From contig JAPDPT010000006.1 in the NCBI GenBank assembly GCA_034506315.1, forward strand, positions 30,011 to 94,010: a DNA stretch of 64,000 nt. Direction: 5' to 3'. The notes under the pieces are model-generated. The model made no database searches and was not told the DNA's origin. It worked only from the letters and a program-made list of their open reading frames with translations. Shown here piece after piece: positions 1 to 64,000 of this stretch. Position 1 is the first letter of the stretch. Every line of letters begins with the position of its first letter. The position numbers were made by a program, and so were the translations under genes. Source of the stretch: a candidate division KSB1 bacterium. Lineage in GTDB: Bacteria; Zhuqueibacterota; Zhuqueibacteria; Oleimicrobiales; Geothermoviventaceae.

Positions 1-1
1 G

Positions 2-1060
2 GCGCTCGCCGTCCCGGCCACGATCCTTTCTGCCCTGGCGCGGGCCGCTCGCCAGGGGATCCTGGTGAAGGGGGGCGCCTACCTGGAGGCCCTGGGCAAG
101 CTGCGAGCCGTCGCCTTCGACAAGACCGGCACTCTGACCAGCGGTTCTCTGGAGGTGGCGGAGGTGGCGGCTCTCGGCCGATCCTCCGCGAGGGAGGTGC
201 TAATGCTTGCGGCTTCGGCGGTGCAACAGGTTCCTCATCCGTTGGATCGCGCGCTGGTTCGAGAAGCTGAGCGATTGGGGCTGGACACCTATGAGGCAGA
301 GAACGTGCGGGCCCTGCCCGGACGAGGAGTGGTGGCCACGGTCCGGGGTAGGAGGGTACTCGTCGGTAACCGTCACCTGATCGAGCAGGAAACCGGGGTT
401 GCCCTACCTCCTGAGATGGTTCGCACCCTCGAGGAGATGGCCGGCAAGGGCATGACCCCGTGTATGGTGTGGATTGATGATGCTCCCGGCGCGATCATTG
501 GGTTTCGTGACAGCTTGCGATCGGGCTCCGCTGCTGCGATGCGATCCCTGCGGCGTCTCGGCATTGAGCACATAGCGATGTTGTCCGGGGATGCGCATTC
601 GGCAGCGGCAGCCGTCGCAGCGCGATTGGAAATCGACGAAGTCCACGCTGAACTTCTCCCCGAAGAAAAGGTTCGCCGGGTCGAGGATCTGGTACGAAGG
701 TATCAGGTGGTGGCTATGGTGGGCGACGGGGTGAACGATGCCCCTGCCATGGCCCGGGCTACGCTCGGGATTGCCACGGGGGCGTCTCTGTCCGACGTGG
801 CGCTGGAGACTTCGGACGTGGCGATTCTGAGCCACGAACTGGCCAGATTGCCCTATGCGGTGGCCCTGGGGCGGGCCAGTCGCCGCGTGCTGCGGCAAAA
901 TCTGGCCCTTTCTCTGGGGGTTATTGCGATACTCGCGCCTCTGGCTGCGCTGGGATTGGCCGGTATACCCCTGACCATCCTGCTGCACGAAGGGAGCACG
1001 CTGGCCGTGGTCCTGAACGCATTGCGCCTGCTGACCTTTGAGGCCGGGGAAGCCTTGTAG
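2..1060 (+). CDS. Heavy-metal P1B-type ATPase, C-terminal part (5' truncated by window)
   Basis: The reading frame is open from base 2, so the gene begins before the window; 352 residues are visible. They cover the end of the metal-binding transmembrane helix 6 (ALAVPAT, which normally follows the CPC/SPC metal motif, here cut off), the phosphorylation motif DKTGTLT at about residue 40, the hinge GDGVNDAP at about 241 and the last two helices. The HEGST motif in the final helix (about 329) followed by NALRLL is closer to P1B-4 (Co/Fe-type) pumps than to ZntA-type ones, but the specificity residues of helix 6 are missing. Established: such pumps export metal ions across the inner membrane using ATP. 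Metal identity is not decidable here. Confidence 0.93.
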   Translation, partial: ALAVPATILSALARAARQGILVKGGAYLEALGKLRAVAFDKTGTLTSGSLEVAEVAALGRSSAREVLMLAASAVQQVPHPLDRALVREAERLGLDTYEAENVRALPGRGVVATVRGRRVLVGNRHLIEQETGVALPPEMVRTLEEMAGKGMTPCMVWIDDAPGAIIGFRDSLRSGSAAAMRSLRRLGIEHIAMLSGDAHSAAAAVAARLEIDEVHAELLPEEKVRRVEDLVRRYQVVAMVGDGVNDAPAMARATLGIATGASLSDVALETSDVAILSHELARLPYAVALGRASRRVLRQNLALSLGVIAILAPLAALGLAGIPLTILLHEGSTLAVVLNALRLLTFEAGEAL

Positions 1061-1579
1061 GCCTCGGTCGCCTCCGCTCTCGATCTTGTTCCGCGCTCCC
1101 CCAGTTTCTCGAATGTGAGCAGATCCGGGCTCGAATTTTGTGCAAAGGGTCGGTCACCCGGGCCATGATGCCTATCTCTTGGCAGATGCCCGCCGGCGCA
1201 CGATTTCTGCCTGGCGCTGAGAGATTTCCTGTAGGCCGTTAGTCCTCGTCTATCTCTGGCCGCACCGTCGGGGAAGTAATGGCCGGCCGGATCTCGAGGA
1301 GGTATGCGTCGCAGTCGTGTCGTGTGCCGTTTAGGGCATGGGGATTGGAACAGCAGTGTACCATTTTCAAACAACCCTCAAGCAGGATGTTGACGAAAAA
1401 TGACCAGTTCCCCGAGCAAGGGGCGTTGCTCCCTCGACCCGGTGCGGCGGAAGGAGATCTGCGACGAGGTAGAACTCTGCGAAGGCGCAGATAAGTGACT
1501 CGGGTCACAGCAAAGGGGGCACGATCCTTGTAACTACATTTGACACCAATGGTAGGTGGATCAATCCGCGAGGGAGGCA
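1061..1579. other. Intergenic region, about 520 bases
   Basis: No convincing gene is seen. The only structured element I can point to is a GTGA-N6-TCAC palindrome at 1495-1508. A TTGACA at 1540-1545 lacks a matching -10 box. Confidence 0.6.
1495..1508. promoter_or_regulatory. CRP/FNR-like palindrome
   Basis: GTGA-N6-TCAC, a perfect dyad with the half-site spacing used by the CRP/FNR regulator family, lies about 70 bases upstream of the transglycosylase gene at 1580. No regulator gene is present in the window, and a 5-bp dyad can occur by chance, so this is only a candidate operator. Confidence 0.3.
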
Positions 1580-2269
1580 ATGCGAAGCATTGGTAAGAGC
1601 TGGGTAGTGGCGATTCGGGTGCTCGCAGTGGTCGTGGGAGCAGGTTTTGTCGTTGGCTTCACGTTCAATTATCGCGAGAACCAGAAGAGGGCCGATCAGA
1701 TCGAGAAGCTGGAACGGGCGTTCAACGAGCTGAGGGCGGCGCTGAACGTCGATTCAATGCGCCAGTACCACGTGCAGAGGCTCATGCGCCTCATCGAGCA
1801 GGCCAATCCGACAATGCCGTCTGACGTCCGATATGAAGTTGCGAGCACGATCTATGAGATGAGCCTCAAGTACACCAACCTGGATGTGGACCTGATCGCC
1901 GCGACCATTACCCAGGAAACCGGTGGGACGTGGAACCCCGAGCTGGTTTCACCCGCGGGCGCGATAGGTCTGATGCAAGTCATGCCCGCGACAGGCCAAT
2001 TCATCGCCTACTACGAAGGGATCACTTGGTCGGACCCCATGAGCGTTCTGACCGATCCGGTGTACAATATTCGCATCGGGTGCCGTTATCTGTCGAGCCT
2101 GGTGGAACGCTACGGACTGGAAGGGGGTTTGGCGGCCTACAATGTAGGGGAGCGCGGCGCGGCGGCCTGGCTGGCCGGCGCTAAGTCGGCCCGGCTGCTG
2201 CCTGAAGAGACGCAACGCTATGTGCCGGCTGTAATGGAACTCTATCGAAAGGGGAAGCAGAGCTCATAG
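1580..2269 (+). CDS. Membrane-anchored lytic transglycosylase (SLT domain)
   Basis: 229 residues. An N-terminal hydrophobic anchor (about 7-27) is followed by a short coiled coil (about 35-55) and an SLT/GH23 domain. The catalytic glutamate is E113 in TQETGGTW; SPAGAIGLMQ and AAYNVGE are the usual SLT motifs. The family cleaves the MurNAc-GlcNAc bond of peptidoglycan to leave 1,6-anhydro ends; here the domain should face the periplasm. The ATG at 1580 follows AGGGAGG very closely; an in-frame GTG at 1556 would add eight residues. It is a clear paralogue of the gene at 8676 with the same architecture, including an LNVDS/VNVDS linker. One odd feature: AAYNVGE has V where AYNGG is usual. Confidence 0.9.
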   Translation: MRSIGKSWVVAIRVLAVVVGAGFVVGFTFNYRENQKRADQIEKLERAFNELRAALNVDSMRQYHVQRLMRLIEQANPTMPSDVRYEVASTIYEMSLKYTNLDVDLIAATITQETGGTWNPELVSPAGAIGLMQVMPATGQFIAYYEGITWSDPMSVLTDPVYNIRIGCRYLSSLVERYGLEGGLAAYNVGERGAAAWLAGAKSARLLPEETQRYVPAVMELYRKGKQSS

Positions 2270-2329
2270 CAGGGGGAGACAAACCAAAGCCCACCCTCAC
2301 AGCTTTGGTCCGTTCCTCTCTCACGGCGG

Positions 2330-2362
2330 AAGACCTCTCCCTACCCCTCGGGGAGAGGTCTT
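2330..2362 (+). terminator. Candidate terminator hairpin after the first transglycosylase gene
   Basis: A perfect 12-bp inverted repeat (2330-2341 with 2351-2362) and 9-base loop. The following bases have only a poor T tract, so termination may be weak or factor-dependent. Confidence 0.5.
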
Positions 2363-2450
2363 GCCGTATTTGGCGATACGCGGAAGCGCGGCCCTTTCCT
2401 TGCCCTATATAGGCCGGTCCTCTTACCTTTCAGCCCCACTGGGATAGCCC

Positions 2451-2479
2451 TTGATTCTATGCGGCCGATTTTCTAAACT
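2451..2479 (+). promoter_or_regulatory. Promoter of folE (TTGATT-N17-TAAACT)
   Basis: A -35-like TTGATT at 2451-2456 and a -10-like TAAACT at 2474-2479, separated by 17 bases, about 45 bases before folE. The same layout recurs before other operons in the window. Confidence 0.6.
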
Positions 2480-2526
2480 CATTCCCCCCTCAGAGGCTGT
2501 GTAAGAGAAGCGGGGGTGGAGAAGCG

Positions 2527-3117
2527 TTGTCGACTTGGGAGGCAGGATTGTACGAGGAAGACATCAAGCAGCTCGTGTCGAGGTTTCTCGCTCTTATCGG
2601 AGAGGATCCTCAGCGGGAGGGACTCTTGCGAACCCCGGAGAGGGTTGCCAACGCGTGGCAATTCCTCACCAAAGGCTACCGCGACCGTTTGGAGGACGTC
2701 ATTAACGGGGCCATCTTCGAGGAGACCACGGGGGACGTCGTTGTGGTGAAGGATGTGGATTTTTACAGCATGTGCGAGCACCATCTCCTTCCGTTCTTTG
2801 GGAAGGCGCACGTGGCTTACGTACCCGACGGGCGCATCATCGGCATCAGCAAGATCCCCCGCATCATCGAGATGTATGCAAGAAGGCTCCAGGTCCAGGA
2901 GCGACTCACCGAGCAGATCGCGCAGACCCTGTGCGACGTCCTGAAGCCGAAGGGGGTGGCCGTTGTACTGCAGGCTCAACACCTGTGCATGATCATGCGC
3001 GGAGTCGAAAAAAAGGATTCGCTGATCACGACGCGGGCCTTCCACGGCTGTTTCCGGGATGACGCAAACCTCAGGAGGGAGTTTCTCGATCTGCTTCGCC
3101 TGGAAGTGCCAAGGTAA
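2527..3117 (+). CDS. folE: GTP cyclohydrolase I
   Basis: 196 residues, a typical length. Converts GTP to 7,8-dihydroneopterin triphosphate, the entry to folate or queuosine-type pterin synthesis, as a cytosolic zinc enzyme. The CEHHLLPF motif (C83, with H85/H86) and QHLCM (C154) supply the zinc ligands, and the GISKIPRI and QERLT segments are characteristic. Two starts are possible: TTG at 2527 after GGTGGAG, or TTG at 2548 after a better placed GGGAGG (2537-2542), giving 189 residues. A promoter sits just upstream. The next gene follows after 70 bases, which include a short hairpin (3123-3139), and is probably co-transcribed. Confidence 0.95.
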
Positions 3118-3187
3118 TGCTTCCTTCGGGTCCCGAAGGGGCGATATGGGGTAGCTCTTGGAAAAGCTCAGTGAGGAGGAGGGAGCC

Positions 3188-3874
3188 ATGCCGAAATTGA
3201 CGTATCTGGGGCACGCAGCCTTTCTGATCGAAGGGAAGGAGCATCGTTTGGTCATTGACCCATTCCTGACCGGAAATCCCTTAGCCGCGGCCAAAGCTGA
3301 ACAGGTCAAAGCCGACTTTGTCCTGTTGACACACGGACATGGGGATCACGTGGGGGACGGGCTGGCCATCGCGAAGGCGAACCGTGCCACAATCATTGCC
3401 CCGTACGAGCTGGCCATGTACTGCCAGCAGCAGGGAGCGACCGTACACCCGATGCACATCGGTGGCGCGTTTTCTTTCCCCTTCGGCCGAGTCAAACTCA
3501 CCATCGCCCATCACGGCTCCGGCATGGAGATCGACGGCAAGATGGCTTACATGGGCAATCCCTGTGGCTACCTCATCACGATGGACGGCAAGACCATCTA
3601 CCACGCCGGCGATACGGGCCTGTTCCTGGATATGCAGCTTATAGGTGAAATGAATCACATCGACGTGGCGCTCCTGCCCATCGGCGACAATTTTACGATG
3701 GGAGTCGACGACGCCGTAAAGGCAGTGGAGCTCTTGAAGCCCTCCCTCGCCGTGCCCATGCACTACAAGACGTTCGGGGTGATCGATCAGGACCCGCATG
3801 AGTTCGCGCGAAAGGTGGAGGCCAAAGGGTTCCGGGCTAGGGTTCTCGGTTTTGGCGAATCCCTCGAAGTCTGA
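3188..3874 (+). CDS. UPF0173 metal-dependent hydrolase (metallo-beta-lactamase fold)
   Basis: 228 residues, the usual length for UPF0173. The metallo-beta-lactamase metal motif THGHGDH is near residue 50; further metal ligands are likely in AHHGSG, HAGDTG and MHYKT. The physiological substrate of this widespread cytosolic family is unknown. The ATG at 3188 is preceded by GAGGAGGGAG at good spacing; a TTG at 3158 would add ten residues but has no such site. It probably shares the folE transcript. Confidence 0.9.
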   Translation: MPKLTYLGHAAFLIEGKEHRLVIDPFLTGNPLAAAKAEQVKADFVLLTHGHGDHVGDGLAIAKANRATIIAPYELAMYCQQQGATVHPMHIGGAFSFPFGRVKLTIAHHGSGMEIDGKMAYMGNPCGYLITMDGKTIYHAGDTGLFLDMQLIGEMNHIDVALLPIGDNFTMGVDDAVKAVELLKPSLAVPMHYKTFGVIDQDPHEFARKVEAKGFRARVLGFGESLEV

Positions 3875-4024
3875 GGCGCGGTACAGACTCGGACGTGCCG
3901 CGTCTGCTGAGGCTGCCTATCGGAGCAGGTCACAACAGAAAGACGGGGGAGGGGGATTCCTGCCGTTCGATCCCCGAGGGCCATCTGCCCATTCGATCGG
4001 TCATGGCGCTAACGGCCGCCTTGC

Positions 4025-4053
4025 TTGACTTTGTGTTGGGTCGATGCTAAAAT
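4025..4053 (+). promoter_or_regulatory. Promoter of the sugar kinase gene (TTGACT-N17-TAAAAT)
   Basis: TTGACT at 4025-4030, a 17-base spacer ending in TGC (extended -10 type) and TAAAAT at 4048-4053. This is the closest match to a sigma-70 consensus in the window and lies about 40 bases before the ATG at 4094. Confidence 0.75.
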
Positions 4054-4093
4054 GCCCGGCGAGTTGCCCTGCACGAGCCCAGAGGAGGACGGA

Positions 4094-5122
4094 ATGGACC
4101 TTTTCGCCACGGCGGAGCGCGTTTTCGCGAACGCTCCGCGCCTCAAGATCGCGGTGGTCGGCGATTTCTACCTCGATCGCTACATCGTAGGGAACATGGA
4201 GGCTATCTCGAGGGAGGCCCCGGTACCGATCGTACGGGTGGAACACGACGAGTATCTGCCTGGCGGTGGGGGCAACACCACGCTGAACGTACGGGCTCTG
4301 GGCGCGGAGACGTATGCCGTTGGGGTCATCGGCGATGACCTCTCCGCGGAGATCATGGTCCGCGAGTTCGAACGACGAGGTGTACGAACGGAGTACCTCC
4401 TCCGGGATCCTCGCCGTCTCACCCCGACCTTCAACAAAATCTACGCTTCGTCCTATCACGGGCGAAAGCAACAGGTGGCCCGATTCGACCAGGAGAATGC
4501 CCAGCCCGTCAGCCAGGAAGACGAGGCGCGCATCGTCGAGATCCTCCAGGCCAGGATGCCCGAGTGGGACGCGGTCATTGTCGACGACTACAACGAGGTC
4601 CAGGAGACGGGGGTGGTAACCCAGGCGATCCTCGACACGGTCGTCCGGGTGTCTCAAGAGGCGGGCGTCGTGACCGTCGGGGACTCTCGCCGGCGCATCC
4701 ACCGGTTTCGACACTTTACGGCTCTGGTGCCCAACGAAGTTGAGCTTGCGCTGGGCCTCGGTCTGGCTGAGAATGTTCACCTCGAAGGCGACGAGCTCGA
4801 TCGAGCCGCCCTCCGCTTCTTGGAAGAGACACGTCCCAGATACCTTATCGTGACCCTTGCGGAAAAGGGGGCGGCTATCTACGAGTGGGGCAAGAAGCCT
4901 GTGCGTGTGCCCACCTGGAGCATTCCCGGCGAGATCGACGTAACCGGCGCCGGCGACACGTTTGCGGCCATGCTTTCGGTCGCTCTGGCAAGCGGATGCG
5001 ACGTAGCGGGAGCCGTGAACCTGGCAAACGCAGCGGCGGCCGTAGTGGTGCGGAAGCTCTTCACCACCGGCACGGCCTCGCCCGCGGAGGTCCTCGCTCA
5101 GCTGAGCCAGGAGCGGCTCTGA
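4094..5122 (+). CDS. PfkB-family carbohydrate kinase, RfaE/HldE kinase-domain-like
   Basis: 342 residues. Ribokinase/PfkB fold: VVGDFYLDRY near the N-terminus, a GGGGNTTLN segment matching the substrate-binding GG motif, and the catalytic signature DVTGAGDTFAA near residue 282. The layout resembles the N-terminal heptose-7-phosphate kinase domain of HldE (RfaE1), which makes ADP-heptose for LPS; the nucleotidyltransferase domain is absent. Exact substrate is inferred, not proven. The ATG at 4094 follows GAGGAGG (4082-4088). It has its own promoter and is followed after 150 bases by the subtilase gene, possibly in the same transcript. Confidence 0.85.
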   Translation: MDLFATAERVFANAPRLKIAVVGDFYLDRYIVGNMEAISREAPVPIVRVEHDEYLPGGGGNTTLNVRALGAETYAVGVIGDDLSAEIMVREFERRGVRTEYLLRDPRRLTPTFNKIYASSYHGRKQQVARFDQENAQPVSQEDEARIVEILQARMPEWDAVIVDDYNEVQETGVVTQAILDTVVRVSQEAGVVTVGDSRRRIHRFRHFTALVPNEVELALGLGLAENVHLEGDELDRAALRFLEETRPRYLIVTLAEKGAAIYEWGKKPVRVPTWSIPGEIDVTGAGDTFAAMLSVALASGCDVAGAVNLANAAAAVVVRKLFTTGTASPAEVLAQLSQERL

Positions 5123-5202
5123 TGGTTTTGTCGGCAGGAGGCCTTCTGCGACCTCTGGTCGAATCCTTGCCGGATGGTTGCGCGAGGAGGCCGCGCGCCG
5201 GT

Positions 5203-5220
5203 TCTCGGCTTCGGCCGAGA
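5203..5220 (+). other. Short UUCG-capped hairpin
   Basis: A 7-bp stem (5203-5209 with 5214-5220) closes a TTCG loop between the kinase and subtilase genes. There is no T tract. It may be an attenuator or a transcript-stabilising hairpin; no function can be assigned. Confidence 0.4.
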
Positions 5221-5271
5221 GGGTCCCTACGGGCACGCTCGTCATGCAAGGACGACGGGACGGAGAATGCC

Positions 5272-8200
5272 GTGAGACTTGCACTTCGGATGCTGGCCAT
5301 CCTTCTCGTTTCTGCTTCGGCGGCTGCGTCGCAATCGATCCAGCAGGACCTCTTCCGCACACCCCTGGCGCCGAAGATCTCGGCCTCGTTGGCCGACCGC
5401 ATTCAGGCTTCCCCTCCTGATGCCAAACACAAGGTCTGGGTGTTTTTCACGGACAAGGGTCTGCACAGCCGGGGGCAGTTGATAGAGGCCCTTTCTGCGC
5501 CGGAAAGATACCTTACGGCCCGGGCCATCGCCCGCCGAAGAAAAGTCCGTGAGGCCGCGTCCCTCTGCGAGTTCCCGGATCTCCCTGTTTACGAGCCCTA
5601 CGTGCAGGCCATCTTAGCGACGGGGGCTAGGCTGCGGACCCGTTCCCGTTGGCTGAACGCCGTCAGTGTGCACGCTACTCCCCGTCAGCTGATGGACATC
5701 GCGTCATTACCCTTTGTTGCCCATTTACGACCGGTGCTGGGCGCACGAAGGCCGCAGGTTGAGGAGGATCATCTCTCAACGGAAACCGTGGCTCCGCAGA
5801 TCACTGTCCCCAGGTATCGGTTGGACTACGGGCCCTCCAAGGAACAGCTGGAACAGATCCAGGTGCCCTTGCTTCATGAGCTGGGATACACGGGCCGAGG
5901 TGTACTGGTGGCGATGTTCGACACCGGTTTCTTTAAGCGCCACGAGGCTTTCTCCCGTCTGCGGATTGTGGCGGAGCGCGATTTCGTGATGGGCGACGGG
6001 GATACCGAGCGCGACCTCGACGATCCAAATGACTACTCTGACGCGCACGGCACGTACACCTGGTCTACGCTCGCAGGCTTTTGGGAAGGAGAGCTGATCG
6101 GCCCGGCTTATGGTGCGGATTTTCTTCTGGCCAAAACGGAGGACGAACGCAGCGAGACTCCCGTGGAAGAGGACTACTGGGCGGCAGCGGCCGAGTGGGC
6201 CGATAGCCTTGGCGCCGATGTGATCTCCAGCTCACTGGGTTATTTCGACTGGTATCGCTTCGAGGATATGGATGGCAACACTGCAGTGTGTACGATTGCG
6301 GCCGATTGGGCTGCGCGCCAGGGCATGGCCGTGGTGGTGGCAGCGGGCAACTGGAACAGCACCGCCTGGGGCCACATCAGCGCGCCGGCCGACGGCGACA
6401 GCGTGATCGCCGTGGGCGCCGTGGACGCCAACGGAACGGTGGCCAGCTGGAGCTCAAGGGGCCCCACGTACGACGGGAGGATCAAGCCTGAGGTGTGCGC
6501 TCGAGGGGTGAGCACTCGCTGTGCCAGCCGCCGCTCAGCGAGCGCTTACGGATCGGCAAGCGGTACCTCCCTCTCGACACCCCTTGTGGGGGGCGTTTGT
6601 GCCCTCCTGCTCGAAGCGCATCCCGAATGGACGGGCTGGGAAGTTCGCCAGGCACTCTTGGAGACCGCTACCCAGGCCCACCGGCCGGACAATGCGTACG
6701 GCTGGGGAATTGTGCAGGCCTTCGCCGCGAGCGGCATCAGGGCCGCCGTCCCGATTTGCACCAGCTTTGACTTGATTGAGCCCGCCGCATCCGCCAACGG
6801 GGTGCTGGACCCCGGAGAGGAAGTTGGCTTTCGCCTTACAATCCGCAACGGGGGGAACGAGCCGCTGGGCGGCTCTCTGCGCTTTCACCTTGCCGACAGC
6901 AGCGTAATTCCGCTGGACACCCTCTTTACCCTCCAGCCGATCCTCCCCGCGCAGGAAAGCGAGATCCGCTGCGAGCGGGTTTTGCGGGTTTCTCCGACCC
7001 CCGGGAAGGCAACTTCGGCCCTTGTTCGGTTCGCAATTGGGACCCGAGAGGGTTTCGTCTTCTGGCGCGACGTAACCTGCAGGCTTGCGGGCGCTTACGA
7101 GCTCTTTGGAATGGTCAAGGAGCTGGGGACGAGCGGGCCCGTGCCGGGCGCCTCCGTGTCCATTCGAGGCCACGGGGCTCCACTCGACTCCGCCTTCCAC
7201 CTCCGTGCTACGTCCCAGGGACACTTTCGCTATCTCCTACCCGCTGGCCGGTACGTGGTTCAGGCCACCGAAGAGGGTTACTTCCCCTCCCTTGCAGCGC
7301 AATTCTCCATGCCGCAGTGGGAGGGAGGGATCATCTACCTTTCGCTTTCCCGGCCGTCGCTCCGCTGGCGCTTGCAGCCGTGGGCCGAGGGACCCGGGGG
7401 GTGGCTTTCGGGCGGTGTTGACGTGGAAAATGCCGGAGACGGTACCCTCTTCGTTACCGTCTTACCGGCGACCGCCGGGGTGCAGGAACCGTCGCTCCCT
7501 GTGGAGCCTCTGCAGGTCGAACTGTGGCGCGATCCTCAGGAATACACGCTTGCCGACGTACAGTCCATCTTTGCCACGTTCGAGGAGTCCAGCGTGCGTT
7601 TTTCCGTCTTGCATTACGGTGCCCCGGCGGCGGACCGAACGTGGCGCTGGTTTCTTCACTTCGACCTTGACAACGATGAAAACACGGGGGAGCGAGTTGG
7701 CGGGCTGGGCGCCGACGGGCGGATTGTGGCGACAGCGGAGGGTGCGACCGTGGAGACCTACGTGGGCGGCCAGTGGCTTCCACGCATGACGATCCGGGAG
7801 GTACAGCTGGTCCAGTCCAGCTTCACCGTCACCATCCCCCAGAGTGTGCTCTCTGGACTTACCGGGGAAACCCTCGTTCCGATGTATCTGGAGGTTCAGG
7901 GAAGGGGCATGGGCCCCTACCAGGTGTACGATCGAGTTCCCGATCCGGGACCCTGGCGCGCGTTTACGCTGGCGCGGGCACCGAGGGGACTCCGCCTCTC
8001 CCCGCCCTCCTGTTCTGTTGAGTCCAGGCAGGGCTCCGGGTTCCGGATTGAGCTGCAGCGCGCAGCCTGGCAGACCTCCCCTCTACGGATCGTGCTCGTA
8101 AGTTGGGATCCCCTTCAGCCAGTTCAGGAGGTGAGTCTGTCGGTTTCCTCTTGTGGTCCGGTGGAAAATCTCCCCGAGAAGTGGGAGCTAACGGAGCCTT

Positions 8201-8457
8201 TCCCCAACCCGTTCGCAAGCCGAACGAGGATCCGGGTTCGGGGCCCGGCAGGAGGGGATTTTCTGCTTCAGATCTACGATCTGCGGGGTCGGGAAGTGTA
8301 CCGGGCGACAAAGGTGGTTCCCCCCCATGGGGAGGCGACGATCGACTGGGAGGGGAGGAGTGTCACGGGCGAGTGGTTGCCGAATGGTCTCTACGTAGCA
8401 AGACTCTCGGTGGCGACTCAGCTCAGGGCGTTCCGCAAGGTCATGCTCCTCCGTTAA
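5272..8457 (+). CDS. Secreted subtilisin-like serine protease with C-terminal sorting domain
   Basis: 1061 residues. Signal peptide (about 1-23), a propeptide-like region, then a peptidase S8 domain with the triad D217 (MFDTGFF), H259 (DAHGT) and S433 (GTSLSTP), and oxyanion N360 (AAGNWN). A CARDB-like segment, a carboxypeptidase-regulatory-like domain (about 610-680) and a C-terminal FlgD-like/T9SS-style domain (about 965-1061, with FPNPF, YDLRG and final KVMLLR) follow. Predicted to be exported and retained at or released from the surface. The GTG at 5272 is chosen for the GGAG at 5262-5265 and the signal peptide directly after it; ATG at 5290 is an alternative. The frame stays open upstream into the kinase gene, but that part is not protein-like. 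Confidence 0.92.
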   Translation: MRLALRMLAILLVSASAAASQSIQQDLFRTPLAPKISASLADRIQASPPDAKHKVWVFFTDKGLHSRGQLIEALSAPERYLTARAIARRRKVREAASLCEFPDLPVYEPYVQAILATGARLRTRSRWLNAVSVHATPRQLMDIASLPFVAHLRPVLGARRPQVEEDHLSTETVAPQITVPRYRLDYGPSKEQLEQIQVPLLHELGYTGRGVLVAMFDTGFFKRHEAFSRLRIVAERDFVMGDGDTERDLDDPNDYSDAHGTYTWSTLAGFWEGELIGPAYGADFLLAKTEDERSETPVEEDYWAAAAEWADSLGADVISSSLGYFDWYRFEDMDGNTAVCTIAADWAARQGMAVVVAAGNWNSTAWGHISAPADGDSVIAVGAVDANGTVASWSSRGPTYDGRIKPEVCARGVSTRCASRRSASAYGSASGTSLSTPLVGGVCALLLEAHPEWTGWEVRQALLETATQAHRPDNAYGWGIVQAFAASGIRAAVPICTSFDLIEPAASANGVLDPGEEVGFRLTIRNGGNEPLGGSLRFHLADSSVIPLDTLFTLQPILPAQESEIRCERVLRVSPTPGKATSALVRFAIGTREGFVFWRDVTCRLAGAYELFGMVKELGTSGPVPGASVSIRGHGAPLDSAFHLRATSQGHFRYLLPAGRYVVQATEEGYFPSLAAQFSMPQWEGGIIYLSLSRPSLRWRLQPWAEGPGGWLSGGVDVENAGDGTLFVTVLPATAGVQEPSLPVEPLQVELWRDPQEYTLADVQSIFATFEESSVRFSVLHYGAPAADRTWRWFLHFDLDNDENTGERVGGLGADGRIVATAEGATVETYVGGQWLPRMTIREVQLVQSSFTVTIPQSVLSGLTGETLVPMYLEVQGRGMGPYQVYDRVPDPGPWRAFTLARAPRGLRLSPPSCSVESRQGSGFRIELQRAAWQTSPLRIVLVSWDPLQPVQEVSLSVSSCGPVENLPEKWELTEPFPNPFASRTRIRVRGPAGGDFLLQIYDLRGREVYRATKVVPPHGEATIDWEGRSVTGEWLPNGLYVARLSVATQLRAFRKVMLLR

Positions 8458-8675
8458 AGGGACTCCTGGGAAGATCCCGCGCAGGGCGGTCCAGAGCTCG
8501 TCGAGGGAACAAAGGGCTCCGCGAACTTGTTGAAGGGACACAGCTGCTAGACCTTGCGCTGCAACTTTTCGACCGCGGATCAGTCTAAGAAGCAGTGCGG
8601 CAGGACGTTGCGCTGACTGCATCCCGTAGGGTCACAGGAGGTGTGTTGGCAGGTCGGAGAAGATCTGGAGGTTTG

Positions 8676-9395
8676 ATGAGGATGAAGCTCGAAGGGAGAA
8701 TGCCGGGTGGAATGGGCAGACTCCTCGGACGGGGTATCATGTTCGGCTCGCTGGCGTTCGGTGTGATCGGCGCCCTGGGATTTACGGTGGGATACGTTCG
8801 GGAATCCGAGCTCCGCACCCGCATCGCCCAGCTGGAGCAGACCATCCGCGAACTGAGATCGACGGTCAACGTGGACAGTGAGCGCTACGCGACGTTACGC
8901 AAGATCGTAGCTATCATCGACAAGCACAATCCGGAGATGCCCGCAGACCTCAAGTACCGCATTGCCGACGAGATCTATCGACTCTCCCTTCGGTTCGACA
9001 ACCTGACGCCGGATCTGCTCTGCGCTGTGATCACCCACGAAACCGGAGGTACCTGGGATCCGAAAGTGGTTTCTCCTGCGGGAGCCATCGGCCTGATGCA
9101 AATCATGCCGACTACGGGCATGTACATCGCGGAGGCGGAAGGCATTAGTTGGACCTCCGCACAGGACGTGCTCTTTGACCCCATCCTCAATCTCCGCATC
9201 GGGGCACGCTACCTCTCGGATCTGATCAGGAACTACGGCGTGGAGGGCGCCCTCGCGGCCTACAACGGGGGCGAACGCTCCGCTGTACGCTGGTTGGCCT
9301 CCGGCAAGAGGGGGGACTTGCTTCAAGACGAGACGCGCGCGTACGTGCCGAGGATCGTCAAACTGCACGAGCAGTACAAGTCAGGTCAGCTCTAA
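8676..9395 (+). CDS. Membrane-anchored lytic transglycosylase (SLT domain), paralogue of the 1580 gene
   Basis: 239 residues: N-terminal transmembrane anchor (about 20-40), coiled coil (about 45-65), then an SLT/GH23 domain with catalytic E122 in THETGGTW, SPAGAIGLMQ and AAYNGGE. Peptidoglycan cleavage in the periplasm is expected. The ATG at 8676 is supported by GGAGG (8667-8671); upstream in-frame starts lack a site. Its similarity to the gene at 1580 runs over the whole length, including the linker, so the two arose by duplication and have since been separated by folE through the subtilase. An excellent terminator follows. Confidence 0.93.
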   Translation: MRMKLEGRMPGGMGRLLGRGIMFGSLAFGVIGALGFTVGYVRESELRTRIAQLEQTIRELRSTVNVDSERYATLRKIVAIIDKHNPEMPADLKYRIADEIYRLSLRFDNLTPDLLCAVITHETGGTWDPKVVSPAGAIGLMQIMPTTGMYIAEAEGISWTSAQDVLFDPILNLRIGARYLSDLIRNYGVEGALAAYNGGERSAVRWLASGKRGDLLQDETRAYVPRIVKLHEQYKSGQL

Positions 9396-9423
9396 GAGAA
9401 CCGTGAAAGCCAACCTTGCACGG

Positions 9424-9455
9424 GAGGGCCAGCATGCCGCTGGCCCTCTCTTTTT
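9424..9455 (+). terminator. Intrinsic terminator after the second transglycosylase gene
   Basis: A perfect 10-bp GC-rich stem (9424-9433 with 9439-9448), 5-base loop and then TCTTTTT. A textbook rho-independent terminator. Confidence 0.93.
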
Positions 9456-9522
9456 CCCGCCGCCGTGGAAACCTAAATCGGGCTGCATCGACCAGCTACC
9501 TCCTCCGTGGCTCCGCGTGCCT

Positions 9523-9551
9523 TTGCTTTTCTCCCGGCCCCTTTCTACATT
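9523..9551 (+). promoter_or_regulatory. Promoter of the metallopeptidase gene (TTGCTT-N17-TACATT)
   Basis: TTGCTT at 9523-9528, a 17-base spacer and TACATT at 9546-9551, between the terminator at 9424 and the GTG start at 9617. Confidence 0.6.
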
Positions 9552-9616
9552 GACCGCGAGGCCTGGAAAGCTCCAATTTCCGCGGCGCTGACGGAACGCA
9601 ATATGGGAGGACTAAG

Positions 9617-11293
9617 GTGCGTGCCCATGGACAACTCGCCTTGCTTCTGACAGCGGCCATCATGCTGACCAACTGCGGCAGGGGAAGGATGGAGAACGAA
9701 GTGAAGACCTTCATTCGAGAGCACATCGCTAAGATCGCGGAGCTCGAAAAGCAGATGAACCTCGCCTATTGGGAGGCGGCCACAACCGGCAAGCAAGAAT
9801 CTTACGACCGATACCGGGACCTTCAGCTCCAGTACCGGACCGTTTACGCGAACCGGGAGGAGTTTCAGCGGGTCAAACGGTGGTACGAATCCGGGAAGCT
9901 GCAGGGCGAGTGGCTCCGACAGGTCACCCTCCTCTACAACCGCTATCTGGCCAACCAGATCGATTCCACTTTGCTCCAGAAAATCGTGGCCAAGAGCACC
10001 GAGGTCGAGCAGAGGTTCAACACCTTCCGTGCGTGGTTCGAGGGGCGACGTGTCAGCAACAACGAGATCCATGAGATTCTGCGTTCGGAGCTACGGACCC
10101 CGCGCCGGAAGCAGGCCTGGGAAGCCAGCAAACAGGTGGGCCAGGAGGTCGCCCAGGACCTGCTGGCCCTGGTTCGGCTCCGGAACGAAGCGGCGCGCTC
10201 GCTGGGCTTCGAAAATTACTACGTGATGGCCATGCGGCTGGCGGAACAAGATCCGGATCACATCCTGCGGATCTTTGACCAGCTTGCCGAGTTGACCGAC
10301 GCGGCCTTCAGTCAGCTCAAGCGGGAAATCGACGCCGTTTTGGCTCGCACCTATGGCATCGATCCCACGGAGCTCAGGCCATGGCACTATCACGATCCCT
10401 TCTTCCAGGAGGTCCCGCGCGTCTTCGAAGTCGACCTGGACGAGCTCTACGCCGATCACGACGTGAAGGAAATCGCCCGCCTTTTCTTCGCCTCTATCGG
10501 CTTAGAGGTGGACGACATCTTGGCTCGCAGTGACCTTTACGAGCGCAACGGAAAGGACCAGCACGCCTTCTGTACCGATATCGATCGCGCGGGGGACGTA
10601 CGGGTCCTGGCAAACCTGCGCAATGACGAGTACTGGATGAATACCATTTTGCATGAGCTGGGCCACGCCGTGTACGACAAGTACATCGACCGCGCCTTGC
10701 CTTTCTTGCTGCGCGAGCCGGCCCACACCTTCACAACGGAGGCGGTGGCAATGCTCTTCGGCCGCCTATCGCGTAACCCATCCTGGCTGGCCAGGATGCT
10801 TTCCCTCGACGAGGCCACGATCCGGTCGATAGCTCCCGCGCTGGACAAGAGTCTCCGGGCCCAGCAGCTCATCTTCGCGCGATGGTGTCAGGTCATGGTC
10901 CGGTTCGAGCGCGAGCTCTACAAGGATCCCGATCAGGATCTGAACACCCTCTGGTGGGACCTTGTAGAACACTACCAGCTCGTCCGCCGGCCGGAAAAAA
11001 GGAATCAGCCCGACTGGGCGGCTAAGATCCACTTCACCTCGGCCCCCGTGTACTACCACAACTACATGCTGGGTGAGCTGCTGGCATCCCAACTCCACTA
11101 CGCACTGTTACGACGGGGACTTGGCCGAACGGAGGACCGCGGCTTCGCCTACGCAGGCGAGCCGCGCGTCGGCGAGTTTCTCCGCCGGGAGGTTTTCTCC
11201 TTGAGCGCTCGGTACCCGTGGGACGAGATGATCCGGCGTGCTACGGGGGAGGAACTTACCCCGAAGTACTTCGTGGAACAGTTCGTGAAGTAG
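9617..11293 (+). CDS. Zinc metallopeptidase lipoprotein (M2/M3-like gluzincin)
   Basis: 558 residues. The N-terminus is a lipoprotein signal with lipobox LTNC at about residue 20, so it should be a lipid-anchored envelope protein. The zinc-binding helix HELGH (H346, E347, H350) and a downstream glutamate (E375 in FTTEAVAM) fit a gluzincin; the largely helical sequence and length suit the M2 (ACE-like) or M3 clans. Substrate unknown. The GTG at 9617 follows GGGAGG (9605-9610). It opens a transcription unit that may include the propeller and outer-membrane genes downstream, because I find no promoter in the next gap. Confidence 0.85.
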   Translation: MRAHGQLALLLTAAIMLTNCGRGRMENEVKTFIREHIAKIAELEKQMNLAYWEAATTGKQESYDRYRDLQLQYRTVYANREEFQRVKRWYESGKLQGEWLRQVTLLYNRYLANQIDSTLLQKIVAKSTEVEQRFNTFRAWFEGRRVSNNEIHEILRSELRTPRRKQAWEASKQVGQEVAQDLLALVRLRNEAARSLGFENYYVMAMRLAEQDPDHILRIFDQLAELTDAAFSQLKREIDAVLARTYGIDPTELRPWHYHDPFFQEVPRVFEVDLDELYADHDVKEIARLFFASIGLEVDDILARSDLYERNGKDQHAFCTDIDRAGDVRVLANLRNDEYWMNTILHELGHAVYDKYIDRALPFLLREPAHTFTTEAVAMLFGRLSRNPSWLARMLSLDEATIRSIAPALDKSLRAQQLIFARWCQVMVRFERELYKDPDQDLNTLWWDLVEHYQLVRRPEKRNQPDWAAKIHFTSAPVYYHNYMLGELLASQLHYALLRRGLGRTEDRGFAYAGEPRVGEFLRREVFSLSARYPWDEMIRRATGEELTPKYFVEQFVK

Positions 11294-11482
11294 AGCGCGA
11301 AGCGGAGCAAGGGCTCTTCGGTCCGGGGAACGAGGGGCCGTTAGCCGAGCCGGCCCGCATGGGAGCACGAAAGCTGCAGCGCAGGCATGGGCACCGGGAG
11401 CGGAGGAGCCGTCCAGAGGCAGCGGCGAAAGGCGGCCGGCGGCGTCGGAGCAGAAAGGACCGAATCCCCAGGCTGCTCCACG

Positions 11483-12421
11483 ATGTGGGTTGCAAGCAGG
11501 GTAAGAAAGGCTTTTTGGGGTAGACCGGCCCCGGTATGGACAATCGTGGCCGGCCTGATCCTCGGGCAAGGAATCCCGCTTGGGGCCCAGACGCGGCCGC
11601 CCCTGTGGCTCCGGGTAGAAGAGCGGGTGGCGCTGGATTCCATCCCCGCCGAGGTCCTGGAGATCGACCCCTATGGCCGGGTGTACCTGGCGGATCGGGA
11701 CAACACCATTTGCGCCTTCACCTGGGACATGCGGCTGGTGAAGAGAATAGGGGGATTTGGGTGGGGGAAGGAGCAATTTCAGCTGCCGATCGATCTCTGC
11801 GCTCCGAACGGACTGGATGTCTTCGTGTGCGACTACTACAACCACCGGGTCGAGCGCTACGACAAGGACCTCAATTACCTCGCCTCTTATCGTGGGGAGG
11901 ACCTGGCGGAGAGCTGGCGATTCCGCTACCCCGTCTCGGTAGATCAGGCTCCCCAAGGAGACCTTTTTCTGCTCGTACGGGACCCGCCCTCTGTCATCCG
12001 CCTGGACGCCCTGGGCCAGCCCCGACTTGCCTTTGGCGGCTTGGAGGCGGGGGCGAACAAGTTGGTGGATCCAATCCGGTTGCGAATCGGCGGCGATGGG
12101 CACGTTTACGTGCTGGACGCAGGCACCCGGAGCCTCCGCGTCTTTGACTTTTTCGGCAACGAACTCGGTTCGCTGGCGGAAGGCGAGCTATCCAAGCCAG
12201 AAGGGCTGGCCTGGGTCCCACGTGACCTGCTCTTGGTCGCAGATGCCAGGCAAGGCCTCCTCGCTATCGAAAGGGGAAAGGTTGCACCGGTGGCTCTTGT
12301 ACCTTCGGCCCGCGTGCACGTGCGCGACGTGGCTTTCTACCGTGGCACGATCTGCCTTCTTGTCGAAGCTCGTACGGTGGAGCTCTGGCGAGGGCGGCTG
12401 GTGCAACCGACAACCGAGTAA
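11483..12421 (+). CDS. Secreted NHL-type beta-propeller protein
   Basis: 312 residues from the ATG at 11483, beginning with a signal peptide that ends near GIPLGAQ. The rest is a run of six-bladed-propeller-like repeats: DPYGRVYLADRDN, NGLDVFVCDYYNHRVERY and GGDGHVYVLDAGTRSLRVF match NHL/6-bladed propeller blades. Such proteins often scaffold envelope complexes; none can be named here. The ribosome-binding site is weak and the frame stays open upstream, so the start is uncertain. It lies just upstream of the large outer-membrane protein and the Omp85 gene, suggesting a joint outer-membrane role. Confidence 0.75.
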   Translation: MWVASRVRKAFWGRPAPVWTIVAGLILGQGIPLGAQTRPPLWLRVEERVALDSIPAEVLEIDPYGRVYLADRDNTICAFTWDMRLVKRIGGFGWGKEQFQLPIDLCAPNGLDVFVCDYYNHRVERYDKDLNYLASYRGEDLAESWRFRYPVSVDQAPQGDLFLLVRDPPSVIRLDALGQPRLAFGGLEAGANKLVDPIRLRIGGDGHVYVLDAGTRSLRVFDFFGNELGSLAEGELSKPEGLAWVPRDLLLVADARQGLLAIERGKVAPVALVPSARVHVRDVAFYRGTICLLVEARTVELWRGRLVQPTTE

Positions 12422-12473
12422 CCCACCGGATCGGCGGAAGCCGTGTGCCCCGAGAGTCGGAGCCTACAGGTGA

Positions 12474-15400
12474 ATGGTAGCTTTGAGCCGCGCGATCTGG
12501 AGCCCGTTGTCCTCTCTTCTCCTCCCCTTCCCCTGCGGAAAGCGCAGAGGGATTTCGCTTCTGGCTTCCGTCTGGCTTCTCTTGCTACCCGGAGGTGGGC
12601 TCCCGAGTGTCGGCCGCGCCGCGGACACGACCGTGGTGATCCGGGATCTTTCCCTGGCGGAGAAACGGGTCACCCTGCACCCTGCGGCCTCCGGCGAGGT
12701 GTTTCTCCCCGATAGCTTCATTGTCGCGGGTTCCGTGCGTGTAGAGTTGGGGGGCTCCTTTCTCCCAGACTCCTGCTTCCGCGTCGATTATGGAAGGGCT
12801 CGGATCCGCTTCTTGTGCGTGCCGGAAACGGCGGAGGTCACTGTCCACTATCGGGCTTTGAGCCTCCCGGTGCCCCGCCTGCTGCGTGGGCTCGAGTACG
12901 TGCGGCACCGTTCCGATACGGCGCCGCGGGAACCTGCCCCTGATACGCGCCCAAGTCGTCGGCTCTGGGAGCCCAAGCCCGGACTCCGCCAGAGCGGCAC
13001 CCTGGTACGAGGTTTCACCATTGGGACAGGCCAGGCTCTGAGCGTCCAGTCGGGGCTACGGATGCAGCTGTCGGGCCGCCTGGCGGACCGGGTGGAGATT
13101 CAAGCTTCCCTGAGCGACAAGAACACCCCGATCCAACCGCAGGGCAATACGCAGACGTTGCGAGAAATCGACAACGTGTTCGTGGAAATCCGTGCCCCTT
13201 CGACCACAATTACACTCGGTGACTTCTCCCTGGAATTTGACGGGGGCCGACTGGATCGGGTGAGTCGCCGCCTGGAAGGGGGCAAGATGGAAGTGCGCGC
13301 GGGCCGGGCGGAAGTATCGCTCGTAGGAGCCACCTCCAGGGGGAAGTTCACGACCAACAGCTTCCTGGGGCGAGAGGGCGTCCAGGGCCCGTACCAGCTG
13401 CACGGGGAGGAAGGTCAGACGGCCATCGTCGTGGTGGCCGGCTCGGAGCGGGTCTGGGTCGACGGGGTTCTGATGTCACGAGGGGAGGATCGCGATTACG
13501 TCATCGACTACGGGACGGCTCAGCTTACCTTTACCCGCCGAAGACTCATCACCGGCGAGTCTCGAATCGTCGTCGACTTCCAGTATTCGGACGAGAGGTA
13601 CCCCCGCAGTTTCTACGCCGGACGCCTCCAGCTGTCCGGTCCAGACGGCACGTACCAGGTACGGACCACCTTCGTGCGCGAAAGCGACGACGCCGACCGG
13701 CCCCTCGCCGGTTCCCTCGACGCCAGGGGCCAGGCTGTGCTGGCCGTAGCGGGGGACTCCGCGCGCCTGGCGTTTGTGGACGGCGCGCGATACGTGGGGG
13801 CGGGGAAAGGAACCTACGTCCGGCGCGATTCGGTCTTCGAGTTCGTGGGGGTGGGCAAAGGCGACTACGAAGTGACCTTCAGTGAGGTCGGGGAAGGACG
13901 GGGCGACTACGTGTACGAGGGTGTGGGGCGCTTCAGCTACGCAGGCAAGAACAAGGGGAAGTATCTCCCGGTCCTGCTTATTCCCCTCCCCGCCCGCGGG
14001 GAGCAGCTCTCTACCTCGATCAGTGCCCGCCCATTTAGCCCGGTCGTGATCGAGTCGGAGCTGGCTCTCAGCCGCTTCGACCGCAACCTCCGTTCCTCCC
14101 GAGATGACGGGGACAACGTGGGATCGGCCGGCCTCCTGCGTCTGCGGCTCGATCCGGAGCCGTTCCGCTGGGGCAAGGTCACGTGGGAAGCCCAGGTTCG
14201 GCAGGTGGGCTCCCGTTTCCACGAAATCCATCGAATGCAGGAGGTCGAGTACGCAAGACAATGGGACCTCCCGCCGAAGGCCGGCAACGCCGAGTCTGTC
14301 CTGGAGACCAGAGGGCATCTGGAAAGTGCTCTCGGTCTCAAAATGGGCGCGGGGTGGGGAAGCCTCTACAAGCCGGGAAGCTTCTTCTCCCAGCGCTTCG
14401 AATGGACGGCGGGCTTTCAGCGCCAGGGACTACCCGGATGGTTCTTTCAGGAGGAGCGGATCAGCCGGCGGGCGGAATCAGGCGCGCCCCCGAGGCACTG
14501 GATTCGCAGGAGAGGGGAGGTGAGCTGGAAGACTGGCCAATGGGTGCCCGGCCTGGAATACGAGTCCGAAAGCAAGAGCGTCGCCGAGCGTCGCGAGTGG
14601 GAGGAAGGATTTGCCTTCGAGAGGCTACGGGCGGGCCTGCAGCGTCAGGCACCGAGAGGCCTCGCGGGCGGACTCAGCGCGGAAATTCGCACCGACGACC
14701 GCCAGAAAGGGGACCTCCTCTGCCGCTACTCCGTAGCCAAAACGGGCCAGTTGCAGCTCCTCTGGCGACCTGCGGAGGTGTTCACTTCCAGCGCGAGCCT
14801 TATCCATCGGCAACGCCGCTATCGGTGGGGGACGGAGGCCAATACGACAACCGACCTTATCGAGGTCCAGGCTGCCGGAAGGCCGCTTCGTGGCGCCCTC
14901 CTCGTGAACGCCAATTACCAGGTTTCGAAAGAGCAGGTAGCCCGGCAGGAGAGGTTATTCGTACGGGTGGAAGGGGGAATGGGCAATTATCGCTTTGATC
15001 CCGTGTACGGGGAGTACGTTCCGGATCCTTTCGGAGACTTTGTACTGCGCTTCGTGCCGACCGATGAGTACGTCCCGGTGACGAGCTTGCGCGCGGGGCT
15101 TAATCTGCAGGTGGATCTGTCGCGGGCCGTGCGCGGCACTTCCGGAAGGCTCGCTGCCTTCCTCAGAGACCTGAGCTCCGAGGTCGCTCTTCGCCTGGAG
15201 GAACAGACTCGCTATCCCCGACCCAGGGATATCTACCTGATGTGTTGGAATTGCTTTCAGAATCCGGCCTATACCCTTATGGGTTCCCGCCTCCAACAAT
15301 TGGACCTCCATTACCGCAGAGGTCGAAGAGATGGCAGCCTCCGCCTGCGGTGGAGCCAGAAGGCCTCTCTATCGAATGCCTATCTGGAAGCGGGCCAGCG

Positions 15401-15929
15401 CTCCGTGGGCGAGCTGATCTCGGCGTTGGTCTTGGTGTCCCCTCTGCCGAGGTTGAGCACAGAGCTTGAGCTGGAGGAGCGGGCGGAGGCCCGACACTAC
15501 CTCGGCCCCGGCGTAGACCGGGATGTAAGCCAACGACGGCTGCGCCTCCAGGGCTCCTACCGGTGGAACTTAGTGTTCGAAACCGGGCTTGGCTTGACCC
15601 TGGGGCGCGGACAGGATCGCGCAGTGCGACCTCCGACGGACGTGGAACTCGTCGCGCTGGAGCCTCGCCTGACAGTTTCCCTCCGGCAGCGCGGGCGGGT
15701 GGTATTGGAGGGACGATGGGCACGCCTGAGCTCCCGTCCGGCGGTTCGCTCGGTCCCTTACGAAATGGCCGAAGGGCTCCAAACGGGTACTTCGTTCGGC
15801 CTCCGCGCAAGCGCAGAATATAGCCTTGGCAGTGGGATGACTGCTTCGCTTCAATACGTAGCCCGCTCGGATCCATACCGGCCGCAGACCGTTCATCGCC
15901 TGCAGGTGGAGGTACGGGCATCTTTCTGA
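12474..15929 (+). CDS. Large outer-membrane beta-barrel-type protein, function unknown
   Basis: 1151 residues with an N-terminal signal region (about 20-50). The middle repeats short beta units such as DYVIDYGTAQLTFT followed by SRIVVDFQYS, a pattern I associate with segments of the T9SS translocon protein SprA, although SprA is about twice as long. A glycine/tyrosine-rich stretch (about 440-500, with GKGTYV, GKGDY, GRGDYVY) precedes a long C-terminal region of alternating polar and hydrophobic residues typical of a barrel, ending in EVRASF with the usual C-terminal aromatic residue. The Omp85 gene starts 11 bases later, so the two are co-translated. Function not assigned; SprA relationship is a guess. 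Confidence 0.7.
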   Translation: MVALSRAIWSPLSSLLLPFPCGKRRGISLLASVWLLLLPGGGLPSVGRAADTTVVIRDLSLAEKRVTLHPAASGEVFLPDSFIVAGSVRVELGGSFLPDSCFRVDYGRARIRFLCVPETAEVTVHYRALSLPVPRLLRGLEYVRHRSDTAPREPAPDTRPSRRLWEPKPGLRQSGTLVRGFTIGTGQALSVQSGLRMQLSGRLADRVEIQASLSDKNTPIQPQGNTQTLREIDNVFVEIRAPSTTITLGDFSLEFDGGRLDRVSRRLEGGKMEVRAGRAEVSLVGATSRGKFTTNSFLGREGVQGPYQLHGEEGQTAIVVVAGSERVWVDGVLMSRGEDRDYVIDYGTAQLTFTRRRLITGESRIVVDFQYSDERYPRSFYAGRLQLSGPDGTYQVRTTFVRESDDADRPLAGSLDARGQAVLAVAGDSARLAFVDGARYVGAGKGTYVRRDSVFEFVGVGKGDYEVTFSEVGEGRGDYVYEGVGRFSYAGKNKGKYLPVLLIPLPARGEQLSTSISARPFSPVVIESELALSRFDRNLRSSRDDGDNVGSAGLLRLRLDPEPFRWGKVTWEAQVRQVGSRFHEIHRMQEVEYARQWDLPPKAGNAESVLETRGHLESALGLKMGAGWGSLYKPGSFFSQRFEWTAGFQRQGLPGWFFQEERISRRAESGAPPRHWIRRRGEVSWKTGQWVPGLEYESESKSVAERREWEEGFAFERLRAGLQRQAPRGLAGGLSAEIRTDDRQKGDLLCRYSVAKTGQLQLLWRPAEVFTSSASLIHRQRRYRWGTEANTTTDLIEVQAAGRPLRGALLVNANYQVSKEQVARQERLFVRVEGGMGNYRFDPVYGEYVPDPFGDFVLRFVPTDEYVPVTSLRAGLNLQVDLSRAVRGTSGRLAAFLRDLSSEVALRLEEQTRYPRPRDIYLMCWNCFQNPAYTLMGSRLQQLDLHYRRGRRDGSLRLRWSQKASLSNAYLEAGQRSVGELISALVLVSPLPRLSTELELEERAEARHYLGPGVDRDVSQRRLRLQGSYRWNLVFETGLGLTLGRGQDRAVRPPTDVELVALEPRLTVSLRQRGRVVLEGRWARLSSRPAVRSVPYEMAEGLQTGTSFGLRASAEYSLGSGMTASLQYVARSDPYRPQTVHRLQVEVRASF

Positions 15930-15940
15930 CCCTTGGAGCG

Positions 15941-17698
15941 ATGCGCAGGTTGGGTGACAAAGGGCTGTCCGCAAGCGGCCAGGACTCTTGCTGGCTCGGC
16001 CGGCTTCTGCGCGGTATCATCGCCCTGGCTTTCCCTCTGGCGCTGGTCGCTGCTGAAGGGCGGTGCGAAGCAGGCCGAGCGCAGGAGCTACGTCTCGTGC
16101 GCCACGGTTGGCCGAGTAGTTGCGCACCAGCTGAGCTTCCCGGAGTGCCGGACAGCGCCCGCGTAGCGCAGTGGCTGGAGGAGCTAGTCCGAAGGGACCT
16201 TCTCCGCCTGGCTAACTGCGGCTTTCTATTGGCGAGGCTTGACTCTGGGGTGGCGACAAGGACTCGGGGCGGTTTCTTCGCCGAGCTCTACTACAGTGCC
16301 GGCCCTCGGCTTCGACATGGTCAGGTCGAAACCAGGATAAGTGATCCCTCACCGGAGTTGCCTTCGTCACAGGGGCAGAAGTTGCAGGAAACGCTCCCCC
16401 TATCCCAGCTACCGCGATACCTGCACCAGATGCAGCAGAGTCTGCTGAACTCGGGCCACCCCTATTTCCTCGCCCGGATCGAGTCGGTGCAGCTGATCGC
16501 CGACACCGTTCGACTCGGCCTGATCCTGGAGCAAGGCCCTCTCGTGAAGCTGAGGGGAGTGGAATTTCCCGGTTTGCGGCAGACGCGTCCGAGCACCCTG
16601 GCAAGGCACTTCGGGTTGCGGGCGGGCGCACCGTTTCGCCTGCGTGAGGTCGAGCGAGGCCTGCAGCGATTGCGGAGGCTCCCGTACGTCCGCAGGGCCT
16701 CCGCCTGGCAACTCTCCCTCGACGAGCGAGGAGAGGGTCATCTGAGCGTGTGGGTTGAGGAGGTCAATACGAACCAGTTCGAAGGGCTATTGGGTTACGT
16801 TCCCGGGGAGAACGGGGACAGGGGCTACGCGGTAGGGAGACTGGATTTCCGGTTTGGGAACCTCTTTGGCACCGGGCGGAGCGTAGGCGTCCACTGGAAT
16901 CGCAAGGATCGTCTGAGCCAGGAGATGGAGCTGTCCTACACAGAGCCGTTTCTGGGTCGACTTCCCCTCGAATTGGGGGGCCAACTTCGGCAGCGGGTCC
17001 AGGATTCCCTGTATGTCGAGCGAGCTCTGGGATTGCGGCTGCAGCTAAACTGGAACGACCCGTGGCAGCTTGCTGCCGAAGCGGGGCGGGAGGTCGTTTC
17101 GCCGGGTCGACAAAGAGGGGCGGTTCCGGCCAGTCGGGGGTGGAGCGTGGGGGCCGCGATTTTGACCGACCAGCGAGATGACCCCCGTACACCCCGCTCG
17201 GGGTTTTTGTATCAGACAGGAGTCCGATTGACGGACCGCTCGTACCCCTGCTGCGTCCGGAGCACAGACAGGCAGATTTCCGCCGATCTGGAGGTGTTCG
17301 TGCCTCTCAGCCGTGTGCACGTAGAGGCCCTTCAGCTTCACCTGCGCACCCGGCGTTCGTCCCGGCCATCCATGTCCGTCGCAGAGCTCTTTCGATTAGG
17401 AGGAGCGAGCAGTCTGCGTGGGTACCGGGAGGACCAGTTTCTTGGCAGTGATGTCCTGTGGGTGAACCTGGAGCATCGGTATCTCCTCGGCGATTTGTCC
17501 TGGGTTTTCGCCTTTCTCGATCTTGGGCACATCGGACGCCGCCCTGCTGGCCCAGCTCTCTGGCGTGCTGGCTACGGCCTCGGGATTAGGCTCCCGCCCG
17601 TGGGCGGTGTCGGGCAGTTCGAACTGGATCTCGCTTTGGGCCAGGGAGACGGACTCTCCGAGGCCAAGCTCCACTTGCGGCTCCTCACTGGCTTTTGA
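15941..17698 (+). CDS. Omp85/BamA-superfamily outer-membrane protein
   Basis: 585 residues: N-terminal signal region, POTRA-like repeats (about 120-270; KLRGVEFPGL and LRRLPYVRRA are typical POTRA sequence) and a 16-strand-type barrel ending in a C-terminal phenylalanine. The LRGYRE motif near residue 495 corresponds to the conserved VRGF/Y substrate-exit motif of the superfamily. Members assemble or translocate outer-membrane proteins; with one or two POTRA domains this looks more like a TamA/TPS-type member than housekeeping BamA, and it may serve its 1151-residue neighbour. The ATG at 15941 has a GGAG two bases upstream. Confidence 0.88.
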   Translation: MRRLGDKGLSASGQDSCWLGRLLRGIIALAFPLALVAAEGRCEAGRAQELRLVRHGWPSSCAPAELPGVPDSARVAQWLEELVRRDLLRLANCGFLLARLDSGVATRTRGGFFAELYYSAGPRLRHGQVETRISDPSPELPSSQGQKLQETLPLSQLPRYLHQMQQSLLNSGHPYFLARIESVQLIADTVRLGLILEQGPLVKLRGVEFPGLRQTRPSTLARHFGLRAGAPFRLREVERGLQRLRRLPYVRRASAWQLSLDERGEGHLSVWVEEVNTNQFEGLLGYVPGENGDRGYAVGRLDFRFGNLFGTGRSVGVHWNRKDRLSQEMELSYTEPFLGRLPLELGGQLRQRVQDSLYVERALGLRLQLNWNDPWQLAAEAGREVVSPGRQRGAVPASRGWSVGAAILTDQRDDPRTPRSGFLYQTGVRLTDRSYPCCVRSTDRQISADLEVFVPLSRVHVEALQLHLRTRRSSRPSMSVAELFRLGGASSLRGYREDQFLGSDVLWVNLEHRYLLGDLSWVFAFLDLGHIGRRPAGPALWRAGYGLGIRLPPVGGVGQFELDLALGQGDGLSEAKLHLRLLTGF

Positions 17699-17751
17699 GG
17701 CGTGGCTTGGGGCACCGGGGAGCCCGGGATAAGCGGTTTCCGGGATTGGGC

Positions 17752-17780
17752 TTGCATTTTCGTACCCCGGCGGTTAAATT
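17752..17780 (+). promoter_or_regulatory. Promoter of the ubiA-dtd-maf-mpl operon (TTGCAT-N17-TAAATT)
   Basis: TTGCAT at 17752-17757, a 17-base spacer and TAAATT at 17775-17780. Transcription would start near 17787, which rules out upstream start codons of the UbiA gene. Confidence 0.7.
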
Positions 17781-17838
17781 CGCGGGCGCGTTGGACGGAG
17801 TGGGCGTTGGCATTTCCCCCGATTGGGCGAGGGTAGGC

Positions 17839-18687
17839 TTGTCGCAGGGTAGCTTGCTTTCGGGCCTCATCGGACTGACGAGGCCGGTCAACGCGGCGAT
17901 TAGCTTTCTCTCGATAGGAATGGGTGCCGCGGTAACCGGGACCCTGGAGCCAGGGGTCAAAGTTCTGCTGGCTGCCCTCTCGGGGACGCTCATCGGGTCG
18001 GCTGGCAACGCCATCAACGACTACTATGACATCGACATCGACCGCATCAATAAACCCCACAGGCCGATCCCCTCGGGGAGGGTGAGCCCCCGTCAGGCGA
18101 TGGCCCTGGCGATCGCCTTATTTGTGGCCGGGGTCGCCATGGCTTTCGGGGTAGGGCCGGCGGCTGTGCTCGTAGCCTCGGTCGCCACCCTGCTTCTGGT
18201 GGCCTACAGCTGCTGGCTGAAGCGCACGGCCCTGTGGGGCAATCTTACCGTGAGTGCGGTAACGGGTGCGGCGTTCGTCTATGGGGGATTGGCGGTCGGG
18301 AGGGTGCGTGCTGCTCTGATCCCTGCTGGATTCTCTTTTCTTTTTCATCTCGGCCGGGAAATCGTGAAGGATGTTGAAGATCTCCCGGGCGACCGCCAGG
18401 CACGGGCGAAGACTCTGCCCATCCTGCACGGGGTTCGCGCTGCACAGTGGGCTGTAACGGTGGTCTTTTCGCTGCTGATTGTGGCCACGTGGCTTCCGTA
18501 CGTCTTCGACCTGTACAACCAGCTTTACCTCTGGATTGTGATACTGGGTGTGGATACCGTCCTGGTCTACTCCCTGTTGGTTCTCTGGACGGATATCCGG
18601 CCGAAGCGATTGGCCTTTGTGAGCAACTTGCTGAAAGCGGACATGCTTGTCGGTCTGCTGGCCATTTATCTGGGGCGGCAGGGATGA
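17839..18687 (+). CDS. UbiA-family prenyltransferase, (di)geranylgeranylglyceryl-phosphate-synthase-like
   Basis: 282 residues, about eight membrane helices. The first aspartate motif NDYYDIDIDRINKPHRPI and the second REIVKDVEDLPGDR are diagnostic for UbiA enzymes; the following KTLPI and the overall pattern most resemble the branch that attaches a second geranylgeranyl chain to glycerol phosphate (archaeal DGGGP synthase). Substrate is inference; a quinone or chlorophyll-type prenyltransferase cannot be excluded. TTG at 17839 is chosen for the GAGGG at 17829-17833; GTG at 17800 is an alternative and both lie downstream of the promoter. It overlaps dtd by 4 bases. Confidence 0.85.
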   Translation: MSQGSLLSGLIGLTRPVNAAISFLSIGMGAAVTGTLEPGVKVLLAALSGTLIGSAGNAINDYYDIDIDRINKPHRPIPSGRVSPRQAMALAIALFVAGVAMAFGVGPAAVLVASVATLLLVAYSCWLKRTALWGNLTVSAVTGAAFVYGGLAVGRVRAALIPAGFSFLFHLGREIVKDVEDLPGDRQARAKTLPILHGVRAAQWAVTVVFSLLIVATWLPYVFDLYNQLYLWIVILGVDTVLVYSLLVLWTDIRPKRLAFVSNLLKADMLVGLLAIYLGRQG

Positions 18688-19142
18688 GGGCCGTTGTCCA
18701 GAGGGTGAGCCAGGCGAGCGTCAGAGTTGACGGACAGGTGGTGGCCCAGATCGGTAAGGGCCTGGTGGTGTTGGCCGGGATACGGGTAGGAGATTCCCGG
18801 GGGGACGCTGACTACCTGGCGGACAAGATCCTCAACCTGCGCATTTTCGAGGATCAGGCCGGAAAGCTGAACCTCTCGGCCCTCGACGTGGGAGCCGAGC
18901 TCTTAGTCGTATCCCAATTCACACTCTACGGCGATGCACGGCGCGGGCGAAGGCCCAGCTTTACCGAGGCGGCTCCCCCAGAGCAGGCGAAGCCGCTCTT
19001 TGACTACTTCCTCGACAGGCTCCGTCTGAGCCCCTTGCGGGTCGAGGAAGGCGTGTTTGGTGCGATCATGGAAGTCGAGATCCACAACCAAGGCCCCGTT
19101 ACGATCATCCTGGACAGTCCAGGGCGCGAAGGTGCGAGATGA
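18684..19142 (+). CDS. dtd: D-aminoacyl-tRNA deacylase
   Basis: 152 residues. Hydrolyses D-amino acids wrongly charged to tRNA, and glycyl-tRNA(Ala), in the cytosol. MRAVVQRVSQASVRVDG is the family N-terminus, SQFTLYGD carries the catalytic-site SQFTL motif, and NQGPVTI is the Gly-cisPro-type (here GP) motif that gives chiral proofreading. ATGA overlaps on both sides (18684-18687 and 19139-19142) show translational coupling to the UbiA and Maf genes. Confidence 0.97.
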   Translation: MRAVVQRVSQASVRVDGQVVAQIGKGLVVLAGIRVGDSRGDADYLADKILNLRIFEDQAGKLNLSALDVGAELLVVSQFTLYGDARRGRRPSFTEAAPPEQAKPLFDYFLDRLRLSPLRVEEGVFGAIMEVEIHNQGPVTIILDSPGREGAR

Positions 19143-19732
19143 GCCTTCTGGATCTGCGCGGGAAAAGACTGATTCTGGCTTCCCAGTCGCCGCGGCGAGC
19201 TCAGTTGCTTCGTCTCCTGGGCCTTGAATTTGAGGTGCGAAATAGCGGTCTGGTTGAGGAGAACCACGGGCCAGCCGATCCGGTGGAGCATGTGCTGGCG
19301 CTCTCGCGCAGGAAGGCGGAGGCCGTTGCCGCCGGCGTGGGCGAGGGCTACGTGGTGGCTGCCGATACCATCGTGGTTCTGGACGGGGAAATCCTCGGCA
19401 AACCGAGGGACGAAGCCGAAGCGTACGCGATGCTGCGGCGGCTAAGCGGGAGGAGCCATCGCGTGTACACCGGCTTCACGGTAATCGAGAAGCCTTCAGG
19501 ACGCTCCCTTTCCGACTTTGAAGTAACAGACGTCCATTTCCGTCCCCTGGACGATGAGGAGATTTGGGCCTACATTCGGACCGGCGGCCCGATGGATAAG
19601 GCCGGAGCTTATGGGATCCAGGATCTCAGCGCTATCTTCGCCGATCGCATTGTCGGCTGTTTCTACAACGTGGTCGGCTTCCCGTTAGCGAAGTGGTATC
19701 AGCGGATGCGGGACTTCGTGGCTGGCTCATGA
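19139..19732 (+). CDS. maf: Maf-family nucleoside triphosphate pyrophosphatase
   Basis: 197 residues, standard for Maf. LILASQSPRRAQLL is the substrate-binding N-terminal signature; AADTIVVLDGEILGKP and DKAGAYGIQ are the other two conserved blocks. The DKAGAYGIQ form fits the YhdE-type subfamily that hydrolyses dTTP/UTP and modified nucleotides such as pseudo-UTP and m5-UTP. It overlaps dtd and the RodZ-like gene by 4 bases each. Confidence 0.96.
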   Translation: MSLLDLRGKRLILASQSPRRAQLLRLLGLEFEVRNSGLVEENHGPADPVEHVLALSRRKAEAVAAGVGEGYVVAADTIVVLDGEILGKPRDEAEAYAMLRRLSGRSHRVYTGFTVIEKPSGRSLSDFEVTDVHFRPLDDEEIWAYIRTGGPMDKAGAYGIQDLSAIFADRIVGCFYNVVGFPLAKWYQRMRDFVAGS

Positions 19733-20520
19733 GCGAAGCATCGATCGGTGCCATTCTGCGCGAGGCGCGGGAAAGGAAGGGGATTTCGGAGGAAGAGCTC
19801 TACGAGCGGACCCGAATCCTCCCCCAGTACATCCGCTATCTCGAAGAGGACAAGCTGGATTTCTTACCAGAGCCGTATGTCCGGGGGTTTATCCGAACTC
19901 TCTGCGCGGCCCTGGAGATCGATGCCGGGCCCCTATTGAGCCAGGTGAGCGCACTTCTCCACCCTTTGGATCAGCAAGTGGCAGCAGAAGGGCAGCCTGA
20001 GCAGGGAACGCAGGGTTCGCGGCGGACCATCCACGCGGGGGATGTTCTGGCTGCGATCCTAATCCTGGGCGTCCTGGGCGGGCTCGCGTTCGCCTACCTG
20101 CGTTTCCGCGAAAAGTGGACCGTGCCCAAAGCCGGCCTGATCCAGGAGATTCCCCTCGAGAAAGGGATCGAGGCGGAGGCGGCCGGCGCCCCGCAGGGAG
20201 CTGGCGAGCAAGCACCGGCACCAGTAGGGAGCGAACGTGTACGGCTCGCTGTCCGCAGCACGGATAGCTGCTGGGTTCGGATCGTGGCCGACGACAGCAC
20301 GGAGTACGAGCTTCTCCTCCCGCCGGGCGGGCAGAGGCAGTTCGAGGCCACGAGCAACTTTTACCTCAAATGCGGAAACGCAGGGGGATTGGTCGTAACA
20401 GTCAACGATCGCGAGATCGGCCCTCTGGGTAAGCGGGGGGAAGTAACGGAGATTTGGATCGACAGAAACGGCGAGGTGCGCAGGCGGACAGAGGCTCCAA
20501 AGCCTCAAACCGCCCCGTGA
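19729..20520 (+). CDS. RodZ-like helix-turn-helix membrane protein (HTH_25 + DUF4115)
   Basis: 263 residues. An N-terminal RodZ-type HTH (about 4-65; LREARERKGISEEEL and LPEPYVRGFIRTL), a flexible linker, a single transmembrane helix (about 104-124) and an extracytoplasmic DUF4115 beta domain (about 165-255). In E. coli RodZ bridges MreB to the elongation machinery; in other phyla similar proteins have unproven roles. ATGA overlap with maf at 19729-19732. The neighbouring mpl suits a cell-wall context. Confidence 0.88.
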   Translation: MSEASIGAILREARERKGISEEELYERTRILPQYIRYLEEDKLDFLPEPYVRGFIRTLCAALEIDAGPLLSQVSALLHPLDQQVAAEGQPEQGTQGSRRTIHAGDVLAAILILGVLGGLAFAYLRFREKWTVPKAGLIQEIPLEKGIEAEAAGAPQGAGEQAPAPVGSERVRLAVRSTDSCWVRIVADDSTEYELLLPPGGQRQFEATSNFYLKCGNAGGLVVTVNDREIGPLGKRGEVTEIWIDRNGEVRRRTEAPKPQTAP

Positions 20521-20548
20521 TCATTCGCACAGAAGGTTAGATGGACCG

Positions 20549-21079
20549 ATGAAGGAGAGCGAAAATCTCAGGGCAAAGAGCCGAGCTTTTGTCATCTTGC
20601 TCGCGGCACTGGCGCTCCATTGTGCCCAGCAGAGGAAGGAGCCCTCATCGCCTTTGCTGTTGGGGGGACTGAGCCCGGATAGCCTGTTCCAGCGGTTGCC
20701 TCGCTGGAAACAGGTCTACGAGTCTTACAGCCCGGATAGCTCCGCAGTGAAGCTTCTTCGGGGCCTGCAGGAACCGGTGGAGGTGCTCGTCTTCTTGGGC
20801 ACGTGGTGCGAGGACAGCGAACGGGAGGTTCCACGCCTGGCGAAGACCCTCGACGTGGTGGGAAATAGCCACATTGCAGCCCGGTATCTTGGGGTACCCC
20901 GCAGTTTCCGCGAGACGGACGACGCGGCAGCCCAGTACGAGATCGTGGCAGTACCCACATTCATCGTGCGGAAAGGGGCGGTTGAAATCGGTAGAATCGT
21001 GGAGACGCCCAAGACCCGCATCGAAAACGATCTGGTTGCCATTCTCCTGCACGCTGATCTGATTCGGGAGGAAGAGTGA
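20549..21079 (+). CDS. Thioredoxin-fold lipoprotein with single-cysteine C-x-x-S site
   Basis: 176 residues. Signal region (about 10-25) ending in a lipobox-like LALHC, then a thioredoxin-like domain. The active-site segment is LGTWCEDSEREVP: the first cysteine is present but the resolving one is replaced by serine, and the cis-proline loop is VAVPTF. This excludes a simple dithiol oxidoreductase; a monothiol, peroxidase-like or structural role is possible. It sits 28 bases after the RodZ-like gene and overlaps mpl by 4 bases (GTGA). Confidence 0.82.
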   Translation: MKESENLRAKSRAFVILLAALALHCAQQRKEPSSPLLLGGLSPDSLFQRLPRWKQVYESYSPDSSAVKLLRGLQEPVEVLVFLGTWCEDSEREVPRLAKTLDVVGNSHIAARYLGVPRSFRETDDAAAQYEIVAVPTFIVRKGAVEIGRIVETPKTRIENDLVAILLHADLIREEE

Positions 21080-22518
21080 TTCGCCTCGATCTCGTGGCTG
21101 CCTCAAAATTAAGGCGGGTCTATCTGATCGGGATTGCCGGCTCGGCTATGGGGACCCTGGCCGCCATGTTGCGCGAAAAGGGCTTTGAGGTTTCCGGCGC
21201 CGACGAACACATCTACCCGCCGATGGACTCCTTCCTTCGGGAGCAGGGCATCCCGGTTTACGAGGGTTTCGACCCCCGACACCTGCAGCCGCACCCGGAT
21301 CTCGTGGTCATTGGCAACGCCCTCTCCCGCGGAAACGTCGAGGTGGAGTACGTACTCGACGAAGGCATCCCCTACGCTTCCCTGCCCGAGGTCCTGCGGG
21401 AATTTTTCATCCGGGGGCGGACGAGCATCGTGGTTGCGGGAACCCACGGCAAGACGACGACCACGGCCCTCATCGCCTGGATACTGTCCCACAGCGGGCG
21501 GGATCCAAGCCTGTTTCTGGGCGGCATCGCCAATAACTGGGGCAGGGGATACCGTCTGGGATCAGGTGACTGCATCGTAGTGGAAGGCGACGAGTACGAC
21601 ACGGCCTTTTTCGACAAGGGGCCAAAATTCTTCCACTACCTCCCGCGTGTCCTCGTCGTGACGACCGTCGAATTCGACCACGCCGACATCTATCGGAGCC
21701 TGGAGGACATCCAGCTCAACTTCCGGCGCCTGGTGAATCTCCTGCCGCGGAAGGGTCTTCTGGTGGGCTGGGGGGAGGATCCGATCGTGCGGGACCTGTT
21801 CTCCCGGGCCCATTGCCCAGTAGTGTCCTACGGCCTGTCGGACGGCTGTGACTGGAGGGCCCGGGACATCGCCGTCGACGAGCACGGTACCTCTTTCGAG
21901 GTTCACCTTGGCTCGCAGCAGGTCGGCAGGTTTCGGGTCCCGTTGTTCGGGGAGCACAACGTGCGGAACACCCTGGCGGCGATGGCGGTCTGCCGTTGGC
22001 TCGGGTTGACCGACGCTGAGATCGCTGAGGGACTGGCCTCTTTCCGAGGGGTCCGGCGAAGGCTTGAGCTCCGCGCGGAGGTCAACGGCATCGCCATTTT
22101 CGACGATTTCGCCCACCACCCCACGGAGGTTCGTGAGACCCTCAAGGCCCTGCGTCTTCGGTATCCGCAGCGTCGGATCCTCGCTCTGTTCGAGCCGCGC
22201 ACGGCTACGTCGCGGAGGGCGGTCTTTCAGGAGGAATACGCACGGTCTTTCGACGCAGCGGATGCGGTCGTCATCGCCCCGGTCCACCGGCCCGATAAAA
22301 CCGGTGGGGACCCGGTGCTGGACACGGCCCGGCTGGCCGCTGATCTGAGATCGCGAGGGATCCCCGCTTGGGCCGAGCCAAGCATCGAGCGCGTGGCCGA
22401 AAGGGCCCTGGAACTGTTATCCCCCGGACATGTGCTGATCACTCTGAGCAACGGCTCATTCGGTGATATTCACACCAAGCTCGTGACCGCGCTCCAGGAG
22501 CGCTTGCAGAGATCGTAG
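21076..22518 (+). CDS. mpl: UDP-N-acetylmuramate:L-Ala-gamma-D-Glu-meso-DAP ligase (murein tripeptide recycling)
   Basis: 480 residues. Mur-ligase architecture: Rossmann N-domain (IGIAGSAMGTLA), ATP-binding P-loop GTHGKTTTT near residue 120, EGDEYDTAF and EFDHADIY in the central domain, and the C-terminal FDDFAHHPTEV motif. The MGTLA and EGDEYDTAFFDKGPKF pattern separates Mpl from MurC. Mpl reattaches the recovered tripeptide to UDP-MurNAc. GTG at 21076 overlaps the preceding stop codon. Confidence 0.94.
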   Translation: MIRLDLVAASKLRRVYLIGIAGSAMGTLAAMLREKGFEVSGADEHIYPPMDSFLREQGIPVYEGFDPRHLQPHPDLVVIGNALSRGNVEVEYVLDEGIPYASLPEVLREFFIRGRTSIVVAGTHGKTTTTALIAWILSHSGRDPSLFLGGIANNWGRGYRLGSGDCIVVEGDEYDTAFFDKGPKFFHYLPRVLVVTTVEFDHADIYRSLEDIQLNFRRLVNLLPRKGLLVGWGEDPIVRDLFSRAHCPVVSYGLSDGCDWRARDIAVDEHGTSFEVHLGSQQVGRFRVPLFGEHNVRNTLAAMAVCRWLGLTDAEIAEGLASFRGVRRRLELRAEVNGIAIFDDFAHHPTEVRETLKALRLRYPQRRILALFEPRTATSRRAVFQEEYARSFDAADAVVIAPVHRPDKTGGDPVLDTARLAADLRSRGIPAWAEPSIERVAERALELLSPGHVLITLSNGSFGDIHTKLVTALQERLQRS

Positions 22519-22545
22519 AGCAGATACGAAAGGCAGGTGTGGTTT

Positions 22546-23082
22546 ATGGCGGCAGAAATGGAGAAGCCTCGAGGAGGCCGCAAGGCGCGCCCCTCGCAGG
22601 ATCAGAGGCGCTCGCCTCGCCCGGACCGGCGCAAGGACCGCGAAGGCGAAGTGCATATCCCGAAGATCGACCGAATTCTTATCGACGTCCAGCGGCGGCT
22701 GCGGGACTCGATCGATCGAGTGGTTCTCGAAGGACTGGACTCCTTCGAACGGAAGCGGATTCACCGCTTTTTCCAGCGGATCGAGGGAATTGAGACCCGC
22801 ACAGTGCGTGAGGGGGACCAGTACAAACTCCACGTGATCCCGGTGGGCAACATCCAGAAGCTGGCGAGGGACAAAGCGGAGGAGGTCCTGCGTACAGGAC
22901 AGCCGGTCAGCCTTCCGCCGATGGGCAGCTACGAGCGCTACCTCGTTCACACAACCCTCAAGGACATCGAAGGGATCGAGACGGAAAGCCAGGGAGAAGG
23001 CGAAAACCGGCACGTGGAGATTCGCCCCAAGCGATTTGGACGCTCCCTGAAGCGGATCATCAAGAAGATCCGGCTGTTCTGA
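22546..23082 (+). CDS. R3H-domain RNA-binding protein (Jag/KhpB-like)
   Basis: 178 residues. A basic, low-complexity N-terminus (about 1-40) precedes a KH-like segment (about 45-110) and an R3H domain (about 110-165), where LPPMGSYERYLVH and ESQGEGENRHVEI match the R3H signature of Jag. These cytosolic proteins bind single-stranded RNA and affect cell division and envelope synthesis in Gram-positives. The N-terminal Jag domain is missing. ATG at 22546 follows AGGCAGG. Last gene of the forward operon, with a convergent gene 30 bases on. Confidence 0.8.
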   Translation: MAAEMEKPRGGRKARPSQDQRRSPRPDRRKDREGEVHIPKIDRILIDVQRRLRDSIDRVVLEGLDSFERKRIHRFFQRIEGIETRTVREGDQYKLHVIPVGNIQKLARDKAEEVLRTGQPVSLPPMGSYERYLVHTTLKDIEGIETESQGEGENRHVEIRPKRFGRSLKRIIKKIRLF

Positions 23083-23112
23083 GAGGCAGCCCTTACCGCA
23101 GGGGCCGGGGGT

Positions 23113-24693
23113 CTACGAAAACCAGATCGGGTTCGTAAGAGCGAAATGATCTCCTCTCTCGCGGGTGAAGAGGGACGCCCGCACGTAACCGGAGTCCTGA
23201 TGAGGGGGGAAGGGCAGTTCGGTCTCGAAGCGGTAGACCAGGCGGTTGGGGCGGAGGATGCGGTAGAGGGTTTCTCCAGAGCTGCGTCCCAGCCAGAGGC
23301 GGATCTCCCGGACATATCCGAATTCTGGGGTAGAGGCCGCGTAGACGTAGAGCGAGCGGGGCCGTTCGGTGGCGGCCTCCCCTGCCTGTAGGCACGAGCC
23401 GTCTCCCTTCACGCCGCGGATTTCGACAAATGGGCCGTCGGTGATGACCGCGCGGGCCCGTCGGAGTTGCCGCAGCAGTTCCTCCCGCGTGGGAGGACCG
23501 TCCAAACGCACCACGGTCTTGGCTCGCCCGAATAGTTGCCGGTGACCTTCGCGCATGGAGACGAACGGCAGTCCGATTTGGCGGAATCGCCCGAAGTTTC
23601 CGTGCGCGTCATTGCCGGCCAGCAGGCCCAGCCGCCGTCCGGCGACCAGAAGCTGAACCCACAGGGCGAGAGCGCGATCAAAAGAGGCATCGAAATCGCC
23701 GTTCAGGCACTGGAGGCCGTCCAGCCGCGTCCAGGACAGATCCTCCAGACTCCACTTGCCCCTGCGCAAAAGCAGCCACTCGAGGAAGGGGACCGGCGAA
23801 CCGGGGTGAGCTGCAGCCACGAGGGGCTCCTCTCCTACCTGGTCCAAGACCTCGGGTAAAAGATGCTGAGGCTTCGTGCGGAGCCAGCGCTCGGCGCTGT
23901 CGCCGTCTCCGGCGAAAAAACGGCGGCTCCCGACAATCAGCAGGTGCACGTTTCTCCCCCTGCGGTTTCCGACGGACAGCTCCTCACCCGGGAGCACCAC
24001 AAAGTCCTGCAATTCGGTCTGTAGGCGGTCGAGTTCGGCCCAGAGCAGCCGCCACTTGGGAAAGTCCCGATGATGGGTGAGTGGATCGTCGGGATGGTCG
24101 TCGAGGTCGTAGCTGTGGTCGGTGATGGCGAACCAGTGTAGGCCGGCAGCGCGAGCCAGAACAATCGTGGGCTCCCAGGGAGAACCGAACTCCACCTGAT
24201 CGGCGGTCAGGTGGCTGTGCGTGTGCAAGTCTCCTGCAAACCAGCCCGACGGGTAAGGCAGGCCTTCTTCGGCGAGGTAGACCTCAAAGGGGGAGTGGGA
24301 GGTACGGCGGTAATTGTCCGCTGCGTAGGTTCGAAGGGACTCTCCGACTTCCACCCGGATCTCCGGAAGCACGTGTGCGAGCCCCTTGGCCCCGGCCGGA
24401 GGCTCGAGGAACAACACCTGCCAGTACCAGGGGGTATCGATCGTCTGAGGGCCCAACTCGAAAACCTGTCGGATCTCTGGAAAGCCCGGGACCCGCAGGG
24501 TCACCTGAACCTCAAGGAGCCTCACGGGGTGGCGGTGCGCGTCTTTCACGAGGAGGAGAATCGGAAGCTTCTGCCTGGGTTCCACACGGTGAGGTACGTC
24601 CAGCACAATCTCCGGCTCCTTTCGGCGCAGGATGTTGGGGATAACCGCTGGGCTATAGTGGATCTCGGCGTACGCAAGTGGAAGTGCGATCAC
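23113..24693 (-). CDS. PHP-domain metallohydrolase, CehA/McbA-like
   Basis: 526 residues from GTG at 24693 (GAGG seven bases upstream). A beta-rich N-terminal part (about 1-150) precedes a PHP domain with metal-binding motifs GDLHTHSH, ITDHSYD, AAHPGSP and AGNDAHG. CehA-type proteins are phosphoesterase-like metallohydrolases; substrate unknown. The frame is open to 24792, but those extra residues look non-native. Last gene of the reverse operon that starts at 32522; 168 bases separate it from the DUF3108 gene. Confidence 0.83.
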   Translation of the reverse strand: MIALPLAYAEIHYSPAVIPNILRRKEPEIVLDVPHRVEPRQKLPILLLVKDAHRHPVRLLEVQVTLRVPGFPEIRQVFELGPQTIDTPWYWQVLFLEPPAGAKGLAHVLPEIRVEVGESLRTYAADNYRRTSHSPFEVYLAEEGLPYPSGWFAGDLHTHSHLTADQVEFGSPWEPTIVLARAAGLHWFAITDHSYDLDDHPDDPLTHHRDFPKWRLLWAELDRLQTELQDFVVLPGEELSVGNRRGRNVHLLIVGSRRFFAGDGDSAERWLRTKPQHLLPEVLDQVGEEPLVAAAHPGSPVPFLEWLLLRRGKWSLEDLSWTRLDGLQCLNGDFDASFDRALALWVQLLVAGRRLGLLAGNDAHGNFGRFRQIGLPFVSMREGHRQLFGRAKTVVRLDGPPTREELLRQLRRARAVITDGPFVEIRGVKGDGSCLQAGEAATERPRSLYVYAASTPEFGYVREIRLWLGRSSGETLYRILRPNRLVYRFETELPFPPHQDSGYVRASLFTRERGDHFALTNPIWFS

Positions 24694-24861
24694 TTCGCGT
24701 CCTCGCGGATCTTGGTGGGTTCGTTCTCCTGCCCCTGGTTCACAAGACACGGCTCCGGACCGCCAGGTGCCGCGGATTTGTCGCGGTGGCAAGCGCAGGG
24801 CGCAGGTCGCAGATCCCTGCCACGATGCCCCTTGCAGCCGAGGTCGTCGCCGGCTTGGGCT

Positions 24862-25656
24862 TCAGTCTCTTTCCACCCATTCCGCTGTGGCCATGGATGT
24901 GCCCAGGCTGTAGCGGATCGTCCGCGGCAAGTCCGGGCGCCGGGCATCGAAGTAGACCTCCAGCCTGGCCCCAGCCCTGGAGAAGCGGCTGGTGAGCAGA
25001 TCCGTTTTCCAGGTTCTACGGCTTGGGCCAGCCGGTCGGAAGACGGCCAGGGCGTAGCTCCGTTCGTGGTCCCGAAACACCCGCACCTGGGCCTCCATGG
25101 GCACAGCCTCCTGATCGATGGCCACCGTGAAGCTGGTGTCCGGGTGCCGGATATTGACGAGCAGGTCCAGGAGTGATACGACATCGAGACAGGGCGAGGA
25201 GACTGCCCATTCCTGCGGCGTAGAGCTCTGGGCCGGCCGGATCAGCTTAGCCTGGCGCTCGGCGTAATGGATCTCCCACTCCCCGGTCAAGTTCCGCTGG
25301 TGGATCCGCTTCGTTACAGCATGGAGGTGGCGGTTTTCGGGAAAGTACACCGCAATGTAGGAATTCTGTACGGCGAACACCGTGGACGCCAGGCGCCCCG
25401 TGTTCATGGTGATTCGGACTGCGCGCGCCCTCTTCCCGTTGACGACCACGGTGTCGGAGACCGTTACAGTCAGTTCCCCCACCCCCATGCCCAAATAGTG
25501 GACCTGGTAGCGCCACGTACGACTCTTGCTCGCGGGGCTACCTTCGCCTGCGGCCACGGCGTGAGGGCCAACGTTAAGGGTCCCTATCCAGATGGCGAGG
25601 AGGAAGAAGGGAGTGCTGGCACAACCCCGTAGCGGATCCGGCCTGGCCAAGGACAT
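24862..25656 (-). CDS. DUF3108-like periplasmic protein
   Basis: 264 residues with a signal peptide (about 10-35). The body fits the DUF3108 pattern: WRYQVHYLGMGVGELTV near the start, SYIAVYFPENRHLH, then a C-terminal half rich in beta strands. The family is exported and of unknown function, possibly a lipid- or polysaccharide-binding beta-barrel fold. The ATG at 25656 shares one base with the stop codon of the TonB-dependent receptor (TGATG), so the two are coupled; a GTG directly before (25659) is also possible. Confidence 0.78.
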   Translation of the reverse strand: MSLARPDPLRGCASTPFFLLAIWIGTLNVGPHAVAAGEGSPASKSRTWRYQVHYLGMGVGELTVTVSDTVVVNGKRARAVRITMNTGRLASTVFAVQNSYIAVYFPENRHLHAVTKRIHQRNLTGEWEIHYAERQAKLIRPAQSSTPQEWAVSSPCLDVVSLLDLLVNIRHPDTSFTVAIDQEAVPMEAQVRVFRDHERSYALAVFRPAGPSRRTWKTDLLTSRFSRAGARLEVYFDARRPDLPRTIRYSLGTSMATAEWVERD

Positions 25657-27812
25657 CACAGACTGCCCGAGAGCGTGAGAGAAAAGTTCCGGACCTCTGC
25701 CATGTTGCGTTCGATGAACGTGTAGTAGTAGGCCAGCGCATTGTTGGCGGCCAGCTGGAGCGCATAGCGACCCAGGTGGAGGGTCAGGCGGAGGTCGAGC
25801 ACCTTCATCGGAACGCGCGGGTCCATTGTGAAAAGCTGCACCCGCTCCACCCGGCTTGCGTACCGATAGTCGGCGTTGAGCTCAACCGGCCCGAGCCGGG
25901 CCCACGGAGAAACGACCGCCATCCGGCGGGGGCGATACGCGAGGGGGAGCTTGTAGACGAGGTCCCGGTGGTCCAGAAGCGTAAGGCCCACCCGCAGCCC
26001 TAGGCGGCTTCCCCACCAGCTCCCCTCGCTGGTGAGATCCAGGCCCTGAATACGGGCCCTCGTCACGTTTTGGAATTGCACGGTTAGAAACGGGTCGGGG
26101 ACGGCCTCGATCAAATTCCAGTAATCGCTACGGAAGGTCGCCACATCCACGTACCACTGGCCGGAAAGCTGCTGGCGGAGACCGATCTCTACGTTCTCCG
26201 ACGTCTCACTCTTCAGCCCAGGATTGGGCACGATATGGAGTCCGGCAAAATCGAGCCGCAGGAAGCGCTCGGTGACCGAGGCAGCCCGAAACCCCTTGCC
26301 GTAGGCGAAGCGAAGGGAGGTGCTGCGGATGGGCTTGCACGTCAGCCCGAGGCGGGGGCTGAAGCGATCCTCGGAGAAGGGCTCGCCGACGAGATGATAG
26401 GTGTCCCACCTCGCTCCCAAGACAAGGGAGGCCCAGCTGAGGGGGCGCCAAGCGTGCTGCAGGAAGGGTCCGACCTGTTCCCCCCTGTGACGCCCAATGT
26501 ACTTGTTGTGGCCGATGTCCCGCTTGTACTCGAGGCCAGCGGTGAACGAATGCTTCGGATGCGGCAGGTAGTTAATTTGAAGCTCGCCGCCGAGCCCGTA
26601 CGCCGGGTTGAAGTCGCCCGATCGCCGGTACTGGTTGCCCATCAGGCTCTGGAAGAGCGAAATCCTCCCCTCCAGGCTCAAGGTAGGCGACAGGGCCTGG
26701 GCGTAACGGAGATAGGCGTTCAGGGCGTTAATCCGGGCCCGAATCTTGCGGTCAGACACAGGAACCACGAAGGGATGATTCTGATTGAGCCACTGAATGA
26801 ATTCGCCCCGTTTGTCGTTCTCGTACGAGGTGTACAGAGTGAGGGACCCTCCCCAGGGAAGCCCCGTCCGGATCTTGACGGACGCATTGTAGCGGCGGAA
26901 ATGGCCATTCTCCTGATATCCCGTCGACTCGTGGCGTCCGAGCGTAAGATCGACGCCCACCGGGCCCAAGTAGCGCGCATGGTGGATATCCACGCGATCG
27001 TAGTGGAGGGTGCGTTCGGTCCAGCGCCACTCGGGGTAGATGGGCCGATCGTAGACGCCGGCGGTCATGCGGAAAAGGGTGCGCGGAACCCGGGATGGCG
27101 GCCGGGTGATCACCTGAATGACGCCTCCCAGGGCGTTGGAACCGTACAGTGCGGAAGCTGCCCCCTTGACCACCTCGATGCGCTCGATATCCAGGACGGG
27201 CAGGATGTCCCAATTGATCTCGCCCGTATCCCCAGCCATCGCGGGTACCCCATCCACGAGGAATAGCACGCGGGTGCCCGCACCGCGACTGTAGCCGGAG
27301 CACGCCCGAATGTTGATGTGATTTCCCACGAAGTGCACACCCGGGACGTACTGCAGGGCCTGATCCATCCGGAGAGCAGAGCGGGCAGCGATCTCCGCGG
27401 AAGAGAGAACGGCCATACTGTGGGCGGCTTCGTCCAGAGGCAAGGCAGAGCGACTTGCGGTCACCACAATCGGCGACACCTCGACCACGGTCGGCCGCAG
27501 TTCGATACGGACGTAGGTGGTCTCGCCGGCCCGTACGGTCACGTCCGGTATTTCCTGAGGTGCGTAGCCCATCATCGATGCCCGCAGGGAGTATCTTCCC
27601 GGTATCAGTCGCGGGATGATGAAGGCTCCCCCCAGGTCGGAGCTTGCCCCCCAGTGCGAGCCGACGACCATCACGTTGGCCCCGGGCAGGGGGGCCCCTG
27701 TGCGGGCATCGGCAACCTCACCTTTGATTGTCCCCGCCGTTGGTCCGGCAGTGGCCACCTCCATGGGAAGAGCCAGCAGAAAGGCCACGCAGCGGATCCA
27801 GGCACCCTTCAC
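25656..27812 (-). CDS. TonB-dependent outer-membrane receptor with carboxypeptidase-regulatory-like N-domain
   Basis: 718 residues. Signal peptide (about 1-22), CarboxypepD_reg-like domain (about 27-112, TIKGEVADARTGAPLPGANV), plug domain (about 115-230; IVVTASRS, and RIEVVKGAASALYGSNALGG is the classic plug motif) and a barrel to the end. It should import a specific ligand using TonB/ExbBD energy. A Cys sits in the plug segment IRACSGYS. The GTG start overlaps the upstream lipoprotein stop by 4 bases (27809-27812). Confidence 0.93.
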   Translation of the reverse strand: MKGAWIRCVAFLLALPMEVATAGPTAGTIKGEVADARTGAPLPGANVMVVGSHWGASSDLGGAFIIPRLIPGRYSLRASMMGYAPQEIPDVTVRAGETTYVRIELRPTVVEVSPIVVTASRSALPLDEAAHSMAVLSSAEIAARSALRMDQALQYVPGVHFVGNHINIRACSGYSRGAGTRVLFLVDGVPAMAGDTGEINWDILPVLDIERIEVVKGAASALYGSNALGGVIQVITRPPSRVPRTLFRMTAGVYDRPIYPEWRWTERTLHYDRVDIHHARYLGPVGVDLTLGRHESTGYQENGHFRRYNASVKIRTGLPWGGSLTLYTSYENDKRGEFIQWLNQNHPFVVPVSDRKIRARINALNAYLRYAQALSPTLSLEGRISLFQSLMGNQYRRSGDFNPAYGLGGELQINYLPHPKHSFTAGLEYKRDIGHNKYIGRHRGEQVGPFLQHAWRPLSWASLVLGARWDTYHLVGEPFSEDRFSPRLGLTCKPIRSTSLRFAYGKGFRAASVTERFLRLDFAGLHIVPNPGLKSETSENVEIGLRQQLSGQWYVDVATFRSDYWNLIEAVPDPFLTVQFQNVTRARIQGLDLTSEGSWWGSRLGLRVGLTLLDHRDLVYKLPLAYRPRRMAVVSPWARLGPVELNADYRYASRVERVQLFTMDPRVPMKVLDLRLTLHLGRYALQLAANNALAYYYTFIERNMAEVRNFSLTLSGSL

Positions 27813-28636
27813 GGCTGCACCTTACGAAAGTCCACCGTGATGTTTATGCCGCGCACCGTGTCTCCCTTAGCCACGTAAACCTGGCCCGGCTGACCGGGAT
27901 GCTCCGGGTCCTCGTAGATCCCGAGTTCCCGAAACTTGAATTCCCCGGCCACCTGAGAGATGGAGAAGACGCCAATGTACTTCAGCGTGTCCGGGGTGAC
28001 GTCCAGGATGAAGTCATCGTACGCCACGCCGACCGGGCGCGTGAGGTCCATACCGCGCGCGGTCAGGTAATCCACCTGCTGCTCCGGGATGATGGGAAAA
28101 GCGGCCAGGACCACAATCTGGATGTCCGGAAGCCACTGTCCGAGATAGGTGATGCGTCCCGCCAGGAACCCCCCTCGCATAATGAGAGCTGGGTCTGCGT
28201 AGATGTCCACACTGTCGCGGACGGGGTGCTCGCGCGTCAGGTCGATGGCCTGCGGGAGCAGGCTATTGCGGCGCGTGTACAGGCCGAGGATGCTGGAGAT
28301 GGACCAGGTTCGGCCCTTCTCCTTCCACAGCACCCCCACGGCCTCGTAGTGGCCGAGGGGAAGCAGGATCTCGTACTCCACTGTGTCCTGCCAGAAGGGG
28401 AGAGGCCCGCTCAGGCCCAGGTCGAGGAGCGCCTTCGGAGGGAACGTCTTGGCCACGGCTACCTGCACCTGATCCGTGTTGGGTGGGAGCTTGTCGAGGA
28501 AGATCACGCGCCCCCGAATCTTGCTGTGGATAGGGGCCAGTCCGTGATCGACGCTGCAGGAAAGGAGGAGCAACAGGGAAAGAACAAGGACGCCCACAGC
28601 GAGCGTTGTCCGTGCACGGCGATCCTCTCGGCTCAT
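27809..28636 (-). CDS. Secreted lipoprotein of unknown function
   Basis: 275 residues. N-terminal signal with lipobox LLLLSC at about residue 26. The rest contains two beta-domain-like blocks (GRVIFLDKLP; GRITYLGQWLPDIQIVVLAAFP) reminiscent of prealbumin-like folds, but I do not recognise a named family. The ATG at 28636 is fixed by its ATGA overlap with the stop codon of the upstream gene; the longer open frame to 28738 overlaps that gene. As the gene before a TonB receptor it could be a surface ligand-capture lipoprotein (inference). Confidence 0.75.
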   Translation of the reverse strand: MSREDRRARTTLAVGVLVLSLLLLLSCSVDHGLAPIHSKIRGRVIFLDKLPPNTDQVQVAVAKTFPPKALLDLGLSGPLPFWQDTVEYEILLPLGHYEAVGVLWKEKGRTWSISSILGLYTRRNSLLPQAIDLTREHPVRDSVDIYADPALIMRGGFLAGRITYLGQWLPDIQIVVLAAFPIIPEQQVDYLTARGMDLTRPVGVAYDDFILDVTPDTLKYIGVFSISQVAGEFKFRELGIYEDPEHPGQPGQVYVAKGDTVRGINITVDFRKVQP

Positions 28637-30279
28637 GGCCCGAACCGTACCACCTTTCGTGTGATTTCGGGTCCAGCCGGGCTGGCTGCTCGCAGAACAT
28701 AGACCCCTGCCGGCAAAGGTCGCCCGGCATCGTCGCACCCGTCCCAGGAGAGAAACACCTTGTCCCCAGACGCGGGGGGAGAAACAAGCCAGGTGCGCAC
28801 GCAGCGGCCGGTGATGTCCACTGCACGGACTTTGACCTCTCCCGCGCGCGGAATGCCAAGAACCAGCGTAGCGCTCCCGCGGAAGGGATTAGGGAAGACC
28901 TCGAGCGTGCCGTACTCCCGCGGAAGAGGAGACCGTGCTCCATCCACAGCCTCCACCTGTTGGGCACGGATCAGCCGCTGCACCGGCTCGCGCACGTTTT
29001 GCAGCAGTTGCTGGGCTACTTCCGGGGGCTGGTTGGCGGGAAGGAGGTAGAGCCGGGAGCTCGCGAAATCATAGGTTCCGTAGACCCCCTCCTCAAGTTT
29101 GATGCCGATGTCGCCATAGGACTTTCGGTCCCCGGTGTCCTGCGTCCCGTCGTCGGTACCCCCGGAAGCGTTGTCGCGGTAGTAGAGCAGTTGCCGGTTA
29201 CCGAGCCTGGGCACGTCCAGGATGCTCACGATGCTTCCCTGGGGACCGCTCAGCAGAAACCAGTTGAGCCCGGGCACGTCCAGGGTGCGATTGGGGCTGT
29301 CTGGTGTCCCGTCAATCAGGACGCCGGAATTGCGGGGATTGTAGAAGCGCATCCCAATCGCATTAGCGTTGAGGTCCAGGGACTGGCGGATGAGCGAGAT
29401 CCTCAGCTCTTTGGCGAACTCTCGTGCTCCCGCCCCCAGCTCCACCGAGAAGGGGTAGAAGCGCGAAGTGAACGTAAACGTTGTCCTCAGGGGTTTGATG
29501 AGGGCCTTGGCCCGCCGGATGACTCGCACGGGACCGACCCGGGCCTGGATGGCCTGCGTCACAATGTCCACCTCCTCATTGATCTCAAACAGAGAGGAGA
29601 GGACAAACATTTTCAGCCGGATCTTCTGGGTATCGACCAGGTCCACGCCACTGCCGCCGTGATCGGGCGAGATGGCCAAATCTTTCAGCGCGACGGTTCC
29701 GCCAAAGGAGGCGTAGTAGAAGCGACTCCTGATCTCGTCCCGTGTGGAGTCGTAGCTCATGGCGTAGAGTTCCGGGGACTGGAATCCCTGCGGCACCCGA
29801 TACAGATAAACATAGCCCTGATGTCCCTGACCGTCTGCCAGCTCGATTTCAATCCTGCCGGCCGATGCGTCTGCACCCTCGGGCCAAGCTGTGATCGGCG
29901 CAGGGTCGCCTACGTCGCGGAGCATGAAGACGACTTCGTCGGGCGAGTCTGGGTCGCCGTCCAAAAGGCCATCATCCGGGGCGAAAAAGGCATCCGGGCC
30001 GGGCCCGACCTCGTCCACCTGGAGGGGGATGGGACGGAACCGGCCGGTCTCGGCATCGTAGGCGTAGCCTCCCACCTCGCCAACGGGTGTACCAATAAGG
30101 GTCGAGAGAGAGCTGCCGTAGACCACCACGGGCTCATAGGGACGCTCCGCGAAAGGTGCCTGGGCCCGTGCAGACGCTGCCGCAAGAGCGAAAAACAGGA
30201 ACACACCTACCGCGCTGACGCCTCGTGGGACCAGTCCACCGGCCGCTTGCGCCGGCCCGCTTTCGTAGGGCAGCCTCAT
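28633..30279 (-). CDS. Secreted protein with T9SS/FlgD-like C-terminal domain, paralogue of next upstream gene
   Basis: 548 residues: signal peptide (about 20-40), a central domain of unknown family (about 45-450) and a C-terminal FlgD-like sorting domain (about 458-548; VFPNPFRGSATL, PLPAGVYVLRA). The central domain shares long blocks with the protein at 30276, notably RQSLDLNANAIGM, LDVPRLGNRQLLYY and DTGDRKSYGDIG. The shared Asp/Gly-rich motifs suggest calcium binding. It ends in KVVRFGP rather than the usual basic residue. ATGA overlaps on both sides. Confidence 0.8.
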   Translation of the reverse strand: MRLPYESGPAQAAGGLVPRGVSAVGVFLFFALAAASARAQAPFAERPYEPVVVYGSSLSTLIGTPVGEVGGYAYDAETGRFRPIPLQVDEVGPGPDAFFAPDDGLLDGDPDSPDEVVFMLRDVGDPAPITAWPEGADASAGRIEIELADGQGHQGYVYLYRVPQGFQSPELYAMSYDSTRDEIRSRFYYASFGGTVALKDLAISPDHGGSGVDLVDTQKIRLKMFVLSSLFEINEEVDIVTQAIQARVGPVRVIRRAKALIKPLRTTFTFTSRFYPFSVELGAGAREFAKELRISLIRQSLDLNANAIGMRFYNPRNSGVLIDGTPDSPNRTLDVPGLNWFLLSGPQGSIVSILDVPRLGNRQLLYYRDNASGGTDDGTQDTGDRKSYGDIGIKLEEGVYGTYDFASSRLYLLPANQPPEVAQQLLQNVREPVQRLIRAQQVEAVDGARSPLPREYGTLEVFPNPFRGSATLVLGIPRAGEVKVRAVDITGRCVRTWLVSPPASGDKVFLSWDGCDDAGRPLPAGVYVLRAASPAGPEITRKVVRFGP

Positions 30280-32522
30280 CGGACCAAGAGCAATTTGGTG
30301 AAGAAAACCCTTCCCGCCGCAGCGACGCGGACCACGTAGACCCCAGAGGGCAGAGCCTCCCCTCGCAGGTCTCGGCCCGTCCAGACAAACTCGAGGTTTC
30401 CGCCTCCCAGGTCGCGGAGGGTGTCGCTTCTCAATCTGCGACCGAGGGCGTCGTAAATCGCGACACGCGCCTCTCGAACCCCGGGCAAGACGAGTCGGAT
30501 CCGTGTGCTCTCATTGAAGGGATTGGGCAAGGCAACCAACTCTCCCCCCTTGCCCGCCGGGACGATCACCCACACTTCTTGCGAGAGGGTTCGATGGCCG
30601 TCGAAATCCTCCTGGCGCAATCTATAGGCGTAGGTGCAACCCGGTGGCGGAGCATCCGCGAATCGATAAGCGCGAGGAGAGGTAGAGCTCCCCTGACCCG
30701 GAACAAACCCGATGACCTGCCAGCTTTGGCCATCCTGGGACCGTTCCACGTAGAAGCCGAGGTTCCTTCGTTCGGACCCCGTGACCCAGAGGAGAAAGAC
30801 CGAGTCGGCCACCACGTGCGCCCGGAAGTCCGCCAGCTCCACCGGCACGACGAGTGCCGACGCGACGTTAGAAACGGGTGCGGGTGTTCCTGCCTCGTCC
30901 AGGGCGCGCAGGGCGAAGTAGTACGCCACTCGAGGTTGCAGCCCGGTGTAGAGGCGCGTTTCCCGTTGGCCAGCGGGAAGCGGAGAAAGGCTATCTGGAA
31001 GGGGAGTAGCTGCGGCGAACCACTGTTCCAGGGCCACGGAATCCGCCCCGATCGATTCCGGAGGGCAGAGGCTGAAACGGATGTCGTAGCGTTGCGCCTG
31101 GCCATAGGGGCCGTCGTCTCCCGGAGCAGTCCACTCGAGGCGGACCGCACCCTCGCCTTCGGGAGTGGCCATAAGATCCACGATGGGCGCAGGGGGGATC
31201 GTATCCGGCCACTGAACCTCGTAACGCACCCGGAGGGGGTTTTCCCACCAGCGCAGGAAGGTCTCCCCGGTCTCCTTCGTCTGATGGCCGGGCAGCAGAT
31301 AGGTCCAGGTGGCGAAGGACGACTGGCCGGTTATGGTGCCACCGTACAGGTATACGCCGGCGTCCCCGTACGAATGCCCGTCGCCGGTGTCCTCCGTGCC
31401 GTCGGCCGTGCCCGATGGCGCGTCCAGATAGTAGAATCGCTGCTGGGTTCCAAGCCTGGGAATGTCGGCAAGCGTCAGGATCGTGCCCTGCCTGCCGGTA
31501 ACCATCCACCAATGGCGAGCTGGCGTGGGCAGAGTCTTGTCCACGGGATCGGCGACGCCGTCGATCCTCAGGGAGTCATTTCGCTCGCTGATCAGGTACA
31601 TGCCAATGGCGTTCGCATTGAGGTCCAAGGACTGCCGGAGGTGGTAGACGCCAAACTCGGTTCCGATATTGCCTCCGCCGCCGACGTAGAAACATCGCGG
31701 GTAGAAACGGGCCACAAAGGTGATCTCCTGCTCGAGGATGTTCTGGTAGACCAGCTTGGCGCGGAGCCTCCGCAACACGCGCACCGGTCCCCCCTTGTAG
31801 TCGGTCCCCATCCGCTGGATGTTCTCCTCGCTCAGGGCGTAGCTTATGGCGCCCCGGTACTTCCCCTTGACCCGCTGCTTCTGCCGGTCCACCAGATCCG
31901 TGTCGGTGCCTCCCCCTGCTTCGGTGATGTGGATATCCGCGAGGATGCCCTTGCTGTTAAACCCCACGAGGTAGAAACGGCCGAGCACTCGGTCTGCGCG
32001 TCCATCGAAGTCCAAATAGGTGGGTATATGGGCTGTCAGGGAATCCGGGACATTCTGAAAGAGATAGATCCACCCGCGTTCCGTTGGGTCCAGGGGGTCG
32101 GTCAGCTCAATCTCCACGCGGGGTCGACGGCCCCTCGGTGGGACCTGGACCCAGAAGCCGTCCGGCACTTTGGCGCCGACATCAGCTGAGAAGAACACGA
32201 GCTCGTCGTCGGGATCCAGAAGGCCGTCGTCCGCGCGGAAATAGTCGCCGTCGCGAACCTCGTCGATCTGGAAAGGAATGGCGCGCCACCGACACGAGTC
32301 GGCATCGTACGCAAACGCGTGAAGTGCGTGTACAGGAGCCCCCAGAAGCTCCGGCACCGAGCTACCGCGGAGCAGGATCGGCTCGAACGGGCGCTGGAGG
32401 GTCGGAGAGATGACCTCTGCCCCCGATGAGTACGCCGCCACGACAAGGACCACCGTTGCTGTGGTTCCCGCCAGGATCCTGAGCCGGCGACCCCCGGGGC
32501 CGTTTCTCGGTTTAGCCGCCAT
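30276..32522 (-). CDS. Secreted FN3-containing protein with T9SS/FlgD-like C-terminal domain
   Basis: 748 residues: signal peptide or anchor (about 15-36), a central domain homologous to that of the 28633 gene (about 40-410; RQSLDLNANAIGM, ADIPRLGTQQRFYY, DTGDGHSYGDAG), a fibronectin-III-like domain (about 430-555), an Ig-like segment and a C-terminal FlgD-like sorting domain (about 660-748; ALPNPFNEST, YDALGRR, final TKLLLVR). First gene of the reverse operon, with GGAGG five bases before its ATG and a promoter at 32554-32582. A cargo of the type IX system is the likely interpretation. Confidence 0.83.
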   Translation of the reverse strand: MAAKPRNGPGGRRLRILAGTTATVVLVVAAYSSGAEVISPTLQRPFEPILLRGSSVPELLGAPVHALHAFAYDADSCRWRAIPFQIDEVRDGDYFRADDGLLDPDDELVFFSADVGAKVPDGFWVQVPPRGRRPRVEIELTDPLDPTERGWIYLFQNVPDSLTAHIPTYLDFDGRADRVLGRFYLVGFNSKGILADIHITEAGGGTDTDLVDRQKQRVKGKYRGAISYALSEENIQRMGTDYKGGPVRVLRRLRAKLVYQNILEQEITFVARFYPRCFYVGGGGNIGTEFGVYHLRQSLDLNANAIGMYLISERNDSLRIDGVADPVDKTLPTPARHWWMVTGRQGTILTLADIPRLGTQQRFYYLDAPSGTADGTEDTGDGHSYGDAGVYLYGGTITGQSSFATWTYLLPGHQTKETGETFLRWWENPLRVRYEVQWPDTIPPAPIVDLMATPEGEGAVRLEWTAPGDDGPYGQAQRYDIRFSLCPPESIGADSVALEQWFAAATPLPDSLSPLPAGQRETRLYTGLQPRVAYYFALRALDEAGTPAPVSNVASALVVPVELADFRAHVVADSVFLLWVTGSERRNLGFYVERSQDGQSWQVIGFVPGQGSSTSPRAYRFADAPPPGCTYAYRLRQEDFDGHRTLSQEVWVIVPAGKGGELVALPNPFNESTRIRLVLPGVREARVAIYDALGRRLRSDTLRDLGGGNLEFVWTGRDLRGEALPSGVYVVRVAAAGRVFFTKLLLVR

Positions 32523-32553
32523 TTCACCCTCCTACTGGGCGCTGCCTTGTGGC

Positions 32554-32582
32554 ATATTAGACATTCGGACAGGAAAAAGCAA
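32554..32582 (-). promoter_or_regulatory. Promoter of the reverse operon 32522-23113 (TTGCTT-N17-TAATAT)
   Basis: On the minus strand TTGCTT (32582-32577), a 17-base spacer and TAATAT (32559-32554), about 30 bases ahead of the ATG at 32522. Confidence 0.75.
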
Positions 32583-32655
32583 TGCTGAACTCTGCCCGTT
32601 TTCGGCTGGGGTTGCGAGTCAGGGGGAAGAGTGAGAGGGCTACGGGTGGGGAATC

Positions 32656-32683
32656 AAAAAAGAAGCGGCCCCGAGGCCGCTTC
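32656..32683 (-). terminator. Intrinsic terminator of the TPR/Exb/AgmX operon
   Basis: Read on the minus strand, a perfect 9-bp stem (32683-32675 with 32670-32662) with a 4-base loop is followed by six T. It lies just after the AgmX-like gene and before the promoter of the next operon. Confidence 0.93.
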
Positions 32684-32709
32684 GCGATCCGGTGAGTGTG
32701 TGAGCGCGC

Positions 32710-33837
32710 TCAATATCCGAAGGCGTAGACCTGCCGAAAGGTGGCGTCGCCAAGAGAGGGATCGATGGCGCCGAAATCGTCCCAGCGCCGGATCCGACTG
32801 AGGATGCAGTCGATCACGTCGGGATCGTTCAGGGTGGAGGAGACAACCTCGACGTTCTTTACGGTCCCCTCGGGAGTGATGGTGAAACGCACGACCACCT
32901 TGCCCTTCAGATCCGGATTCCGGCGCAGCGCCCGCTGATAGCAGTACTGAATGGCTGCGTTGTGGGAGCTGACTACGGCGGAGACCGCATCGGGGTCGCG
33001 GCTTCCGGCCCCACCCTTGCCTTCGGTGACCGGGGAGGCAGACGAGACAATGAGATCGCCGCTGCGCGTGAGGGAAGCGGCTTCTGCAGCGCTGAGCCCG
33101 CTGACGAGATCATCGATGCTGGCTACGGCGCTGGCGCGACCGCCGCGAATGCCGTGTCCTCCGCCGGAACCCGATCCGGCGCCGCCGCTGCCCGATCCCT
33201 GTCCGGGCGCGCCGGTGGTTCTCAATCCGCCGACACCGGAGAGCTTCGAATCCAGATCGGAGCCGAGGGAGCCCACCTCACCGAGGACGTCCTGGACGCC
33301 TTCCCCGCTGCCGGATCCCCCGCCCGAGGTGAGAAGGGCCAATACGCCGGCGCCGGAGGCTTGGCGGACGATTTGGGCTCTACCCTCCTGGCGGGCGGCC
33401 GCTGCTCGGCTGCGCGCCTCAGCCCGCGCCTCGGCAGTGGCAGGGCCTAAGCGACCCCGCCCTTCCCGGGCCCCCTCGCCGCCCCCTTCCTCGGCGCCTC
33501 GCCTTGGTTGGGCAGTTTCCGGAGGGGCCGCAACGCCAGGGCCTGCTCCGGCTCGCTTTTGAACCTTGGGGAGCTCGCGGTCCAGGACCAGGCGCACGTA
33601 GCGCTTCTGAATCCTCTCAATCTCCTCCTGGCTGAACTCATGGGAGGGAGGATTGAGCGCAAAATAGAGTCCCAGGGAGAAGTGGACCACGAAGGAGACG
33701 AGCAGGATGCTCAGGAAGCGGCGATCGAATCCTTCGAACGGCCGTCGGCGAAACGCCCGCATCAGTTCAGCCGAGGGGTACTCGTCGACGACGTTCCCGC
33801 TCCACTTGGCCTGAGCTTTTCGATCCTCGACGCTCAT
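32710..33837 (-). CDS. TonB-like energy-transducing protein with AgmX/PglI C-terminal domain
   Basis: 375 residues. A cytoplasmic N-terminus (1-38), one transmembrane helix (about 41-61), a long Ala/Gly/Arg-rich and Ser/Gly-rich periplasmic linker (about 90-260) and a TonB-fold-like C-terminal domain (about 280-375) with IQYCYQRALRRNPDLKG and VVRFTITPEGTV, the AgmX/PglI C-terminal signature with two Cys. In Myxococcus such proteins belong to gliding/spore-coat machines driven by an ExbBD-like motor. Here it ends an operon containing exactly such a motor. Confidence 0.88.
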   Translation of the reverse strand: MSVEDRKAQAKWSGNVVDEYPSAELMRAFRRRPFEGFDRRFLSILLVSFVVHFSLGLYFALNPPSHEFSQEEIERIQKRYVRLVLDRELPKVQKRAGAGPGVAAPPETAQPRRGAEEGGGEGAREGRGRLGPATAEARAEARSRAAAARQEGRAQIVRQASGAGVLALLTSGGGSGSGEGVQDVLGEVGSLGSDLDSKLSGVGGLRTTGAPGQGSGSGGAGSGSGGGHGIRGGRASAVASIDDLVSGLSAAEAASLTRSGDLIVSSASPVTEGKGGAGSRDPDAVSAVVSSHNAAIQYCYQRALRRNPDLKGKVVVRFTITPEGTVKNVEVVSSTLNDPDVIDCILSRIRRWDDFGAIDPSLGDATFRQVYAFGY

Positions 33838-33879
33838 CGATTACCCTGTCTGGATGGTTCACAAGAGCGACATCGTAGG

Positions 33880-34395
33880 TTAGCCTTCGCGCTGGTAGAC
33901 CACCAGGCGCATGTTTCCGAATTCAGCCCGACCGCACGTTGCCATCACCTTCACCAGGGTCTGGTAGGGGAGGTCACGATCCCCCTGAATGGTGATTTTG
34001 CCGGTGAAGGGTGTGCCGTAAAGGGACTCCATCTTCTTGGCCTCACGGGCGTGCACGTCCAGTTCGGCCAGAAGTTCGGGGATAATCAATCCTTCCTGCT
34101 TCTGGATGTCCGCTACGCGGGCAACGGGCTTGTGGTTCAACATCACCCATTCCTTGGAGACGACCAACTCGAGGGCGAGCTCGGGAGGCTGGTCGGCCGT
34201 GGACTTGGGGAGCGTGAGGTAATCGGACGGCTGGACCAGCTGCCCTTCGAGGGAATAGGCCCGCAGCAGGAAGACCAGCAGGATGGTGAACATGTCCATC
34301 ATGGACGTCAGGTTTAACGTGACCTTGCCCGGCGGCGAGCCGTGTCGCCAGGCCTTGGAGGCCGGAAATCCTAACCAGCTACGTCGGACGCTCAT
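33880..34395 (-). CDS. ExbD/TolR-family biopolymer transport protein (copy 2)
   Basis: 171 residues: one N-terminal transmembrane helix (about 28-48) in NLTSMMDMFTILLVFLL, whose aspartate is the proton-path residue of ExbD/TolR, and a periplasmic domain ending in GDRDLPYQTLVKVMATC, the family's characteristic C-terminal strand-helix. It lies next to a second ExbD gene; paired ExbD-like proteins are typical of AglS/AglQ-type motors. Uncertain start spacing; the ATG at 34395 is the first usable codon. Confidence 0.88.
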   Translation of the reverse strand: MSVRRSWLGFPASKAWRHGSPPGKVTLNLTSMMDMFTILLVFLLRAYSLEGQLVQPSDYLTLPKSTADQPPELALELVVSKEWVMLNHKPVARVADIQKQEGLIIPELLAELDVHAREAKKMESLYGTPFTGKITIQGDRDLPYQTLVKVMATCGRAEFGNMRLVVYQREG

Positions 34396-34434
34396 GGCCC
34401 AACCCTATTTGCCTCAGGTGTTCTCGCCTCTCCC

Positions 34435-34968
34435 TTAGAGGACGCCGGCCCCTACCGCCACCTCGGGGAACAGGAGGATTTTCTTGCCATCTCGCTCGAT
34501 GAGGCGCGCGGCGTCCATGGTGCTGATCACCGTCTGGTACCGTATCTGCGGCTCGGCCAGGATGATGACCCGATTGTCGTCCTTGAACCGGCCTTCCACC
34601 CGCTGTTTGATCTCGTAAAGCGTCTCCGACAGCTTAGCGAAATCGTATTCGCCGTCGCGCTTGGGGATGGAGGGCCCTTCGCCCGCGGCATTGCCGAGTA
34701 CCGCAGCAGAGCTGGAGATGAAGAAGCCCTGGTCCGTGATCGTGACGGCAAGATCCAGCTTCTTCTCCGTCTCCAGGGGCGCACCCGATCCCGTTCCCCC
34801 GGCCCCCACTGCGGGCGGCAGATTCAACTCGATCATGCTGAGCTTTACAATCTGCGCCGTTGACAGAAGCAGGGGGATCAGAACCACCATCAGGTTCATC
34901 ATGGGGAACATGTTCATCTCGGGCGACGACCCGTCATGGCTGCTGCGCAAGGACGGACGGAAGGCCAT
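34435..34968 (-). CDS. ExbD/TolR-family biopolymer transport protein (copy 1)
   Basis: 177 residues. N-terminal helix (about 22-44) in MNMFPMMNLMVVLIPLLL, where the usual aspartate of the D-x-hydrophobic motif is replaced (N-L-M), so this copy may lack the proton-carrying residue. The periplasmic domain includes DNRVIILAEPQIRYQTVISTM. It starts two bases after the ExbB stop codon. Together with the other ExbD gene, it would supply a hetero-oligomeric stator. Confidence 0.87.
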   Translation of the reverse strand: MAFRPSLRSSHDGSSPEMNMFPMMNLMVVLIPLLLSTAQIVKLSMIELNLPPAVGAGGTGSGAPLETEKKLDLAVTITDQGFFISSSAAVLGNAAGEGPSIPKRDGEYDFAKLSETLYEIKQRVEGRFKDDNRVIILAEPQIRYQTVISTMDAARLIERDGKKILLFPEVAVGAGVL

Positions 34969-34970
34969 GG

Positions 34971-35621
34971 CTACTGCCTCTCCGCAATCAGGTTAATGAA
35001 CTTCACCGTGTGCTCGTCAATCTCGTCGATCATCTTTGTGGTGCGGTTGGTGACGTACGTGTACACGAGCACGGCCGGTACCGCGATCAGGAGGCCCAGG
35101 AGCGTGGTGTTCATGGCCGTGGAGATTCCGGCCGCCAGAAGCCGGGCCTTCTCCGTGGCGTCGATCCCCGGAGCGGAGATGCTTCGGAAGGCGATGATCA
35201 GGCCATAGATGGTGCCCATCAGTCCGATCAGGGTAGCGACATTGGCGATGGTGGCCAGGTAGCCGGTGCGCTCGTGGAGCTTGGGAATGACCTCCAAGGC
35301 CCCCTCGTCCACGGCATTCTGGATGCTCCTGGGGTCATTCGCCTTGCTCTGGAGGATCTTGCGCAGGCCGGCACCCAGCACATGGGCCAGAGGCTTATCC
35401 TGTGACGCCTCACAGAGCTTGAGGGCCCGGTCGTACTCGCCCCGGCTCACCAGATTTCGGATCTCCGCGGCGAAACGACCGGCGTCCAGGCTGCCCCGTT
35501 TGCGAATGAACAGAACACGCTCCACGGCGATGGCCACCATGAACATGGCCGTGACCAACAGGATCCACATGAAGAGCCACCCCGCGGTGTCCGGGCTGAA
35601 ATTGCGCAGGATTTCGGACAT
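34971..35621 (-). CDS. MotA/TolQ/ExbB proton-channel family protein
   Basis: 216 residues with three membrane helices (about 12-34, 120-145, 160-185) and the family signature TLIGLMGTIYGLIIAF plus AISTAMNTTLLGLLIAVPAV-type helix (near 165-185). It forms the stator channel converting proton motive force into mechanical work on a TonB/AgmX-type partner. The ATG follows GGAGGG at good spacing. Heads the motor part of the operon after the small secreted protein. Confidence 0.94.
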   Translation of the reverse strand: MSEILRNFSPDTAGWLFMWILLVTAMFMVAIAVERVLFIRKRGSLDAGRFAAEIRNLVSRGEYDRALKLCEASQDKPLAHVLGAGLRKILQSKANDPRSIQNAVDEGALEVIPKLHERTGYLATIANVATLIGLMGTIYGLIIAFRSISAPGIDATEKARLLAAGISTAMNTTLLGLLIAVPAVLVYTYVTNRTTKMIDEIDEHTVKFINLIAERQ

Positions 35622-35649
35622 GGGTTCTTCCCTCCTCAGTTAAGATTCC

Positions 35650-35991
35650 TCATTCCTTCAGGTATAATTCCGGCGTGGGACGGATTCTCCGGGGTCGAAA
35701 GAGGCTTGACGGGACCAGGAGCTCCGTCTCCGGCAGTCGTTCGAGTTCCCGCCGAAAAGTGCGATCCACGAACTCGATCTCGGCAAGGCTTACGCGGATT
35801 CGCTTGGGAAGGAGCGCCACCCTTGGCTTCTCGACTTTCGCCTCAATGTATATCGTCCCAAGATCCATTTCCTTTACCGCGGCCGGTGGCCGGACGGGTT
35901 TCGCGGGCTTGTTTGTCTGGCTGAGGCCCTTCCCCGCCATCAGTGACGTCAGGATTAGCATCCAGCCTACCGCCTGCCAGCCTTTCGCCAT
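35650..35991 (-). CDS. Small secreted protein of unknown function
   Basis: 113 residues with a signal peptide (about 1-24, ending in GLSQ). The mature part is basic and Pro-rich with a hydrophobic EMDLGTIYIEA strand and a C-terminus rich in Arg/Pro. Not recognised. An excellent AGGAGGG precedes the ATG at 35991. Its 5' 149 bases overlap, in another frame, the 3' end of the giant TPR gene. Conserved position between TPR and motor genes suggests a structural part of the same machine (inference). Confidence 0.75.
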   Translation of the reverse strand: MAKGWQAVGWMLILTSLMAGKGLSQTNKPAKPVRPPAAVKEMDLGTIYIEAKVEKPRVALLPKRIRVSLAEIEFVDRTFRRELERLPETELLVPSSLFRPRRIRPTPELYLKE

Positions 35992-38900
35992 GGGTCTTCC
36001 CTCCTGAAAGGAGATAGTCCGGAATTAGGTTCTTCCGGAAGTAGAGCTGGCCTGCCAGAACGGGATCTTCCTCGGCTAGTCCCAGCCGATGTTTCTGGTT
36101 GTCCCAATCGGCGACGTAAGAGAATTCTGCCAACACCCCGAAGGGTGAAGAGAGGGAGTCCGTCCCGGCCGGCAACCTGATTTCAAGCCGGTTTTCACCC
36201 TGGGAGAGGAACTCGGTGAGCTTATGGACATGCCACGAGCCAGCGGTCGGCCCGTTTCCCTGCACGTGGGCAAGGTACTGCCCGTTCACGAAGAGATCAT
36301 AGGTGGAGCCGCAGAAGATCCGGACTTGCCCCTGCGCAGGCAGGCCTGGGATGTGCAGGCTCCCTGTGATGCGCCACTGGGCCCTGGGCAGGGAGTCGTT
36401 GCGCGGACCGGGCACGGCGCTCAAACACGCCGCAAGCAAGGGCAGCGTACGATGGCCCACCTGCAGGCTGTCCACCGCTTCCAGCGTTCCAGAGGCGAAG
36501 GCCAGCTCGCCCGTGAGGGAGTCGGTGAGCGATACTTCCCAGGACGAGTCGGCCGAAGCGGCCTCGTTCACCAGAGACAGCCCAAGCATCGGCGCGTACC
36601 TGGCGGCGTCTTTCAGTAGCAGCGTCAGGATGATGGAGCTGGCCCAGGGTGAGCGCAGATGGCGGCTCTCCGCGATCCGAAAAGCAGCTTCGAGGGTGAG
36701 CACGCTGGCGTCCTCCAAGGAGAACTGGGCGTCCTCGAACGTCAGGGAGGCGTCCTCCCAGAGGTAGCTGTTCGTTCGCTTCTGAAGAATCAGGGCTTGT
36801 TCCTTCCACCTCTGGGCGACCCGCGCCAAAGAGTCGCATTTGAGCCCGAAGCGTGCCCAGGCCTGATGAAACTCGTCCGCGTACCCGCCCGCCAGGGTAG
36901 CCGTGGTATCGAGGGTGTCCAGCATGGCCAGCGCCACGTTCGCCCGCTCCACCGCCGTACGGGCGAAGGCCTTCGTATAGTCCAAGAGGTGACCGACCTG
37001 GCCGGCCATTTCGTAGGCCGCTTCCTCCACGTGGTCGGCAGAGTCGGCCCTTCCGAGCAGCTCCGCGTAGGTTCCCACGGTACGGCAGTAGCGGGCCACC
37101 GCCGAGTCGGCGAGATTCCGGTAACCGATTGGGATGAGCAGGGCGATTTCGGCAAGGCGCCGGCGCGAACGCTCCACCCACTCGGTCTGTGTGCCGAATT
37201 GCTGGGCGAGCGCAAGATTCCGCCGGTGGTGGGTTAGCGTGCGCTCGACGATCGGGGCGACGGCTTTGCTGTAGAGCTGATTCCAGTACTCCAGCTCTGC
37301 CAGTGGCCCCAGGTCGGGTGGCACGGGTGCGGACAGGAGCCGGCGTGCCGCCTCGAAGCTCACCTCGGCGATCTTGTAGACCACATGGGTCGCCTTGAGC
37401 TTGGCAAGCTGGATCCAGCGCTGGGCCGCCTGGAGCGTTGTGTCGGGGGGAGTGACCCGACTGCCGCGCCCACCGGAGCTATCTCCGTGCGTGGCAGCGT
37501 ACTCGGCCGCGACCCTTTCCAGAACCGAGACGGCTTCCAGGTAAGCGGAGGCGGCTCTTTCGTAAAGCTGAGCGGCTTCCTCATCGATGGCCTTGAGTTT
37601 GACTGCCCGTCGTGTCGGATCCGCCTCGGCCACCTCCTGCCCGGCCCAGGTGTCGGCGAAGTCTTCGTACGCCTGGGCTATGCGGAACGTGGACGGATAC
37701 AGGCGAGGCGTGCCGAGCTGAGCGACACGGGTGTACATCCCCACCAGCTCTTTCAGAAGGTCTGCTTTGCGCTTCTTGCTCTGCCGGAGTTCCTCCTCAG
37801 GCAATCGGAACGCGATGCGTGCGTACTCGTCATACTTGAGCTCGGCCAGGGCGAAGAGGGCTTCGGCATGGTAATAATCGTTCCCGTCTAGCCCGCTGGC
37901 CCGTAGCCGAGTTGCCTGATCGACCGCCTTCTCGTACTCAAGCCGGGCCTGGACGAGATCACCCTGCTGGCGGTAGTACTCGCCCCGGCGGAAGTAGCTC
38001 TCCACCACCCGCGGCGAGTTCGGAAAGCGCTGAGCGTATTCGGCATAGATTTGGTTAGCGCTGGCGAGCTCGCCCAGTTTCAAGTAGTAGGAGGCGATGT
38101 CGAAGAAGAGGTCATCGGCCTCGCGTGCTCGGGGGAAGCGATCTACAAAGCGCCGGTTGACGCGAACGGCACTCCTCCAGTCCTCGGCCCGGACGTAGAA
38201 GGCGCTGGCATTGTACAGGGCGTCTTGCGCTCGGCTGCTGTCTGGGTGCAAGTCGGCGAGTTTTTCATACGTCGAGGCCGCCTCCGTGAAGCGCTGGAGC
38301 TCGCCGTAATCCAGGGCGAGATTGTTCATGGCGTCCAGCAGGTACCGTGAACCTCGGTAGCTGTCCACGAGCTTCTCGTAGAGTGGGACCGCGGCTGCGT
38401 AGTCGCGGGCCAGATCGAACTCGGTTGCGGCCTTGAAGAGGGCCAGGTCGGCAAATTCGATCTCCGGCACTTCGGCCACCACCCGTGCGAATTCCTGCCC
38501 CGCCGCGCTGTGGGATCCCTGGCGAGCCAGCGAATCGGCTGTGAGGAAGATCGCTTCGGCCAGCCGTCGGCGAGCTTTGCCGCGCAGCTCCTCGTCCCGG
38601 GTATCGCTCAGGATCTTTTTTGCCGCAAGCTCGGTGCTGCGGTAATCCTTCTTCCCAAAATAGCTTTCCAGAATAGCCAGACGGGCCTTTTCCAGGTGCT
38701 CGCTGTTGGGGAAGCGCAGTACAAGCGTCTTGAAGTAGCGCAGAGCCTGGTCAAACTGGCGGTGGTTGTAGAACAGGGCCCCCGCGCTGGCCAGCATCAG
38801 GCCGGTCTTCTCTTCGTCCGGGAAAAGTCGGATAAAGTTGTCGTAGGCTTCCACCAGACGCTGTTCGGGAGGCGAAAGGGTCGGCCCGCTGCGCCCAGTG

Positions 38901-40444
38901 GAATCGCTCTCGCTTTTCACGATCTCTTGTGCGACGGCGACGGCATTTTCAGCGGCCATCTTCTGGTAGGGTGAGCCAAGATAGGTGTTACTGAGAGCAA
39001 TGTACTGTCGGAAAGCCTCTTGGCGCTCTCCCAGCTTCGTGTCGAGAATGAGGGCCAAATTCCAGTGCACTTGAGCCGCCAGCGTGTCGCTGGGGAAGTG
39101 CTTCAGGAAGATGCCTGCCTGACGCACGTACTCCCGGTAGACGTCGGTATGCCCGGTCTCGGAAGCCCTGCTAAGCAGAAACTGCAGGTTATCGGCAAGG
39201 GCGTTGCGGGCTAAGCGCTCGGCTGTGCGGAGGGCCTCCGGGTTGCCCTGATTTTTCTGCCACCAGGCGCCGTCGAGAGCGTATTGCTCGAAGAGCCGCA
39301 GTCTTTCCTGCGAGGCAAGCTCCTCGTCTTGCAGTTTTCGGTGGGCCAGCACGATGCGATTCTGGATCTCGGGCGCCTGGGGGTGGTGTGGGTAGAGGGA
39401 GAGGAGCACCCGGTAAGCCTCGATGGCGTTGGCGTACTCCTCCTTCTCGTCGAAGTACACGTCGCCGATCTTCTTCAGAATGGTGAAGCCGTAGTCGCGG
39501 TCGCCGATCTCGCGGAGGAAGTTGGCAGCGGAGACGGGGCCGCCGAAGTCGAGGAAGCTGATCCCGATGTACTCGATGCCTTCCTCCTGGAGCGCCGGGT
39601 TACTGATCTTGTTGGCGCGGTCGTGGCGCTTGGCCAGGTTGATGTCGTCGGCTAGAAGCGTGAAGTACGCGATGGCTCGGGGATAGTCGCCCAGCCGGAA
39701 ATAACACCACCCGAGGCGGTATAGGGCTTCGTCATAACGCGGCGTCTCGTGAAAAGCCAGGAGCCGCTGGTAGATCTCGATGGCCTTCTCGATCTGGTTC
39801 ACCGGCGGGTTGAAATAGTATTCGGCTATCCGCATGAGAGCTTCGGGCACGTAAGGGGACTGAGGGAATTGATCGATGAGTTTCTGGTAAATGCTCAGGG
39901 CCTCGGACTGGCGGCCCTCTTCTTCCATCAAGAAGCCGGTGTTGTAGAGGGCGTCGTCCACGTACTTGCTCTGCGGAAATTGTTCGACCAGGGTGCGGTA
40001 GAGCTCCAGGACGCGCCGGTAATCCTTCCGGGGCTCCGGCGGCAGCTCGGCTACCTTGCCGCTGTCGTGGAGGGCCACCAGCCGCTCGTACTCTTCCATT
40101 CGCCGCTGGAAGTCCTCCTGGGCCTTGTAGTAGTAGAACTCGGCCAACCGGAAGAGCACCTTGTCGACCACCTTGCTCTCCGGATGACGGCTCAGGAAGT
40201 CCTCACCGTTGCGAATGCCTTGGTCCCGTAACTGCCGGATTTCATCCTGGAGTCGCTGGATCTCGCGCCGGTAGAACTCGCGGTAGCGAAGGAGCTCCTC
40301 TGGCGAGAAGCTGCGCAAGGAGTCGCTGGCGGAAAGGGCCACTGGAACATCCCCGCCGCGATCCTGCGACTGCGGGGATGCTGCCAGGGGAATCCACACC
40401 AGCAGTGCGAAGAGGAGCCGTAGTTTATTGCGTGCGCGTTGCAT
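35843..40444 (-). CDS. Giant periplasmic TPR protein (1533 residues)
   Basis: 1533 residues: signal peptide (about 1-25), a short coiled coil, then roughly 25 or more TPR-like repeats, for example KYVDDALYNTGFLMEE and YDEALYRLGWCYFRLGDYPRAI, to about residue 950. A helical region and a beta-rich, jelly-roll-like C-terminal domain (about 1300-1470) follow. Extended TPR proteins of this kind scaffold envelope machines (compare GltI/AgmK in Myxococcus). Start ATG 40444 overlaps the preceding gene by 20 bases. The last ~50 residues are basic, low-complexity and overlap the next gene by 149 bases, so the C-terminus may be a run-through after a frameshift. Confidence 0.87.
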   Translation of the reverse strand: MQRARNKLRLLFALLVWIPLAASPQSQDRGGDVPVALSASDSLRSFSPEELLRYREFYRREIQRLQDEIRQLRDQGIRNGEDFLSRHPESKVVDKVLFRLAEFYYYKAQEDFQRRMEEYERLVALHDSGKVAELPPEPRKDYRRVLELYRTLVEQFPQSKYVDDALYNTGFLMEEEGRQSEALSIYQKLIDQFPQSPYVPEALMRIAEYYFNPPVNQIEKAIEIYQRLLAFHETPRYDEALYRLGWCYFRLGDYPRAIAYFTLLADDINLAKRHDRANKISNPALQEEGIEYIGISFLDFGGPVSAANFLREIGDRDYGFTILKKIGDVYFDEKEEYANAIEAYRVLLSLYPHHPQAPEIQNRIVLAHRKLQDEELASQERLRLFEQYALDGAWWQKNQGNPEALRTAERLARNALADNLQFLLSRASETGHTDVYREYVRQAGIFLKHFPSDTLAAQVHWNLALILDTKLGERQEAFRQYIALSNTYLGSPYQKMAAENAVAVAQEIVKSESDSTGRSGPTLSPPEQRLVEAYDNFIRLFPDEEKTGLMLASAGALFYNHRQFDQALRYFKTLVLRFPNSEHLEKARLAILESYFGKKDYRSTELAAKKILSDTRDEELRGKARRRLAEAIFLTADSLARQGSHSAAGQEFARVVAEVPEIEFADLALFKAATEFDLARDYAAAVPLYEKLVDSYRGSRYLLDAMNNLALDYGELQRFTEAASTYEKLADLHPDSSRAQDALYNASAFYVRAEDWRSAVRVNRRFVDRFPRAREADDLFFDIASYYLKLGELASANQIYAEYAQRFPNSPRVVESYFRRGEYYRQQGDLVQARLEYEKAVDQATRLRASGLDGNDYYHAEALFALAELKYDEYARIAFRLPEEELRQSKKRKADLLKELVGMYTRVAQLGTPRLYPSTFRIAQAYEDFADTWAGQEVAEADPTRRAVKLKAIDEEAAQLYERAASAYLEAVSVLERVAAEYAATHGDSSGGRGSRVTPPDTTLQAAQRWIQLAKLKATHVVYKIAEVSFEAARRLLSAPVPPDLGPLAELEYWNQLYSKAVAPIVERTLTHHRRNLALAQQFGTQTEWVERSRRRLAEIALLIPIGYRNLADSAVARYCRTVGTYAELLGRADSADHVEEAAYEMAGQVGHLLDYTKAFARTAVERANVALAMLDTLDTTATLAGGYADEFHQAWARFGLKCDSLARVAQRWKEQALILQKRTNSYLWEDASLTFEDAQFSLEDASVLTLEAAFRIAESRHLRSPWASSIILTLLLKDAARYAPMLGLSLVNEAASADSSWEVSLTDSLTGELAFASGTLEAVDSLQVGHRTLPLLAACLSAVPGPRNDSLPRAQWRITGSLHIPGLPAQGQVRIFCGSTYDLFVNGQYLAHVQGNGPTAGSWHVHKLTEFLSQGENRLEIRLPAGTDSLSSPFGVLAEFSYVADWDNQKHRLGLAEEDPVLAGQLYFRKNLIPDYLLSGGKTHGERLAGGRLDANPDVTDGGEGPQPDKQARETRPATGRGKGNGSWDDIH

Positions 40445-43346
40445 GTTTGGCCGCGTCCCCTGCTTCTGATTGCCCATCCGAAGGCTTCTGGGGCGTTTCA
40501 AGTGGCGATTCGGACGTGGTGCGATCGAAGTACTCGCTTTCGAAGTAGCGCTGCTGCGCCTGGAGCCTCTCTTGGATCTGGAGTTGCCGGAGCTCGAGCT
40601 CCAGGCGCTGGATCCGTTCGCTGACCAGGACGAGGGACTGTTCGAGTTCGCGCTTTCGTTGGCCCAGGAGCCGGTCGATGGCCTGGGTGAATTCGGAATA
40701 GCGCGCCAGGGTCTCCTCCCGGTCGCGGAGCAGCGTGAGGGTAATGTCGCTCATGCCAAAGCCGGAGAAATCGGCCCAGCGGTTGAAGTCGGCGTCGATG
40801 ACTCGCACGTCCCGGCTGGCCACCCAGCCTTGCGTCCAGTTCACCTCTCCAGCCACTTGCTGGAGCCGGTTGCTGAGGAACTCGGCTTCCAAAGCCACGT
40901 CGCCACGGCCCAGGTCCCGGGCCAGGTGGGAGAGGGAATCGAGCTGGACGAGCAGGGCGCGCAGATGAGAGGATTCCCGGGTAGCCTCCAAACGCATCGA
41001 GTCCAGGATAGCGGCCACATAGCGGCTTGTCCCTTCGCGCAGCGCCAGCGGGTAATCGATGAAGTGGTTCACCCGTGTAATGGCCAGATCGCCGTGGTAC
41101 GTTTCCATCGTGCGGAAGAGACGGTGTAGAATCTTGTCGGTCTGGTAGACGACGTCGCGACGCCCCAATTGCTGGGCCGCCTCGCGCAGGCGATCGCAGC
41201 GGGCCATCAGGCTGGCAATCCGGGAGCGCTCGGAATTGAACTCCTGGAGCATCCGCACGCCCGCCGGCCCCGGATTTTCGAGCATCCAGAGCGCAAACGC
41301 GCATTGTTCCTTGGCCTCGAGGAGCTGGGGGTAGAGCTGGGCATCGCCCCGGTCGAGGATGATCCGCTCCAAGCTGTCCAGGGAGGTTTGCGTCCGGATC
41401 AGCCGCAGGCGTTCGTTGCCCCATTCCCGCGCCAGATCCTCCACGGTGCGCGCGTTCGTCACGTAGCGCAGATCCTCGAGGGCGTCTTCCTGGAGTCCCA
41501 GGATGCGTTTGCAGTGGGCGGCCAGCACGGTCGCCTCGTAGGCGTACTCCGACTCCTGGAAGCGCTGCCTGAGCTCCTCCGCGGCGGGAATGGCGCTGGT
41601 GTAGTCCCCGAGCTTGACGTAAGCCCAGGCCAGGCCGAGGAGGGCCTCCTCATAGCCGGGAAGGTCCGGTCGCACCTTCTCGAGATAGTCCACGGCTGCC
41701 TGGAAATCCCCCTCTTCGTAAGCGATGAAACCCATCTTCACAAGGGCGACGTTGGCGATCTGGGCTTCCAGAAAGCCCCGGCCCGGGCTATCGCGGAGCT
41801 CGGCCAACTTCTGGAAGATCCGCTTGGCGGCCTCGAGGCCCTCCGATCTCGCCAGGGCGGTCCCCAGAAGGAGCCGCCCCTGTAAGCCAATGCTTGCCTG
41901 GGCGGGGACTCTCCGCAGGGCCTCGGCGGCCTCAGCGGCTCGACCCCGCTCCAGGTGCCACAGACCGGCCAGGAAGTGTCCGGCTGCCTGGTCCTGCTCT
42001 GGCAGGGTGGCCGCGCTTTGCAAGAACTGGGCGTACGCCTCTTCGACCTCTACGGGTTGGCCCAAATGAGCGAGGCAGAGGAGGCGCAGAGCCGCCAGCG
42101 CGGAGTAGGAGGGCGGCACTCCGCGCATGGCCATAAGGTCCTGGTACTCTGCCATGGCCTCTTGGTACCGGCAGAGGGCGAAGAGGCATTCGGCCCGATA
42201 GAATCGAGCGGGTGCGAGGTTATAGCCGTAGGCCGCAAAGGATTGGAGGACGTGCGCGAGGCGCAACTCGGCAAGGGCGAACTGCCCGTCGGCGTAGGCT
42301 TCGCTGGCCAGATCCAGGGCCCTCTGCAGCATCCGTTCCCGCTCGGCCGGGGTCGCGCTGTCCAGGAGCTCTTCGTAGATGATCTCGTGGAATGTGCGTG
42401 CCAGCTCGGTGTCTACCCACTGACTCTTCTTCCACTCGTCGAGAAGCTGAGACAAGGGGATGGCGTCGCCACGGCTGAAACGCGCGTACCCGAAGGCTTC
42501 CAGCACGCGGGGATCCAGCTGTCCGAGGATCTTCGCTTTGGCATCGACGACCAAGGCGGCGAGCTGGGGCCAGGCCTCGGCCGCCTCGCTCAACTCATCG
42601 AGCCCGTTGAGGACGTGGACAAGCCGCGAAAGCTCGTACATGTACTCGTCGACGAGCCTGGGGTCCAGGGGTTCGGTCTTACCCCAAGTGGAGACGGCCT
42701 GAAGCAGCGTTTCCTGCGCCGCATCGATCTCGGCCACGACGTCGAATCGCCCGAGGGAAGTGGCCTCCCTGCGCAGCCCCTCGAGCCTGTCGTAGGCTCG
42801 CACGACCTCCCCTAACTCGAACTCGACCCGGCGGAGAAGGAAGAGTCGACGTTGGGCAAGATCTGTCTCCAGGGCCAGATTGTCCACTGCCCTGGCGACC
42901 TGAGCTTTGAGGTCCCGTACAGCCCAGAGAAGGTCAATCCGCCCGAGGTCCAGGGACTGCCGTTCCAAGGAATCGAGTTTGTCGAAGATGGTTACCATGG
43001 AGGTCAGTTCCGCGCCATACTCGCGCGAAAGGCTATCGGCCCGGCGATACACCAGCTGGAACCCTTGACGGGAGCGAGGCCATCCGGGCCATCCGCGTGC
43101 GTTCACCTCGGCGCGGATCTCGTCGATCAGGCCGATCAGGAAGCGCTCGCGCAGAATCAGATCCTCCACAAACGGCCTGGCCTCTGCATTCACGTAGCGG
43201 CGCCTTGCCTGGTCGAAGGTCGGTGCGGGTCGATCGCTGAGGAAATCGGTGCGCCCCTCGACGGCATGGCTTTCGCACGGAGCGAAGGTTAGCCCCGACA
43301 CCAGTGCGAGAGGCAGGACAATCCAAGAGCGTGCTCTCGTCCTCAA
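40425..43346 (-). CDS. Large secreted TPR/coiled-coil protein
   Basis: 973 residues from TTG at 43346 (GAGG upstream; GTG at 43382 would add 12). Signal peptide (about 1-28), a helical N-terminal third, TPR-like repeats in the middle (about 350-650; ALLGLAWAYVKLGDYTSAI) and a C-terminal coiled coil (about 860-950), ending Ser/Glu-rich. It probably lies in the periplasm. First gene of the reverse operon; it resembles its 1533-residue neighbour only in repeat type. No catalytic motifs. Confidence 0.85.
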   Translation of the reverse strand: MRTRARSWIVLPLALVSGLTFAPCESHAVEGRTDFLSDRPAPTFDQARRRYVNAEARPFVEDLILRERFLIGLIDEIRAEVNARGWPGWPRSRQGFQLVYRRADSLSREYGAELTSMVTIFDKLDSLERQSLDLGRIDLLWAVRDLKAQVARAVDNLALETDLAQRRLFLLRRVEFELGEVVRAYDRLEGLRREATSLGRFDVVAEIDAAQETLLQAVSTWGKTEPLDPRLVDEYMYELSRLVHVLNGLDELSEAAEAWPQLAALVVDAKAKILGQLDPRVLEAFGYARFSRGDAIPLSQLLDEWKKSQWVDTELARTFHEIIYEELLDSATPAERERMLQRALDLASEAYADGQFALAELRLAHVLQSFAAYGYNLAPARFYRAECLFALCRYQEAMAEYQDLMAMRGVPPSYSALAALRLLCLAHLGQPVEVEEAYAQFLQSAATLPEQDQAAGHFLAGLWHLERGRAAEAAEALRRVPAQASIGLQGRLLLGTALARSEGLEAAKRIFQKLAELRDSPGRGFLEAQIANVALVKMGFIAYEEGDFQAAVDYLEKVRPDLPGYEEALLGLAWAYVKLGDYTSAIPAAEELRQRFQESEYAYEATVLAAHCKRILGLQEDALEDLRYVTNARTVEDLAREWGNERLRLIRTQTSLDSLERIILDRGDAQLYPQLLEAKEQCAFALWMLENPGPAGVRMLQEFNSERSRIASLMARCDRLREAAQQLGRRDVVYQTDKILHRLFRTMETYHGDLAITRVNHFIDYPLALREGTSRYVAAILDSMRLEATRESSHLRALLVQLDSLSHLARDLGRGDVALEAEFLSNRLQQVAGEVNWTQGWVASRDVRVIDADFNRWADFSGFGMSDITLTLLRDREETLARYSEFTQAIDRLLGQRKRELEQSLVLVSERIQRLELELRQLQIQERLQAQQRYFESEYFDRTTSESPLETPQKPSDGQSEAGDAAKHATRTQ

Positions 43347-44058
43347 GGGCAGTTCCTCACACCTCAGGATGGATAACCCCACGGGGAGCGGCTATCTTCA
43401 CGGATGACCCTTTCCAATCCGATCCTCTTCGGAAAGCCGTCCGGTCTGCCTGGCCAACCGGTATCGCCTCGCCGTCGCCACCGATGATCCGTTCTCGCAA
43501 CGGCTCGGCGTCCGGCGTGGCCTTACGCTGCCGGTTCATGTTCTCCGCGACCCGTCCGGGCGATTCTGGGTTAATGATCGTCGACTGGGGCCCAAACCTT
43601 AGATCGGCGGTTGAGAGGCAAAATGCGCCTGAGATGGGGTAAGGCAATGCTCGCTCGGGCCGATCGGCCATACCCAGGTACGGGGAGGGGGATTGTAACG
43701 CGGGCGAAATCAGTCCTTGCGCGGGCAGAGGTCATGGTATATATTGGCGCTTGAAGGCAAGGGCTGGCCTGGAGTCCGGAAGGGAGGGTGAGCCGTGGGA
43801 GGAGGGCGTCCGAGCCAGGGTCGGGGGGAGCGGATTGCGTGCGTCCAAAAGCGGGAAGTGTCACGGGGGCACAAACGATCTGCGCGCGCCGGGGGTCGGA
43901 GGGGAAAGACGAGTTTCGCGCATCTGCAAGGGAAGCTCCGTAGAGGGGGGACATCCTCGTTGCGAAGGCCGATTCCATCTCTTCCCCATGGTTTTCCACT
44001 CTCTCCGAGCCGGCTAACCTTGGAACGGGGGCGACAGCCACAAGCCCGGAGGTTAGAC
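43347..44058. other. Divergent intergenic region and long leader of the TonB receptor operon
   Basis: About 700 bases between the divergent genes. It contains the forward promoter at 43717-43745 and a ~300-base leader before the receptor ATG at 44059. I found no known riboswitch: no cobalamin-box pattern is visible. A possible minus-strand promoter (TTGGAA-N17-TAGCCG, 43417-43389) is too weak to list separately. The small open frames here are not protein-like. Confidence 0.6.
43717..43745 (+). promoter_or_regulatory. Promoter of the TonB receptor/secretome operon (TTGCGC-N17-TATATT)
   Basis: TTGCGC at 43717-43722, a 17-base spacer and TATATT at 43740-43745. The transcript would carry a leader of about 300 bases before the first gene. 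Confidence 0.6.
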
Positions 44059-47043
44059 ATGAGAGGGTTTGTTTGCCGATGGGTCCTGGTGTCCTTGGTA
44101 GGGGCTTTTTGTTTTTCACAAGTCGGCGAGGCGGGGGTCACGGGGAAAATCCGGGGCGTGGTACGCGATCAGCGGACGCAGGAGGTTTTGCCGGGCGCCA
44201 ACGTCATCATCGCTGCCCGATGGATCGGCAATGAGCTGGCTGAACTACCTTCGCCCCTCGGTGCGGCGACCGACGAGAATGGGGAATTCGTTATCCTCAA
44301 TGTGCCGCCCGGGACGTACAACGTAAGCGCCCGGATGATGGGCTATCGGCCCTCCACGATCGAGAAGGTGAGCGTGTTCGTGGATCGTACCACCACGCTG
44401 AGTTTCCAATTGGAGCCGACCGTGATCGAGATGAAGGAAGTGGTGGTGGAGGCCAGGCGCGATCTGATCCAGGTCGATGTGGCCGGCACCGAGAGCTACA
44501 TCACTGAAGAGCACTACGCCAAGACCCCCTTCGCCAATCGCATCGAAGATGTATTGAGTCTCCAGTCCGGCATCTCCGGGAACCTGATCGAAGGCGAGAT
44601 CAAGATCCGGGAGGGGGACACCCACGAGATCGGTTTCCTGATCGACGATGTCTTCATGGTGGACCGGAAGTTCAATCGGCCGGTTATCTCCATCAATCCG
44701 GGGATCGTGCAGGAGATCAAGATTATGCGCAACGGGTTCATGGCCGAATACGGCCAGGCCCGATCGGGGATGATCAACGTGGTCACCAAGGACCCGAGCG
44801 AGCAGTTTCACTTCAGCCTTGACTACCAGCTGGATCCTCCCCACCGTCCCCATTACGGGCGGAGTATCTTCGACCGAGCCAATCGCTGGGAGTATCGGCT
44901 GCTGGATGGCCCAAAGGCTTTCGAGGGTGACACCCTGGTGCTGCGGGAAGGGCGGCAGGGGATCATTAAGACCTGGATCGGCTGGAACAAGTTCTCTCAG
45001 AACCTGATGCGGGACGCCGACCCAAGCAACGACCTCACTCCCCAAGAGGCGTACGAGCTCTGGAAATGGACGCACAGACCTCGTAAGTACGGCCACTTGG
45101 CGGGGCACAATGTGGACTTCAGCCTGTCCGGGCCCGTCCCCGTTCTGCCGCGGACACATTTTCTCCTGGGCGGCAAGTACGAATTCCATCCGTTTTTTAT
45201 TCCCCATGCCCGAAAGGGTTACGACGAGCGGGTGGGGTCCCTGAAGCTCGTGAACCGCCCCCGGGAGGACATCAGGATTGTGCTTGACGGCCTCTATTCG
45301 GAGGTCCGTTCGGTAACCCAGGGAACCTCGACGAGCAAATGGAGCGCCGAGGATCTGGTCTCGTACGACGGAGGGGGCTATGAGATCTATTACCCCTACT
45401 ACAAGCCGGTCATCAACCGCTACACCAGCCTCTTCGGCCTCAAGTGGGTGCATACCCTGACGCCTCGCCTGTTCTACCAGCTGAACCTGGGATACTTCTT
45501 CGTGAAGTGGAACTTGGGACGTCCGGATTCAGCGCGCGCGGAGGACGGGCGCTATTTCCATGGCAGACTCTACTACGACCCCCAATCCGGGTGGATCCCC
45601 AAGGAGAAGGGGTTCGACGACCTCGCCAGTGGCTACCGGATGTACGGGGGCGCGCTTACCTGGGACCGGTCCTACAACCGGCGCTACCAGGTGGAAGGGA
45701 ACCTGACTTATCAGATCTCGGGTAGCCACGAGGTCAAGACGGGATTTCAGCTCTACTACGACATCCTACACGAGGACCGCGTACACTGGCACAATGAGGA
45801 TTCCACGCAGAAGTTCATCCGTTACTTCCACGTGAAGCCGATCACCTTCGCCTATTTCCTGCAGGACAAGATCGAGTTTCGGGGGATGGTCGCGCATGTG
45901 GGCCTACGTCTGGATTACTATTCCACAAACAGCGACGTGTGGGATGTGCATGCCGCCCTCTCCTACCCCAATAATCGCGCCATTTTCGAGGCCGTGCGCG
46001 ACGGGACCTACCCGAAAGTGCGTGCCAAACCTCTTGTCTATCTGAGCCCCCGGATCGGCATCGCTCATCCCCTCACCGAGAACAGCAAGATCTACTTCAA
46101 CTACGGACACTTCGTACAGGAGTGCCCAACTGAAGCGATGTACTCCTCCGTGCTCGACTACCAGATCCCGAGAATGCAGTGGCTCCCCAATAGCCAGCTG
46201 TCGTGGCAGAAGACCATTGCCTTCGAATTGGGTTACGACCACAACATCCGCGACTGGCTGCAGCTCCACGTGGGCGCTTTCTACAAGGACTACCACGACC
46301 AGGTGAGCGGCATGGTCTACGCCCACTCCGATCAGAGTCTGATTGTGGAGTGGGCCAGTCAACGAGAAAACCGTGAGATTCGTGGAATCGAGGTCGAGTT
46401 GCGGAAGGCCCTCGGGCGCTATGTCCAGGGGTGGATCAACTACAACTGGATCAAGAAAAGCGTGATCGATCTTTCGGTGCCCAATCTGAGCCAGATCCCC
46501 ATCATTACCGACGACCCCTCGGTGGGAATGCATGGCGAGCTACTGGGCGTGCCCAGGCCCAATATTCCGTACATTGCTCCTAACGCGCGCGGTGTGGTGA
46601 CGTTCACGCTTCCGTCGGACTGGGGGCCAAGTGTGCGAGGCTACCGTCTATTTGGGGGCACTTACTTGAGTTTCCTCCTCTACTATGAGGGCGGTGCCCA
46701 GGTGCGACACCCCAACAGCCAGTTCCGGGACGCCCATCCTAATGTCATCTTCAGGGAACTGGACCGTTATTGGGCTAACCTGCGCCTGGGGCGGTACTTC
46801 CGGGTGCTGGGTCTGGGCGGCGAATTGTACGTGGACGTGAGCAACATCCTGCACAGCAAGTACCGCTATCCCCCGGGAGGAAAGGCTGGAGAGGACTATT
46901 ACGATGACCTCTACTTCACGGGTCGGCTGGACAAGGTAGGCACCGACAAAGTTTCCGACCCGGCCATCCTGCGAACCGAATCGGACAACGTTTATTGGGC
47001 GAGGCTGAAAACGGTGGTTTTCGGCCTGAGGCTCAGCCGATAA
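44059..47043 (+). CDS. SusC-like TonB-dependent receptor
   Basis: 994 residues: signal peptide (about 1-25), a CarboxypepD_reg-like domain (about 28-125), a plug domain (about 140-240; IEDVLSLQSGISGN, EIKIMRNGFMAEYGQARSGMINVVTK) and a barrel with periodic aromatic residues. Expected substrate uptake across the outer membrane with TonB. ATG at 44059 is chosen for GGAGG at 44048-44052; the frame is open to 43795 but the extra part is basic random sequence. Probably heads an operon with the next three genes. Confidence 0.9.
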   Translation: MRGFVCRWVLVSLVGAFCFSQVGEAGVTGKIRGVVRDQRTQEVLPGANVIIAARWIGNELAELPSPLGAATDENGEFVILNVPPGTYNVSARMMGYRPSTIEKVSVFVDRTTTLSFQLEPTVIEMKEVVVEARRDLIQVDVAGTESYITEEHYAKTPFANRIEDVLSLQSGISGNLIEGEIKIREGDTHEIGFLIDDVFMVDRKFNRPVISINPGIVQEIKIMRNGFMAEYGQARSGMINVVTKDPSEQFHFSLDYQLDPPHRPHYGRSIFDRANRWEYRLLDGPKAFEGDTLVLREGRQGIIKTWIGWNKFSQNLMRDADPSNDLTPQEAYELWKWTHRPRKYGHLAGHNVDFSLSGPVPVLPRTHFLLGGKYEFHPFFIPHARKGYDERVGSLKLVNRPREDIRIVLDGLYSEVRSVTQGTSTSKWSAEDLVSYDGGGYEIYYPYYKPVINRYTSLFGLKWVHTLTPRLFYQLNLGYFFVKWNLGRPDSARAEDGRYFHGRLYYDPQSGWIPKEKGFDDLASGYRMYGGALTWDRSYNRRYQVEGNLTYQISGSHEVKTGFQLYYDILHEDRVHWHNEDSTQKFIRYFHVKPITFAYFLQDKIEFRGMVAHVGLRLDYYSTNSDVWDVHAALSYPNNRAIFEAVRDGTYPKVRAKPLVYLSPRIGIAHPLTENSKIYFNYGHFVQECPTEAMYSSVLDYQIPRMQWLPNSQLSWQKTIAFELGYDHNIRDWLQLHVGAFYKDYHDQVSGMVYAHSDQSLIVEWASQRENREIRGIEVELRKALGRYVQGWINYNWIKKSVIDLSVPNLSQIPIITDDPSVGMHGELLGVPRPNIPYIAPNARGVVTFTLPSDWGPSVRGYRLFGGTYLSFLLYYEGGAQVRHPNSQFRDAHPNVIFRELDRYWANLRLGRYFRVLGLGGELYVDVSNILHSKYRYPPGGKAGEDYYDDLYFTGRLDKVGTDKVSDPAILRTESDNVYWARLKTVVFGLRLSR

Positions 47044-47058
47044 GAACGGAGGGCGAGT

Positions 47059-49107
47059 ATGGCCAGAAGATCGACCCGGGCGCTTGGGGGAGCTGTCGTC
47101 GGGTGCCTGTGCTTTGGGATCTGGTTTTGCGCGCTGGGCCAGCAGGCACACAAAAGCCACGAGATCGGACGCCTGTGGGAGACCTTGACTCCCGTGTGGT
47201 CCTTTCCGGAATACAACCCCGTATCGGATCAGATGTGCTATCCGGGAGGCGATTTCTTTTTCCAGATGCGGAAGAATCTCGAACGGCGCGGGATCTGGAT
47301 CGGGGTGAAGGATTGGACGAACAAGGACGGCCAGTTCAAGCCGTTCTACGTGAGCGAAGGGGGATACATGAATCACGAAGCTCCTGGAATCCTCTTTCCC
47401 ATCCGGAGCCGGAAATATGTGCGCAATCGCCTTCCCATCGTCATGGTCAATGGTGTGCAGGAAACGCGTCTCCTCGATTCGCGAGCGGGGTCTACCCGCA
47501 GGACGACCCTCGAAGCCGATGAGCAGATCGAAGTCACCTGGACAACGGACGTGGGGATCCAGGTGACGCTGAACTCTTATGCCTTTGCCAATCGCCTCCA
47601 CGATAGCTATATCATTCTCGACTTCACCTTCAAGAACACCGGTAATGCGGATCAGAACACCAATACGATCGAGCTCCCCAATCAGAACCTGCATGGCGTG
47701 TATTTCGGGTTCTGGTTCAAGTTCATCCCAAGCGGCGATATGGGCCACCAGCAGGTGCGGGAGTTTGACGACTGGGTTCATTACGTCGGGAACCAGCCGG
47801 GCGATACGTTGCGGGGCCTGTGGTACTGCTACGATGGGGACTCGCAGCGAGACCCAAGAGATGACATCGGTGACCCCGATCTGACGACGGGGGAGTTCCT
47901 GGCCGTTCCCTACTTGGGTGTCGGGGTGCTTCACGCGGATCGCGCCGCCGACGACGTCTCCGACGACCGCGCCCAGCCGATCACCGTGGCGTATCGGACC
48001 CCGCGGACGATCCGCTCCCACCTCAAAGGGGATGACGAGTTCACCCTGTACACTGAACTCAGCTCGGGGGAGCAGAGTCGGGGCACGGACACGGGCGAGT
48101 GGGCTCACCCCTGGATGGAGCCGATCCAGGAACCGGTGGTGCTCCTGGCCTTTGGCCCGTACGAGATCCCCTTCGGGCAGGATGTCCGGATTGTGCTTTA
48201 CGAAGTCGCCGGCGCTCTGGACCAGCAGCTGGCCGTGCAGTTCGGGCAGGACTGGAAGGCGGGGAGACTCCAATGGCGGGGGCTCACCGGCGACCAGGCG
48301 AAGAACGCTCTGGTGGCCACCGGTCTGGATTCGCTTCTGCAGTTCGCCTCGAGAGCTCAGCGCACCTGGCAGCTGGGACTGGCCTCCGTTCCCGACGGGC
48401 CGCCGGCGCCCAACCTCAACATCGATGCGGGCCCCGGAAAGGTGACCTTGCGGTGGGATCCGGTGCACGCTGAACCTGATCCGGATACGGGGGAGCTGGA
48501 CTTCGCCGGCTACATCGTTTACCGCACCGAGGACCGCTACACGATGCCGTATCGACCGATCTGGCGCTGCGGCGGGGACACGGGCATCCCCGATACCACG
48601 ACCACCTTTGTGGATCGGAACGTGACCCGCGGCCGGAACTATTACTACTACGTCGTGGCTTACGACCGGTACGGTAATGCCTCCAGCCACTACTACAACC
48701 GGAACTATCAGTACGCGGCGGTCCCCCTCGATGCCCCTCATAAGAATCTCGACTCCATCTACGTGGTGCCGAATCCTTTCCACGCTCAGGGCCTGGCCTA
48801 TGGGGGGACAATCCAGGAGGATTACACGGAGATCCCGCGCAAGGAAGACCAGATCATGTTCGTCGGGTTGCCAGCGAGGGCGGTGATCCGGATCTTCACG
48901 GTACACGGCGACCTGGTGGCCGTCTTGCGCCACCCGAATCCGGACGACCCCCGGTCCGTGCCGGGGTCCGCGGACGAGGCCTGGTTCCAGATTAGCTCCA
49001 GCTGGCAAACGATCAAGAGCGGGGTCTATTTCTACCACGTTGAGGGATGGGATGAAGAGGGTAAGCCCCTCGGCACGGCGACGGGGAAGTTCGTGGTAAT
49101 TCGCTGA
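47059..49107 (+). CDS. Secreted FN3-domain protein with C-terminal sorting domain
   Basis: 682 residues: signal peptide (about 1-28), a large N-terminal domain of unknown family (about 30-440; aromatic-rich, with GGDFFFQMRKNLERRG), a fibronectin-III-like domain (about 455-560) with Asp-rich loops, and a T9SS/FlgD-like C-terminal domain (about 575-682; VVPNPFHAQG, SGVYFYHVEG, final GKFVVIR). It starts 15 bases after the receptor and could be its surface partner (SusD-like role is not supported by sequence). Confidence 0.82.
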   Translation: MARRSTRALGGAVVGCLCFGIWFCALGQQAHKSHEIGRLWETLTPVWSFPEYNPVSDQMCYPGGDFFFQMRKNLERRGIWIGVKDWTNKDGQFKPFYVSEGGYMNHEAPGILFPIRSRKYVRNRLPIVMVNGVQETRLLDSRAGSTRRTTLEADEQIEVTWTTDVGIQVTLNSYAFANRLHDSYIILDFTFKNTGNADQNTNTIELPNQNLHGVYFGFWFKFIPSGDMGHQQVREFDDWVHYVGNQPGDTLRGLWYCYDGDSQRDPRDDIGDPDLTTGEFLAVPYLGVGVLHADRAADDVSDDRAQPITVAYRTPRTIRSHLKGDDEFTLYTELSSGEQSRGTDTGEWAHPWMEPIQEPVVLLAFGPYEIPFGQDVRIVLYEVAGALDQQLAVQFGQDWKAGRLQWRGLTGDQAKNALVATGLDSLLQFASRAQRTWQLGLASVPDGPPAPNLNIDAGPGKVTLRWDPVHAEPDPDTGELDFAGYIVYRTEDRYTMPYRPIWRCGGDTGIPDTTTTFVDRNVTRGRNYYYYVVAYDRYGNASSHYYNRNYQYAAVPLDAPHKNLDSIYVVPNPFHAQGLAYGGTIQEDYTEIPRKEDQIMFVGLPARAVIRIFTVHGDLVAVLRHPNPDDPRSVPGSADEAWFQISSSWQTIKSGVYFYHVEGWDEEGKPLGTATGKFVVIR

Positions 49108-49141
49108 TGAGGCCGTGGGTGCAGAAGGAGGAGAGCTTAGA

Positions 49142-50182
49142 ATGCGGCGCTCGATCGTTGCGTTTTCGATCGCGATCCTCGCGGGATCGATCCTTGCTTC
49201 CCCTGCCCTGGCGTGGAAGAAGAAGGTAGCCCAGTCCGGAATGACCTACCTCGCCGTAACCTTGGGGGCACGGGAGTCCGCGATGGGGGACGCCTCGGTG
49301 GCGGCCACCACCGGGGTGCAAGGGGTATTCTTCAATCCCGCTGTCCTCGCCGATTTGCGGTCCTTCGGGGTGGCCCTGAATCAGGTGAATTGGCTGGTGG
49401 ACACCCGGATCTACGGTGCCGCCGCAGCCTATAGTCTGGGTCGCTGGGGGACCATCGCCCTGGACCTCGTCTACATGGACTATGGGGAGATAATGGGTAC
49501 GGAGGTCGTGGACCGGTCGGTGGACATCCGCGGCTATCGCCTCACGGGCCCCCTCACGGTGGAGGATTATGCCGTCGGGCTAAGCTGGGCATATCGAGTG
49601 AGCGACCGCTACGCTTTCGGCATTCGCTACAAACGCGTCCATGAGGATCTGGGCGAGGCAGCCTATGCGGTGCGCGAGTACACAGACCCGCAGACGGGCA
49701 GCCTGGTCCGCGAGCGGGCCGTCAAGGACTGGGCGATCAGCGCTTGGGGATTTGATTTCGGGAGCTACTACTCCACGGGCTTCAAGAGCCTCACCGTAGC
49801 CATGGCAATGCAGAACCTGTCTCCGGACATGCGGTACTGGTACGAGGAGTTTTCCCTTCCGCTACTGTTCCGCATTGGGCTGGCGGCCGATCTGATGGAT
49901 TTCCTCCCGGGCAGCCCAGAGGGGGTGAGCCTTAATGTGGCTGTCGACGGGATACACCCCACGGACTACACGGAGCGCGTACACGTGGGCGCAGAACTGG
50001 TTTTTCTCCACCGTTACGCTCTCCGCGCCGGCTACAAGTTCAATCACGATGTGGAGACCTTTAGCCTCGGTGTGGGGTTCGGCTTCTTTGTGGCGGGGGT
50101 GGCGGCTCGTCTCGACTACGCGTACACGGCAGCCAACTACTTCAAGGACGTGAGCCGCCTCTCCGTGGAGTTCGTGTTCTGA
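49142..50182 (+). CDS. PorV/PorQ-family outer-membrane protein
   Basis: 346 residues: signal peptide (about 1-24) and a FadL-like 14-strand barrel. MTYLAVTLGARESAMGDASVA followed by GVFFNPAVLA is the hallmark N-terminus of the PorV/PorQ family, and it ends in VEFVF. In T9SS, PorV is the attachment-complex protein that shuttles cargo from the SprA translocon; PorQ relatives also occur. Located between two proteins with T9SS-type C-terminal domains, it supports a functional type IX system in this organism. ATG at 49142 follows AAGGAGGAG. Confidence 0.85.
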   Translation: MRRSIVAFSIAILAGSILASPALAWKKKVAQSGMTYLAVTLGARESAMGDASVAATTGVQGVFFNPAVLADLRSFGVALNQVNWLVDTRIYGAAAAYSLGRWGTIALDLVYMDYGEIMGTEVVDRSVDIRGYRLTGPLTVEDYAVGLSWAYRVSDRYAFGIRYKRVHEDLGEAAYAVREYTDPQTGSLVRERAVKDWAISAWGFDFGSYYSTGFKSLTVAMAMQNLSPDMRYWYEEFSLPLLFRIGLAADLMDFLPGSPEGVSLNVAVDGIHPTDYTERVHVGAELVFLHRYALRAGYKFNHDVETFSLGVGFGFFVAGVAARLDYAYTAANYFKDVSRLSVEFVF

Positions 50183-50226
50183 CCGTGGAGGGAGAGGTGA
50201 GTCGATACGAACAGGAGGGAAGAGCG

Positions 50227-51357
50227 ATGCGAAAGAACAAATGGTTTGTCCTGCTGGGAGCCCTGCTGGTGGGGGTCTGGACCGCCTCCTCCTTGGCTCA
50301 GGAACTTCCCATCCTCTGGGAGGACCACTTCGAGGACGACGATCCCCCGGCATTCAAGAACGTGGGCTGGCTTTACTACGGGGAGTCGGACGGATTGGTC
50401 GGGCAAATCATCGAGCAGCGGTCCATCGAAGGAAATGGGGTGCTCTACATCAAGAGCGGCAACTACCAGATCGTCGGGGTGGGGTTGGTGGAGACGAACG
50501 GCGTGCCGGAGGTTGACCCCAACGACCTCAACAAGACGCATCGGCTCCTCGTAGCTAACAACTACAGCAGCCCGAACCAGGTGACCACCTTCCGAGTGAA
50601 CTTCAGGAAGATCACGAGCTCCGTCTTCGTGGCGGCGGCGCGCATGGTGCAAACCGACACCTCGGAAAAGGTGCCCGACGCAGATCCTACCCAGAGCCCG
50701 GCCTACGTGGTGTTCGTTAGCCCCCTACAGAAGGCAGTGGCGCTGGCCAAGTACGAAGGACCGATGGCCGCCCTGCAGCCGGAAAGCTGGACCTACTTCG
50801 GACAGGCCCAGTTCAACTTCGAGCTCGGCGTCTTCTACTGGTTCAAGTTCCTCCTGAAAGACGCCGACTTCAAGGTGAAGATCTGGGAGGGCGAGCTGAC
50901 GGATGAGCCGGAGAACTGGCTCATCGAGGCCCAGGATCCTGCGCCGCGCGTATCCGGCACCTTCAACATGTTCGCCCTGTTCGGCCAGCCACCTGGTGGC
51001 GACGAGATCCTGCTGGACGACATCGTGGTCCGCTCCGCGGTGCCGACGGGAGTGGAAACGGAGCGCCCGGGCGTGCCTGCGGAGTTCGCCCTCGAGCAGA
51101 ACTATCCGAATCCGTTCAACCCGCGCACGGCGATCGTCTTCGCATTGCCGAAAGAAGACCATGTGCGCCTCACGGTGCACGACGCCACGGGCCGCCTCGT
51201 TCGCGCCCTGGTGGACCAGTCTCTGCCGGCTGGCCAGCACCGCGTGTGGTTTGACGGCCACGACGCGAACGGCAAGCCAGTGGCCAGCGGCGTCTACCTA
51301 TACACCCTGGAGGCAGGTGGGATCAAGCTCCAGCGCAAGATGACGCTGGTCAGATAG
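50227..51357 (+). CDS. Secreted protein with T9SS type A-like sorting domain
   Basis: 376 residues: signal peptide (about 1-24), a concanavalin/LamG-like beta domain (about 28-275; HFEDDDPPAF near the start, Asp-rich), and a C-terminal sorting domain (about 290-376) with FALEQNYPNPFNPRTAI, the textbook T9SS-type A motif, VHDATGRLV and GVYLYTLEAG, ending KMTLVR. Likely cargo of the neighbouring PorV-like protein. Ends at a very strong terminator. GGAGGG sits seven bases before the ATG. Confidence 0.85.
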   Translation: MRKNKWFVLLGALLVGVWTASSLAQELPILWEDHFEDDDPPAFKNVGWLYYGESDGLVGQIIEQRSIEGNGVLYIKSGNYQIVGVGLVETNGVPEVDPNDLNKTHRLLVANNYSSPNQVTTFRVNFRKITSSVFVAAARMVQTDTSEKVPDADPTQSPAYVVFVSPLQKAVALAKYEGPMAALQPESWTYFGQAQFNFELGVFYWFKFLLKDADFKVKIWEGELTDEPENWLIEAQDPAPRVSGTFNMFALFGQPPGGDEILLDDIVVRSAVPTGVETERPGVPAEFALEQNYPNPFNPRTAIVFALPKEDHVRLTVHDATGRLVRALVDQSLPAGQHRVWFDGHDANGKPVASGVYLYTLEAGGIKLQRKMTLVR

Positions 51358-51379
51358 GCTGTGCTTCCCATGGGGTTCT

Positions 51380-51417
51380 GGTGGGGCCACCTCGGAGAGG
51401 TGGCCCCACCTATTTTT
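51380..51417 (+). terminator. Intrinsic terminator of the secretome operon
   Basis: A perfect 14-bp GC-rich stem (51380-51393 with 51397-51410), 3-base loop and then TATTTTT. Confidence 0.96.
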
Positions 51418-51447
51418 GAGGGACGGTGGGCGGGTGGAGGAATCCGC

Positions 51448-51476
51448 TTGTTTCAACACGGGCAAGCGGTTACATT
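51448..51476 (+). promoter_or_regulatory. Promoter of the lipid A operon (TTGTTT-N17-TACATT)
   Basis: TTGTTT at 51448-51453, a 17-base spacer and TACATT at 51471-51476, between the secretome terminator and the ATG at 51557. Confidence 0.65.
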
Positions 51477-51556
51477 TCCCGAAGCCTGGACTGGCGCTGC
51501 GGCTGTTGGGTGAGGCCTGCCGGAGGGTGCGCCAGCGGGTGCGATGGGAGAAACGG

Positions 51557-52570
51557 ATGAGCGCGAAGAAAATCCGTGTGGGCGTAATCGGGGTCGGTAG
51601 ACTGGGCCGCTACCACCTCCAGAACTACATGAGGATTCCGGAGGCAGAGCTCGTCGGCGCCTACGATGCCGATCCGCACCGGTTGGAGGAACCCGCTGAG
51701 CTTTGGGGAGTCAGGCCCTACGCCGCCCTCCCCGAGCTCTTAGCCGATGTGGAGGCTGTGTCCATTGCGGTGCCGACCTCCTCGCACTTAGAGGTGGGGC
51801 TGGCTGCTCTGGAGGCGGGTGTGCACGTCCTCATGGAGAAGCCCCTGGCGGCCAATCTTCAAGAGGCAGCTACCTTGCGGCAGGCGGCCGATCGGGCGGG
51901 TTGCGTCCTGCACGTTGGCCATGTGGAACGTTTCAACCCGGCCATTGTGGCCCTGAGCAACACCGAGCTGAATCCGCGCTTCATCGAGTCGCACCGCCTC
52001 GCCCCCTTCGACCCGCGGGGCACCGACGTGCCGGTTATCCTGGACCTCATGATCCACGACATCGATCTGGTGCTCAGCCTGGTGCAGGCCCCGGTGCGGA
52101 GGATCGACGCGCGTGGGGTGGCGGTGGTCTCGGAGGACGTCGACATCGCCAATGCGCGCCTCGAGTTCGGCAACGGGTGCGTGGCGAATCTGACCGCAAG
52201 TCGTATCTCCCAGCGCAAGATGCGGAAGCTCCGCCTGTTCCAGCGCGACGCCTACGTGTCCATCGATCTTCTCCTTGGCCTCACGGAGGTGTTCCGTCTG
52301 GAGGAAGGCGAGGCCCCGCCACCCGGTAAGGACGCTCGGATGGTCCTTGGACAGATTGACAAGGGGCACAGGCGGCGGGCGATCTCGTACGAAAGATTGG
52401 CGGCTCCGGAACTCAATGCCCTGGAGATGGAGCTGCGGGAGTTTTTGAAGGCGGTTCGGGGAGAACCGAATCGGGGGGTCACGGCAGAGGAGGCCACTCG
52501 GGCCCTCGAGGTGGCCCTGGCGGTGGAAGAAAACGTGCGCCAGCACCAAATCGAAGAAGGGATGGCGTAA
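51557..52570 (+). CDS. Gfo/Idh/MocA-family NAD(P)-dependent oxidoreductase
   Basis: 337 residues. Rossmann motif VGVIGVGRLGRYH at the start; AVPTSSHLEVGLAALEAG and LMEKPLA (the EKP motif with catalytic lysine) near residue 95; C-terminal alpha/beta domain with VHDIDL-like DLMIHDIDLVLSL. In front of lpxB it may supply an amino-sugar precursor for lipid A (GnnA-type dehydrogenation of UDP-GlcNAc is one possibility) but that is context inference only. ATG at 51557 follows GGGAG. Confidence 0.9.
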   Translation: MSAKKIRVGVIGVGRLGRYHLQNYMRIPEAELVGAYDADPHRLEEPAELWGVRPYAALPELLADVEAVSIAVPTSSHLEVGLAALEAGVHVLMEKPLAANLQEAATLRQAADRAGCVLHVGHVERFNPAIVALSNTELNPRFIESHRLAPFDPRGTDVPVILDLMIHDIDLVLSLVQAPVRRIDARGVAVVSEDVDIANARLEFGNGCVANLTASRISQRKMRKLRLFQRDAYVSIDLLLGLTEVFRLEEGEAPPPGKDARMVLGQIDKGHRRRAISYERLAAPELNALEMELREFLKAVRGEPNRGVTAEEATRALEVALAVEENVRQHQIEEGMA

Positions 52571-52574
52571 GGCT

Positions 52575-53150
52575 ATGGACATCCGCGAGAAGCTTTTCAA
52601 CTTTCGCAGCTACACGCCCATCCCTCTGTTTGTGGCCCTGGTGTGGCTTGCAGAGCCCAAGGTCTGGTCCATGGCGATCGGGATGGCGTGTTGTGTGTTG
52701 GGCGAGGTCGTGCGGGTCTGGGCTGTGCGTCACGCGGGAGGGGCTACCCGCACCACGCGGGGCGTCGGCGGCGATGTGCTCGTCACTACCGGACCCTACG
52801 CCTACGTGCGGAATCCGCTCTACCTCGGCAATTTTCTGAACCTCATGGGGTTGTCTGTGGCCGCCTGGGCATGGATGCCCTGGATGGTCCTGCTTGCCCT
52901 CCTTCTCTTCGCCGCGCAATACGGCCTGATCATCTCCTTGGAGCAGGAATACCTGGGGACCCGCTTCGGCGAACGCTATGCCCTGTACCGTAGCCACGTG
53001 CCTGCCGTGATCCCGAGGCTGAGCGCGTGGGCAAGCGGCTCTCCTGCGGCGGTGGACCCTCTGTCCCGGGCGCTTCGCACCGAGCGCTCGACCTTCGGTA
53101 CCCTCGCCCTGATGTTCCTCCTCCTGGTGCTTCGGTGGAAGGTCTGTTGA
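52575..53150 (+). CDS. Isoprenylcysteine carboxyl methyltransferase-like membrane protein
   Basis: 191 residues with about four or five membrane helices. TTGPYAYVRNPLYLGNFL and LEQEYLGTRFGERYALYRSHVP are the conserved blocks of the ICMT/PEMT superfamily that bind S-adenosylmethionine. Bacterial members methylate lipids or other hydrophobic substrates; substrate unknown. It sits between the oxidoreductase (4-base gap) and lpxB, whose start shares the final A of its stop codon, so it could modify a lipid A or isoprenoid precursor (inference). Confidence 0.85.
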   Translation: MDIREKLFNFRSYTPIPLFVALVWLAEPKVWSMAIGMACCVLGEVVRVWAVRHAGGATRTTRGVGGDVLVTTGPYAYVRNPLYLGNFLNLMGLSVAAWAWMPWMVLLALLLFAAQYGLIISLEQEYLGTRFGERYALYRSHVPAVIPRLSAWASGSPAAVDPLSRALRTERSTFGTLALMFLLLVLRWKVC

Positions 53151-54286
53151 TGGCGAAACGCATCCTCATCGTAGCCGGGGAGGCTTCGGGCGATCTTCAC
53201 GGCAGCCGTTTGGTGAAAGAGCTCAAGGGGCTGCGCCCGGACCTGGAGTTTTTCGGGATCGGCGGCGATCGGATGCGAGGCGAGGGGGTGGAGCTTCTGG
53301 TGCACGCGGACCGGCTGGCGTTCCTCGGCGTGGCGGAGGTGATCCGCCACCTCCCCTTCGTGTTGCGCGTCCTGCGCCTTCTCACCCGTGCCCTGGAGCA
53401 GCGTCGACCTGACCTGGCGATCTTGATCGACTATCCCGGCTTCAACCTCCGTTTCGCGGCGAGAGCAAAGGCCAGGGGCGTCCCGGTCTTCTACTACATT
53501 GCGCCGCAGGTTTGGGCGTGGGGCAAAGGACGGACGGCTAAGCTTGCGCGCCGTGTGGATCGGATGGCCGTGATCCTGCCCTTTGAGGAGAGGATCTTCC
53601 GAGAGGCGGGGATCGACGCCTATTTCGTGGGCCACCCCATCGTGGAGGCGGTGGGAGATGAAACGCCCCGGGATTCCTTCCGCAAGTCCCTCGGAGTGGA
53701 CGAGCACGGGATCCTTCTCGGCCTTTTCCCCGGAAGCCGCAGGCAGGAGATCGAACGCCACCTTCCCGAAATGTGCCGCTTGGTCGCCCTTTGGCAGGCC
53801 GACGAGCCAGGGCTCGTAGGTGCGGTGTCCAAGGCCGCCTCGGTCCCCGAGGACGTGTACCGCAGAGCCCTTGGGAAAGCGCGAGAGGTTCGCATCGCTC
53901 TCACGGACCGCCACTATGCTCTGATGCACCACGCGGACGTGCTGGTGGTTGCCTCCGGCACGGCCACCCTGGAGGCCGCCTGTTTCGGAACGCCCTATGT
54001 CATCGTGTATCGCGTCTCACCGCTCACGTATTTCCTGGGCCGACGCCTGGTCACCGTCCCCTATCTCGGTCTGGTAAACGTGGTCGCGGGACGACGGGTG
54101 GTCCCCGAATTTCTGCAGAATGACTTCCGCGCCGAAAAGCTGCGAAAGGCACTTCAAACGCTCTTGAGCGACTTGGAGCTTCGGCGCCAGATGCAAGCCA
54201 ATCTGGAAGAAGTGCGACGCCGACTGGGTCCCCCAGGCGCCGCCCGCCGCACCGCGGAGCTCGTACTGGAGCTGCTGGACAAGTGA
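53150..54286 (+). CDS. lpxB: Lipid A disaccharide synthase
   Basis: 378 residues, standard length. GT19 glycosyltransferase joining UDP-diacylglucosamine and lipid X into the lipid A disaccharide, at the inner face of the inner membrane. AGEASGDLHG, IDYPGFNLR, YYIAPQVWAWG and GSRRQEIE are conserved blocks, and VVASGTATLEAAC lines the nucleotide site. ATG at 53150 overlaps the stop of the methyltransferase (TGATG). Confidence 0.97.
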   Translation: MAKRILIVAGEASGDLHGSRLVKELKGLRPDLEFFGIGGDRMRGEGVELLVHADRLAFLGVAEVIRHLPFVLRVLRLLTRALEQRRPDLAILIDYPGFNLRFAARAKARGVPVFYYIAPQVWAWGKGRTAKLARRVDRMAVILPFEERIFREAGIDAYFVGHPIVEAVGDETPRDSFRKSLGVDEHGILLGLFPGSRRQEIERHLPEMCRLVALWQADEPGLVGAVSKAASVPEDVYRRALGKAREVRIALTDRHYALMHHADVLVVASGTATLEAACFGTPYVIVYRVSPLTYFLGRRLVTVPYLGLVNVVAGRRVVPEFLQNDFRAEKLRKALQTLLSDLELRRQMQANLEEVRRRLGPPGAARRTAELVLELLDK

Positions 54287-54424
54287 CAGCGTGCCGGTCC
54301 CCGGTGCAAGGATTTCCGGAGCCGTGGGAGCCCGTTGATGTTTTCCCCCTTTCTGGGGGATACTCCGAACCGGGGGGTAGAGTAACGTCAGTTCGACGGC
54401 CGGTGCCTCCGGAGGGATGGCCAG

Positions 54425-55090
54425 GTGACGCTACGAGACTTTCGCAAAAGGTTGGAGTTCTGGCTTGCGACGCGGCTGAGCTGGATCGTGGTTCTTGCTC
54501 TTGGATACACAGCCCGCATCCGCCTTATCGGCCGGGACAAGGTCGACGAGATGCGGCGGCAAGGCCAGACCCTCCTTTTCGCCCTGTGGCACGGCCGCCT
54601 GTTACTTCCGATGTTCGTCCATCGCGGCGAGGGAATCTGCGCAATGGTGAGCCGGCACCGAGACGGCGAGATGATCGCTCGCACCCTCCACCGGCTCGGG
54701 TACCGCACGGTCCGGGGGAGTAGCAGCAAGGGAGGACGTGAAGCCTTCTGGGAAATGGCCCGGGCCATGCGCAATGGTGCGGACGGAGTCGTCATCCCCG
54801 ACGGCCCCACCGGCCCCCGCCACAAGCTCAAGCCCGGCCTCCTCTTCCTGGCCCAACAGACCGGTGCGGCTATTGTACCGGTGACTTATTCTGCCGACCG
54901 GATGGTACAGTTCAATAGCTGGGACCGGTTCACGCTGTGGCTCCCCTTCGCCCGCTGCGTGCTCTGGTACGGGGAGCCCCGCTTTATCCCCCGCCATTGG
55001 TCTCGTGACGAAGTCTTGCAGGAGGGGGAGAGGATCGAAGAGGAGATGATCCGACTGGAAACCGCTGCGGATGCGTATTTTCGAAAGTAA
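54425..55090 (+). CDS. DUF374 lysophospholipid acyltransferase-like protein
   Basis: 221 residues. One N-terminal hydrophobic helix (about 12-32), then LFALWHGRLLLP, VSRHRDGEMIA, RTVRGSSSKGGREA and VVIPDGPTGPRHKLKPG, the motif set of the DUF374 branch of LPLAT acyltransferases. In lipid A clusters these often replace or supplement LpxL-type acyltransferases. It overlaps lpxK by 20 bases. GTG at 54425 follows GGAGGGATGG. A 138-base gap with a 6-bp hairpin (54344-54360) separates it from lpxB. Confidence 0.88.
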   Translation: MTLRDFRKRLEFWLATRLSWIVVLALGYTARIRLIGRDKVDEMRRQGQTLLFALWHGRLLLPMFVHRGEGICAMVSRHRDGEMIARTLHRLGYRTVRGSSSKGGREAFWEMARAMRNGADGVVIPDGPTGPRHKLKPGLLFLAQQTGAAIVPVTYSADRMVQFNSWDRFTLWLPFARCVLWYGEPRFIPRHWSRDEVLQEGERIEEEMIRLETAADAYFRK

Positions 55091-56141
55091 AGCCCTCGGG
55101 ATCCCCTTGCTCCCCTTTTCCGCCATCTACCTGGCCGCCTGGGGCCTACGAAGACTTCTCTACACGTTCGGCCTCAGGCGCCCCGCGTGCCTGAACGCTT
55201 ACGTAATCAGCGTGGGAAACCTGACGGTTGGGGGCTCCGGCAAGACCCCTTTTCTGTTGTGGCTTGGCGAGGAGCTCCTTGCGAGGGGGATGCGCGTGGC
55301 GGTCGTATCGAGGGGGTGGCGGCGGCGCTCCCGCGGACCGCGCGTGATCTCCGACGGCTCGCAGCTCCTTTCCGACGTGTACGAGGCGGGCGACGAGCCC
55401 TATCTCATCGCTCGGCGCCTGCCCGGTGCGGCGGTGCTCGTCGATCGTCGACGGTCCCGGGCGGGGCGGATGGCCATTGAGCAGTACGGGGCACAGGTTG
55501 TGCTCCTGGACGACGCCTTTCAGCACTGGTCGCTGGCGCGCGACCTCGACGTCGTGCTGATCGACTGCCAGTTCGGCCTGGGCAATGGCTACCTGCTGCC
55601 CGCCGGGCCCCTGCGTGAACCCGCCCGTGAGGTGCGAAGGGCTGACGAGATCGTGCTGGCTCGCCGGGGTCCAGTGCGGCCTTCTTCGCAGAGGCCCGGC
55701 GAGAAGATCGTGCTCCGGTCAGGAAGGCGCGCCACGCTTGCAGAGCTGCGGCCTTTGGCCTGCGTCCGGGCCAAGGGCGGAGCCGAGGACTGCGAGTGGC
55801 TCAGAGGAAGGCGAGTATTTGCCGTAGCCGCAATTGCGTCACCGGGGCAGTTCTTCGCCACCCTCCGTGAGATGGGCGCCGAGGTCGTGGGGCAACGGGC
55901 CTTCCCGGACCACCATTGGTTCCGACCCGGGGAGGTAGCCGCCATCCAAGACCAGGCGCGCCGCGCCGGAGCGGAGGCCGTACTCACCACCGAAAAAGAC
56001 CTTGTACGTGCGGAACCCCTGCTCGGGGATCCGGCCATGCCCTGGTGGGCTGTGCGCATCGAACTGTCCCCCCGAGCGGAAGATCGACCTCACTGGGAGA
56101 CCCTGTTCCGCGGCATCATCGACCGGCTGGAGGGAGAATGA
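55071..56141 (+). CDS. lpxK: Tetraacyldisaccharide 4'-kinase
   Basis: 356 residues. Phosphorylates the 4' position of the lipid A disaccharide with ATP at the inner membrane. P-loop VGNLTVGGSGKTP at about 47-59, the SRGW segment near 80, EAGDEPYLIARR and LDDAFQHWSLARDLD near 145 are the conserved LpxK blocks. N-terminal hydrophobic segment (about 10-30) for membrane association. Ends the lipid A operon; no Kdo transferase is present in the window. Confidence 0.95.
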   Translation: MRIFESKALGIPLLPFSAIYLAAWGLRRLLYTFGLRRPACLNAYVISVGNLTVGGSGKTPFLLWLGEELLARGMRVAVVSRGWRRRSRGPRVISDGSQLLSDVYEAGDEPYLIARRLPGAAVLVDRRRSRAGRMAIEQYGAQVVLLDDAFQHWSLARDLDVVLIDCQFGLGNGYLLPAGPLREPAREVRRADEIVLARRGPVRPSSQRPGEKIVLRSGRRATLAELRPLACVRAKGGAEDCEWLRGRRVFAVAAIASPGQFFATLREMGAEVVGQRAFPDHHWFRPGEVAAIQDQARRAGAEAVLTTEKDLVRAEPLLGDPAMPWWAVRIELSPRAEDRPHWETLFRGIIDRLEGE

Positions 56142-56363
56142 AGGCTGCCCGGAGGTAACCCGCTGGTCCGGGACTGCGGACCCGGGCTTTCGCCTGCGCA
56201 CCTGGGGTTTCGATACCGAGTGGCCGGTCAGTCGAGCCCATCGTCCTCAAAGAGCGAGGGGAATTTCTGCCTGGGTTTGACGAGGGAAGGAGAGTGCGAC
56301 GGAGGGGTGCCACAGATGGGTTTTCCGCACCGTTTCCCGCCCCTCCGCGCGCCGACATTCCGC

Positions 56364-56392
56364 TTGCGCCATCTGCGGGTCGAGCGTAAATT
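56364..56392 (+). promoter_or_regulatory. Promoter of the selenoprotein operon (TTGCGC-N17-TAAATT)
   Basis: TTGCGC at 56364-56369, a 17-base spacer and TAAATT at 56387-56392, about 30 bases before the GTG at 56423. It would drive both the cargo gene and the selenoprotein gene that begins 9 bases after it. Confidence 0.7.
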
Positions 56393-56422
56393 GCCGGCGC
56401 GCTGCGGAGTGGAGGCGGATTC

Positions 56423-57298
56423 GTGGCTCAGGCTCGCGCTTTGCGGAGAATGCTTGGTTTTCTGCTTCGCCGCGCCCCCGTGGCGGTTCTCGTGGCCACT
56501 TTCGCAGGGGGGCAGAAGGTGTGCCCCCAGGATCTGCCCCGGGTCATGGAGCTCGCCTACGACGATGGCCAGCCCGTCGATACCCTCGATCTTGGGAACG
56601 CCAGCCTCTTTGGAATGAGGTTCAGCCCGCCCGCCTTCCCGGTACGCCTCCTGGCCCTGAAATACTTCCTTCGCGACACGACGCAAGGGACCAGCTTTCG
56701 GTTTTTCGTCCACCGGGACAACGCTGGGGAACCTGCCGATGTGATTTTCGGCCCCCTTGCCGGGGAGGGGGAAAGGAGGGGCTGGAACACGCTGGACTTG
56801 CGGCCTTTCGGCCTGGTGGTGGACTTTGACTTCCACTTCGTGCTCGGACTGGACGGGAAATCCATCCTCTATCTGGGGGCCGAGAATCGGGAGCCGATCA
56901 GCGGACGTGCGAGCCTCGGCGATTGCTGCGGCTGGTGGCGAGGAAATGTCGATCTGATGATTCGGGCCGAGGTAGAGCTGGTCTCGACATCTGTTCCCTC
57001 CTTCCCCTCGGAACCCAGATGGGGTCCAGTTCTATCGCCATTCCCAAATCCGACCAACGGCTGGGTCTGTCTCTTAGGCCACCTTCCCGCCGAGGGCGAA
57101 TCCGAGGTGGAAATCTGCGCCGTCGATGGCCGAGTGCTGCGGAGGTGGGCCCTGGCCGTTTCTGGCGGAAGTCCCTTCCGGCTGCTTTGGGATGGCCGGG
57201 ATGCGCGTGGCCGGGAGGTGCCGTCCGGGATCTATCTGGCCCGTCTCGTGCTCCGAGGAAAGGTCCTGGCGTGTAGGAAGCTCACGGTACTCCGGTAG
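56423..57298 (+). CDS. Secreted protein with T9SS/FlgD-like C-terminal domain, partner gene of the selenoprotein
   Basis: 291 residues: signal region (about 9-35), a beta domain of unknown function (about 40-190) of the type that starts LAYDDGQPVDTLD, shared by many T9SS-associated proteins, and a C-terminal FlgD-like sorting domain (about 205-291; SPFPNPTNG, SGIYLARLVL, final KLTVLR). A DCCGWW motif gives two adjacent Cys in the middle domain. GTG at 56423 is supported by GGAGG (56411-56415) and the promoter; ATG at 56450 is an alternative. Nine bases separate it from the selenoprotein gene. Confidence 0.8.
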   Translation: MAQARALRRMLGFLLRRAPVAVLVATFAGGQKVCPQDLPRVMELAYDDGQPVDTLDLGNASLFGMRFSPPAFPVRLLALKYFLRDTTQGTSFRFFVHRDNAGEPADVIFGPLAGEGERRGWNTLDLRPFGLVVDFDFHFVLGLDGKSILYLGAENREPISGRASLGDCCGWWRGNVDLMIRAEVELVSTSVPSFPSEPRWGPVLSPFPNPTNGWVCLLGHLPAEGESEVEICAVDGRVLRRWALAVSGGSPFRLLWDGRDARGREVPSGIYLARLVLRGKVLACRKLTVLR

Positions 57299-57307
57299 GG
57301 GCAGGCG

Positions 57308-59374
57308 ATGCGCCGGAACGGCGGTTGTTGGTGCACGTTGCTCTTGTCTGCGGGGGCGCTCTTTCTTTTAGCTGCTCCCGGTTGTCCCCAGGACCGACTG
57401 CTTCCCAGGGCCTCCCTCCGGCCGCAGGTCTCAGGCGGGCTGGCCATTGTGCACCTGCTGGATGTCAAGGTCGAGGGGCAACTTCTGTTCACGGCCGGAT
57501 ACGGCGGCCTGTCCATCTACGACATTGCCGACCTGGACGCGCCGAGACAGCTCTCGAATCTCAACCCCTTCCGGTCGGCGACGGAAACGTTTTACTGGCG
57601 GATGGCGGTCAGAGCTGACCATGTGTATCTCACGCGAAGGCAGGGCGGCCTGGATATCGTGGACGCCGCGGATCCGTGCATCCCACGCGTCGTCGGCAAC
57701 TACCGACACGAGGCGGTGGAGGGGTACGAAAGCGTAGCGGTGGCAGGCGACACCCTTTACCTTGCTGCCTATGGACAGGGCTGTGAAGTCGTCGATATCT
57801 CTGTACCCGATCAACCCCGGCACCTGGGATTTGTACCAGGCCTCCGAGTCTTTGCGGCCGCTCCCCTGGGGAAGACGCTCCTGGTCGCGGACATAGAGGG
57901 GGGCCTCCTGGTTTACGACGTCACGGACGTGTCGGCGCCTCGCCTGGTGGGGAGGGACTCGACCGCAGCCGGCGCACAATTCGTGGAGGTCTCGGGTGAC
58001 CTGGCCTTTCTGGCGATGGGTTCTGCCGGCGTGCGGATCTACAACCTGGACGAGCCGCAGAATCCCCGCTTGATTGCGCACCACCCTACTCTGGGGCCGT
58101 GCTTCCACCTATGCGCCGACGGGTCGTCCATTTACCTTGCGGAGGGGATGCACTGCGAGGTCTTGGACATCCAGGACCCCTGGCACCCCGTCCGGATGGG
58201 CAGGGAGCCGGCACAGGGATGGATCTCGGGCGTCGCGGCCCGTGGCCCCTGGGTTTTCCTCGCGGATTGGGAAACGGTGAACGTTCTGGAGCGAAGAACA
58301 GGTCTGGAACCGGATCTGCTGCTTTCGCCGTCGTTCCTTTGCTTCGGACAGTACCAGCCGGGAACGACCGAGTTTGGATTCCTGCGTTTCCGGAACGTGG
58401 GGAATGCGCCCCTATCGGTGTGGGGGATTCTCGCCCCGGGCTCCGTCCTTCCCCCAGAGCCGCATAGCTTTACCCTGGATTGCGACCAGGAGACGACCTT
58501 AGTGGTCCCGTTTGAGCCGGGAGAGGGAGCGCCTGCCCCAGTTCTCGACAGCCTTTGGGTTCGTTCCAATGATGCAGACGAACCAGCGCTCGCCGTGCCT
58601 GTGATTGCGGGCACTCGCGATTTCGGTCCGGGCGACCCTGCTCCCGATTTCAGCCTCGCGGAAGCAACCACGGGCGAGACGGTTCGTCTCTCCGATTTTC
58701 GTGGGCGACCCGTACTGATCACCTTCTTTGCGGGTTGGTGACCGGTTTGCGGTCCGCAGGTTGCGGATCTTGAGCACAACTTCTGGCGCACGTACCGCGG
58801 CCGGGGCCTCCAGGTCTTGGGTGTGAATCGGGGGCAGAGGGCGGAGGAGGTTCAGGCCTTTGCCCGGCGCCTCGGAATCACCTTCCCCCTGCTCCTTGAT
58901 CAGGACGCCTCCGCGTACCAGAAATACCAGGGCGACAGGACCCCGAGGATAGCGCCTTTTCCCCGGGACGTACTTGTAGACGGAAAGGGCCAAGTGGTCT
59001 ACTACAGCCGGATCTTTGAACCGGAAGCCCTGCGAGAGGCCATCGAGCAAGTACTTTGCCCCACCGGAGGAAGTGACCTGAAAGGCCGGGATGGGACGCC
59101 TGACGTGACCCTGTGGATTGGCCCGAATCCGGCGGCCGGCGCAGTAAGGATCCGCTTCTCACTGCCCACGAATAGCCTCGTTTCTCTCGCCATCTTCGAC
59201 TGTCGCGGACGGGAGATTGTGGAGCTGGCGAGGGAGTATCTTCCCGCAGGTACCCACCAGCTGCAGTGGGAAGGGCAGGGGCGCCAGGGTCTCCGTCTGC
59301 CGAGTGGGGTATACGTCTGTCGCCTCCAGACCAGCCGTGTGGCGAGATCGGCGAAGTTTGTTCTTTGGAGATGA
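57308..59374 (+). CDS. Secreted selenoprotein: LVIVD propeller, Ig-like, Sec-redoxin and T9SS-type sorting domain
   Basis: 688 residues if UGA at 58739-58741 is read as selenocysteine (U478). Signal peptide (about 1-26); six or seven LVIVD-type propeller blades (about 40-330, e.g. YGGLSIYDIADLDAPR, YGQGCEVVDISVPDQPR, LLVYDVTDVSAPR); an Ig/ASH-like domain (about 335-435); a TlpA/AhpC-TSA redoxin domain (about 440-592; GDPAPDFSL, LITFFAGW-U-PVC, FPLLLDQD, FPRDVLVD); and a FlgD-like sorting domain (about 598-688; IFDCRGREI, GVYVCRLQ, final KFVLWR). U478 replaces the first Cys of a W-C-x-x-C site, with C481 as resolving residue. Upstream and downstream parts are in the same frame, both protein-like, and a SECIS-like hairpin follows the UGA. 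If UGA stops translation, a 477-residue product without the redox site or sorting domain results. Confidence 0.9.
58739..58741 (+). other. In-frame UGA, predicted selenocysteine codon 478
   Basis: UGA lies directly after the Trp of the redox motif and before P-V-C, where relatives have Cys. It is the only stop codon in the frame from 57308 to 59374. Confidence 0.88.
58751..58769 (+). promoter_or_regulatory. Bacterial SECIS-like hairpin
   Basis: Nine bases after the UGA, an 8-bp stem (58751-58758 with 58762-58769, one G-U pair) closes a GGU loop. In E. coli fdhF the SelB-binding minihelix starts 11 bases after the UGA and shows GCA-GGUC-UGC at its tip; here the tip reads GCA-GGU-UGC. The bulged U of fdhF is not evident. 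Confidence 0.82.
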
Positions 59375-60521
59375 GAGAAGCCGGCCCGCCGATGGCCCGA
59401 TCGGACCGCCACGGGTCTCGTGCTTGCCCCACGGCCCTGAGCGTGGGGCGCAGATGGGTTGTGCCTGGGAGGTTCAGGGCTCTGTGCCGAAGAGCTGGGG
59501 AAAGGGTCGCTATTGTGGAGCGCTCTCCTTGATGGGGACGGAATGGCCTGGTCCAAGCCGGAGATTTGGAATCGTCGATTGGCCGTCGTGCTCGCTGGCT
59601 GGGGTCCTTCCGGCAGGGACATCCGTCCCTTATCGGGGCTGGGGTCGCGGCCGCAGCGAGGCAGCGATTCTCCGTAGGGAATCAAGAAAGCCGCCATCCT
59701 TTCTCGGGGGCGCGCCTGCCGTTTCCGGACAGGCGGCTCCTGGGGTATCCCGGGCACAAGAAACGCGCCCATGCCCTCCGGTGACCAGAACGGTCCCTCC
59801 TGTTCCGGTCACCCTCGAGGCCGCTACCAAGCGAAGAGACCCTCGGCAGGCTCGCGCCACGGAAACGATGGCGATTTCGACTGGGTGCACGGATTCTGGA
59901 TGGCTGGGTTCGTCCGGCGGGAGCCGCGATCGACGGCCCCGGGGTTCTTCGAACGGCCGCTCCGCCCCACGGGGTTTGGGGGCAAGCTCACGCCTGATTT
60001 CCAGCGATCTTCGCAGACGGGCGATAGGCATGTCGCCTCGACGGGTGGCGTGTTCCGCTCGGAGCCGCGGGTGGTCAAGAATGATGTCACTGCTCCGGCA
60101 GGACGCCGGGAAAGGAAGCCAGCTTGGTTCTTACGGCTGTCTCGCTTTCGATCGCCAGGGGCCTGCGGAGCCTTGTTCGATGGCTCCCCGGAAGCGAAGG
60201 ACCTTCTTGCTTTCCCCGGCCCGGAGTGTGGGCCTGAGTGGTGAGGTCGTCCAAGAACGTGACGGTAAATGGCGGCGCAACCCGCTCCAGAGCACAAGAC
60301 CGGAGAGGTTGGGCATAGCAGGAGCGGGGGCGGAGTTCTCACGCTTGAAGTTTCGGTATCTGGCCGGATGGCGGGCCCTTTGTGTGGATTCGCGTCCATC
60401 AGGGTGAGGGCGCCGGACGAGCGTCCCCCGTCCCGTGGCCGGCAGGCTGGGAGGAGAGGAGGCTGTTGCGCCCACGATGCGGGGTAGGGAGGTGAAGCGC
60501 ATCGAAAGCTTGGGGAGGAGA
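59375..60521. other. Gene-poor region with strong inverted repeats
   Basis: No recognisable gene in 1.1 kb. Open frames here are Arg/Pro/Ser-rich and look like chance products of high GC. Three clear inverted repeats occur: 59426-59433 with 59442-59449 (8 bp), 59713-59721 with 59726-59735 (9 bp, one bulge) and 59780-59791 with 59802-59813 (12 bp, one mismatch). None has a T tract. I looked for a tRNA (including selC) by T-loop pattern and found no foldable candidate. Confidence 0.6.
59780..59813. repeat. 12-bp imperfect inverted repeat in the gene-poor region
   Basis: Arms at 59780-59791 and 59802-59813 pair with one mismatch around a 10-base loop; a second hairpin (59713-59735) lies 44 bases upstream. 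A structured RNA or a factor-dependent end of the selenoprotein transcript are both possible. Confidence 0.45.
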
Positions 60522-62000
60522 ATGGAAAAGACGCCGTATCTCCAGCTTTTGGACCGTAAGCTACTTACGGAGATCTGGGAAGAAGCGCTGCGGGTCTTGG
60601 AAAAGGTGGGGGTTCTGGTTGACCATCCCGAGGCGAGAGAGCTGCTCCTCGAGGCCGGTGGGGAGGTTGTCGCGCGTAGCGGCCGAATCCGCATCCCGCC
60701 GCAGCTCGTGGAAAGGTCGCTGGCGACGGCACCCCGGCGGATCGAGATCTTCGACCGGGAGGGGAATCCCGTCGCGACTTTGGGTTCCAGCCCGTCGGTG
60801 TTTAACCCGGGTTCGGCAGCCCTCACGATTTTAGACTGGGCGACCCAGCGGCAGCGTAAGCCGGAAACGCAGGATCTGATCTCCCTGGCCAAGGCCAGCG
60901 AGAAGCTGGAACACATAGCTTTTCAGAGCACCGCGTTGATCCCGGGCGACGTGCCGCCGGAGATTTCGGACCGCTACCGCCTGGCCGTCGCCCTTCTCTT
61001 CTCGCGCAAACCTGTGGTGACGGGCACATTTCGGGAGGACGCCTTTGCCCCGATGTACGAGATGCTGCTGGCGGTCCGTGGGGGAAGGGAGGAGCTCAGG
61101 AATCGGCCGCTTGCCATTTTCGACTGTTGTCCCTCGCCTCCTCTCAAGTGGAGCCACCTTACCTGCCAGGCGCTTCTGGACTGCGCCCGCACCGGGGTTC
61201 CCGCCGAGCTGGTGTCCATGCCCCTGGCGGGTGCCACGGCCCCAGTCACGCTGGTCGGGAGCCTCGTCCAGCACACGGCCGAAACCCTGAGTGGTGTGGT
61301 GATTCACCAGCTTGCAGCCCCGGGTGCACCCATCATCTACGGGGGATCCCCAGCCGCGGTGGACCTGCGGACGGGCACGACACCCATGGGAGCGATCGAG
61401 ACAATGCTTCTCGACGTGGCCTACAGCGAGATCGGCCGGTCGTTAGGGCTGCCGACCCACGCCTATATGGGACTCAGCGATGCCAAACTGCTGGATGCCC
61501 AGGCCGGGGCAGAAGCGGCTCTGGGTGCGGTACTGGCGGCGCTGGCGGGGATCAGCGTCATCTCGGGGCCTGGGATGCTGGACTTCGAAAGCTGCTTCTC
61601 GCTCGAGAAACTCGTGCTGGACAACGAATTCTGTGGCATGGCCCTGAGAGCAGCCCAAGGCGTCCAGCGCCGCGACGCCGAGCTGGCCAGGGATCTCTAC
61701 GGCGATATCTCCCGCGGCGACTGGTTTCTCACCTCTGAGACAACTCTGCGCTGGTTTCGGGAAGAGCTGTTTTTCCCCTCGCGGGTCATCGATCGGGATA
61801 CGTACGAGAACTGGGTTAGAGCCGGGCGGACATCGGCAGGCGAGAGGGCGCACGCGCGCCTCCAAGAATTGCTGGAGAAGCCCGTCGCCTTCTTGCAGGA
61901 CGCCAAAGCCCAAGCTGTACTCCAGATCGTAGAGAACGAAGCCGAAAGATACGGATGCCGGTCTCTGCCTCTAAGGGCGAAGGCGACCGGTTTCGTCTGA
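60522..62000 (+). CDS. MttB-family (trimethylamine/betaine-type) corrinoid methyltransferase, non-pyrrolysine
   Basis: 492 residues from ATG at 60522 (GGGGAGGAG just upstream; GTG 60492 and ATG 60477 are alternatives). MttB superfamily TIM barrel: LRVLEKVGVLVDHPEA at the start, then IPPQLVERSLATAPRRI, VFNPGSAALTILD, DCCPSPPLKWS and PIIYGGSPAAVDLRTGTTPMGAIE. No in-frame amber codon, so it is of the non-Pyl type, like the glycine betaine methyltransferase MtgB. It would move a methyl group from a quaternary amine to a corrinoid protein; no corrinoid protein or activating enzyme is in the window, so substrate is open. Confidence 0.9.
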   Translation: MEKTPYLQLLDRKLLTEIWEEALRVLEKVGVLVDHPEARELLLEAGGEVVARSGRIRIPPQLVERSLATAPRRIEIFDREGNPVATLGSSPSVFNPGSAALTILDWATQRQRKPETQDLISLAKASEKLEHIAFQSTALIPGDVPPEISDRYRLAVALLFSRKPVVTGTFREDAFAPMYEMLLAVRGGREELRNRPLAIFDCCPSPPLKWSHLTCQALLDCARTGVPAELVSMPLAGATAPVTLVGSLVQHTAETLSGVVIHQLAAPGAPIIYGGSPAAVDLRTGTTPMGAIETMLLDVAYSEIGRSLGLPTHAYMGLSDAKLLDAQAGAEAALGAVLAALAGISVISGPGMLDFESCFSLEKLVLDNEFCGMALRAAQGVQRRDAELARDLYGDISRGDWFLTSETTLRWFREELFFPSRVIDRDTYENWVRAGRTSAGERAHARLQELLEKPVAFLQDAKAQAVLQIVENEAERYGCRSLPLRAKATGFV

Positions 62001-62227
62001 AGCGTGAGGTGTGCCCGCCCGGGATGCCGTGGTAGCCCGGTCACCTCGGGCTTCGAGCGCGTCGACCGTGGGAGACGAACGGAAGGGCTGGCGAGGCCGG
62101 ATAGGGATACTGGGCCTCCCGCTTCGCTTCCTACGGCACGGGTTCTGCCCGACGCGGGGTGGTCCCCAGCGCACGAAAAAGCAAACCCCGGAACAAGGCA
62201 GATGGAGACGCAAAGGAGGAGTCCCCG

Positions 62228-62791
62228 ATGGTCGAAGTACCTCTTCGCCGGGCCAACCGGCTCTTGAACCCCGGCTGCGTGGTCTTCGTCACCGCCCATC
62301 ACGGAGGGCGGTCGAACTTTATGCCGGCGGCCTGGGTGACGCCCGTGAGCCATGAACCGCCGCTCTGCGCCGTGTCTGTCGCGCCCAAGAGGTTCACCCA
62401 CGACCTGATTGGGAGGAGCAGGGAGTTCGGGCTGAGCGTGCCTGGCCTCGACCTGGCAGAGAAAGTGGCCCACGCTGGGGACATCAGCGGAAGTGAGGTG
62501 CAGGACAAGTTCGCAGCGGTGGGCCTTACGGCTGAGCCTGGGGTCAGGATCCGTGCCCCGCGAATCGCGGAGTGCCTGGGCCACCTGGAGTGCGTCGTGG
62601 AGCAGGCAGTCACGGTCGGCGATCATACGCTATTTGTGGGGAGAATCGTGGCGGCCTTCGCGCGGCCGGAGGCCTTCGGTGAAACCTGGCTTCTGCCCGA
62701 CGCCCCTAACCTCCGCCCCCTCCACCATCTGGGCGGAGACTGGTTTGCCGTGCTGGAGAAGCCTCTCCAGATCGTTTTCCCAGGCCCCTAA
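62228..62791 (+). CDS. Flavin reductase-like FMN-binding protein
   Basis: 187 residues. Split-barrel flavin reductase fold: NPGCVVFVTAHHGGRSNFMPAAWVTPVSHEPPLCAVSV-type opening (about 13-50, with S/N-F-M-x-A-x-W typical of the FMN site), then FGLSVPGLDLAEKV and GDHTLFVGRIVAA. Reduces or binds FMN with NAD(P)H, or acts as the reductase of a flavin-dependent system. AAGGAGGAG precedes the ATG. It lies 228 bases after the methyltransferase; functional link unknown. No promoter seen in the gap. Confidence 0.9.
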   Translation: MVEVPLRRANRLLNPGCVVFVTAHHGGRSNFMPAAWVTPVSHEPPLCAVSVAPKRFTHDLIGRSREFGLSVPGLDLAEKVAHAGDISGSEVQDKFAAVGLTAEPGVRIRAPRIAECLGHLECVVEQAVTVGDHTLFVGRIVAAFARPEAFGETWLLPDAPNLRPLHHLGGDWFAVLEKPLQIVFPGP

Positions 62792-63118
62792 GGCTGCCGG
62801 TGCGGCTCCCGAGAGAGACCTTTGGTGTGCGGCGCGTCAATGCGAGCAGCGCGGGGATTCTGCGTCTTCTGCGGAGGGCGATGGTAGAGGTCGAGGAGCC
62901 CGCCGCCCTCGGCCTTCCTTTGGTTGTAGTGCCGTGGTTGTGAGGGTGAGGAAAGGTGGTCAACGGCGGCCTTCTTGGCCGCCGGGGCCCGAGAGCTTGT
63001 TCCACACCGTTAAGGTGGGCGTGATGCTCCCCCGCGGGACTCCTTTTCATCCCGAAGGGGGACGCTTCTTGAGGGACAATCCACACTCAGCGGTGCGCGT
63101 TGGCTGGACGGTGAGGGG
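62792..63118. other. Intergenic region between convergent genes
   Basis: No gene is seen. It contains a perfect 8-bp hairpin (62964-62971 with 62977-62984, 5-base loop) without T tracts, which may help end both converging transcripts. Confidence 0.55.
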
Positions 63119-63478
63119 TCATTTCTTCGGTGTGGTGATCGAAAAGATGTGCCCGTCTGGGTCCACGAACTCGGCGTGACGACCGTAGAACTCGTCCCGC
63201 GGTTTGACGAGAAAATGCACCCCTCGCTCCCGCAAATGCTGGTACACGGCGTCCACGTCGTCCACTTTGAAGGCGAGGGCATGGCCCCATTTGACCTTGC
63301 GCGGGTCCTGTAGCTCCTCCGGCTCAGGACGGATGGCCAGAGAGGTCTCCCCCAGACGGAATTCCACCCAGTTGGGACTTTCGTTCTTTACCTTGAGACC
63401 CAGAACTTCTTTGTAGAACCGCTTGGACTCCTCGAGATCGGCCACGTTAAGGATCACGATGTCGAGGCTATCGAACAT
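63119..63478 (-). CDS. VOC-family (glyoxalase/dioxygenase-like) protein
   Basis: 119 residues, a single vicinal-oxygen-chelate unit with paired beta-alpha-beta-beta-beta motifs: LDIVILNVADLEESKRFYKEVLGLKV in the first half (about 4-30) and WGHALAFKVDDVDAVYQHL, FVDPDGHIFSI in the second. Metal ligands H (HALAF) and E (AEFVDPDGH) are present. Substrate unknown; cytosolic. ATG at 63478 follows GGAGGG; the longer start at 63502 is less likely. A promoter lies upstream. Confidence 0.9.
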   Translation of the reverse strand: MFDSLDIVILNVADLEESKRFYKEVLGLKVKNESPNWVEFRLGETSLAIRPEPEELQDPRKVKWGHALAFKVDDVDAVYQHLRERGVHFLVKPRDEFYGRHAEFVDPDGHIFSITTPKK

Positions 63479-63546
63479 GGGTATCCCTCCACGCTTGCCC
63501 ACCCTTGAGCTCCTCCCATCGCGGGTTCGAAGGCAATTGCATCAGT

Positions 63547-63575
63547 AAGATAGCATGGGGCACGGGAGAGCGCAA
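63547..63575 (-). promoter_or_regulatory. Promoter of the VOC gene (TTGCGC-N17-TATCTT)
   Basis: On the minus strand TTGCGC (63575-63570), a 17-base spacer and TATCTT (63552-63547), about 70 bases before the ATG at 63478. Confidence 0.6.
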
Positions 63576-63633
63576 GGACAGACGTTACCCCGTGCGTTCC
63601 AGCGGCCCCGAGCACGTCTGGGGTAGAATTGGC

Positions 63634-63662
63634 TTGTTTTTGCCGGCCGCACCGGCTAAAAT
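63634..63662 (+). promoter_or_regulatory. Promoter of the partial gene at the right edge (TTGTTT-N17-TAAAAT)
   Basis: TTGTTT at 63634-63639, a 17-base spacer and TAAAAT at 63657-63662. It is divergent from the VOC promoter, with about 60 bases between the two. Confidence 0.7.
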
Positions 63663-63719
63663 TGACGCCGTGGTTGCTGCGGCTCAGGCTGTGCGAGACC
63701 CAAGAACTGGAGGAGAGGC

Positions 63720-64000
63720 ATGCGCAGACTCTTGCTCGCGGTGATCATTCTGGTGATGTCAGCTGCTTCGGCATTCGCCGATGCGGCGGACAAATCCTTC
63801 GAGGGGCGATGGGAGCTGGTCCCCCAGGTGAGCTCGGAAATCGGCTTGTACGATGCTTTATCCCTAGAATTCCGCGTATCCGGTAATGAAGTGCAGATCG
63901 TCGAGAAGTGGGGGACTACCCGGAGCTTCCAGGATACCCTGCGTTTCGTCGTCGGGGGCCAGGAGAACCTCGTCCCGGTAACTAATCGGGTATGGCCAAC
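63720..64000 (+). CDS. Secreted protein, N-terminal part (3' truncated by window)
   Basis: 93 codons visible, open to the window end. MRRLLLAVIILVMSAASAFA is a clear signal peptide, followed by KSFEGRWELVP and EIGLYDALSLEFRVSGN, which suggests a beta-sandwich or lipocalin-like domain; not recognised. GGAGGAG precedes the ATG and a promoter lies at 63634-63662. Confidence 0.75.
   Translation, partial: MRRLLLAVIILVMSAASAFADAADKSFEGRWELVPQVSSEIGLYDALSLEFRVSGNEVQIVEKWGTTRSFQDTLRFVVGGQENLVPVTNRVWP

Follow-up and report, generated by a model that had tools for sequence, protein, structure and literature searches.

We have found, in a 64,000-nucleotide stretch of DNA (the window, by which we mean the whole stretch analysed), a gene whose reading frame runs across a UGA at the active site of a redoxin domain, and this UGA is very likely decoded as selenocysteine (Sec), because it is conserved down to 27% protein identity and is followed by a predicted RNA hairpin. 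We consider it likely, on the joint weight of the sequence evidence, that the product is a selenoprotein decoded by SelB with a SECIS element, exported to the cell surface by way of a tail resembling those of the type IX secretion system (T9SS), and active there as a thiol-disulfide oxidoreductase. The domain order is a predicted signal peptide, an LVIVD propeller, an Ig-like domain, a ResA/TlpA-like redoxin and a FlgD/T9SS-like tail.

The reading frame and the conservation of its UGA

The gene occupies a frame of 688 codons that opens with ATG at 57308 and holds one internal TGA, at codon 478, in the context F-F-A-G-W-U-P-V-C-G. The features of the gene and its neighbours, in window coordinates, are:

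56423..57298, + strand: upstream neighbour of 291 aa, a probably exported protein whose FlgD-like tail is weak (16.3 bits, cut-off 27)
57308..59374, + strand: 688-codon gene for a probable selenoprotein, with UGA (Sec) as codon 478 and a closing TGA at 59372-59374
57308..57388, + strand: predicted signal peptide, about residues 1-27, hydrophobic from residue 11 (Kyte-Doolittle mean 2.55)
57398..58303, + strand: LVIVD beta-propeller, residues 31-332, WD40-like in the model, with seven blades by strand grouping
58310..58573, + strand: Ig-like domain of ASH/choice-of-anchor-D type, about residues 335-422, of low model confidence (pLDDT 45-75 by block)
58625..59062, + strand: ResA/TlpA-like redoxin, residues 440-585, interrupted by the UGA (Pfam and structure matches)
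58739..58741, + strand: UGA codon, probable Sec478, at the attacking position of W-U-P-V-C, aligned with the first Cys of CxxC in 2ls5 and in a ResA variant
58748..58750, + strand: Cys481, probable resolving Cys of UxxC, invariant in four orthologues
58751..58769, + strand: predicted SECIS core hairpin, 8-bp stem, GGU apical loop 17 nt past the UGA
58961..58963, + strand: Pro552, by alignment the probable cis-Pro equivalent of the thioredoxin fold, invariant in six UGA redoxins
59120..59362, + strand: predicted C-terminal FlgD-like / T9SS type A sorting domain, residues 605-685 (profile matches and model)
60435-62000, + strand: downstream MttB-family (trimethylamine methyltransferase-like) gene (PF06253, 287 bits)

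The upstream neighbour ends 9 bases before the Sec gene and has a counterpart in the same place in a second genome of the genus (G001, 60.7% identity). The MttB-family gene is a single frame without an internal stop.

The initial annotation had noted a UGA in place of the first Cys of a W-C-P-x-C-like site, and this is borne out by the TGA at 58739-58741 in W-U-P-V-C. Its count of 211 codons after the UGA needs correcting to 210 sense codons (479-688). Its proposal that the two halves together make one intact redoxin domain also holds, the best Pfam family of the read-through protein being AhpC-TSA (87.9 bits, residues 441-565), a match that spans the UGA. GC content by codon position is nearly equal on the two sides, at 0.70/0.49/0.72 before the UGA and 0.69/0.49/0.71 after it.

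Among 82 phylum genomes searched, counting that of the window (G000), four full-length proteins of this architecture were found, all with TGA at the position of codon 478. The three orthologues are 56% (G001), 33% (G081) and 27% (G064) identical to the window protein; the last two come from other families of the class and read W-U-P-V-C-G-P at the site, again with TGA. Past the UGA, the G000 and G001 genes show 0.37/0.32/0.61 changes per codon position with 51% of residues kept, and this mostly third-position change together with the retained residues suggests selection at the protein level. Over the entire gene, DNA identity in 12-codon windows peaks in those that begin at codons 475-477. The in-frame UGA is thus conserved with coding constraint on both sides, as expected of a selenoprotein gene. 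The similar GC by codon position, the mainly third-position change and the TGA kept in all four genes confirm that the open frame across the UGA is real and not due to chance.

The initial annotation had suggested looking among relatives for Cys at position 478. Redoxin homologues do carry Cys at the UGA position. For the long architecture itself, neither a Cys form nor a homologue lacking the second half was found: no Cys form of it was found in the 82 phylum genomes, and two protein-database searches returned neither a Cys form nor a half-length homologue, an absence that is weak evidence because the candidates scored were the 7998 sharing most words.

The four long genes belong to a wider set. 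A search of the phylum with six redoxin domains, in which 14 matches marked TGA were inspected and the counts are lower bounds, revealed at least 13 UGA redoxins in ten genomes, at least nine of them with T9SS-like tails. Besides the long forms there are three short proteins with a tail (G002, G009 and G066), two tailed proteins of a second short type whose site is Y-U-P-x-C (G064 and G066), and four without a tail (G062, G055, G054 and one that closes a longer G009 frame). One further match, in G080, was rejected: a Cys occupies the site, and the TGA is the one that ends the gene. The group of the G062 protein has one UGA member and six with Cys, which come from other genomes, including G066. 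The second short type and the longer G009 frame are located as follows:

L102:414-1256 (G064), - strand: second-type short UGA redoxin with T9SS tail, G-S-Y-U-P-x-C (TIGR04183 35.8; 8 of 8 hairpin pairs)
L104:870-1712 (G066), + strand: second-type short UGA redoxin with T9SS tail, G-S-Y-U-P-x-C (TIGR04183 34.4; 7 of 8 hairpin pairs)
L105:about 1152-1541 (G009), + strand: UGA redoxin with the site P-T-U-G-P-C, closing a 478-aa frame (hairpin displaced by one base)

By eye, the first part of the 478-aa frame is TPR-repeat-like. In the G081 (L107) and G064 (L115) contigs Cys-type redoxin genes occur close to the long selenoprotein gene, which suggests local redoxin clusters.

Predicted selenocysteine insertion

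In the bacterial SECIS model of a 2026 review (PMC13188914), the loop has 3-9 nt with G in the first two loop positions and the stem 4-16 bp, and the spacing is given in its section 5 as 16-37 nt and the MFE as -7.5 or below. The predicted window hairpin agrees with this model in its GGU loop, 8-bp stem, spacing of 17 nt and energy of -12.0 kcal/mol for the 25-nt core; the extended stem (58745-58775, + strand) reaches -13.7 kcal/mol. An Rfam scan of 56500-60500 gave no match at E up to 1.

Nine UGA redoxins form 6-8 of the 8 pairs at one fixed offset, with a three-base loop that starts 17 nt past the UGA, and seven of these genes reach -7.5 on the 25-nt core, the others (G066s and G062t) standing at -7.1. 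At the 17 Cys sites examined, just 1-4 of the 8 pairs are present at the equivalent positions in every case. In the nine-gene alignment 87.5% of cells are paired, against 16.7-51.4% for slid structures, and the covariation score is 0.628 versus 0.175 in shuffles, with none of 500 shuffles reaching the observed value, although both controls lean towards the stem because it was derived from these sequences, which are related. Six of the eight pairs have changed on both sides among the nine genes, with pairing in the predicted hairpin preserved. Of 2000 synonymous recodings per gene, 5 to 69 reach the energy observed in eight UGA genes and 285 do so for G001, whose hairpin has one broken pair; the corresponding range in the 14 Cys genes tested is 575 to 2000 of 2000. 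Four further UGA redoxins, none of them used to define the stem, served as a test set. Three have 7-8 of the 8 pairs and a GGC loop, the exception being the second G009 gene, with 3 of 8 pairs in register.

The initial annotation had pointed to selA, selB, selC and selD as genes to look for in the same genome, and all are present. SelB, searched for in the window's genome, scores 367 bits and has an adjacent tRNA-Sec with anticodon UCA, and SelA is a fragment covering 138 of 367 positions, cut by the contig end. The selD gene (L015:1531, G000:C51) has a UGA of its own in C-A-G-U, and a strong hairpin is predicted after it, with its GGA loop at +20. SelA exceeds its cut-off in 63 of the 82 phylum genomes, including all ten with a UGA redoxin. 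The tRNA-Sec model, run on nine of these ten (all except G054), gave seven clear matches of 62-70 bits. The best match in G001 (estimated 100% complete; 150 of 561 candidates scored) is a tRNA-Ser according to ARAGORN, and that in G064 (82% complete; 150 of 389 scored) a tRNA-Leu. The lack of a clear tRNA-Sec in these two genomes counts against the simplest picture. The tRNA-Ser(CGA) genes at G001:C2:55506-55592 and G000:C55:20613-20701 score just over the Rfam tRNA-Sec cut-off, and weak matches are therefore not to be counted as selC.

These data bear on other readings of the UGA. Were it a true stop, the product would be a 477-residue propeller protein and the remainder a relic or a separate gene, and the protein database does hold the window gene as two pieces split at the UGA (P0002 and P0095) and the G001 relative as a first piece (P0003). 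The in-frame UGA itself explains such an entry in two pieces, and since the genes are stored cut, homology surveys can miss the family. A stop is also difficult to reconcile with the protein-like pattern of change after the UGA, with the paired changes of the predicted hairpin, and with a second half that is intact and in frame in four of four genes, where termination would cut the redoxin in mid-domain; we regard it as very improbable. One base separates TGA from the Cys codons TGC and TGT, so that a sequencing or assembly error, a prospect already raised in the initial annotation, has to be weighed, but the same TGA stands in the separate assemblies of three other genomes and the hairpin is lacking at the Cys sites examined, which leaves the chance of an error negligible. 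A reading of UGA as Trp or another residue throughout the organism would account for the open frame and for nothing beyond it. TGA ends 18 of the 37 longest non-overlapping frames of the window (in a mechanical, uncurated list) as well as this gene, and the aligned residue in homologues is Cys; the probability of reassignment is likewise minute. On these grounds of protein-like change, hairpin, four intact frames, TGA terminators and aligned Cys, we rejected the frame-shift, pseudogene, split-gene and code-reassignment readings.

Domain architecture and predicted export

The initial annotation had proposed a structure prediction for the full 688-residue chain. In this prediction, made with Cys replacing Sec, the redoxin fits ResA to about 2 Å (TM on target 0.90, rmsd 1.9 against 2h1b_C), and the mutual fit of the domains is weak (pTM 0.60). 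The redoxin has the thioredoxin-fold pattern of a CxxC-type site, here UxxC, and a probable cis-Pro, the latter by alignment; its score against the ResA model NF002854 (65.5) is far under the curated cut-off of 170. LVIVD (PF08309) scores 46.7 bits against a cut-off of 20.2 and the predicted model shows a propeller fold; the VIA list bears on the propeller alone. The ASH match is weak in the window protein (19.3 bits, cut-off 27) and over the cut-off, at 37.1, in the G001 orthologue. FlgD_ig (24.8 bits) and Por_Secre_tail (20.3 bits) are both under the Pfam cut-off of 27.

A surface thiol peroxidase, in which Sec478 would reduce H2O2 or organic peroxides and Cys481 would resolve, is suggested by AhpC-TSA as the top Pfam family and by weak matches to the thiol peroxidase and PrxQ models. 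However, the peroxiredoxin motif PxxxTxxC, of which the Sec form is PxxxTxxU (PMC13188914), is absent, with I471 and A475 where P and T are expected; the best structures for the domain are ResA-type reductases, and UxxC is the layout of a disulfide oxidoreductase. We therefore judge a peroxidase unlikely, and take the predicted domain to be ResA/TlpA-like (UxxC) rather than a peroxiredoxin by motif.

The initial annotation had read the signal peptide and tail as a sign of surface export. This reading is supported, the N-terminus being hydrophobic by hydropathy and the same genome adding weight with both a translocon (SprA, 928 bits summed in frame) and a sortase (PorU, 868.5 bits). SprA is over its cut-off in nine of nine and PorU in eight of nine genomes searched. 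The assignment of the tail to the T9SS type holds less evenly: TIGR04183, the type A tail model, is passed by eight of the nine tail-bearing UGA redoxins and clearly so in the two distant orthologues (G081 and G064), but the window protein passes it marginally (23.1 against a cut-off of 23) and G001 is the exception, its tail not being listed. Type IX export would nevertheless be the best-supported route for the Sec protein because of these tail matches, the presence of SprA and PorU, and the many like tails in G000 and G001, where 71 and 65 matches, respectively, are nearly all to the T9SS-like tail. It is quite unlikely, to our minds, that the selenoprotein is instead periplasmic or anchored in the outer membrane by other means, with a tail that is a structural FlgD-like domain and no T9SS signal. 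The marginal and missing TIGR04183 scores in the window protein and G001 would fit that arrangement, as would the Pfam scans of six tail-bearing members, each of which scores higher for FlgD_ig than for Por_Secre_tail; the translocon and sortase genes, the abundance of the same tail and the eight passing scores argue against it.

Proposed function and comparison with known systems

In the type IX-exported oxidoreductase that we favour, SelB would insert selenocysteine at residue 478, guided by the predicted SECIS hairpin 17 nt past the UGA. The general secretory route would take the protein across the inner membrane and type IX secretion across the outer one, PorU would remove the tail, and the protein would then be attached or released. 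At the surface the Sec478 selenolate may attack a disulfide or other oxidised thiol of a substrate, which the propeller and Ig-like domains may hold or space, and Cys481 would resolve the mixed selenenyl-sulfide. As the UGA precedes the sorting tail, a chain ending at that codon would have neither a complete redoxin nor a tail. We raise as a tentative idea, more doubtful than the function itself, that the phylum has an exported selenoproteome served by type IX secretion, and that, since the UGA comes before every sorting tail in the coding sequence, delivery to the surface is gated by selenium supply, the propeller half being retained in the envelope when selenium is short.

Bacterial selenocysteine chemistry has mostly been discussed for cytoplasmic, membrane and periplasmic enzymes. 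If our reading is right, a conserved family addressed to type IX secretion places selenium-based redox reactions outside the cell, within a phylum in which SelA is widespread, and raises the questions of whether a type IX system accepts Sec cargo and whether a UGA placed before the tail couples surface display to selenium supply.

The first Foldseek match is PorZ (5m11), a T9SS surface component with propellers; at a TM of 0.33 and an rmsd of 27 Å this is no more than a domain resemblance, and it was not taken as homology. T9SS type A cargo (TIGR04183) shares the C-terminal Ig-like sorting domain with the window protein. Neither Sec nor a redoxin domain is expected in PorZ or type A cargo systems. 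ResA/TlpA proteins (1st9 and 2h1b; 2ls5 of Bacteroides thetaiotaomicron), which carry out extracytoplasmic thiol-disulfide chemistry, share the fold (TM up to 0.90) and a WCxxC site, but have Cys where the window protein has Sec and lack the propeller and sorting tail. NF041054 (WAxxUGC_long) and NF040769 describe, like the window protein, Sec-type or SelL-related redoxins, but with another motif, and the scores of 21.1 (cut-off 300) and 23.9 (cut-off 120), respectively, are far below their cut-offs.

Full-text searches of the open literature, a scope that leaves subscription papers and preprints outside, found no paper joining selenoproteins with type IX secretion, the matches looking unrelated, and none joining selenocysteine with LVIVD; in PMC12016528 and PMC13055991 the selenoprotein and type IX secretion terms stand in separate contexts, as far as the passages with these terms go. 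Among the terms T9SS, propeller, signal peptide, periplasm and surface, a search of the main text of the 2026 review (PMC13188914) found none. Its Table 1 comprises 119 prokaryotic selenoprotein families or subfamilies, including a Prx-like thiol:disulfide oxidoreductase (PF00578, UxxC) and a Redoxin family protein (PF08534, UxxC), both graded there as predicted with high confidence. The window protein resembles these two families in Pfam domains, in UxxC and in having Sec at the attacking position, and differs in its fused propeller, Ig-like domain and sorting tail, none of which the table gives for them. Because Table 1 lists such UxxC oxidoreductases and redoxins, the Sec class of the catalytic module, the UxxC redoxins, is already known. 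What is new is the predicted domain order and the set of putative selenoproteins addressed to type IX secretion: the same Sec chemistry would appear here in a new architecture and, if the predicted export holds, in a new cellular place.
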